A DNA stretch of 35,140 nt from Pseudomonadota bacterium (lineage in GTDB: Bacteria > Bdellovibrionota_B > Oligoflexia > Oligoflexales > RGVZ01). This document shows positions 1-35,140 of this stretch, in pieces. Made by a program: the position numbers and the translations under genes. Under the pieces are notes generated by a model, which saw only the letters and a program-made list of their open reading frames with translations, did no database searches and was not told the origin of the DNA. The number at the start of each line of letters is the position of its first letter. Within the stretch, counting starts at the first letter, position 1. Location: contig JAPLFV010000206.1 in the NCBI GenBank assembly GCA_026390495.1, positions 1 to 35,140 on the forward strand, in the 5' to 3' direction.

Positions 1-814
1 CCCAGTCTCCGGTTTCTCTTACCAGTTGAAGCAAGTCATAATATTGCTGACGGTTAGTTTTTAAATAAAGACTTAAATAGAGAAGTGGTTCTTTTAGTAC
101 ACCTTGACCACATAAAATAAAGGTAACCAGCAATCTTCCTAGCCTCCCATTTCCATCTAAGAATGGGTGGATTGTTTCGAACTGAACATGAGCCAATGCA
201 GCTTTTATCAATACTGGCAATTTTATGTTTTCATTGTTCAAGAAAAGTTCTAAATCTCCTAAGGTTTCCATCAATCGCTCTGGTGTAGGTGGAACGAACT
301 TGGCGTTTCCAGGTCGCGTGCCACCAATCCAATTTTGGGAAGTACGAAATTCGCCAGGCATTTTGTTTCCGCCTCGCGCATTCTCCATCAGTTTCGCATG
401 AATTTCTTTTATTAGCCGAAGAGACATTGGAATCTCTTTGAGCCGCTGAAGACCATAGTTCATCGCAGCGACATAACATGAAACTTCAGTGACATCATCT
501 AGTGGTGCACCTGGAGCTGATTCGGATTCAAATAAAAGTAGATCCGACAGGGAAGACTGGGTGCCTTCAATTTGGGATGACAGCACTGCCTCTTTACGAA
601 CGTACATATAAAGAAATAGCGATGCATCTGGTAGAACCATACTCATACCATCAAGACGCGCAATAGCCGCTATCGCCTGCTCCAGCAATGGCAAAAAATC
701 ACCAATATCTAGGGGTGGATCAGGGGGCAATCGCTGAGGCACATACGTGTTGTAGTACTCTCCCCCAACCCCTGAACTTCTTAAAAATTGTCCAATTCTT
801 TTAGATTTATCCAT
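1..814 (-). CDS. Fic family protein (class II AMPylase), C-terminus beyond window
   Basis: Fic-fold enzyme expected to transfer AMP (or another phosphate-containing group) from a nucleotide to a hydroxyl side chain of a target protein. The visible 271 residues hold a Fic_N-type region (about 25-100) with the inhibitory helix motif SSQIEG at 79-84. The S at 79 and E at 83 fit the [S/T]xxxE[G/N] pattern that marks class II enzymes, where the Glu blocks ATP in cis. The Fic core follows, with a substrate-loop segment near 163-175 and the complete catalytic motif HPFLDGNGRLGR at 216-227. The ATG at 812-814 is preceded by AGAAGGA at good spacing. The reading frame is open to the window edge, so the C-terminal part, often a winged-helix domain in this family, cannot be seen. 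Three inverted-repeat dyads lie immediately upstream and suggest repression or autoregulation. Family assignment is firm; the target is unknown. Confidence 0.93.
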   Translation of the reverse strand, partial: MDKSKRIGQFLRSSGVGGEYYNTYVPQRLPPDPPLDIGDFLPLLEQAIAAIARLDGMSMVLPDASLFLYMYVRKEAVLSSQIEGTQSSLSDLLLFESESAPGAPLDDVTEVSCYVAAMNYGLQRLKEIPMSLRLIKEIHAKLMENARGGNKMPGEFRTSQNWIGGTRPGNAKFVPPTPERLMETLGDLELFLNNENIKLPVLIKAALAHVQFETIHPFLDGNGRLGRLLVTFILCGQGVLKEPLLYLSLYLKTNRQQYYDLLQLVRETGDW

Positions 815-1131
815 TTTTCCTTCTAGTAACAAAATTTTCTATTTTTGTTACTTAAATACAATTAACTAACCCGGACGTTACTTGCAAGAGAATAAGTAAC
901 AAAAATAGCAATAAATATTACTTAATTATGCCTAAGTAACGCAAGTGTCATTAAGCTAGGTTTGCGAGTAAAGCTAGTCCATAGATCAAAGAATACATCT
1001 AACCATCCAGAATATCATAGGAAATATTCAATTTTTCTCAAAATAGGGTAATGAAAGCGGCAAAACCAAAGCACAACCACCAAGAGCAGAAGGGCCTACT
1101 ATCTAGAAAATAAACTTAGCAATTCATTCAT
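815..1131. other. Intergenic region upstream of fic, 317 bp
   Basis: The fic-proximal part carries the operator-like dyads. The rest (about 945-1131) is AT-rich, and I see no gene, no tRNA and no convincing terminator for the permease gene that ends at 1132. Confidence 0.5.
825..940. promoter_or_regulatory. Operator-like array of GTTACTT/AAGTAAC dyads upstream of fic
   Basis: Six copies of a GTTACT core occur in about 115 bp, arranged as three dyads. The first is AGTAACAAAA (825-834) against TTTTGTTACT (843-852), a perfect 10-bp arm pair with an 8-bp spacer. The second is GTTACTT (877-883) against AAGTAAC (894-900), perfect, with a 10-bp spacer. The third is ATTACTTA (917-924) against TAAGTAAC (933-940), 7 of 8. 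Dyad centres lie about 50 and 40 bp apart, close to whole helical turns. The array sits just upstream of the fic ribosome binding site, so binding by a dimeric repressor would be expected to control fic. The regulator is not identified in the window. Confidence 0.6.
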
Positions 1132-2286
1132 CTAGGAGTTGTTTCTAAACCATTTAGAATCTCGATAAATTGGAAGAATTAATTTAAAAATTGTTTTAAC
1201 AGCAGCTGCAACTGGAATCGCTAATAAGACGCCCAAAAAACCGAAATGATAGCTACCAGCTATCACTGTCAATATAACAACTGCAGGATGAAGACCCACA
1301 CGACTGCCTATCAGTTTAGGCGTAATTATAGCTCCATCCAAAACTTGAACCAGTCCGATCACACCCAACACAGCAAAAATCTTTGCAGGAGGCATTCCAG
1401 TAGAAAAGACATAAGTTATCCCAAGAATACTTCCAACAATGGCATCAACGTAGGGAATCACTCGACAAACTCCCGCAGCGATACCAATTGCCACTCCAGC
1501 AGAAAGTCCAATTGCGGTAAAGCCAATAGAGTACAGAGCAGCCAGGGTCAACGCGACTTTGATATGGCCTCGAACCACTGCCTTCATGGTCTCATCCAAG
1601 GAGTCAAAGAGTTTCTTAAAGTATGGGCGACTATCTCGTGGTGTCAGCTTTCTTAAAAACTGAAGCAATCTCGGCTTTTCGGACACAGCGAAGAAGGTAA
1701 TAAATGGAACAAGTAATGAACTAAACAATAGACTCATTATATTTGCACCTGTAGACCAAACCCGATCAACGGCAACTTGAAACCGATTGACAGCTTGCTC
1801 CATAATATTGAAGCCTCGTAGAGATCGATCCAGCGCACCAGAATCCTTAAAGCCTGAATCCTTGATAACCTCCCGCAAGGTAGACAACCCACTCTTCATC
1901 ATCGAGTCGACCAAGGCCGGTACCTTTTGAATGAGATCAATCAATTGATCATAAATTCTGGGACCAACTTGGATGGCTATAATTGCAACGGATACCATGA
2001 CAAAAATTAAAATCACGGCCGATGCCACACTTCGACTCATCTTTCGTGTCTCAAGATAGTCAACCCAGGGAGACACAAGGTACGCAAAAAAAAGTGACAC
2101 TATGATTGGCAAAGCAACTTTTGCGTAGATCCAAACAGACAACATAACAACGGCAATCATACAAATTGTAAAGAGACCGAATCGCTTTAATGCCTTCCAA
2201 TCGTGATCATGATTTGGATGAGGCGAATCGATAGGATTTAATTTTGTATCAGACAAAGGAGATCTACCTCTCATGAGAATTTTCAT
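1132..2286 (-). CDS. AI-2E family transporter (permease)
   Basis: Polytopic inner-membrane protein of the AI-2E/YdiK/PerM family, 384 residues, close to the usual 340-400. A hydrophilic N-terminus (about 1-33) precedes two hydrophobic segments near 35-55 and 57-75. Another membrane segment lies around 85-110, then a long loop region, then a hydrophobic C-terminal half (about 240-370). That half carries family-typical runs such as CRVIPYVDAIVGSILG and GSRVGLHPAVVILTVIAGS, followed by FGFLGVLLAIPVAA. Members export autoinducer-2 (TqsA) or act as ion/H+ antiporters; the substrate here cannot be told. It is last in the rho-prfA-prmC block, about 200 bp after prmC. The start is uncertain: neither the ATG at 2286 nor the in-frame ATG five codons later has a clear Shine-Dalgarno. 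Family assignment is confident. Confidence 0.88.
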   Translation of the reverse strand: MKILMRGRSPLSDTKLNPIDSPHPNHDHDWKALKRFGLFTICMIAVVMLSVWIYAKVALPIIVSLFFAYLVSPWVDYLETRKMSRSVASAVILIFVMVSVAIIAIQVGPRIYDQLIDLIQKVPALVDSMMKSGLSTLREVIKDSGFKDSGALDRSLRGFNIMEQAVNRFQVAVDRVWSTGANIMSLLFSSLLVPFITFFAVSEKPRLLQFLRKLTPRDSRPYFKKLFDSLDETMKAVVRGHIKVALTLAALYSIGFTAIGLSAGVAIGIAAGVCRVIPYVDAIVGSILGITYVFSTGMPPAKIFAVLGVIGLVQVLDGAIITPKLIGSRVGLHPAVVILTVIAGSYHFGFLGVLLAIPVAAAVKTIFKLILPIYRDSKWFRNNS

Positions 2287-2483
2287 TTAAAATTCATAGA
2301 CGAATTGAAACTGCAGTGGATTGCCTTTAAGCAATCGCAATGAAGGTACCCGTTTAAGGTCACCAATCTTTTATATTGTCTCACAACTTTATTTTTTGAG
2401 CTAAACCTTGAACCGGAAGTAGGCAAAATGTACCTACTAACCTTCAATCGCAAAAAGAAGGAACTACAGCAAAAAATTGCCAA

Positions 2484-3437
2484 TTAGATCTTAACACCAG
2501 AAACAACTCGATCGATTCCAGACAGGTCTTTGGTTATGGTAAGCTCTTTGAATCCAGCATTGAGAAAAATGGACTTCACGTCATTTGCCTGTCCCAGGCC
2601 GCATTCGACAACAAATGCACCCTTGGCTTTCAAAACAAACTGAGAAACCTCTGCAATACGGCGATAAAATGAAAGCCCGTCACATTCCATTCTATCGTCA
2701 AACAATGCCAAAGAAGGTTCGAAAAGGGCTACTGAGGGACTTAGGTTTTTTCGATCACTCGGCACAATGTAAGGAGGGTTCGAAACGACAAGATCAAATT
2801 GGCTTCCTGGCATCACTTCATCAAAAACATTCTGAATCGCAAAATCCACATTAATGCAGTTCAAAAGATCTTTATTTTCCCGCGCGACTTTTAAGGCTTC
2901 TTCACTAACGTCCCATCCGGTCACAGAAGAGTCTGCCTTTTCAAATGCCAAAGATATAGCAATGCACCCTGAACCAGTACCAATATCAAGAATTTTTGGC
3001 TCTATGAAGCTATTCGAATATAACAATGCCTGCTCAACCAATACTTCAGTGTCAGGTCTTGGGATGAGAACATTTTGATTCACCTTAAACTTGTGTCGCC
3101 AGAAATCACGAAAACCCAAAATATAATGTACTGGTTCGCCTTCTACTCGGCGCATCAAAAGTTGCTTAAATTCCTGGCGTTCAGCAGGAATCAAAGGACG
3201 GTCTAGCTGCATATAGAGTTTCATGCGATCAATTTTTAGCACAAAACCCAGCAATAGCTCTGCATCTAATCTAAAATTAACACCGACAAAGTCCTTGTCT
3301 AGAGCCTTTTCAGTAAGCCAATTGTGAGACCAACGCAAAACTGATTCAATCGTCCACGTCGTTCCGAGAGTTGATTTTACGCCAGAATTCTTAATCTCGT
3401 CCGCATCATCATTTGGTGACGTCCATGCCATATACAT
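2484..3437 (-). CDS. prmC: Peptide chain release factor N5-glutamine methyltransferase PrmC (HemK)
   Basis: Methylates the Gln of the GGQ motif in release factors RF1/RF2, using S-adenosylmethionine. Visible features are the N-terminal release-factor-binding helical region (about 28-115), the junction motif IPRPDTE at 125-131, the SAM-binding motif DIGTGSGC at 151-158 and the catalytic NPPY at 220-223. At 317 residues it is about 35 longer than typical PrmC because of a polar N-terminal extension. It lies directly downstream of prfA (22-bp gap), the classic arrangement with its substrate gene. The ATG at 3437 follows GGGAG at short spacing; an in-frame ATG two codons later is an equally possible start. 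Confidence 0.95.
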   Translation of the reverse strand: MYMAWTSPNDDADEIKNSGVKSTLGTTWTIESVLRWSHNWLTEKALDKDFVGVNFRLDAELLLGFVLKIDRMKLYMQLDRPLIPAERQEFKQLLMRRVEGEPVHYILGFRDFWRHKFKVNQNVLIPRPDTEVLVEQALLYSNSFIEPKILDIGTGSGCIAISLAFEKADSSVTGWDVSEEALKVARENKDLLNCINVDFAIQNVFDEVMPGSQFDLVVSNPPYIVPSDRKNLSPSVALFEPSLALFDDRMECDGLSFYRRIAEVSQFVLKAKGAFVVECGLGQANDVKSIFLNAGFKELTITKDLSGIDRVVSGVKI

Positions 3438-3459
3438 GATCTCCCATGCGTCAACATGA

Positions 3460-4527
3460 TCAGTGTTGATTGATTTCAGATTTCAATAGTTCCGCCTGAT
3501 GGAAAGTCCCCAATTTATCCAACACGTCATCAAGGTCGCCATTAACAACTTCAGGTAGATTATAAACTGTATAGTTAATTCGGTGATCAGTCATCCTACC
3601 TTGGGGGAAATTGTAGGTTCTTATTCTTTCACTGCGATCACCTGACCCCACAAGACTCTTGCGAGCCGCCGAAATCTCGGCATCCTGTTCTCGTTGAGCT
3701 TTTTCATAGAGTCGCGTCTTCAATATTTTCAAAGCCCGCTCTTTGTTTTTCAGCTGTGATCTTTCATCTTGGCATTCAACAACGATGCCAGTTGGTTTGT
3801 GGACGATCCTTACTGCGGAATCAGAGGTGTTAACACTCTGCCCACCAGCTCCTGAAGATCGACAAACCATAATATCAAGGTCCTGAGATTTCACTTCCAC
3901 TTCAACTTCATCCGCCTCGGGCATAATAGCAACGGTGCAGGCCGAGGTATGAATTCTACCTTGGGCTTCAGTTTCGGGAACTCTTTGAACGCGGTGCACA
4001 CCACTCTCAAATTTCATCCGACTATAAACTTTATCCCCTTCAACCATCACGACAACTTCTCTAAATCCACCACGTTCACTTGGAGTCGAACTCAGAATTT
4101 CTGTCTTCCACCCAACTTTGCCGGCATAACGGGTATACATCCGATATAGATCTCCAGCAAAAATTCCGGCCTCATCTCCTCCGGTGCCCGCTCTGATTTC
4201 AAGCATAACGTTGCGACCGTCATTCGGATCCTTAGGCAACATCAAAACAGTTAGCTCTTGCTCTGTCTTACCAATTTGTTCGTTTACAATATTCAATTCT
4301 TCTTTTGCCATGTCGCGCAAATCAGAGTCACTGTCTTCAAGCATCAACATGGCATCTTCACGCTGCTGCTTCAAGGTGCGTAACCTTCTAAAACATTCGA
4401 CAACATCCAATACTAGGGCGCGCTCTTTCGAGAGTTTTGTAAACTCTCGAGAGTCGAGACCGTCCTGCGACAACGCCGCCTCGATCTCTTCGAAGCGGCG
4501 CTCAATAGATTCTAATTTATCAAACAT
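3460..4527 (-). CDS. prfA: Peptide chain release factor 1
   Basis: Recognises UAA and UAG in the ribosomal A site and triggers hydrolysis of peptidyl-tRNA. At 355 residues it is full length. The codon-recognition tripeptide of RF1 type (PxT) appears as PET at 184-186 within RVPETEAQGRIHTSA. The GGQ that reaches the peptidyl-transferase centre is at 228-230 within SSGAGGQSVNTSDSA. The C-terminal RTYNFPQGRMTDHRI segment is also typical. It lies 10 bp downstream of rho and 22 bp upstream of prmC, which methylates the GGQ glutamine, so these genes are probably co-transcribed. Confidence 0.97.
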   Translation of the reverse strand: MFDKLESIERRFEEIEAALSQDGLDSREFTKLSKERALVLDVVECFRRLRTLKQQREDAMLMLEDSDSDLRDMAKEELNIVNEQIGKTEQELTVLMLPKDPNDGRNVMLEIRAGTGGDEAGIFAGDLYRMYTRYAGKVGWKTEILSSTPSERGGFREVVVMVEGDKVYSRMKFESGVHRVQRVPETEAQGRIHTSACTVAIMPEADEVEVEVKSQDLDIMVCRSSGAGGQSVNTSDSAVRIVHKPTGIVVECQDERSQLKNKERALKILKTRLYEKAQREQDAEISAARKSLVGSGDRSERIRTYNFPQGRMTDHRINYTVYNLPEVVNGDLDDVLDKLGTFHQAELLKSEINQH

Positions 4528-4537
4528 AAGATTCTAT

Positions 4538-6139
4538 TCATCCATTCATAGAAGAAATAAACTCAGCATTTGTCTTCGTCTTCTCAACCTTCTCCAAAAG
4601 GAATTCCATAGCGTCTACTGTATTGCGAGGTGACAATAGTTTTCGCAATATCCACATTCGATTTAAAATATCTCGTGGTAGAAGCAAATCCTCTTTCCTT
4701 GTTCCGGATTTATTAAGATCGATGGCTGGGTAAACGCGCTTTTCAGATAATTTACGATCTAAAATCAATTCCATGTTACCAGTACCTTTGAACTCTTCAA
4801 AGATAACTTCATCCATCCGGCTTCCGGTTTCAATAAGGGCAGTTGCAATGATCGTTAAAGATCCGCCATTTTCAATATTTCGCGCCGCTCCAAAAAATCT
4901 TTTTGGTTTATCAAGTGCATTTGCATCCACACCACCAGATAAAATCTTACCCGACGGAGGAACAACACTGTTGTAAGCCCGAGCTAGACGAGTAATGGAG
5001 TCCAACAAAATGACGACGTCATTTCCGTGTTCAACTAAACGCTTCGCCTTTTCGATGACCATCTCAGCCACTTGGACATGCCTATGAGCCGGCTCGTCAA
5101 ACGTTGAGCTAATCACTTCTCCACGCACACTTCGTTGCATGTCGGTTACTTCTTCTGGACGCTCATCGATCAATAAAACGATCAACTTGACTTCAGGATG
5201 ATTGCGCGCAATCGCAGAAGCAATGTTCTGCATCAATACAGTCTTACCTGTACGAGGCGGAGCAACAATCAACGACCTTTGTCCTTTGCCGATCGGAACC
5301 AATAAATCAATGATTCGAGTCGCCAAATTTTGCGGATCATATTCCATTTTAAACTTTTCCATTGGGTACAATGGAGTCAAGTTATCAAAAATAATCTTCT
5401 CTGCGCTTTGATCAGGAGATGCACCATTTACCTTTTCGACTTTGAGCAGAGCAAAATAGCGCTCACCATCTTTGGGAGGGCGAATCTGTCCTGAAACGGT
5501 ATCTCCAGTCCGGAGATTAAATCGGCGAATCTGACTAGGAGATACATAAATATCATCAGAACCAGGTAAATAGTTATAATCGGGAGCTCGCAAAAATCCG
5601 AAGCCATCCGGTAAGGTTTCAAGTGTGCCCTCTCCGTAAACAATTCCACCGCGCTCCGAAAGCGTCTTCAAAATCGCAAAAATAAGCTCTTGCTTACGCA
5701 AGTTACTGGCACCTTCAATCTCCAACTCACGAGCCATTTTATTTAGGTCATGAATCTGTCGATCTTTAAGCTCTTTTAAATTTATCTCGACCATATTGCC
5801 TTCAATCGGCTTTGGCGCTTCCCTTCGAGGCTGACCGGCTTGGCCATTTTGTTGGGGAGCTCCTCCTTGATTTGAATTCATATTCGGCCCACCGCCTGAA
5901 CCATGTCGTTGATGGGGTGCGTTTTGGGGAGTTGCAGAAACTGGGGCAGAAACAGGAGCTGAACTTACCGCTGGCGCAATTGTTTCGACCTGGGTCGCAG
6001 CTTTGGGAGATTGTTGAACAGCGACAGGAGCAGTCGCATCGCCTTCTGGTCCAACACCCGCAGGTGCTTGAGGTTTTGCTCCTCGTTGAGGCCGCTTCTT
6101 TTGACCAGGATCATTTGGATTACCGTTCTGACTACTCAT
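4538..6139 (-). CDS. rho: Transcription termination factor Rho with long disordered N-terminal extension
   Basis: Hexameric RNA helicase that ends transcription at rut sites. Domains in order: a Pro/Ala/Gln/Gly-rich low-complexity region (1-113); Rho_N helical domain (about 117-160); cold-shock-like RNA-binding domain (about 167-240, with GFGFLR at 179-184); RecA-type ATPase with Walker A APPRTGKT at 293-300 and Walker B ending LLIDERPEE near 322-330. The 533-residue length exceeds the 419 of E. coli Rho, and the excess is nearly all the N-terminal extension. The ATG at 6139 is preceded by a weak AAGG at long spacing. No other start fits, although the real start could lie inside the low-complexity part. 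First gene of the rho-prfA-prmC-permease block. Confidence 0.97.
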
Positions 6140-6607
6140 GCGATAAAAAACCTTATGTTAAATGATAAATATAATCTTTGATTGAGATGCAAAATTACCG
6201 AAAAATTGATTTATTATTTGATGTCACCGGGATTTTTTGGGATTTGTGCATTTGATAGATTGAGACTTGGTTACAATTGAAATTATTTATGAAGCGCTTG
6301 GGTCAAAACCGAATTTCTATGAAATAAACTAACTAGGTTCGGCATTTAAGCTAATTGTCGATCACAATTAAATCACTTATTTAGTTTTATTGGGATAAAA
6401 ATTAGACGTCTGAAACCTGGACCTGCTTTATAACTATTCTTTTCTCATCCCGCAAGGGCAATTTTTGCCCTTACCACCAATAGAGGGTAAAATAAAAGTG
6501 TTTGGGTCACATTTTAAGTGGCGCAATGAATCCTGTAACTTGGGACATTTGGTAATACTTACTTGAAGTCACTGAATAGTCGCCGTTAATTTCGGAGGTT
6601 TACCACC
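6140..6607. other. Divergent intergenic region between rho and a small exported-protein gene, 468 bp
   Basis: Very AT-rich. It must hold the rho promoter/leader on the minus strand and the promoter of the plus-strand gene at 6608, but I could not single out a convincing -35/-10 pair for either. The only clear structure is a perfect 8-bp hairpin at 6454-6472. No tRNA or additional gene is apparent. Confidence 0.5.
6454..6472. other. Perfect short hairpin in the rho/6608 intergenic region
   Basis: AAGGGCAA (6454-6461) and TTGCCCTT (6465-6472) form an 8-bp stem with a 3-nt loop. Neither strand shows a following T-run, so it is not a simple intrinsic terminator. On the minus strand it would lie about 315 nt upstream of the rho start, where a long rho leader could contain it. 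Confidence 0.5.
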
Positions 6608-7066
6608 ATGGCTCTAAAAGCTATCTCATGTTTTTTCAGTAGTGCAATATTAGTGGTCAGCATATTCGGTTCGGTTGCAAAGGCCGAGGCCTTGACCTTA
6701 GAGCAAAAGTATCAAAACGTGTTTGTATCTGCAGGCTATGCAACAGCTTTAGGCGCCGCGGTCGGGGCAGCCATGCTAAGTTTCAAGGATGAACCAACAG
6801 ATCACCTGCGTTATATCGCCGTTGGAGCATCTGTAGGCTTCTTCGCAGGAACTATGTTTGGAACCTATATGGTCGTTGCACCTTCGTTTGCATTAGACAA
6901 CCTTTCCGAAGACGATTCTAAATTGGTCAACTCAAAAATCGATCGCTTGCCAACATCAATTGACAGCAAATACCTAGAACGAACACTCGTCGTAAAACCA
7001 ACTGTTTCAAGTAAGTATCAAACGATAAAGAGTTTAGAAGCTGGAATGATTTTGGCCAAATTTTGA
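6608..7066 (+). CDS. Small exported/membrane protein of unknown function
   Basis: 152 residues, not recognised. An N-terminal hydrophobic signal segment (about 4-26, ending in AKAEA) is followed by two further hydrophobic Gly/Ala-rich stretches (about 42-60 and 70-98). These are rich in small residues spaced like glycine-zipper helices. A polar C-terminal part follows. This suggests an inner-membrane or periplasmic membrane-associated protein. A strong Shine-Dalgarno GGAGG lies 9 nt before the ATG. It is monocistronic by position, divergent from rho and convergent with rimO, with 36 bp between the stop codons. No known domain can be named. Confidence 0.75.
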   Translation: MALKAISCFFSSAILVVSIFGSVAKAEALTLEQKYQNVFVSAGYATALGAAVGAAMLSFKDEPTDHLRYIAVGASVGFFAGTMFGTYMVVAPSFALDNLSEDDSKLVNSKIDRLPTSIDSKYLERTLVVKPTVSSKYQTIKSLEAGMILAKF

Positions 7067-7102
7067 GGCAATAGATTTCTACAGATATAACTCAAGCAAA
7101 TC

Positions 7103-8458
7103 CTATGAAACCACATGCCCTACTAAGTCATATTCGTAGGAATCGGTAATTTCAACCATTTGGATTTGGCCTGCCTCCAGCGGTCCATCATTCAAATAAA
7201 CCAGACCATCAACTTCTGGTGCCTGAATGGCCATGCGTCCCTGCCAAAGCAACTCACTTTCCTCGCTAGGTCCGGAAACTAGAACTGGAATTCTCTGACC
7301 AACAAAACGTTTGAGACGTTCTTTGGATACGCTCTTTTGAATCATCATAATCTGATCAAGGCGATTTTGTTTGACGTCTTCTGCAATCTGATCAGGCATC
7401 CGACCGGCCACTGTTCCTTCTTCTTGTGAGTAGGAAAAGCAACCTAAATGATCAAATTTCAATTCCTCAACCAAGTTTTTGAGGTCTTGAAACTCACTTT
7501 CGGACTCGCCAGGAAAGCCAACCATAACTGATGTTCTTATCGCTACTGAAGGAACTTTTTGGCGCAATTTATTGACGGTATCTCGAATCTGCTCGCGAGT
7601 CACATCACGATTCATTCGCTTAAGCACTGAATTGCTTCCATGTTGAACAGGAATATCCAAATATTTTACAATTTTTTCCTCTTTCGCAAAGAACTCTAAA
7701 AAGTCCTCTGAAATATTTTCTGGATAAACATATAACAATCGGATCCAATCGAGGCCTTCAATTTTTACAAGTGTCTTCAGCAATTCCAAAAGATTTGTTT
7801 CATTTGTGTCACGACCATAGGCCGCCAAATCTTGAGCGATCAAATTTATTTCTTTAACGCCCTCATCAACTAATTTCATAACCTCTTTAGTGACACTATG
7901 TACTGGTCGACTTCTCAACTTGCCTCGAATGGCCGGGATAATACAAAACGCACAATTGTGCTGGCAACCCTCTGCTACTTTTACATAAGCACTGTGTTTG
8001 GAGAGCGTGTTAACACGAGGCATATCTTCGTTGTAAAGGTAATGAGTGCGTTTCGCCATAACGGCACCGCGCTCAGGCGCATCAGTCAGTAACTCACCGA
8101 TTCGATGAAACTCGTCCGTTCCGACAAAAAAATCAACTTCAGGAAGTCCCTTTGCAAGCTGACCTTTGTAACGTTGCGTCAAACATCCAGCGACGATTAT
8201 TTTTAAATTTGGATTTTCCTTTTTGTGTTCTGCCATAGAAAGAATCGTATCGATACTTTCTTCTTTAGCAGACGCAATAAATCCGCAAGTGTTAACGATG
8301 ACAGCGTCGGCTTTTACTGGATCATCTTCAGAGACCCAACCGCGATTAAGCAAAGTCCCAACCATCACCTCTGAATCAACTCGATTACGAGAGCAGCCAA
8401 GCGATATCAAATGAATTTTCTTAGGCGACGATGATGCCGAAGTTGAAGAGTCTAACAT
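7103..8458 (-). CDS. rimO: Ribosomal protein S12 methylthiotransferase RimO
   Basis: Radical-SAM methylthiotransferase that adds a methylthio group to an Asp of ribosomal protein S12. 451 residues, normal length. The N-terminal UPF0004 domain begins ISLGCSRNRVDSEVM, with cluster-ligand cysteines at 22, 58 and 92. The radical-SAM CxxxCxxC is at C165, C169 and C172 (GCQHNCAFC). A C-terminal TRAM domain occupies about 380-448. The SLGCxxNxVDSE signature and the WIRLLYVYPE stretch favour RimO over MiaB. The ATG at 8458 follows a GGTTCCC stretch with no strong Shine-Dalgarno, so the N-terminal Ser-rich dozen residues may be start uncertainty. Confidence 0.95.
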   Translation of the reverse strand: MLDSSTSASSSPKKIHLISLGCSRNRVDSEVMVGTLLNRGWVSEDDPVKADAVIVNTCGFIASAKEESIDTILSMAEHKKENPNLKIIVAGCLTQRYKGQLAKGLPEVDFFVGTDEFHRIGELLTDAPERGAVMAKRTHYLYNEDMPRVNTLSKHSAYVKVAEGCQHNCAFCIIPAIRGKLRSRPVHSVTKEVMKLVDEGVKEINLIAQDLAAYGRDTNETNLLELLKTLVKIEGLDWIRLLYVYPENISEDFLEFFAKEEKIVKYLDIPVQHGSNSVLKRMNRDVTREQIRDTVNKLRQKVPSVAIRTSVMVGFPGESESEFQDLKNLVEELKFDHLGCFSYSQEEGTVAGRMPDQIAEDVKQNRLDQIMMIQKSVSKERLKRFVGQRIPVLVSGPSEESELLWQGRMAIQAPEVDGLVYLNDGPLEAGQIQMVEITDSYEYDLVGHVVS

Positions 8459-8704
8459 GGGAACCTCATGGAAACGGTATGGGAGGCTTTATTATCATAA
8501 AGATGAAATAGAACAATCATAAAATGAACCATCATTTCAAAAAAATCTTATAAACCAATTTTTGAAATCATTGGGGAAATTTACCATTGATCTGTGAGAA
8601 GTGAATCAGAGAGGCACCCAGATTTGCGGGATACACTGAGCTTGTGATACTCTAAAGTGGTAAAAAACCATTAAAATTATCATCTTACACAGGGGTCACC
8701 TTCC

Positions 8705-9328
8705 ATGAAGAACATTTCTTTGATCGCTCTAACCTTTGGCATTTGGGCTACTTCAAGCTTCGCTGATGAGCGCTACTTTATCAATGTCGATGCCGAAATT
8801 GACGGAAAGACCGTAAAGATGGCCTGTGAGCGCCAAGGAATGAAAGCAGTCAAAGAATTTGGCGATAATTTTTATCCTTCGCCAGCCAATAAATACAGAT
8901 CGTACCAACTGTCTTGCGCTCAAAATGGAGGTAAGTTTGGAGGTACATCGTTCAAAATCAATTCAAGCTTAGATCCAGTCAAAGAAACGATTACTCCCTA
9001 TGATGGATCAACGGCGTGGGAATCTCTAGACAAGGCATTCACGGTTCGCGTCGCAGACGGATCGGGAAAAGAGATCCAAATTCACTCATTTTTAAATAGC
9101 ACTGACAGAAAAATCAATCAGCACTACACAGGAGCACCAGAGCTTAAAATAACAGAATTTCAAGTCGTCGAAGAAGGCGGAAAAACCTTTCACATCGTCG
9201 CAGGTACTTTAAAAGCAGAATTTGAGCAAAAACCCATCAAGGGAAAGGATATCGGTTCAAAAGGTAAAGTTGAGTTAAGCTTTCGCAACAAATTTAAATT
9301 CGTTTCAGACATAATGCCTAAGAAATAA
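8705..9328 (+). CDS. Exported protein of unknown function
   Basis: 207 residues, not recognised. A clear signal peptide (1-20, cleavage expected after SSFA) precedes a mature, mainly beta-predicted polar domain with two cysteines (about positions 41 and 71) that could form a disulfide. The mature part is Lys-rich. An AGGGGT stretch about 9 nt before the ATG serves as a weak Shine-Dalgarno. The next gene (9368) follows after 39 bp on the same strand and is also exported, so the two may be a bicistronic unit. Function cannot be assigned from sequence; periplasmic or secreted location is the only supported inference. Confidence 0.75.
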   Translation: MKNISLIALTFGIWATSSFADERYFINVDAEIDGKTVKMACERQGMKAVKEFGDNFYPSPANKYRSYQLSCAQNGGKFGGTSFKINSSLDPVKETITPYDGSTAWESLDKAFTVRVADGSGKEIQIHSFLNSTDRKINQHYTGAPELKITEFQVVEEGGKTFHIVAGTLKAEFEQKPIKGKDIGSKGKVELSFRNKFKFVSDIMPKK

Positions 9329-9367
9329 TAGCGTTACTGATTCTATTCAACGAGAGGAAAAGGTCCG

Positions 9368-9703
9368 ATGAAATCCTGGAAAGGTTGTCGAATTTTTGGT
9401 TTTGCTATTCCATTGATTGCGCTGTTAAGTGCAAAAGGTTTTTCAAGTGTTTCCTGTCAGGCGTTTTGCGGGACTTCTATGTATTTTTCTGATCAATACA
9501 TAGCTTCGACAACTGAGATTCCGATTGCTGCGGGCCAAGGAAAAACCCAACAAGAGGCCTTTGATAATTTAAAGAAAGATTGTCAAAAGGCCAATGCAAA
9601 AGCTAAACCACTTCGCTTCTTAAATGCTCCTGCTGGTGTTCAAAATTCGCTTCGAGTTACATTGGTTCCTGCATTGCCGATCGATGTATGCGTCAATGAC
9701 TAA
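9368..9703 (+). CDS. Small cysteine-containing exported protein of unknown function
   Basis: 111 residues with an N-terminal signal segment (about 8-29). The mature part has cysteines at SCQAFCG (30 and 34), KKDCQ and the C-terminal VCVND, an even number compatible with two disulfides in the periplasm. The middle segment QGKTQQEAFDNLKKDCQKA resembles the 'EA...A...C' helix of small secreted domains, but this is not enough to name a family. The Shine-Dalgarno GAGAGGAAAAGG lies just before the ATG. It follows the exported protein gene at 8705 by 39 bp and is probably co-transcribed with it. Confidence 0.7.
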   Translation: MKSWKGCRIFGFAIPLIALLSAKGFSSVSCQAFCGTSMYFSDQYIASTTEIPIAAGQGKTQQEAFDNLKKDCQKANAKAKPLRFLNAPAGVQNSLRVTLVPALPIDVCVND

Positions 9704-9923
9704 GGGCCTTTTTTTCAAATCAACACGCCATTTGTAGGCAAGGCTCCCAACGACGCGTTTTCGAATAGGGGCATTGATTTTCTTCATCTAATCAATAAAT
9801 TTATCTAATAATTACATTTGCTTAAGGCATGCCTGCAAAACCTTCTTTTTGCCTAATGTTTGCGTTCATTTCCTCCGATAGCTCTTTAGAGATCAAAAAG
9901 ATACTCAGGAGCTGCCTAAGTCT

Positions 9924-12900
9924 ATGAAACTTAAGTTTTTAAACCAAACTACAAACACTCTTCAATGGTCCCGCCCAGCCATTAATTTGTTAGCTATCTT
10001 CGTTACGATCCTTCAGGTTAGTGGATGCAGCCTGTTTACCGTCAAATCAAAAGCTCGACTACCGGGTACTACCGACTGTCCAGCTTCATCCACAAGCCTA
10101 CAATGCCTAGCAAAGAAGAAAACGATTTCTTCCGAAAATTTTTCCGTAACATCTTTGGACCAAGTTGTTCGTTCTGCGGATACCATGACGATAGATTTAA
10201 AATTACCAGAAATGCTGAGTGGCGAAACTTACGAAACATTTTTATCGTTTGCAAGCGACGGGGAAACATTTGGAACTGAATCAAAAGTCACTGTGTCTGG
10301 AACAACTGTTTCTTGGACAGCTCCAACGAATACCTCAACTGCAAAAGGAAAAGTTAAAATTCGCCTCAAAACCTCCCTAGGTCGCGAAGCAAGTGCGATT
10401 TCAAAATCAATCAATGTCATCAATCAATACACCCGACTTGCAGGCCGCCCATCGTTAACGTTTTATTCAAATCCAGGCAAAGGTTCTAAATTCTTTGCAA
10501 CGGCGATTCATGGAATGACCGACGATGGAACTTATCTCTACCTCGGCGATTGGCGTATGATATGGCGCGTCAAACTCACCACAAATGTTGCTGAAAGACT
10601 CGTTGGCGTACCTGGTAGTGGTGGATCCGTTGATGGCTCTCGATCGACCGCAAGATTGTCTCGGCCCTTTGATATGAAAATCCTTGGTGGAGTGTTGTAT
10701 TTTATCGATGATGTGGATTGCGTTTTACGGAGTGTCATCATTAACGAATCAAGCGCAGATTTTGGAAAAGTGACGACTGTCGCAGGGACTTCTGGATCAT
10801 GCACCCACACAGACGCTGTTGGGGCTTCGGCAGGTTTTAAAAATCCGTACTCGATGACAACTGACGGCACGGACTTATTTATTGTTGATGCAGGGTCCTA
10901 TACGGTCCGTCGAGTCGAAGTCTCTAACTTCAATGTAACGACGATTGCAGGAATACCAAATACTGCAGACTCAGCAACTGCAACCGCTGATGCGACCACT
11001 GTCGGTAGCTTGGCGAAATTCGCGTTACCTCTTTCCCTTGTTTATGCCAATGGATATCTCTATGTCTATGACTCAACAACCGCTGTCATTCGAAAAATCA
11101 GTACAACTGACGGTTTCTATACGACGTCACCATTTTTTGGCGTCACAAATTTCCTGGGAAGCAATGATGGTGGTAGCACCGTAGGAAAATTGCCAACGGG
11201 AGGCAAAATCGCCACAGATGGAACAAAAATTTACTTTTCAACGACCTACAACGAATCAATTAGGGCTATAACGATCTCTACAGCAACTTCAACGACACTT
11301 GCAGGGCAGATCGGCAAAGCTGGTTATTCCAATGGCGCTGGTCTTTTTCAGGCTAGCTTTGGTTTAATTACGAGTATGCATGCTGTGGGAAACCGACTCT
11401 TTGTTGCTGACCGACACAACTCATCCATTCGCGAAGTGAACACCATCACCGGCGATGTTTCCACGCCACTAGGTTCTGCATCGAATGAATCATTCATTTC
11501 GAAAGGATCTCCCGTAAACGATGCTGCAACCTTACAATTGTCCCGCGGAATAACTAGCGCAGATGGAAACAAAATTTATGTTTCTGATCACCACAATATG
11601 GTCATTCGCATGATAGACGTAGCGGCCAACACCGTCACGACAATTGCTGGCTCTCCGGGAATTGCAGGATATACCAACGGATTTGGCGCTTCAGCAAAAT
11701 TCTCTCGCCCATTTGGCATGGTCGTAGTTGGGAATTTTCTTTATGTTGCTGATGGAGACAACAACGTCATACGAAAGGTCGATTTAACGACATACCAGGT
11801 ATCTACATTTGCGGGAGCTGCTGATGGAAGTTCAGGATCTACTGACAACGCTGATCCAACTGTCGTAAGATTTTATGCGCCTTACGGAATCACGACTGAT
11901 GGCACTTACTTATATGTTGCAGATACATCTAACAACCGAATTCGAAAGGTCACAATTGCCACAGGTGAAACAACGACTTTAGCAGGGTCTGGCGCAAATG
12001 GGAGCGCTGACCTAATTGGCATTGCTGCCACATTTCGAAGTCCTCGCGCCATCACGATAACTCCCTCAGGAACAGATTTATATATAGGAGATACGACAAA
12101 CCAACTTATTCGAAAAATCGTCATTGCAACTGGTCAAGTGACCACAGTAGCAGGACTCGCCACCGCAGCTGGAGATGCAATTTCAACAACTCCAGATGAC
12201 GGAACATCTGCTCGGTTCAATCAGCCATATGCAGTCCTGGCAGACGCCGACTATGTCTATATTGCGGACACTAACAACAGCAAAATCAAGAAAATGAGTA
12301 TTGCAACGACGAAGGTATCCCTACTTGCTGGTGGAAGTGCCTACAGCACACAGAGTTCGAGTCAATCAAAAGGCGACAATGCAAGTATACTAGCAGTAAA
12401 CGGACTAGCATTTAGTTCTCCATCTGGAGGAGCGGAAAAAGAACTCTTTGCATCGTCACATGGAGTGCCATTTGTTTTTAGAGTTGGAGTCACAACGGGG
12501 CAAGTTAACATTGCCGCAGGAAACATTGTATCGCATCATTTAGATCACCGAGGTTCAACCGACGGACTTGCCAAATCCCAAACAAAAAGCTTTCAATCTG
12601 TTGCTATGGCAAATGGGTATCTTTATTCCATGGATCCATTTGCTTTCTGTTTGTATCGGATGAAACCAGATGGGTCAGATATTACAATTGTTGCTGGCAA
12701 ACACGGAGATTCTGGTTCGGTTGATGGCGTAGGAACTTCAGCCCGTTTGGGCCAAAGCTTTGGAATGGTTTCTGATGGAACCTATCTATACTGGACAGAA
12801 AACGACAATGCAACGGTTCGACGATTCACAATTAGCGACAGTACGGTGACCACCATTGCGGGTACGGCTGCAGTGCGAGGAAACACCGATGCGACTGGAT

Positions 12901-13499
12901 CAAGTGCTAGCTTTAAACGTCCAGGGCGGCTGAGTTTAGCCAACAAAAAACTCTACATCGCAGATGAAACATCCCATCTCATTCGTACTGTGTCGATTGA
13001 CACTAGCGACTACGGCAAAGTCACAACACTCGCTGGGACTGCAGACACCTTGGGCTCCACAGACGGTGCAGCACTCACTGCAACCTTTTATAAACCAACA
13101 TGTACCTATGCAACAACCACTGAAGTCTATGTGTGTGACTATACAAACAATCGCATCAGAAAAATTGATCTAGCAACAAACGTTGTATCGACCGTGATTG
13201 GTAACAGCAACCCCGGAAGATTTTTGGAAGGTACCGGAACATCAGCAGAAATCATTCAACCCGTAGCGATGACCACTGATGGAAAATACTATTACGTCAT
13301 TACTGAAACCGGTCAGGTTGGAAGGATAAATCCAAGTGACAACTCACTTAAACTTTTCGCAGGTGATACTATGTACTCCGCAGATTCGGATCTGAGCTTA
13401 TCGATCAAGGACTCCATCCCTCAATTTAAAGACATATTGTTTGATGCCACCTACGGCTTCTTTGTGACTACGGCTGCTGGATTTGGAATCATTAAGTAG
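9924..13499 (+). CDS. Giant NHL-repeat lipoprotein
   Basis: 1191-residue predicted lipoprotein. The signal peptide ends in the lipobox VSGC (Cys about 35). An Ig-like/all-beta segment (about 75-150) precedes a long array of beta-propeller blades of about 50-65 residues. I count roughly 16, each carrying a variant of [TI]-[TV]-[IVL]-AG followed by a short Gly/Ser/Asp insert and ending in YVADxxNxxIRKV. The blades match NHL repeats, which form six-bladed protein-binding propellers, so this chain could make two or three propellers. Likely on the outer membrane or cell surface and involved in binding; the ligand is unknown. The Shine-Dalgarno AGGAG is rather far from the ATG (12 nt). It is convergent with the aminotransferase gene, with only 25 bp between stops. 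Confidence 0.88.
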   Translation: MKLKFLNQTTNTLQWSRPAINLLAIFVTILQVSGCSLFTVKSKARLPGTTDCPASSTSLQCLAKKKTISSENFSVTSLDQVVRSADTMTIDLKLPEMLSGETYETFLSFASDGETFGTESKVTVSGTTVSWTAPTNTSTAKGKVKIRLKTSLGREASAISKSINVINQYTRLAGRPSLTFYSNPGKGSKFFATAIHGMTDDGTYLYLGDWRMIWRVKLTTNVAERLVGVPGSGGSVDGSRSTARLSRPFDMKILGGVLYFIDDVDCVLRSVIINESSADFGKVTTVAGTSGSCTHTDAVGASAGFKNPYSMTTDGTDLFIVDAGSYTVRRVEVSNFNVTTIAGIPNTADSATATADATTVGSLAKFALPLSLVYANGYLYVYDSTTAVIRKISTTDGFYTTSPFFGVTNFLGSNDGGSTVGKLPTGGKIATDGTKIYFSTTYNESIRAITISTATSTTLAGQIGKAGYSNGAGLFQASFGLITSMHAVGNRLFVADRHNSSIREVNTITGDVSTPLGSASNESFISKGSPVNDAATLQLSRGITSADGNKIYVSDHHNMVIRMIDVAANTVTTIAGSPGIAGYTNGFGASAKFSRPFGMVVVGNFLYVADGDNNVIRKVDLTTYQVSTFAGAADGSSGSTDNADPTVVRFYAPYGITTDGTYLYVADTSNNRIRKVTIATGETTTLAGSGANGSADLIGIAATFRSPRAITITPSGTDLYIGDTTNQLIRKIVIATGQVTTVAGLATAAGDAISTTPDDGTSARFNQPYAVLADADYVYIADTNNSKIKKMSIATTKVSLLAGGSAYSTQSSSQSKGDNASILAVNGLAFSSPSGGAEKELFASSHGVPFVFRVGVTTGQVNIAAGNIVSHHLDHRGSTDGLAKSQTKSFQSVAMANGYLYSMDPFAFCLYRMKPDGSDITIVAGKHGDSGSVDGVGTSARLGQSFGMVSDGTYLYWTENDNATVRRFTISDSTVTTIAGTAAVRGNTDATGSSASFKRPGRLSLANKKLYIADETSHLIRTVSIDTSDYGKVTTLAGTADTLGSTDGAALTATFYKPTCTYATTTEVYVCDYTNNRIRKIDLATNVVSTVIGNSNPGRFLEGTGTSAEIIQPVAMTTDGKYYYVITETGQVGRINPSDNSLKLFAGDTMYSADSDLSLSIKDSIPQFKDILFDATYGFFVTTAAGFGIIK

Positions 13500-13524
13500 A
13501 AATTGCCTGAATTTGATTATGCTT

Positions 13525-14361
13525 TTATATCATCCAGGCATCATATAAACGTTTGATATGTGTGAACACACTTTGATGTCTATTTGAATGCAATTTGTGA
13601 TTGTCTATTTGCGAAATAGGCCGCAGCCCAGAAAGACTTGAAGTCACAAAACCTTCATCAAATCTAGCCAATTCATCTTTGTAAATAATTCTTTCTGTTA
13701 CGGGAATCTTCGCCGCATTGAGCAATTCCATAATTCGCTGACGCGTCACACCGAGTAACAATCCCGAACCTACTGGCGGAGTTGCAATCTCAACTAAATC
13801 CCCTTCTCGACCGAGTAAAAAAATATTTGCAGTCGTCGTCTCGCAAAATTCCTGATCTGAATTACACCACAATACATCATCAAACCCAGATGATTTAGCC
13901 TTCATCTGACCAATTAACTGCTCCTGATAAAGACCAGTTTTGATGTGAGGACCCCGCCTCCAATGACTATCCATTACCGTTTTTAGTTTAATATCGCTTT
14001 GCGATAGTTTTGAAAGCGGTTCAATTTGAATCCACTTTCGGACATTTTGGATTGGATCATTTAGACGTCCTTCGCCAGCTGTTAGGTAAATCCTGCAAGC
14101 TGCTCTTCCTTGCGGGTATGCTGAAAGAATTCCATCCAATTCAAATGAAATGACATCTCGTCTAAATCCAGTTCCCAATCCATAGGACTGTGCCATGTCT
14201 TCAAGGCGAGATAAATGACGTTCTAGATCAATCACTTTATTATTCTGGACCAACGCAGTCGTCATGACGCGATGTCCATAGATAAATCCTCTATCAGAAA
14301 AAATACCGTCGATTTCGGCATTTTTACAGAAAACCCCATCGCATGTCCAAATGGACTTCAT
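13525..14361 (-). CDS. Class IV PLP-dependent aminotransferase (PabC/BCAT-like)
   Basis: 278-residue fold-type IV PLP enzyme. The pyridoxal-phosphate lysine is K141 in HIKTGLYQEQL, and the conserved Glu is E174 in ETTTANIFLL. The N-terminal SDRGFIYGHRVMTT matches the family 'DRGFxyGdgvfet' segment. The length fits 4-amino-4-deoxychorismate lyase (PabC, folate pathway), branched-chain aminotransferases and D-amino-acid transaminases. PabC-like is slightly favoured by the short length, but this is not decided. It is the last gene after fliW (49-bp gap, same strand), so it may be transcribed with the flagellar operon although its role is metabolic. No strong terminator separates it from the convergent NHL gene. 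Confidence 0.85.
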   Translation of the reverse strand: MKSIWTCDGVFCKNAEIDGIFSDRGFIYGHRVMTTALVQNNKVIDLERHLSRLEDMAQSYGLGTGFRRDVISFELDGILSAYPQGRAACRIYLTAGEGRLNDPIQNVRKWIQIEPLSKLSQSDIKLKTVMDSHWRRGPHIKTGLYQEQLIGQMKAKSSGFDDVLWCNSDQEFCETTTANIFLLGREGDLVEIATPPVGSGLLLGVTRQRIMELLNAAKIPVTERIIYKDELARFDEGFVTSSLSGLRPISQIDNHKLHSNRHQSVFTHIKRLYDAWMI

Positions 14362-14410
14362 GGCTTCGTCTTCTTATGAAAAAGTTTGTAATTCTATGAC
14401 AATTTAAAAA

Positions 14411-14956
14411 TTATTTCTTTTCGTTCACAACTTTTGATTTTGTCTGCGATTCTTTTTCTTTTTCGATTTTTGCTTTTTCTACAGCTTCTTTGACAGTAGC
14501 TGCTTCGCCGGCACCCACACGTTCACGGACTTCATCCATGATATTGTGGCGGGTATTAAATTGGCTTGTATTTAATATAACTTGTTTGCCACGTCGATTT
14601 TTCAGATTAAAAATGAGCGGAGCTTTTAAGTTCGCAGTCATATTTTGAGGGTTCGAGGGAACGGTAACAATCACAGAGATTACCAAATCTTCTTCCGTTT
14701 GCACGTCAAGCTCAGTCAATTCATTGTCAGTCACTTCAGCAACATAATCCGGCTTAAATAATAACGGATCAATCAAAACAAATGCAATTGCTCCGTCTTC
14801 TAGTGACTGAAACCACTTGAATGGAGACTCTTTATCATGATCTAGCAACACATATTTTTTTAGTTCAGGAAATCCAATCAATCCAAGCGGAAGATGAATA
14901 ACTTCATTTTCAGGGACATCAATTTCACCAAATCTTGTAGTCTTGACCTTAAACAA
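14411..14956 (-). CDS. fliW: Flagellar assembly factor FliW (CsrA antagonist)
   Basis: Binds CsrA, and in partner-switching also flagellin, relieving CsrA repression of flagellin translation. The family N-terminus TTRFGEIDVPENEVIHLPLGLIGFPEL is clear, followed by the beta-barrel core (about to residue 145) and an extra Lys/Glu-rich tail of about 35 residues that typical FliW (about 150 aa) lacks. The TTG at 14956 is preferred because AAGGAG lies 7 nt upstream and it puts TRFGEI near residue 7, as in the family. An ATG at 14989 would add 11 residues and has no ribosome binding site. It is adjacent to csrA, the usual gene pair. Its start overlaps the end of a possible 41-codon leader frame. Confidence 0.93.
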   Translation of the reverse strand: MFKVKTTRFGEIDVPENEVIHLPLGLIGFPELKKYVLLDHDKESPFKWFQSLEDGAIAFVLIDPLLFKPDYVAEVTDNELTELDVQTEEDLVISVIVTVPSNPQNMTANLKAPLIFNLKNRRGKQVILNTSQFNTRHNIMDEVRERVGAGEAATVKEAVEKAKIEKEKESQTKSKVVNEKK

Positions 14957-15074
14957 GGTATGACTCCTTCCCTCTAAAAGGCGATCCATTCATACGAAAG
15001 GACCGCAAATTTAACTCTAGTAGCATCACACAACCATCTTGATTGCATCTACTATTATCACTAATGCTATTCAT
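14949..15074 (-). CDS. Possible small leader ORF overlapping the fliW start
   Basis: A 41-codon frame begins with the ATG at 15072-15074, a few nt after AGGG. Its TAA (14949-14951) overlaps the proposed TTG start of fliW by a few bases. It contains two cysteines and no recognisable domain. If translated it could couple fliW translation to the upstream leader. It may equally be a chance open frame in a structured untranslated spacer. Not recognised; weak support. Confidence 0.2.
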   Translation of the reverse strand: MNSISDNSRCNQDGCVMLLELNLRSFRMNGSPFRGKESYLV

Positions 15075-15136
15075 GTCCCTATAAGCCTTAATAGTAGTCT
15101 AGCTTAAAGCTTCCCCTCAAATCAAGCCTTTAGCTA
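15049..15136 (-). promoter_or_regulatory. Two hairpins in the csrA-fliW spacer
   Basis: Reading the minus-strand transcript after csrA, the first hairpin pairs 15124-15136 with 15100-15112 (11 of 13 positions) around an 11-nt loop containing GAGGGG. The second pairs TAATAGTAG (15049-15057 as transcribed) with CTACTATTA (15089-15097 as transcribed), a perfect 9 bp around a 31-nt loop that includes AGGGACATG. GGA-type motifs near or in loops are what CsrA recognises, so the fliW leader may be a CsrA target. Structure is seen; function is inferred. Confidence 0.4.
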
Positions 15137-15162
15137 AAAAATCTTCTGTCGGGCCGAATCAC

Positions 15163-15453
15163 CTATTCATCGTCGTCTCGATGCTGCCTCACAACTCTTC
15201 TAACCCCTGTGCTGCGTGGCTCTGATGGCTTTGACAGCATATCTTGGGCCATTGTCAAGGCACTCGCGTCAGATTGGGACGCTGCCTGGTTCTCCTCAAG
15301 GATCCTCTGATAGACCTCCTCTCGATGAACCATAGTTGACGCACTTGCCTTGATCCCCAATCGAACCTGCTTACCTTTGATCTGCATGACGACAATTTTT
15401 ACATCGTCTCCAATTGCAATTCCTTCTCCGACTTTCCTGGTCAAAACTAACAC
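15163..15453 (-). CDS. csrA: Carbon storage/flagellin translation regulator CsrA
   Basis: RNA-binding dimer that represses translation by covering Shine-Dalgarno GGA motifs, flagellin mRNA being the usual target in fliW-carrying bacteria. The canonical N-terminus MLVLTRKVGEGIAIGDDVKI and the core up to VHREEVYQRI (about 1-52) are intact, including the basic REE segment. The 96-residue length exceeds the 61 of E. coli CsrA because of a polar C-terminal tail of about 40 residues ending in RQHRDDDE. The start is GTG at 15453 with AAGGAG 9 nt upstream. That Shine-Dalgarno lies in a hairpin loop and is duplicated just upstream, which suggests self-repression. It follows flgL and precedes fliW on the same strand. 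Confidence 0.96.
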   Translation of the reverse strand: MLVLTRKVGEGIAIGDDVKIVVMQIKGKQVRLGIKASASTMVHREEVYQRILEENQAASQSDASALTMAQDMLSKPSEPRSTGVRRVVRQHRDDDE

Positions 15454-15455
15454 CC

Positions 15456-15485
15456 CTATACCCTCCTTGGTATAGCCCTCCTTGG
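15456..15485 (-). promoter_or_regulatory. Duplicated Shine-Dalgarno hairpins in the csrA leader (predicted CsrA sites)
   Basis: The transcript just before the GTG contains two tandem copies of CCAAGGAGGG(C)TATA (templates 15457-15470 and 15471-15485). The proximal copy folds as CTATACC-AAGGAG-GGTATAG (15456-15475), a perfect 7-bp stem with a hexaloop AAGGAG, which is also the csrA ribosome binding site. The distal copy can fold as AGCC-AAGGAG-GGCT. Known CsrA sites place AnGGA in a short hairpin loop, and a CsrA dimer can bridge two such sites. Confidence 0.7.
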
Positions 15486-15499
15486 CTGGGCTGTATTGG

Positions 15500-15533
15500 A
15501 AACAAAAACAAAAACAAAAACAAAAACAAAAAC
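15500..15533 (-). repeat. Hexanucleotide simple repeat (GTTTTT)5 upstream of csrA
   Basis: On the plus strand AAAAAC is repeated five times without error (15504-15533), with a partial sixth unit AAAC at 15500-15503. On the csrA-sense strand it is GTTTTT x5. It lies 47 nt upstream of the csrA start codon and just upstream of the duplicated Shine-Dalgarno. Such tracts are prone to length change by slipped-strand replication. In a non-coding leader, a change would alter spacing rather than frame. Confidence 0.9.
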
Positions 15534-15641
15534 AGAATCAGAAACATAACTAAGAAAACGAAACAGATAAATCCCGGCACTCAAACAACTCTAAAAATCG
15601 AAAACTACCATCCAAATCCAAAACTTCGAGAACCCATAGTC

Positions 15642-16541
15642 CTATTGCATAAAATTCAACAAAGATGGTTGAAGAACTTTATTTGATGCCAGCAATGTAC
15701 TCTGCAATGTTGCCTCCGTTTTTTTAAAGTCGCTCGTCGCTTTGAAAACATCGACATCTTCAATTTGCGACAGAGTGCCTTTGGCAAAATCAATATCCTT
15801 TTCAGTTCGGTCTTGGGTTTTGTGGATGGCGTTAAACATTCCACCGATACTAGCCTGAAAACTAGTCGTCTTCTCTAAATGAAAGTCAATTTCTTCCAGT
15901 GCGCGCTGAATTCCAGCCTTATCGTTCTCCATCAAGCTTTCATAAAATGCTTCCATAGAATGAACTAAATTTCCATGTCCTTGCAAACGCTCCTCTGGAG
16001 TCGGCTCAAACAAATTTCTGGCATTTAAGTTAATCGGCCTAAATGATCCCGGAGCGACCTGAACAAACAAACTTCCGTCATCACCTACATAATTGCCATC
16101 GGCACTCAAGGGAGGCGTACCATTTCTAAATCCGGCAAACACGAATCGATTTGCAAATTGTGCATTACCTACCAAGACAACTTCATCAATCAACTCACGC
16201 ACCTCACGTGCGGATGCCTGCCTACTGCTTGCATTATAGGTGTCATTTGACATTCCAACGGCCAGCTCTTTGGCTCGCATTAAATTCTCACTCAAATTGG
16301 TCAGAGCATCCTCTGATTTTTGCATGAATCCTTTTGACAATTCCATGTTCTTGACATGCTGATCCATTGTTGAAATCTGATCCCGATATCGAATAGAACG
16401 AGTAACCCCTACTGGGTTATCTGAAATGTCTCGAATTGTCTTTAAAGTTGAAATATCGTCCATTGCTTTCGCATTAGCATTCTTAGCTCGCTCAACGCGG
16501 CCTTCTACTTGATGATATCTTTGACTTTCTGACACTCTCAT
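15642..16541 (-). CDS. flgL: Flagellar hook-associated protein FlgL (HAP3)
   Basis: Junction protein between hook (via FlgK) and filament, exported through the flagellar type III system. The N-terminal helical domain (MRVSESQRYHQVEGRVERA, with DNPVGVTRSIRYRDQI) and C-terminal helix (EATLQSTLLASNKVLQPSLLNFM) have the flagellin-like coiled-coil layout. A variable beta domain lies in the middle. 299 residues, normal length. The ATG at 16541 is preferred over a TTG at 16550 because GAGGA lies 10 nt upstream and FlgL proteins normally begin MRV. It follows flgK by 60 bp and is followed by an AT-rich spacer and csrA. Confidence 0.94.
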   Translation of the reverse strand: MRVSESQRYHQVEGRVERAKNANAKAMDDISTLKTIRDISDNPVGVTRSIRYRDQISTMDQHVKNMELSKGFMQKSEDALTNLSENLMRAKELAVGMSNDTYNASSRQASAREVRELIDEVVLVGNAQFANRFVFAGFRNGTPPLSADGNYVGDDGSLFVQVAPGSFRPINLNARNLFEPTPEERLQGHGNLVHSMEAFYESLMENDKAGIQRALEEIDFHLEKTTSFQASIGGMFNAIHKTQDRTEKDIDFAKGTLSQIEDVDVFKATSDFKKTEATLQSTLLASNKVLQPSLLNFMQ

Positions 16542-16601
16542 ATGAATCAAATCCTCAATTCAAATTTACCTTTGACATCGAAAAAGACACTTTAAAATCT
16601 G

Positions 16602-18029
16602 CTAACGCTTCATCCCCAACACTGTTTCAATCATTTCATCGACCGTTGTAATGACCTTTGAAGATGCCGTAAAGTTCGACTGCCACTTCATAAGATTGAT
16701 GGCCTCTTCATCCAAAGACACCCCCGAAATCGATTCACGTTGAGCTTGTAAGTCAGCGACCACGACATCATTTGCTTCTTTTAAATGCTGAACTCTATTA
16801 ATCTCAATTCCCAAGCCACCAACCATTCCACCGTAAAAATCAATGAAACTAGTCTTACCATTCTCAAAGATCTTGGCGTCTTTGAGTTCCAAAATCTGAT
16901 TGCCTACCACATTGTCGCCGATAGCAAGGGGACTACTTGCGATTGAAATTGCTTCTATGGATTCTGACAATTCATCAGAAATATCAAAGTCCCTAGCAGC
17001 AAACTCAAAATTCTCAACCGGTTTAAAGAAATTTCGACCCGTGGTTTCATTGTAATCTTTTATACCATAGCCAGTTTGATGGATCGCATTGAAACTTGTA
17101 GCCATCCTGTAAGCCATCTCATTATTCTTTGTCATCAAATCTGTTGCGATATTATCCCTAACATCGACAACACCTTTCAATGTCCCACCTTCCATTTTTC
17201 GAGTAATATTTCGCTTGTGAATTCCGTTTGGGTCAGCGGCAATAATATCCATAAAACCGTCATTGCTCTCGCTCGAGACAGCCTGCAATTCGGTTATCAC
17301 ACCTCGGTCTACTAACGTAATATCATCGGGACCACGAACACAAACATTTCCAAACTCGTCTTCATAGTAATTGACTTCAATTTTTTCCGTTAGCTCACGC
17401 ATCATGAGGTCTCGTTGATCTCGCAAATCATTGGCAAATGCACCCGGAGTCACTTCGGTCTCTTGAATCTGCTGATTAAGCTTCGATATTGCCTGCAAGT
17501 GACTATTAACATCAGCTACGCCTTGTTTGACAACATCATCCAAATCGACGCGCCTTTGGCGCAAATCTCGGTCAACCCTTTGAAATGCAACTCCCAAATT
17601 TCGGCCCGCCTCTCTTGCTGCAGTGCGAATCGCGATATCGTCGGGGTTCGTCGCAAGATCTCCCAAAGCGTTGAAGAAATTTGTAACTTCGTCATTAATT
17701 CCTGCACTCAGTTCAGGACTGAAGATAGGTTCAAACCCCTTCAAAGAATTGAAGCGTCCAGTCGTCTCACCCTTCAATTGATGAGCTCGGTTAATCTGAC
17801 GCTCAACAAACTGATTATGACTACGAGTAATGTCTTTTACATATGAGCCACTCCCCAGCACGACACCATGATAGAGCTGTGGGTCCCTTGCGCGCACATT
17901 AACTCTTTGACGACTGTAGCCTTCAGTATTGGCATTAGCGATGTTATGCGAGGTCGTATCTACGCCTTGGCGCGTGACATACAATGCTTGCTCGCCAATA
18001 TTAAGGGTATGATACAAACCACCTGCCAT
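16602..18029 (-). CDS. flgK: Flagellar hook-associated protein FlgK (HAP1)
   Basis: First hook-filament junction protein, exported with the chaperone FlgN. The N-terminal rod/hook signature is NIANANTEGYSRQRVNVRA (about 28-46). The C-terminal hook-type helix DEEAINLMKWQSNFTASSKVI is followed by a family-typical TTVDEMIETVLGMKR ending. The 475 residues are near the short end for FlgK, with a compact variable middle. The ATG at 18029 has GAAGG about 11 nt upstream, inside the end of flgN (6-bp gap), so the two are tightly coupled. Confidence 0.96.
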   Translation of the reverse strand: MAGGLYHTLNIGEQALYVTRQGVDTTSHNIANANTEGYSRQRVNVRARDPQLYHGVVLGSGSYVKDITRSHNQFVERQINRAHQLKGETTGRFNSLKGFEPIFSPELSAGINDEVTNFFNALGDLATNPDDIAIRTAAREAGRNLGVAFQRVDRDLRQRRVDLDDVVKQGVADVNSHLQAISKLNQQIQETEVTPGAFANDLRDQRDLMMRELTEKIEVNYYEDEFGNVCVRGPDDITLVDRGVITELQAVSSESNDGFMDIIAADPNGIHKRNITRKMEGGTLKGVVDVRDNIATDLMTKNNEMAYRMATSFNAIHQTGYGIKDYNETTGRNFFKPVENFEFAARDFDISDELSESIEAISIASSPLAIGDNVVGNQILELKDAKIFENGKTSFIDFYGGMVGGLGIEINRVQHLKEANDVVVADLQAQRESISGVSLDEEAINLMKWQSNFTASSKVITTVDEMIETVLGMKR

Positions 18030-18035
18030 AGAGTT

Positions 18036-18647
18036 TTATGCCTTCACAAAAATTGTTGACGTTCCTTCTGCAGGCCTATTTTGCTGACCTTGCGGGTTAT
18101 ACGTCGCTTGCGCTTGCTCACACATTTCAATGAGCGCCCGCGTACTCATTTGATAGTTATGAACCACCTGACTCAAAGCAAGTTTATTGATCTCTAGGAG
18201 TGGTTTTACATCGGTCAATAACGATTTGAATTGTTCAAGACTATCTTTCAGCAATTGCAATTGGCGATCAAAAATGGAGATTTCTAAATCGCTGCACACC
18301 TTTTGATTTTGCAAACAATTTTTAATACCCGCGAGCATTGAAATCGCGTTCGAGAGATCTCCCGGAAAGGTTGCCTGGCCTTCACATTCAGCTTCACACC
18401 AAATCTGATAAACCTGCTGACTACATTGAGCAAGGTCTTCATAATTTCTTTCAATCGAATCCCCGATCGTTTGTTTCTCGAGCATTATTTCTTCTAGTTT
18501 AGGCCCATATGTGTGAGCCTTTATCATCAGATGCTCTTCAGAGATTAGCGATGGAAGCGATCTATAGCCAGCAATCATCGTTGAAATTGATGAGGACATA
18601 GAGCTCATCAAATCGATTAGATATGAGAATCGAGATGTATTGAGCAT
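18036..18647 (-). CDS. flgN: FlgN-like flagellar export chaperone
   Basis: 203-residue, mainly helical protein, probably the cytosolic chaperone that holds FlgK and FlgL before export. Sequence identity to FlgN cannot be judged by eye. The call rests on position (flgM - this - flgK, as in many bacteria), the all-helix composition, and the FlgN-type C-terminus ATYNPQGQQNRPAEGTST, where a helical bundle ends in a YxxxG-type flexible tail. It has an unusual number of cysteines (seven) for a cytosolic chaperone. A strong Shine-Dalgarno GGGAGG lies 9 nt before the ATG. FlgN is normally about 140 residues, so this is long. Confidence 0.72.
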   Translation of the reverse strand: MLNTSRFSYLIDLMSSMSSSISTMIAGYRSLPSLISEEHLMIKAHTYGPKLEEIMLEKQTIGDSIERNYEDLAQCSQQVYQIWCEAECEGQATFPGDLSNAISMLAGIKNCLQNQKVCSDLEISIFDRQLQLLKDSLEQFKSLLTDVKPLLEINKLALSQVVHNYQMSTRALIEMCEQAQATYNPQGQQNRPAEGTSTIFVKA

Positions 18648-18668
18648 GATAGAAACCTCCCTGGTAAC

Positions 18669-18693
18669 TTTCTTAGTTTAGAAGACTAAGAAA
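18669..18693. other. Hairpin in the flgM-flgN spacer
   Basis: TTTCTTAGT (18669-18677) and ACTAAGAAA (18685-18693) form a perfect 9-bp stem with a 7-nt loop, about 20 nt upstream of the flgN Shine-Dalgarno. No T-run follows on either strand, so it is more likely an mRNA processing or stability element than a terminator. Confidence 0.5.
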
Positions 18694-18738
18694 TCATGCG
18701 TTAAAAAATAGCATTCTACTATTTCTGATAAAACCAAA

Positions 18739-19107
18739 TTAATTCGAACCTTCTTTTGTCAAATGCTCCATGACAGCTTCTCTCATCATGCCATCTGCTA
18801 TTTTCTGACTATCTACTTTATAGGTGCCAGCATCGATTTGCGCTTTTATGGCGGCGACTTTATCTTCGCGCACCTCTGGAGATTTCATGGCAATCTCTTT
18901 TGCTAGCTTTTGTTCCGCAGCTCGCGTTTTCGCTTTATCACTAACATTCACGTCGACACTTTTTGCGCCTGAATTTGGACTCTGTGCACCAACGATCCCA
19001 TTCGAAGGTCCCACAACTTGCTTGCTAGCTTTAGCCCCAGATGATTCACCTATCTTATTGGCAGGTATCTGATTGGCTGCTTGACCTGTTACATTTTTTA
19101 CTGACAT
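18739..19107 (-). CDS. flgM: Negative regulator of flagellin synthesis FlgM (anti-sigma-28)
   Basis: Binds and holds FliA (sigma-28) until hook completion, then is exported. 122 residues. The N-terminal half is low-complexity and disordered (Ala/Ser/Gly/Lys), as expected of the exported end. The C-terminal sigma-binding part carries the family signature VREDKVAAIKAQIDAGTY followed by KVDSQKIADGMMREA (about 79-113). An AAAGGA Shine-Dalgarno precedes the ATG. It lies 13 bp after flgJ. Its presence implies a sigma-28 regulon elsewhere in the genome. A little longer than typical FlgM (about 97). Confidence 0.92.
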   Translation of the reverse strand: MSVKNVTGQAANQIPANKIGESSGAKASKQVVGPSNGIVGAQSPNSGAKSVDVNVSDKAKTRAAEQKLAKEIAMKSPEVREDKVAAIKAQIDAGTYKVDSQKIADGMMREAVMEHLTKEGSN

Positions 19108-19120
19108 GTGTTGAGTCCTT

Positions 19121-19603
19121 TCACTTCAAGTCTTTCATTTGATCACTAAGAGATGGCTGAGCTAGTGAACCCTTCGACTCTATTGTGACTGGTTTTTTGG
19201 CTTCCTGCAATGTTGATGAAAAACCTTTAGCATAGGCAGTTTTTACCTGCTGAGCATTAAATCTCTGCGAAGGGCCCAATTTTACACCCATACTTTCCAA
19301 GAGTTGCCTTTCAACCATATCCGCAAGTCCCATCGCTTTTTGATTTGCCATGGATTTGGCATATTCGGCATCAAGCATGGAGGTGTAGATCTCTTCCGCG
19401 TTGCCCCCATCAATTAAACCACTCTTCTGTACACTTGATCGCATCCCCTTAAGCATTTGCTCAACGAACATACTCTCAAAGTCACTTGACAGCTTTTTGA
19501 TCTTATCGAGATCTTTCGCAGATTTTCCCTGTTTTTCCAATTGCGCAACAGTATCGTTAGCCAAAGCTCCCGTTGCTGCACTCATGATTCCTTTAATGTC
19601 CAT
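19121..19603 (-). CDS. flgJ: FlgJ-type rod-binding protein (no muramidase domain)
   Basis: 160 residues corresponding to the N-terminal rod-cap domain of FlgJ only. Signature DFESMFVEQMLKGMRSSV (about 41-58), then GGNAEEIYTSMLDAEYAKSMANQ and GLADMVERQL. The C-terminal glucosaminidase domain found in enteric FlgJ is absent. This is common outside gammaproteobacteria and means a separate peptidoglycan hydrolase must open the wall for rod growth. The Shine-Dalgarno AGGTGAG precedes the ATG. It is separated from flgI by a 129-bp inverted repeat and may therefore have its own transcription start. Confidence 0.93.
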   Translation of the reverse strand: MDIKGIMSAATGALANDTVAQLEKQGKSAKDLDKIKKLSSDFESMFVEQMLKGMRSSVQKSGLIDGGNAEEIYTSMLDAEYAKSMANQKAMGLADMVERQLLESMGVKLGPSQRFNAQQVKTAYAKGFSSTLQEAKKPVTIESKGSLAQPSLSDQMKDLK

Positions 19604-19647
19604 AAATACTCACCTGTCTTTCATCTTCACTTACAACTCTCTTACAG

Positions 19648-19776
19648 TGTAGATTCTGTCGAAAATGGGTAAGTTCCAGGAGCAAGGAGAAAAAAAAGCG
19701 GAGTGTATGATACATACTCGAGCATTTTTTTTCGACGAAGTGACGCCGAAATTACCCGTTTTCGACAGAATCTACA
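19648..19776. repeat. 129-bp imperfect inverted repeat with bidirectional terminator core
   Basis: The outer 25-bp arms at 19648-19672 and 19752-19776 match at 24 of 25 positions when one is reverse-complemented. The arm reads TGTAGATTCTGTCG, then AAAA(T/C)GGGTAA. The core is eight A's (19690-19697), an imperfect GAGTGTATGATACATACTC hairpin, and eight T's (19725-19732): an intrinsic terminator on both strands. The right arm contains the flgI stop codon. The structure sits in the middle of the flagellar operon. It could be a small palindromic mobile or REP-like element or an attenuator. No second copy is seen in the window. Confidence 0.85.
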
Positions 19777-20815
19777 TGAATTTTAGGTCGGCTTGCAGTG
19801 CCCCGGCCGCTTGTATAGCCTGCATCACTCCAACTAGATCTGCAGGCTTCATACCCATCGCATTCATTGATTCAATCAACTTGCTAACCGTAGATCCCCC
19901 CATATTGACCACAGTCTTGCCCCCTTTATCTTTGCCACCTCCGCCCTTTCCACTACCAACAGAGATAGACAAGTCTCCATGAGAAATTGTTACTGGAGCG
20001 ACGATGACATCTCCACCCATGACGACAGTGCCCGTTCTTTCATTGATGACAACGACACTTTTTTGATCCGCAACGACTTTCACATTTTCAAGCTCAGAAA
20101 TAAACTCAACCGTCTTGCCGTCGTAGTGTGGAGGAATGTCGATATCAATTCCGTGGACGTCAACAGATTTAGCATAGAAACCACGCATATGTTTATTGAC
20201 AGCTGCAACAATGCGGTTGTTGGTCGTGAAGTCAGGATTTTTTAAACTTAAAGTAATGCGACCGTCCCCTTCAATATCAGGTGCAAACTCCCTCTCAATA
20301 ACGACAGACCCTGGCGCCACGGCCACTGTTTGAACCTGAGTCCCAGCACCATTTGCTTGACCTATCACCACAGGCCCTGACGCGAAACCGTAAACGTTAC
20401 CGTCTCCGCCTTTCAGCGGGGTGGATACCAAAACTCCACCTGATAAGCTTTTGGCGTCACCTAAAATAGCTACTCGAGAATCAATTCGATCGCCATTACG
20501 ACTAAAGGCTGGCATTTCTGCAGTGACAAGCACAATCGCAGACGATCCACTTGCAATCTCTTGCTCAGTAACTTTTGAACCAAGCTTTGTCATGAGTCCA
20601 GAGGCAAGCCGATTCGTTGAGATGGATTTTGCGCTGTCACCAGACTTATTAAGACCAATGATAAGGCCAACGCCGATAATTTGATTCGTGCGCACACCTC
20701 GAATGTTCACTAAGTCCTTCAATCGAGTTTCCTGCGCTTTGGCAGCAACAGAAGCAAAAACCATAATCGCGGAGGCAACAAACACAACAAACCAATCAAT
20801 AATTTTAGTCATCAT
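19772..20815 (-). CDS. flgI: Flagellar P-ring protein FlgI
   Basis: Periplasmic protein that forms the peptidoglycan-level bushing around the rod. Sec signal peptide (about 1-28, cleaved near AKAQE) followed by the family start RLKDLVNIRGVRTNQIIGVGLIIGLNKSGDS. The conserved stretch QTVAVAPGSVVIEREFAPD and the C-terminal PADLVGVMQAIQAAGALQADL are also present. 347 residues, normal. A Gly/Lys-rich insert (GKGGGGKDKGGK) sits before the C-terminal helix. Its start (ATGATG) overlaps the flgH stop by 4 bp. Its stop lies inside the arm of the long inverted repeat. Confidence 0.96.
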   Translation of the reverse strand: MMTKIIDWFVVFVASAIMVFASVAAKAQETRLKDLVNIRGVRTNQIIGVGLIIGLNKSGDSAKSISTNRLASGLMTKLGSKVTEQEIASGSSAIVLVTAEMPAFSRNGDRIDSRVAILGDAKSLSGGVLVSTPLKGGDGNVYGFASGPVVIGQANGAGTQVQTVAVAPGSVVIEREFAPDIEGDGRITLSLKNPDFTTNNRIVAAVNKHMRGFYAKSVDVHGIDIDIPPHYDGKTVEFISELENVKVVADQKSVVVINERTGTVVMGGDVIVAPVTISHGDLSISVGSGKGGGGKDKGGKTVVNMGGSTVSKLIESMNAMGMKPADLVGVMQAIQAAGALQADLKFM

Positions 20816-21966
20816 TTGGCTGTTGCTCCCGCCGGCTTGCTTGCTGATTTAGCGACTGATTTTGAAGGTTCTGGCTTAGTGTTAGGCTTTCCTGATTTAG
20901 CTCCTGATGTTTTTGCATCTTTGGCTTTCGCTTCTTTTGGATCTTTTTTAGCACTATCTGTTTCGGCCTTCGCAAGCTCAGCATCATCGGTCTCCTTTTT
21001 TTCAGGCTCTGGAGTTAAATCCTTTATCGCTTCCTCTTGCTCTTTGACTTTTGATTCCAAAGAAGCAATTTTATCTTGGTCCTTAGCTTTTGTTTCAAGG
21101 AGATCTGAACGTTCTTTGGCCATTGTCGTTCTCTCTTGTCCAAGTGACTTGACTTGTGCAATGACGCGCTCACGAGCTTCCTTCAACTGCTTGTACTTTT
21201 CATCCAGTGCAACTGCTGACTTGCTTTTTGCTTCATCAAATCCGCTCATTCTCAAAGTGTACTCATCTTCCCAATTGGCAGAAATCCTCTCTGTTATCTC
21301 TCCATCACGACTTTCGGTCACTTTGACATCCTGCAAATCTGTCGTCTTAATATTTTCCCGATCTACTAATGCATTGTGAGGAATCACTGCATTTACTAAA
21401 AGATCGCTTGCTTGATCCTCTCTAAGACTACGTCTATGATAGGCGACAACCGCATCACCATTTTCTCGAATTTCAATGACTTTTGCCTTAAAGCTCTTTA
21501 TGAGTTCTGGCTTATTGGGGCCGTCGGCCGGATCTAGTGACGGCAAAGACTTAAGCAATTCTTCTTCAACTTTTGCAGAATTTTTATCATCAGCTTTACC
21601 AGACTGACCGCCTTTTGATTTTGCAGAATCGGCACCACTGCCCTCCAATTTATTGGAGCTTGTTTTTACCTCAATCACGGACCCAACTTCTATTGGAAGC
21701 GTGGCGGGAAGCACAAAACTTCTTGGATCAGTCGTTGATGTCAGCGATCCAGTTTCTTTTGGTTTAAATTTTCTCTTAATATTCAGATCATTCTTTTTTA
21801 CGTAGAACTCCTGCCTTGGACTATTGTCAGGAATTTCTCTGATTGCAATCTGAGTCGCCGGCTCTGTACTTGGACTCGTTGCAATTGGCCTTTCCGAGAT
21901 AGGCTTTCGCCCTCCCGAACAAGATGCCATCATTATGAAAAAAGATACAACAATCAGACTTTTCAT
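20812..21966 (-). CDS. flgH: Flagellar L-ring lipoprotein FlgH with C-terminal coiled-coil extension
   Basis: Outer-membrane bushing protein of the flagellum. The signal peptide ends in lipobox MASC (Cys16). A divergent FlgH-like region (about 74-235) aligns by eye with SLTSTTDPRSF, VGSVIEVKTSS, a Ser/Lys/Asp-rich insert (107-135) and VIEIRENGDAVVAYHRR. Beyond the usual FlgH end comes a heptad-rich helix (about 244-317), then a low-complexity Lys/Ala/Pro/Glu/Ser tail to 384. FlgH is normally about 230 residues. Identification rests partly on position between flgA and flgI and on the lipobox. The Shine-Dalgarno AAGGGA is 8 nt before the ATG. Confidence 0.85.
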   Translation of the reverse strand: MKSLIVVSFFIMMASCSGGRKPISERPIATSPSTEPATQIAIREIPDNSPRQEFYVKKNDLNIKRKFKPKETGSLTSTTDPRSFVLPATLPIEVGSVIEVKTSSNKLEGSGADSAKSKGGQSGKADDKNSAKVEEELLKSLPSLDPADGPNKPELIKSFKAKVIEIRENGDAVVAYHRRSLREDQASDLLVNAVIPHNALVDRENIKTTDLQDVKVTESRDGEITERISANWEDEYTLRMSGFDEAKSKSAVALDEKYKQLKEARERVIAQVKSLGQERTTMAKERSDLLETKAKDQDKIASLESKVKEQEEAIKDLTPEPEKKETDDAELAKAETDSAKKDPKEAKAKDAKTSGAKSGKPNTKPEPSKSVAKSASKPAGATAK

Positions 21967-22017
21967 TCACAGTTCCCTTATTCAGAACCTTTACTTATCA
22001 TTCGTCCTATATTGGAC

Positions 22018-23040
22018 TTAAAACGTAATCGCTTCGACAGTATCTTGATCCACGACACGGGCTCGAATTCTTTTTTTATTAGAAGAATTCACGACATCAA
22101 CAATCTGACCTTTTGCTCCTGCATCAATGGTCATAGCTTTCGCAGAAATTTCCACACCAGAATTTCGCATGATAACAGTGACAGGCTGATTTCGAGCAAC
22201 TAACATGGGCGCATCCAAATACCGAACGTTAAAAGGTTCCCCACTGGGCACAACATTTCGCAATCGCTTGCCTAGTATTTGTTCTTCCGAGTCAGCAAAG
22301 TCAAATGCACCTCGGCGAACCGTGATCCATTGCATTGAAACGTCTTGCGGACGAACGACAATGCCCGACTGAATTGCTCTCGCGGCGACTGGCATTAAGC
22401 GTTCAACAGAAAAATAGACTTGAGCGTTCACAAATTGATAATCTTGGTCATCAGCGACATTCACAAACTTCAATTGCGTCAATCTGACACCGACAAGATT
22501 TTTAGAAATCCAATCGACATTTCGATCACCAAGACCATCCAAATCCGGAAATTCCAACTTTGTTTGACTGGGTCTGATTCCGCTACCCATAGGGATAGAT
22601 ACTTTCGTGACGAACACTTTTATGTCGTGAGCCAAATTGATTTTAGTGCGCAACCAGTTTTGCAAATCAAGACGCACGTCTTCTGATTTAACATCAACCT
22701 GTTGACCTGTGACTTTGACCTGGTTGGATCCTTCAATGGAAAGGTCCAGTTCAGGTTGTTCCTTCTGAACGATGCTGGCAACAAAGTCTCTATTTATTAG
22801 CAGATTCTTTCCAGGGCTTGGACTGGACTGAAGTTCAATTCCTGCCATTTCCCGACATTCATTCACTGGCCCAGAGCAGGAAGCCACGTCATTCAAATAT
22901 ATCCTAGAGGCTTGAACATTTGCCTCTGCATTTAAGGTTAATACAATATGAGTTTTTTCAGACGCAACTTCATTTGCAACAGCTGCGGTTACAACGACAG
23001 ATGCAAGGGCCAACCCAATAAACTTAACTTTAAATATCAC
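22018..23040 (-). CDS. flgA: Flagellar P-ring assembly chaperone FlgA
   Basis: Periplasmic chaperone for FlgI polymerisation. Signal peptide (about 1-22, ending AAVANE), an N-terminal region of about 200 residues, then the C-terminal SAF-type domain. That domain has RAIQSGIVVRPQDVSMQW, GKRLRNVVPSGEPFNVRYLD and a final QPVTVIMRNSGVEISAKAMT with DAGAKGQIVDVVN. The start is GTG at 23040, preceded by AGGAGG 8 nt upstream. 340 residues, longer than enteric FlgA (about 220) but normal for FlgA proteins with the extended N-terminal module. It lies between flgG and flgH. Confidence 0.94.
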   Translation of the reverse strand: MIFKVKFIGLALASVVVTAAVANEVASEKTHIVLTLNAEANVQASRIYLNDVASCSGPVNECREMAGIELQSSPSPGKNLLINRDFVASIVQKEQPELDLSIEGSNQVKVTGQQVDVKSEDVRLDLQNWLRTKINLAHDIKVFVTKVSIPMGSGIRPSQTKLEFPDLDGLGDRNVDWISKNLVGVRLTQLKFVNVADDQDYQFVNAQVYFSVERLMPVAARAIQSGIVVRPQDVSMQWITVRRGAFDFADSEEQILGKRLRNVVPSGEPFNVRYLDAPMLVARNQPVTVIMRNSGVEISAKAMTIDAGAKGQIVDVVNSSNKKRIRARVVDQDTVEAITF

Positions 23041-23071
23041 GCCACTAACCTCCTAAAAATCAACCTATCAA

Positions 23072-23851
23072 CTAGCGAATCTGGTTGGTCGCCTGCAACA
23101 TTTGATCTCCAGTCGTGACCACTTTTGAGTTAATCTCATAAGCTCTTTGACCAGTAATCATATTGACCATTTCTTCCACAATATTCACGTTTGATGCCTC
23201 TAACTGATTCTGAGCTATGCGACCAACTCCATTTTGATTTGCCGCACCAACGATTGGCTCTCCGCTTGCCCTACTTGATGCAAAGAGGTTACGCCCCAAT
23301 GAAGCAAGACCTGCTGGATTGATAAATGTTGCCAATTGCATTTGCCCAACCTCTTGAGATTCTCCGTTCACTTTAACTGTGACAACGCCATCTAAGCCAA
23401 CATGGAAGTCTGTTGCTCCTGACGGAATGATAATCTCAGGTACGACCGGAAATCCATCTGCTGTCACTAGGCGACCTTGGTTGTCCTTGTCGAAATGACC
23501 ATCTCGTGTGTAACCGATCGATCCATCATCTTTCTGAATTCTAAAGAACCCGTCACCTTCAATAGCCAAATCTAGATTACGTTCTGTGACGATGGCGCTA
23601 CCTTCTTTAAAGAGTTTATCGACTGACGCCAGCCTTGAACCAGCACCAATTTGAATCCCGCTTGGAACGACGACTCCTGTCGTAGCACTTTGACCTGGAG
23701 CTCTTACAGTTTGATAAAGTAAGTCGTGAAAGTTTGCGCGACTTCGTTTAAATGCTGTCGTATTCACGTTTGCTAAGTTGTTGGCGATGGTATCGATGTT
23801 TGTCTGTTGCGCTTCCATTCCAGTGGCAGCAGTCATCAGTGATCTCATCAT
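23072..23851 (-). CDS. flgG: Flagellar distal rod protein FlgG
   Basis: Distal rod subunit. N-terminal AQQTNIDTIANNLANVNTTAFKRSR and C-terminal NVNIVEEMVNMITGQRAYEINSK with TGDQMLQATNQIR are textbook FlgG. 259 residues, normal. FlgG is distinguished from FlgF by the LLYQTVRAPG segment after the N-terminal signature and by the RAYEINSKVV end. AAGGAG lies 8 nt before the first of two tandem ATG codons. It is 32 bp upstream of flgA and about 90 bp downstream of flgF. Confidence 0.97.
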   Translation of the reverse strand: MMRSLMTAATGMEAQQTNIDTIANNLANVNTTAFKRSRANFHDLLYQTVRAPGQSATTGVVVPSGIQIGAGSRLASVDKLFKEGSAIVTERNLDLAIEGDGFFRIQKDDGSIGYTRDGHFDKDNQGRLVTADGFPVVPEIIIPSGATDFHVGLDGVVTVKVNGESQEVGQMQLATFINPAGLASLGRNLFASSRASGEPIVGAANQNGVGRIAQNQLEASNVNIVEEMVNMITGQRAYEINSKVVTTGDQMLQATNQIR

Positions 23852-23942
23852 ACTAGTCTCTCCTTAATTGAGATGGATTGATTCCATTCGAAAATACAAA
23901 CAGCAACTCATTTCATATCAGAAAACTCACACATCAAACCGT

Positions 23943-24731
23943 CTAAGCTCTTACAGATCCCAATTGATTGTTACTAATCTCCATGATGCGATCATAATTG
24001 CCGACTGCCTTTTGATAGGCCTCATATGACCTGTGCGCAATAATCATAGACGTCAAATTTTTAATCGCATTGACATTGCTGCCTTCTAAAAATCCCTGCA
24101 TGACTGAAGGATCTTTCATTGCAACTCGTTCTTCATCTGCACCACTAAAGTGCCATAGATTCATTCCCGCTCGTTCAAGGGACGCAGGCTCAGCAAAGGT
24201 ATAAAGTTGAAGCCGATCGACAAGTTTTGCATCTTGATAAATCTCACCACGATGATTAATTTCAAATTTTCCAGCTTGAACGGCAATTGTTCCTTTTTCG
24301 CCGAGGACAGCATGACCACCGGGCGACATGAGAATTCCATTGGGACCGACTCCAAGCTGCCCGCTTCTCGTATAGCGAACACCATCTTGCGTGTTCACGG
24401 CAAGCATGCCTTCACCTTGAATCATGATGTCGGTATCATTTCCAGTTTGAATGGCAGGACCTTGTCCTTCGTCTCGATGAACGCCTGCGATTCCGACATA
24501 AGCAATATCGTTTCCCCTAAGTGGCATAACATCATCTAAAGATATTTTATAATTTGCAGGAGGAAGAGGAGAAGAATAATTCTTTTCAGGCTCAGGTTCG
24601 AGCAATTTAAAGGTCACATTGTCACCTTTAAAGCCGACTGTATTCACGTTTGCAAGATTGTTCGCGATAATTTCAAGAACTTTTTCTTGAGCAAGTGCAC
24701 CCGACATTGGGGAATAAATCGCTTTTAACAT
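23943..24731 (-). CDS. flgF: Flagellar rod protein FlgF
   Basis: Proximal rod subunit, first gene of the flagellar operon. Beginning MLKAIYSPMSGALAQEKVLEI, it carries the rod signature IANNLANVNTVGFKGD and the C-terminal NVNAIKNLTSMIIAHRSYEAYQK; 262 residues. An upstream in-frame ATG at 24818 would add 29 residues. The ATG at 24731 is chosen because AAGGAG lies 8 nt upstream, the N-terminus then fits the family, and the extension would overlap the sigma-54 promoter. FlgF and FlgG are similar; FlgF is assigned by position before flgG and by the divergent middle. Confidence 0.93.
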   Translation of the reverse strand: MLKAIYSPMSGALAQEKVLEIIANNLANVNTVGFKGDNVTFKLLEPEPEKNYSSPLPPANYKISLDDVMPLRGNDIAYVGIAGVHRDEGQGPAIQTGNDTDIMIQGEGMLAVNTQDGVRYTRSGQLGVGPNGILMSPGGHAVLGEKGTIAVQAGKFEINHRGEIYQDAKLVDRLQLYTFAEPASLERAGMNLWHFSGADEERVAMKDPSVMQGFLEGSNVNAIKNLTSMIIAHRSYEAYQKAVGNYDRIMEISNNQLGSVRA

Positions 24732-24748
24732 TCTTGACACTCCTTTCT

Positions 24749-24769
24749 GCAATTGCGTCAGACAATTGC
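24749..24769 (-). promoter_or_regulatory. Leader hairpin before the flgF ribosome binding site
   Basis: GCAATTG and CAATTGC form a perfect 7-bp stem with a 7-nt loop, 3 nt upstream of the AAGGAG of flgF. It would be near the 5' end of a transcript started at the sigma-54 promoter (predicted +1 about 24774). A 5' hairpin can protect a long operon mRNA or tune initiation; function is inferred. Confidence 0.4.
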
Positions 24770-24784
24770 CACCACAAGCGTCAA

Positions 24785-24800
24785 TGCACGTGCCGTGCCA
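24785..24800 (-). promoter_or_regulatory. Sigma-54 (RpoN) promoter of the flagellar operon
   Basis: On the minus strand TGGCACGGCACGTGCA matches the RpoN consensus TGGCACG-N4-TTGCW at 11 of 12 fixed positions (G instead of the first T), with correct GG-to-GC spacing. It would start transcription near 24774, 43 nt before flgF. It implies a sigma-54 activator (FlrC/FlgR type) elsewhere in the genome. Confidence 0.8.
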
Positions 24801-24913
24801 TTCACAGTTTATTGACATGCGTCAAAGTTTTGCGTTTGAAGGAGTCGAGCCATAAGAAAATCATTTTTCGATTTTTTTGCAAATAGCCAAAATGCAAACA
24901 GATCGAATCTAAA

Positions 24914-24941
24914 ACAAAAAAAGAGGCAATCATTGCCTCTT
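24914..24941 (-). terminator. Rho-independent terminator after the 25017-25610 lipoprotein gene
   Basis: On the minus strand AAGAGGCAAT-G-ATTGCCTCTT is followed by TTTTTTGTTTT: a strong near-perfect palindromic stem with a T-rich tail. It lies about 75 bp beyond the lipoprotein stop codon and insulates it from the flagellar promoter downstream on the same strand. Confidence 0.85.
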
Positions 24942-25016
24942 GGTGTCACATTTTTGGCTTTCTAATTGGGCAGGGAAGATCCAGATTCTAGGTAGCTTAA
25001 AATTTTACTAAGCAAG

Positions 25017-25610
25017 TTATTCTTTAAGATATTGAACAAAGAGACTTTGAGAACTCAACTTTTTGGTCGCCGTATCAAGCTTTACAAAAAACAATCGCAT
25101 TCCCGGATTTGTAGGAGGATTCGTAGTTCCCTTACATTTTTCATTAGCTACTGGATCGCTGCAATCCAAGCATTGATCGAGTAAGAATCCAGCCAATTTA
25201 CCATCTGCAGCGAGATAGCCTTCCAACGTTTTTGCCTGCGTTTCTGTTAGAGCTTTAACTATATCCACTGGCGTACATCCTACTTCCGCCAAAGGCAACG
25301 AAGTACATTTATTTGTGGCAGTGGAAGATCTATCAAAAAACTTCTTAGTGGCGACGCATTCTTTCAATTTAGCTTGAACGTCTCCAACAGGGGCACCACC
25401 GCCAATAAATTTAAGTCCCTTAGCGGGCCCAGTTATCTTCTTGGCGGTGTTAGTCTCATCATCAGCCTCTGCATCGTCATCTTTTGCTGCATCTGCGGCA
25501 ACAGGTTTAGGGTCGTTTTTAAGTGATGCTGGTTCCGACGGAGCCTGACATGACATCAAGATCTTCAGAGGCATGATCGTCAATACTAGTGATTTGAAAT
25601 TTAACTTCAT
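25017..25610 (-). CDS. Putative lipoprotein of unknown function
   Basis: 197 residues from the ATG at 25610 (a GTG five codons upstream is also in frame, but GGGGGA sits correctly only for the ATG). The signal peptide ends LMSC, a lipobox with Cys about 21. An acidic Ala/Asp/Glu-rich linker (about 36-57) follows. Then comes a domain of about 135 residues with six cysteines, including the DQCLDCSDP cluster, so disulfides are likely. Not recognised. It is divergent from the lipoprotein gene at 25848 and followed by a strong terminator, so it is monocistronic. Confidence 0.78.
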   Translation of the reverse strand: MKLNFKSLVLTIMPLKILMSCQAPSEPASLKNDPKPVAADAAKDDDAEADDETNTAKKITGPAKGLKFIGGGAPVGDVQAKLKECVATKKFFDRSSTATNKCTSLPLAEVGCTPVDIVKALTETQAKTLEGYLAADGKLAGFLLDQCLDCSDPVANEKCKGTTNPPTNPGMRLFFVKLDTATKKLSSQSLFVQYLKE

Positions 25611-25847
25611 ATTGTGTTCCCCCACATATCACTGCCATCGGATCCTACTCGTCGAAACTTAAAAAATTATGAATCACCTCGAATTTCTCAATATTTTAAG
25701 AGAATTAGAATTACCTAAACGCCCTAATTTGCCTTCAGAATCTAAGGCCTAACCAATGGATATAACTGCAATAGTTATTAATTCTCAGGTTTTCCACAAC
25801 AGAGCCGATAGCAAACTTGTCGATCATCTTCTGGGGGAGAACATCAT

Positions 25848-26603
25848 ATGACATGGAAACTACCAATCTTTTTCTTCGTAACTTTTCAGATCGTTTCCTG
25901 TTCTGAAAGTGCCTTTGAAAGTGGTGCTGCAGCGCAAAAGAAAAAGAAAGAGGAAAATGCAAAATCAAACAAACCTCAAGACCAATCGAATGATGGAACT
26001 TCGTCAGATATGAATACTGACTCTGGGTCTACAATTAGCCTTCAAGAAAAGCGAGAAAAGTGTTGGTTCGCAGTCAGTGGTGGGTGGCTGGGAGCGGACA
26101 CCACAGATATACAACCAAAAGATGCATACTCCAATTGGGGTAGCGTGTTTCCAAAAACAAAGTCCGGAAAGCCGATTGGGCACGGTGAAGCATTTGATGA
26201 AGTCGGCGGTGTATTTTTAGAAGCTCGTGCAGAGCCATATACAGCACAAGCTACTCCATTGGTAGGAATGGCCAGAAGCTCTAAAAACCCAGAACCCGGT
26301 AAAGAAATTGAACAAGCCATCATTTGGACTTTTGATTCTATTGCTATTGCTCCTGGAATGCATGCCGTCGTCAAATCAGGTACTGGAAACATCTTATATC
26401 AAGGCGATGGTCCATTTATAGGAGTTTCAGGTGAGCATGGCAGGTTTAGCAGTGAATACTATCAAAGGTTAAAAGTCAGCAATTCACTTACGGACTGGAT
26501 GTCCACATATGTAAAGAATGTTCAGCGCATTCAAATCATATCTTCTCTCCATGATGCACGTTCAGTTCAGGTTGTTGCTATCAAAGGCGGCATTTGCGAG
26601 TGA
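25848..26603 (+). CDS. Putative lipoprotein of unknown function
   Basis: 251 residues. The signal peptide ends IVSC (lipobox, Cys 18). A Lys/Glu/Ser/Asp-rich spacer (about 28-66) is followed by a globular domain (about 70-251) with Trp/Gly-rich stretches such as CWFAVSGGWLGADTT and cysteines near both ends (about 73 and 250) that could close it by a disulfide. GGGGGAG lies about 10 nt before the ATG. The cytochrome-like lipoprotein gene follows on the same strand after a gap of under 70 bp, so the two may form a unit. Not recognised. Confidence 0.75.
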   Translation: MTWKLPIFFFVTFQIVSCSESAFESGAAAQKKKKEENAKSNKPQDQSNDGTSSDMNTDSGSTISLQEKREKCWFAVSGGWLGADTTDIQPKDAYSNWGSVFPKTKSGKPIGHGEAFDEVGGVFLEARAEPYTAQATPLVGMARSSKNPEPGKEIEQAIIWTFDSIAIAPGMHAVVKSGTGNILYQGDGPFIGVSGEHGRFSSEYYQRLKVSNSLTDWMSTYVKNVQRIQIISSLHDARSVQVVAIKGGICE

Positions 26604-26670
26604 CTCGTAATCATCATCAATGTTTGAAACAAACAAAGAAAATGAATTTAAGCAGAAAGCGAGTATAGAC

Positions 26671-28308
26671 ATGAACACAAACAAAAAATTAATTCTGTTA
26701 GGTTTAGCTCTTCAAGGTCTTTCCTCCTGTGATTCAGCACCCCTGAAACGAGGTAAAGATTCCAAGGGTGTCATTAGCAATAGCGAATCAAATTCAACAA
26801 ATGAAGTGCAGCAAGACCCTGCAGCTGATTCTGAGAAAGACGCGATCCAACCAACCAGTTCCCCGACGACTAACATTCCTGTCTTGCCGCCAATAAACTC
26901 AGCGACCGTCGGATCGGCGCAAACCTTGAGTGCCACGAGACTTTTTAAAAATTTGGCGACGGCAACACTGAGAGATGAATTTCTGCCATTTAAGCCAAAC
27001 TTTCCTCTTTGGACTGACGGAACAGAAAAACGCAGATTTATTTTTATTCCTGCAGGGACAAAAATCGACGTGTCTGATCCATACAATTGGATTTTCCCGA
27101 AGGGATCCATTCTTATCAAAGAGTTCTCATTCGGCGGTAAGAGAGTCGAAACTCGCATCGCTGTAAAGGATTCGGACACAATCGGTTTTACTGCATGGAA
27201 ATTCATGGCCTATCAGTGGAGCGAATCTCAAACTGATGGAATCGCCGTACCTCTTGGAGCAAGTATTAGCATTGGCTCGAACCCTAACGCGCAAACCTAT
27301 AAAATCCCAGGTGCTCAACAGTGCTCGGACTGTCACCAAGGTACAAAAGATGCTGTGATAGGTTTTTCCGGCGTTCAGTTAAACAAAAATAAATCGATTA
27401 CATCAACTTTGTTTGATCTGGATTATATGGAAGACAATCATTTAACCACTGGTTCTGTTAAGAATACAAATTTTGATTTTGCAGTTCGCCCTGGACAACA
27501 GGGTGTTGAAGACAAGTTTGCACTTGGATACATCCATGGAAACTGCGCTCATTGTCACAACCCTAATTTCCCGGGAAGACCATCATTTGCAAATGTAGGT
27601 CACGCGACTTCCATAGATCAAGAACCATTTCTCCTGTCAGGTAAAATTGATAGAATCAATCCTGCGATGAGTCGGTTTTTGATTAGGATGAAAACGTCGG
27701 TATCGAGTGGATCAGCAATGCCTCCATTGGGTATCACTAAAAGTGATGACGTTTCAATCTCACGACTGGAATCTTGGGCTGAAAGTTTGAGACTAGAACA
27801 ACAACTGGAAGAAAAATATTCACTAGTTATCACAAATTTCGGAAGCGGAACCATCAAATCAAATCCCGTTGGTCTTAATTGTGGATCTCAATGTAACTTC
27901 GAATTCTCAAAAAACGCCATCGTCAATCTGAATGCTTCTCCTGCAGGCAATTGGAGCTTTAGCGGTTGGTCGGGAGCTTGCGCAGGTAACGGTCCTACAT
28001 GTTCCGTTACCATGGATTCATTTAAATCTGTGACAGCCAATTTCATACAATCAGCATTCACCTTGACGATTTCAAAGTCAGGAACTGGAACAGGTGTAGT
28101 CACATCAAGTCCTGTGGGAATAAACTGCGGTTCAACGTGCGCAAAAGTGTTCCCAAAATTAACTGTTGTCACTCTTACAGCAACTCCGTCGTCGGGATCC
28201 GTGTTTTCAAATTGGTCAGGAGCATGCACAGGTAAAACATCTTCTTGTACTGTGACGTTAGACGCGGCAAAGGGAGTTCGAGCGTGGTTTAACCTACCGA
28301 CCCCTTAA
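26671..28308 (+). CDS. Lipoprotein with two c-type haem motifs and two InlB-like B repeats
   Basis: 545 residues from the ATG at 26671, chosen because it places a signal peptide with lipobox LSSC (Cys20) at the N-terminus; an upstream ATG at 26620 would bury it. Residues about 90-380 resemble the SO_2930/HNE_0200-type cytochrome-like family (from memory). They contain two CXXCH haem-attachment motifs, CSDCH (218-222) and CAHCH (292-296), and a possible axial Met in AMPPLG. Two repeats of about 75 residues follow (about 382-457 and 461-541), each with GSGTxxSxPVGxxCGxxC and FxxWSGAC as in divergent InlB B repeats, probably cell-surface. A periplasmic or outer-membrane electron-transfer role is inferred. 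The Shine-Dalgarno is weak. Confidence 0.8.
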   Translation: MNTNKKLILLGLALQGLSSCDSAPLKRGKDSKGVISNSESNSTNEVQQDPAADSEKDAIQPTSSPTTNIPVLPPINSATVGSAQTLSATRLFKNLATATLRDEFLPFKPNFPLWTDGTEKRRFIFIPAGTKIDVSDPYNWIFPKGSILIKEFSFGGKRVETRIAVKDSDTIGFTAWKFMAYQWSESQTDGIAVPLGASISIGSNPNAQTYKIPGAQQCSDCHQGTKDAVIGFSGVQLNKNKSITSTLFDLDYMEDNHLTTGSVKNTNFDFAVRPGQQGVEDKFALGYIHGNCAHCHNPNFPGRPSFANVGHATSIDQEPFLLSGKIDRINPAMSRFLIRMKTSVSSGSAMPPLGITKSDDVSISRLESWAESLRLEQQLEEKYSLVITNFGSGTIKSNPVGLNCGSQCNFEFSKNAIVNLNASPAGNWSFSGWSGACAGNGPTCSVTMDSFKSVTANFIQSAFTLTISKSGTGTGVVTSSPVGINCGSTCAKVFPKLTVVTLTATPSSGSVFSNWSGACTGKTSSCTVTLDAAKGVRAWFNLPTP

Positions 28309-28319
28309 TCCTCAAAAGC

Positions 28320-28357
28320 AAATCAGCCCATTGGCGATACATCCAATGGGCTGATTT
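28320..28357. terminator. Bidirectional terminator between the cytochrome-like gene and flagellin
   Basis: Perfect 15-bp stem AAATCAGCCCATTGG / CCAATGGGCTGATTT (28320-28334 and 28343-28357) with an 8-nt loop, placed between two convergent stop codons. The T-runs are short on both sides but the stem is long and symmetrical. Confidence 0.85.
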
Positions 28358-28376
28358 CAATATCAAAAAATTTAGT

Positions 28377-29300
28377 CTATTGTAGCAACTTCAATGCAAT
28401 CTGTGGCAACTGATTTGCTTGAGCCAAAACAGATGCACCGGCTTGTTGCAAAATCGATGATTGAGTCAATTCAGCAGATTCCGCGGCAAAGTCCGCATCC
28501 TTGATTCGACTGCGCGCAGCGGATAGACTTTCCACCTGAATGGCAATATTTCTGTCTGTTGCTTCAAGTCTGTTTTGTAAAGCGCCCAGAGTACCTCGGT
28601 AGGATGCTACCGATTCCATGGCTTTTGCAATTTGCATAATCGACTGCTGAGCGGCTTGCTTAGAATCAACTCTTGTTCCTTCTTCATTCTGGCTGTTTCC
28701 GAGACCTAATGAATTTTCGCCATCAGTCATTGCGTTGAAGGTATCCATATTCATTCGGATGATGTTGACAGGGTTTACAGCTTCCAAAGAATCCGCTGCA
28801 GCCATGTAATCTTTACCAACTTGTATCTCGAGCGGCGAAAAGTTGTGATCTTTTCGCATTTCTTCTGGCAATTCTGTATTACCGGCCAGAAGCCTTGTAC
28901 CGTTGAATTCTGTCGACAATGCAATCCTGTCGACTTCATCTTTCAGTTGCATAAACTCTTCGTTTAAGTAGCGCCTCTCGCGAACACCGATCGTATCAGA
29001 TGCAGCTTGGACTGAAAGCTCTCTCAAACGAACCAATATATTGTTAATTTCGTCCAAACCACCTTCAGCAGTCTGTACTAACGAAACAGCATCGTTTGCA
29101 TTTCGTCGAGACTGGTTCAACGACCGAACGTCAGCTCTTAAAACTTCCGCAATCGCAAAACCCGCCGCATCATCCGCTCCATGGTTAATACGATAACCAG
29201 ACGCTAATTTCTCCGTCTGTTTACTGACTCGACCACCCGATAAACCAAAGTGACGTTGAGCTGTGAGAGATTGCACGTTCGTACGAATTCTTAGTCCCAT
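28377..29300 (-). CDS. fliC: Flagellin
   Basis: Filament subunit. N-terminal MGLRIRTNVQSLTAQRH, then KLASGYRINHGADDAAGFAI and AVSLVQTAEGGLDEI. C-terminal GALQNRLEATDRNI, SRIKDADFAAESAELT and QILLKLLQ-like end (NQLPQIALKLLQ). These are the conserved D0/D1 helices. The 307-residue length means a very short variable middle (about 150-215), typical of Bdellovibrio-type flagellins. AGGGG lies 8 nt before the ATG. It is monocistronic and insulated by the terminator downstream. No sigma-28 or sigma-54 promoter could be confirmed upstream. The symbol is generic, because such genomes usually carry several flagellins. Confidence 0.95.
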   Translation of the reverse strand: MGLRIRTNVQSLTAQRHFGLSGGRVSKQTEKLASGYRINHGADDAAGFAIAEVLRADVRSLNQSRRNANDAVSLVQTAEGGLDEINNILVRLRELSVQAASDTIGVRERRYLNEEFMQLKDEVDRIALSTEFNGTRLLAGNTELPEEMRKDHNFSPLEIQVGKDYMAAADSLEAVNPVNIIRMNMDTFNAMTDGENSLGLGNSQNEEGTRVDSKQAAQQSIMQIAKAMESVASYRGTLGALQNRLEATDRNIAIQVESLSAARSRIKDADFAAESAELTQSSILQQAGASVLAQANQLPQIALKLLQ

Positions 29301-29420
29301 GTTCTACCCCTATGTGCCGTAATAAATGAAGGACGTTAACCGAAACAGCTGCCCAGAGTGAAATCTTTACACAACATCGTTGCAAACAATTCCAATAAGA
29401 CAAATTAACAATCAATCAAA

Positions 29421-30062
29421 CTATTTTTGGATCTTATAAGTTAAGAATATCAAATTTCCTTTAATGACGGAAGAGATCAGCTCTAGATTTACTTCGCGCT
29501 CCAAAGGTGCATTGACAAATTTAGGTGAGTTAACTGCCCCAATTATTAGAGGACAAAGTGTGATTTTTGCAAAATCCACAAGTCCATGAGAATAAAACAT
29601 TCGATTAATTTCGCCTCCACCAAAGAGCAAAACCCGATTCAAATTGTGAGATTTTAGATACTGAACGGCAATTTGCGCAATCTGAGTGGATTCACCAACT
29701 AAATTCTCTACACCCTTTGCAGCACAAAGGTCTGCTTGCAGTGGAGAGGGAGAAACCAATACTCGCCGAATCTCCGACTGATTCCAGAAAGGAAGTTCAG
29801 GCGCCAAACCTCGCGTTGATAGGACCATCCACAAAGGATAGCAACCGACATCATTCTTTACAGTCCAACTTTGGCCAGCTGCACGTAAAGAATTTGCGCC
29901 TGTGATAACAGCATCCGCGCGCGAAAGTTGTTCGCGGACCCATTCTTTATCGTCCTGATTTGAAAAATTATAGGAGTGCCGTTCTTCGTCACTTTCAATT
30001 GCCTTTTTACCGATATTTCCGTCAAGGCTAACTGCCATAACATTTGTAATCGTAAAAGACAT
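29421..30062 (-). CDS. RibD C-terminal/dihydrofolate reductase-like domain protein
   Basis: 213-residue single-domain protein of the RibD_C fold, the pyrimidine reductase half of RibD and relatives of DHFR that use NADPH. Matches to the family pattern are VMAVSLDGNIG at the start, ADAVITGANSLRAA, LVSPSPLQADL and the nucleotide-binding VLLFGGGEINRMF near 160. No deaminase domain is present, so it is not a full RibD; a stand-alone reductase on an unidentified substrate is likely. It begins 9 bp after the carD stop with AAGG overlapping that stop, so it is probably translated from the carD transcript. Confidence 0.82.
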   Translation of the reverse strand: MSFTITNVMAVSLDGNIGKKAIESDEERHSYNFSNQDDKEWVREQLSRADAVITGANSLRAAGQSWTVKNDVGCYPLWMVLSTRGLAPELPFWNQSEIRRVLVSPSPLQADLCAAKGVENLVGESTQIAQIAVQYLKSHNLNRVLLFGGGEINRMFYSHGLVDFAKITLCPLIIGAVNSPKFVNAPLEREVNLELISSVIKGNLIFLTYKIQK

Positions 30063-30071
30063 GAGTAGACC

Positions 30072-30557
30072 TTAGTTTGGCAATAAAAGTCGATTAACTT
30101 CCTCGAACACATCTGACTCGTTGCGCGCTGACGCGGCACTGATCTCAGAAACCACCATTCCAAGTGCTTTCTCAAGCATATTCTTTTCACCAAAGGACAA
30201 TGTCTTATCGCCTCTGAGACTCGTGAGATCTCTTAATACCTCTGCGACGTCATTGAGCGATCCAGTTCTCAATTTGTCACTAAACTCACGGAACCGGCGG
30301 TTCCAAGCTCTCTGAGAAACATGCCTTGGGGTTCTCAATATAGAATAGACCCCTTCTAGTGCTCCTTGATCAGATAAACGTCTCAGACCCATGCGAATGG
30401 TAGCACTTGTGGGCACCATGACAGTCGCACCGCTAGCCATAATCTCAACTAAATAGAAATCTTGGCGTTCTCCACCAATCATCTTACTTTCGATACCTTT
30501 AATGATTCCGACACCATGAGCAGGGTAAACAGCCTTATCTCCAATGCTGAAATTCAT
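30072..30557 (-). CDS. CarD/CdnL-family transcriptional regulator
   Basis: 161 residues. N-terminal RNA-polymerase-interacting Tudor-like domain begins NFSIGDKAVYPAHGVGIIKGIE (about 2-60). The C-terminal helical DNA-binding domain includes SQRAWNRRFREFSDKL and LTSLRGDKTLSFGEKNMLEKAL. This family binds the RNAP beta subunit and stabilises open complexes at rRNA and other promoters. GGAGG lies 6 nt before the ATG. A near-consensus sigma-70 promoter at 30634-30662 gives a 5' leader of about 68 nt. It is followed at once by the RibD_C-like gene. Confidence 0.94.
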   Translation of the reverse strand: MNFSIGDKAVYPAHGVGIIKGIESKMIGGERQDFYLVEIMASGATVMVPTSATIRMGLRRLSDQGALEGVYSILRTPRHVSQRAWNRRFREFSDKLRTGSLNDVAEVLRDLTSLRGDKTLSFGEKNMLEKALGMVVSEISAASARNESDVFEEVNRLLLPN

Positions 30558-30633
30558 CAGATACCTCCAGTGAGTCTAGATGGAGCCTATCCTATGCATA
30601 TGCTAGGACAAACGATGGGTCGAACTTGCCCGC

Positions 30634-30662
30634 ATATTACTCATATTATTATGAAAAGTCAA
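30634..30662 (-). promoter_or_regulatory. Sigma-70 promoter of carD
   Basis: On the minus strand TTGACT, 17 nt, TAATAT. This is 5 of 6 at both elements with ideal spacing. Predicted start is near 30626, about 68 nt before the carD ATG. Confidence 0.85.
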
Positions 30663-30783
30663 TGGTTTTATTGTTTTATTAATCATTTTTATTTCCTATG
30701 TCCCCGCAATGAGTGGTTAATTTAAAAGGTACCTGAGACATTCAGTGTTGCATTTTAATGAAATCTCTAATAAAACCCCTGGA

Positions 30784-30835
30784 TCCTTAATTATTAAGGA
30801 AACCTATGTGGGCTGCAGAGTTGGCGGTTCCTTAG
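30784..30835 (+). promoter_or_regulatory. rpsO leader with alternative pairings (possible S15 autoregulation)
   Basis: TCCTTAA (30784-30790) pairs perfectly with TTAAGGA (30794-30800). The same TAAGGA...ACC segment (30795-30804) can instead pair with GGTTCCTTA(G) (30826-30835). The two structures are mutually exclusive and lie in the leader just upstream of the rpsO ribosome binding site. S15 represses its own mRNA through a leader structure or pseudoknot in several bacteria. Confidence 0.45.
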
Positions 30836-30872
30836 GGTAAAATTTGGTCAACTCGCTGTCTAGGAGACAATG

Positions 30873-31142
30873 ATGTCATTATCGACCCAAGCAAAACAAG
30901 AAATCCTCACTAAGTTCGGCACTTCTGCAAAAGATTCAGGCTCTTCAAAAGTCCAAGTTGCACTTTTGACAGCCCGAGTCAATCAGTTAACTGATCATTT
31001 TAAAGTCAATCCAAAGGATCACCATGGTCGTCGCGGACTTCTAAAAATGGTTGGCCAACGCCGCCGCTTGCTTAAGTATCTTGAAAGAACTGACAAGGCT
31101 GGCTACCTTCAACTCGTTGAGCAATTGGGCTTAAGAAAGTAA
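30873..31142 (+). CDS. rpsO: 30S ribosomal protein S15
   Basis: Primary rRNA-binding protein of the small-subunit platform. 89 residues; [16 protein letters not shown] and the [32 protein letters not shown] block are diagnostic (helices 2-3 that bind 16S helix 22). Two tandem ATG codons occur. The second (30873) is preferred because AGGAG lies 6 nt before it and S15 normally begins MSL. It is followed by a Rho-independent terminator and then pnp, the widespread rpsO-pnp order. Confidence 0.98.
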
Positions 31143-31168
31143 CCAAACGCCTCACATAAAAAATCCGA

Positions 31169-31197
31169 AAGGCTCGACTCTCGTCGAGTCTTTTTTT
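31169..31197 (+). terminator. Rho-independent terminator between rpsO and pnp
   Basis: GGCTCGAC-TCTC-GTCGAGTC (8-bp stem, one G-T pair, 4-nt loop) followed by seven T's. It lies about 30 nt after the rpsO stop, so pnp expression needs read-through or its own promoter. A TTGCAC with a TAAACA-type -10 near 31296-31324 is a weak candidate. Confidence 0.9.
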
Positions 31198-31361
31198 ATG
31201 TCTCAGACCGTCAAATTTTCATCCACATGGGCCTCTGCATGCATCAGATAAGCCCATTTTCCAACCTTTAGCGACTCGAATACCAATTATCTTTTGCACG
31301 TTGAATCTATATACGGTAAACATAATCAATACAAATAATTGAAAAAATTGAAAGGAATCTC

Positions 31362-33449
31362 ATGTCATTAGTTCGAGAAGTCGCAGTTGGAAACAAAACC
31401 ATTACGTTCGAATTCAATAAGTACGCCAAACAAGCTGCGGGGTCCGTTATGGTGTCCTGTGGTGACACCCAAGTATTAGTCGCTGTTTGTGCTTCTGATG
31501 AAGCTAAACCAGATCAAGATTTTTTCCCCCTAAGCGTCGACTACTTTGAAAGGTTTTATGCTGCCGGCCGGATCCCCGGAGGATTTTTTAAACGAGAAAC
31601 AAAGCCAAGCGACCATGAAGTTCTCATGAGCCGAGTTATTGATCGTCCCTTGCGCCCTCTCTTTCCAGAGCATTTTGTAAACGACGTTCAAGTTACCTGT
31701 ACAGTCATGTCTTATGATCCTGAGCACAACCCAGCTCCTTTGGCACTTATGGGAGCTAGTGCTTGCCTTATGATTTCCGATATTCCTTTTGATGGTCCAG
31801 TAGCTGCACTTCGAATTGGCATGAAAGATGGCCAATATATTTTAGATCCAAAAACTGGATTTGAAGGCGATCTAGATTTGAATATTGCGGCAAAGCCTGG
31901 CGCTGTTTTGATGGTGGAAGCAGGTGCGAACTTTCTAACTGAAGAGCAAATGTTAGATGCCATCAATTATGCTCATAAACTGATGGAACCTGTTTTCGAA
32001 ATGCAAATCGCTTTGCAAAAATCCATTGGCAAAGCAAAGCGCTCTGTTGCAGAACCAGCATGGGATGCAACCGTCAAAAAGAAAGTTTATGAAATGGCCA
32101 CACCATTAGTTCAAAAAGCATTTAGCATTCATGCTAAAGCCGAACGAAAAAATGCTATTTCTCTTCTCTCAAAAGATGTCATTACTGCGGCCAATCCGAC
32201 TGGCGATTCGACAACAACTAAGCATATCAAGAAGATGCTTGAAGACGTTCAGTTCCGAGTTATGAGAGGAACCATTATTGAGGAGCGCAAACGTATCGAT
32301 GGGCGAGGTCTTACTGATATTCGACCTATTTCATGTGAAGTTGGCATCTTAAAACGCCCACACGGCTCCGCTCTTTTCACACGTGGCGAAACTCAAGCGT
32401 TAGCATCTGTCACCTTAGGAGCAGGCGATGATGAACAGCGCCTCGACAATTTGGCAACTCCCCATACAACAAAAAACTTTATGCTTCACTATAACTTCCC
32501 TGGATACTCTGTGGGAGAAGTTAAACCGAACCGAGGCCCTGGACGAAGAGAAGTTGGACATGGAGCTCTAGCAGAAAGAGCTATTGCACAAGTGATCCCA
32601 GATCGATCTGTGTTTGGATACACCATTCGTCTCGTGTCCGAAGTATTGGAGAGTAACGGATCGTCGTCTATGGCGAGTGTTTGCTCAGGCGTCATGGCCC
32701 TTCTTAAAGCGGGTGTTCCGATCAAAGAACCAGTCGCAGGAATCGCGATGGGCTTGATCAAAGAAGGCGATAAGTTTGCTATTCTTTCAGACATCTTAGG
32801 TGACGAAGATCATCTAGGTGATATGGACTTTAAAGTTTGCGGTGGACAAAACGGCATCACAGCATTGCAAATGGACATCAAAATTGGCGGCCTAACAAGA
32901 GACATACTTTCACAGGCTCTTTCGCAAGCGCGCGAAGGTCGTCGCCATATTTTAGGCAAAATGACTTCGGCCATCACGACGCCTGGAGAGCTTAGTGATT
33001 ACGCTCCTCGAATTTTCCAAGTTAAGATCAAACCTGATCGCGTTCGTGATTTGATTGGTCCCGGTGGTAAGAACATTAAGAAGATTGTTGCTGATACCGG
33101 CGTAAAACTTGATGTCAATGACGACGGCATGATTAGCATCGTCGCAATGGATGTTCCAAGTGCAGAAGCTGCCAAGAAGATGATTCGCGCTGTTACCAGT
33201 GATCCAGAAATCGGCGCCATCTATTTAGGTGTTGTGAAGAAAATCATGGATTTTGGCGCCTTCGTTGAAATCAAACCTGGAACAGAAGGACTCTGTCATA
33301 TTTCTCAGCTCGACAATGCGCGCGTTGAACGTACAGAAGACGTCTGCAAAGAGGGCGAAGAAATGCTTGTAAAGGTTTTGGAAATCGATCGCCAAGGTAA
33401 AATCAAATTATCTCGTAAAGAAGCTTTAGGAAAAAAACCAACTGCATGA
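31362..33449 (+). CDS. pnp: Polyribonucleotide nucleotidyltransferase (PNPase)
   Basis: Phosphorolytic 3'-to-5' exoribonuclease of mRNA decay. 695 residues with the standard order: RNase PH domain 1 (about 1-225), alpha linker (about 235-310), RNase PH domain 2 (about 315-545), KH domain with IGPGGKNIKKIV near 565 and C-terminal S1 domain (about 620-690). Catalytic-domain landmarks such as DFFPLSVDYFERFYAAGRIPGG, FTRGETQAL and the DILGDEDHLGDMDFKV block are intact. AAGGA lies 6 nt before the ATG. Its stop overlaps the dut start by 4 bp (ATGA), so dut is likely coupled. Confidence 0.98.
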   Translation: MSLVREVAVGNKTITFEFNKYAKQAAGSVMVSCGDTQVLVAVCASDEAKPDQDFFPLSVDYFERFYAAGRIPGGFFKRETKPSDHEVLMSRVIDRPLRPLFPEHFVNDVQVTCTVMSYDPEHNPAPLALMGASACLMISDIPFDGPVAALRIGMKDGQYILDPKTGFEGDLDLNIAAKPGAVLMVEAGANFLTEEQMLDAINYAHKLMEPVFEMQIALQKSIGKAKRSVAEPAWDATVKKKVYEMATPLVQKAFSIHAKAERKNAISLLSKDVITAANPTGDSTTTKHIKKMLEDVQFRVMRGTIIEERKRIDGRGLTDIRPISCEVGILKRPHGSALFTRGETQALASVTLGAGDDEQRLDNLATPHTTKNFMLHYNFPGYSVGEVKPNRGPGRREVGHGALAERAIAQVIPDRSVFGYTIRLVSEVLESNGSSSMASVCSGVMALLKAGVPIKEPVAGIAMGLIKEGDKFAILSDILGDEDHLGDMDFKVCGGQNGITALQMDIKIGGLTRDILSQALSQAREGRRHILGKMTSAITTPGELSDYAPRIFQVKIKPDRVRDLIGPGGKNIKKIVADTGVKLDVNDDGMISIVAMDVPSAEAAKKMIRAVTSDPEIGAIYLGVVKKIMDFGAFVEIKPGTEGLCHISQLDNARVERTEDVCKEGEEMLVKVLEIDRQGKIKLSRKEALGKKPTA

Positions 33450-33883
33450 TTAGTTTAAAAACCAATGACCCAAGTTTAATGCCTCAGTATGCGACAAAGC
33501 ATAGTGCTGGCGCAGATATTAAGTCATCCGTCGATCTTATCATTCCTGCCGGTACGCGTGCGCGCGTACCGACAGGCGTTTGGATTGACACTGTACAATG
33601 GGACAAAGTTCCAAGTGGATTTATTCCCGAGATTCAAGTTCGAGCTCGTTCTGGTCTAGCCTTCAAGCAGGGAATCATGCTCACAAATGGCGTGGGGACA
33701 GTTGATGCAGACTATCCTGAAGAAATAGGAGTCCTGCTTTATAACTCGGGAACGTCTGATTTTGTCATCCAAAAGGGCGACCGCATTGCGCAAGTCACAA
33801 TCAATTTAGTAGCAAGATTTGACAATGCAGTTTCCAGTTCCGACTCAGACCGCAAAAGTGGGTTTGGTTCGACCGGGAAATAG
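33446..33883 (+). CDS. dut: dUTP pyrophosphatase (dUTPase)
   Basis: Trimeric enzyme hydrolysing dUTP to dUMP and diphosphate, keeping uracil out of DNA and supplying dUMP. 145 residues with the five motifs: AGADIKS (22-28), RARSGLA (67-73), GVGTVDADY (near 82-90), GDRIAQ (111-116) and the P-loop-like GFGSTG at the end. The catalytic Asp in motif 3 (VDADY) is kept, but the usual YRGEI is YPEEI and motif 2 reads RARSG rather than GRSSG. An insertion near 48-56 is also unusual. It overlaps pnp by 4 bp. Confidence 0.92.
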
Positions 33884-33948
33884 AATTCACGCCTCAGAGT
33901 TTCAAAGTATCTTTCAGATTCGCAAAAATTATTCATAAGGAGCATCGC

Positions 33949-34992
33949 ATGTCCAAGTCAAAAGCGTACGCAGCAATGACAGCAAAAGCACCTTTGGTTC
34001 CCTTTACGTTTGAACGTCGAGAGCCAAAAGACTTCGATGTTTCCATTGACATAAAGTTTTGTGGAATCTGCCATTCCGACATCCACTCTGCTCGTGGCGA
34101 ATGGGGCGATGCCATTTTCCCAATGGTTCCTGGCCATGAAATAGCAGGCATCGTCAAAAGCATTGGCAAAAAGATCACAAAATTTAAAGTTGGAGACCAT
34201 GTTGGTGTCGGTTGTTTTGTGGACTCTTGTCGGACTTGTAATCCTTGTAAATCGGCAGAAGAGCAATACTGCGAACAATTCCCAACCTTCACGTACAATT
34301 CACTCGAAAGAGAAACAAAAGCTCCCACATTCGGAGGTTATTCCGATCACATCGTTGTCAATCAGGATTACGTCCTAAGGATTCCAAGCCATCTGCCACT
34401 CGACGCTGCTGCTCCCCTTTTGTGTGCGGGAATTACGTTGTATTCTCCACTGAGACACTGGAAGGTGGAAAAAGGAACAAAAGTTGCGATCATTGGACTT
34501 GGTGGCTTGGGGCATATGGGCGTTAAACTCGCTGCGGCAATGGGAGCAGAAGTCACTGTTCTCAGTCAGTCAAACAAAAAAGAACAAGATGCAAAACGTC
34601 TCGGAGCCCATCACTTTTTCGCTACAAACGACAAATCAGTTTTTGCAAAACTCGCTAATACCTTTGACTTGATCATTAACACCGTATCAGTTGACATCAA
34701 CTGGGGTGATTATCTCGGGCTATTGCGTTTAGATGGAAATATGGTGATCGTAGGCGTACCCGAAAAACCAGTGATGATGACAGCGGGTCCGCTCATCTTT
34801 AGGCGTCGCAACTTAGCAGGTTCGCTTATAGGTGGCATCAAAGAAACTCAAGAGATGCTGGATTTTTGCGGTAAGAATAATATCGTTTGCGATATCGAAA
34901 AAATCCCTATGGAGAAAGTCAACGAAGCATATGAACGAGTCGTTAAGAGCGACGTTCGATACCGCTTCGTATTGGACATAAGCACTCTATAA
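33949..34992 (+). CDS. Zinc-dependent NADP alcohol dehydrogenase (YahK/Ahr/CAD type)
   Basis: Medium-chain dehydrogenase/reductase reducing aldehydes to alcohols. Catalytic zinc ligands are C41 (CGICHSD), H63-E64 (PGHEIAG) and C159. The structural zinc has C94, C97, C100 and C108. The nucleotide-binding motif GLGGLGHMG is at 183-191, followed by a Ser-Gln-Ser stretch (SQSNKK) typical of NADP-preferring members. 347 residues, normal. AAGGAG sits 8 nt before the ATG. The substrate cannot be defined from sequence; broad-range aldehyde reduction is usual in this branch. It follows dut by 65 bp and is followed by a convergent hairpin. Confidence 0.93.
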
Positions 34993-35007
34993 AGGAACTG
35001 GACCAAA

Positions 35008-35026
35008 TGGGACACTTTAAGTCCCA
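35008..35026. terminator. Small convergent hairpin after the alcohol dehydrogenase
   Basis: TGGGAC / GTCCCA, 6-bp stem with a 7-nt loop, between the dehydrogenase stop and the stop of the partial minus-strand gene. A short TTTTG lies a few nt downstream on the plus strand. A weak, possibly bidirectional terminator. Confidence 0.45.
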
Positions 35027-35034
35027 GAGTTTTG

Positions 35035-35140
35035 TTACTTCATTTGGCTGTTACAAATTCGTAAAGCAATGGTTGCCTTGTCCTTAACGAATGGGACCTG
35101 CTCAATTCTACTTAAGGATTCCAATCGCTCTATCATAGAA
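35035..35140 (-). CDS. C-terminal end of an unidentified gene, N-terminus beyond window
   Basis: A minus-strand frame is open from the window edge to a TAA at 35035-35037, giving 34 codons that end RICNSQMK. The peptide (ERLESLSRIEQVPFVKDKATI within it) has ordinary amino-acid composition and looks like a helical protein end. The stop is placed just past a hairpin, convergent with the dehydrogenase, which is where a gene end would be expected. Too short to identify. Confidence 0.45.
   Translation of the reverse strand, partial: SMIERLESLSRIEQVPFVKDKATIALRICNSQMK

Follow-up and report, generated by a model that had tools for sequence, protein, structure and literature searches.

A probable MITE-like insertion at the flgI stop codon of an Oligoflexales genome and its family of palindromes with a conserved core and unrelated arms

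Bacterial MITEs, such as QMITE2 of Coxiella (PMC10969869) and MITEPsy1 (PMC3189936), are short, gene-less elements with terminal inverted repeats, target duplications and many copies. REP sequences (PMC3733652, PMC2817692) are palindromes of 20-40 bp and are not defined by 8-bp target duplications. SPRITE repeats of Streptococcus pneumoniae (PMC3049150) are dispersed repeats that resemble a Rho-independent terminator, they combine an 18-bp duplex with a U-rich tract and end in AAAA/TTTT, and target duplication has not been demonstrated for them. Rickettsia palindromic elements, as presented in the part of PMC10969869 that cites Ogata et al., are palindromes that lie in frame in unrelated genes. 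Here we compare with these systems a palindrome found between the flagellar genes flgI and flgJ.

The palindrome lies in a 35,140-nucleotide stretch of contig JAPLFV010000206.1 (assembly GCA_026390495.1, order Oligoflexales), the whole of which is called the window below. The original prediction of a palindrome between flgI and flgJ that has an A8-hairpin-T8 core and includes the flgI stop codon in one arm is borne out: the arms are 29 nt each, 93% complementary and separated by 71 nt; A8 (19690-19697) and T8 (19725-19732) flank a short hairpin; and the stop codon TAG (19772-19774) is inside one arm. Read in the flgI direction, on the minus strand from 19776 to 19648, the element is TGTAGATTCTGTCGAAAACGGGTAATTTC...GAACTTACCCATTTTCGACAGAATCTACA. 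The features of the locus, each with its basis in brackets, are:

19772 to 20815, minus strand: flgI, intact to its usual C-terminus, ...FM* (ORF and congener comparison)
19772 to 19779, minus strand: 8-bp flank TCATGTAG on the flgI side, containing the flgI stop TAG and fitting the right half of CTAnnTAG (flank comparison)
19748 to 19776, minus strand: 5' arm in the flgI direction, holding the flgI stop codon (inverted-repeat search)
19690 to 19732, minus strand: A8-hairpin-T8, terminator-like on both strands, with a weak stem (sequence and fold)
19695 to 19727, minus strand: 33-nt conserved core, an exact match to AAATGCTC-N3-TA-N7-TA-N-ACTSCGYTTT (pattern match)
19648 to 19676, minus strand: 3' arm in the flgI direction (inverted-repeat search)
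19645 to 19652, minus strand: 8-bp flank CTACACTG on the flgJ side, fitting the left half of CTAnnTAG (flank comparison)
19648 to 19776, minus strand: whole palindromic element, a type A copy of 129 bp (limits of the extended inverted repeat)
19653 to 19771, minus strand: 119-bp unit ATTCTG...CAGAAT, without the TAG/CTA of the target-like flanks (edge set from the perfect 8-bp CTAnnTAG duplications of sister copies)
19121 to 19603, minus strand: flgJ, starting 45 bp downstream of the element (ORF and congener comparison)

The fold of the whole element stands well apart from that of shuffled sequences (minus strand, z = -8.3; plus strand, z = -9.5), and none of the 200 shuffles folded equally well. 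At 119-129 bp, and without a long ORF of its own, the element contains no transposase gene, and no Rfam family was matched in the window. Elsewhere in the window, positions 9924-13499 encode a lipoprotein-like ORF of 1191 aa, in which numerous repeated motifs resemble NHL/beta-propeller units.

Comparison with relatives, which had been proposed as a check, reveals an empty site and an unchanged end of FlgI. In five genomes of the same genus a plain spacer of 19-81 bp, free of any palindrome, separates flgI from flgJ, and all five FlgI proteins terminate in ...FM* at that same residue; thus, the insertion is specific to this lineage and sits exactly on the flgI stop codon, without truncation of FlgI. 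The palindrome is absent from this position in all 12 relatives examined (five of the genus, four of the family and three others of the order), in each of which flgI and flgJ lie close together or overlap. The stop codon TAG may have come with the element or may be native, belonging to a CTAnnTAG target. Around the window copy itself no target duplication is recognizable, the flanks agreeing at only 2 of 8 positions, so that a duplication has decayed or never existed.

A genome-wide search, likewise suggested beforehand, established that the element is multi-copy: DNA searches with type A and the other subtypes yielded, after merging, at least 49 distinct dispersed copies in the 4.45-Mb genome. 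The 33-nt core pattern has 33 matches at up to one mismatch and 39 at up to three, against none for a reversed-pattern control. This core is near-invariant and its spacing constant, and the arms belong to at least four unrelated types, each of them palindromic:

Arm type A (that of the window copy): ATTCTGCTGAAAAAGGGTGATTTC
Arm type B: CTGTTGAATTTTGCCAA
Arm type C: GCCAGTTTAAAAACCCCGA
Arm type D: AGCTTGTTCGGAGTTAGCTGACTC

Arms of the same copy pair better with each other than with arms swapped in from other copies of the same type (p=0.0002 for type D, 0.002 for B and 0.018 for A), and the window copy itself departs from the consensus of type A on both sides (CTGCTG/CAGCAG to CTGTCG/CGACAG). 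Either hairpin-based correction of the arms against each other or selection on pairing may account for this complementarity. In the congener G035, one copy combines A-like arms with a D core.

Rearranged copies were also observed. Eight copies of types A, B and C (L157, L174, L158, L159, L116, L126, L207, L217) contain a secondary hairpin insert resembling CCCCAGCTNCNAGTCTCGCTGGGGACCCCTGC; in most of them it takes the place of the 3' half of the core hairpin, and in two it lies elsewhere. Directly downstream of the type A copies L178 and L150 are near-identical hairpins, TCGCTGGCGCGAAACGCCGGCGACT and TCGCTGGCGCGAAACGCCAGCGACT. Locus L273 (G000 C104:11860-11915) is a type D palindrome of 56 bp from which the core has been lost. 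L222 (G000 C121:10761-10898) has a type B copy immediately adjoining what remains of a type A arm; thus, elements of different types insert next to each other. Solitary arms with neither core nor partner arm, perhaps the products of palindrome deletion, are of type A at L204:4180, L220:821 and L221:1535, and of type D in G035 (L260, L263, L265, L266, L268, L270).

Target duplications are found in sister copies. Perfect 8-bp duplications flank the type A copies L142, L178 and L150 (CTATGTAG, CTAAATAG and CTAACTAG, respectively), and intact copies of types A and D share an 8-bp duplication of a CTAnnTAG target. The type D copies of G035, 118 bp in length, have the same CTAnnTAG pattern, one of them with an 8/8 duplication; the single measured copy in genome G037 is 121 bp. 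In types A, B and D, a copy's own flanks match each other better than swapped flanks do (best of 125 frames, p unadjusted).

With its terminal inverted repeats, small size, lack of a transposase gene, dispersed copies and empty site in relatives, to which sister copies of types A and D add the target duplication, the palindrome is very probably a non-autonomous MITE-like element whose insertion here is lineage-specific, and it represents type A of a family of several types. The suggestion that a small palindromic, MITE-like element had inserted at the 3' end of flgI is thus upheld by the copy number, the five empty congener sites and the family-wide duplications, and what looks like an operon terminator is recast as a lineage-specific insertion. 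The element would have been moved in trans by a transposase of an IS5/ISNCY-like group, or by an unseen sister with type A ends; it would have landed on the flgI stop codon with the FlgI protein unchanged, and its position between genes would have made the insertion tolerable.

Candidates for the mobilizer occur in congeners. Transposase genes were located with an approximate query (the last 19 residues guessed) and assigned to a family by separate searches: that of G041, related to that of G035, scores weakly against IS5 and ISNCY models, falling far short of the NCBIfam cut-offs, and neither Pfam nor NCBIfam returned anything for the 26-aa start of the G035 transposase. The G035 IS ends TAGTGCTAGTTCGGCATT and TAGTGCGAGTTCGGCGTT are at or near contig breaks, one such end adjoins a type D end, the two meeting at CTACCTAG, and the left end of the G041 IS is CTACC followed by TAGGGCACGTTCGCCATT. 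Both the ends (TAGTGCTAGTTCGGCATT, TAGGGCACGTTCGCCATT) and the CTAnnTAG target of these insertion sequences resemble those of type D, but their ends, unlike the palindrome family, come without the 33-nt core. On this sequence resemblance, an IS with type-D-like ends is a possible mobilizer. The same approximate query found no such transposase gene start in the genome that carries the element, although that assembly is split into 431 contigs. Type A arms turned up in isolation and not as the ends of any IS, and near the three solitary ones (L204, L220, L221) there was neither a partner end nor a transposase. The ends of type B (GGNNCTGTTGAA) may resemble those of the IS6 family.

Type D copies also occur inside genes. 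Their 118 bp plus the 8-bp duplication make 126 bp, equal to 42 codons, and both strands are often open in that frame. One lies in frame within a homologue of DNA polymerase III alpha, next to the PHP match, and others at the N-termini of SelO, MnmE and a xanthine-dehydrogenase-type protein; the MnmE proteins of relatives, retrieved with the MnmE of the element's genome minus the insert as query, start without it. The same polymerase gene of G035 holds an independent in-frame copy, oppositely oriented and displaced by some tens of residues, and each of the two genomes displays the other's empty site. In-frame type D copies, within long ORFs or at their ends, were noted at L219 (G000 C234), L208, L212, L213, L206, L215, L209 and L054, and at L187 in G035. 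An example of the predicted inserted peptide is ...VNEHFSATSNAESANSEQAL.

Beyond the genus, the core is rare in its own phylum, being present in four of 58 genomes, three of them of the same genus. With other arms, it occurs in Pseudomonas (P. veronii, P. aeruginosa and P. amygdali plasmids), in Halomonas, Candidatus Fukatsuia and Haliscomenobacter (Bacteroidota), and also on several IMG/VR contigs. An exact 16-mer gave 43 matches in IMG/VR, mostly coding coincidences, with a true core only in L081. Core searches found nothing in Escherichia coli genomes or phages, full type A, B and D elements had no full-length BLAST match in phages or plasmids, and searches of the literature with the element sequence strings returned nothing relevant.

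The best-surviving alternative to a MITE recognized by its ends is a mobile palindrome recognized by its conserved hairpin core, extruded as a cruciform, whose arms need only be self-complementary. It would account for a core kept from Oligoflexales to Pseudomonas and Bacteroidota among unrelated arms, for the better pairing of same-copy arms and for the G035 copy with A-like arms and a D core. However, the ends of type D match ordinary, core-less IS ends, as those of a normal MITE would, and hairpin-templated correction could maintain arm complementarity without any role in transposition; we regard recognition of the core as unlikely.

Slightly less likely still is a transcriptional attenuator or terminator selected at this site, parting the rod/ring genes from flgJ-M-N-K-L-csrA-fliW. 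It draws on the A8-hairpin-T8 arrangement present on both strands, the very stable overall fold and the A and T tracts, which are longest in type A copies (medians of 8 and 8, as compared with 5 and 4.5 in type D). The description of the core as a full terminator overstates it: in an intrinsic terminator a stable G+C-rich stem leads straight into a U-tract, and here the T8 is present but the inner hairpin is weak (-4.8 kcal/mol in the flgI direction, -7.9 kcal/mol on the other strand) and was not reported by a scan for consensus terminators, and so a full terminator is not established. As a conserved device of the operon, the proposed attenuator is unsupported because the relatives are without the element; moreover, the same sequence is present at about 48 other places beside unrelated genes. 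Intergenic copies lie in 16 tandem, eight convergent and six divergent gaps, which tracks the local baseline. The tract lengths would fit retention of terminator-like tracts by intergenic copies and not by gene-embedded ones, but are only suggestive. For a MITE-like insertion, either the A8-hairpin-T8 core or, once transcribed into RNA, the 29-bp palindrome might conceivably lower transcription from flgI into flgJ, flgM, flgN, flgK, flgL, csrA and fliW; judged from the sequence, a polar or attenuating effect on flgJ to fliW expression in this strain is possible.

A REP/REPIN-type repeat mobilized by a RAYT (tyrosine) transposase, the REP-like nature entertained in the original prediction, would suit dispersed and mostly extragenic palindromes but is most improbable, the elements being 119-129 bp long instead of 20-40 bp and the family having 8-bp target duplications, by which REPs are not defined.

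The MITE-like family departs from the described systems in several respects. In MITEs derived from a single IS by deletion the pattern is the opposite of the one seen here, where it is the middle that stays the same from phylum to phylum and the ends that vary, and the ends of MITEPsy1, as printed in PMC3189936, are unlike every arm type. A family with a conserved middle and changing ends, the reverse of ordinary MITEs, may tentatively be regarded as one part of a cross-phylum superfamily of mobile palindromes defined by the hairpin core, in which arms are replaced or rewritten yet remain self-complementary and from which, in one branch, a protein-coding insert has arisen outside the Rickettsiales. 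If so, either recognition of a cruciform or hairpin or repeated capture by different transposases would be indicated. In contrast to SPRITE repeats, the elements are long-armed and show duplications of 8 bp, and their bidirectional core is weak. R178 of Pseudomonas fluorescens (PMC2718517), an intergenic repeat of 101 bp that contains an inverted repeat of 11 bp, is likened to them by description and is a lead only. Type D likewise resembles Rickettsia palindromic elements by description, with no homology claimed, in being palindromic and in frame in unrelated genes; the host here is not a Rickettsia, and the gene-embedded branch would be a case of this kind far from that genus. The flgI copy differs in this respect, since the 119 + 8 = 127 bp of type A are not in frame and lie at a stop codon.
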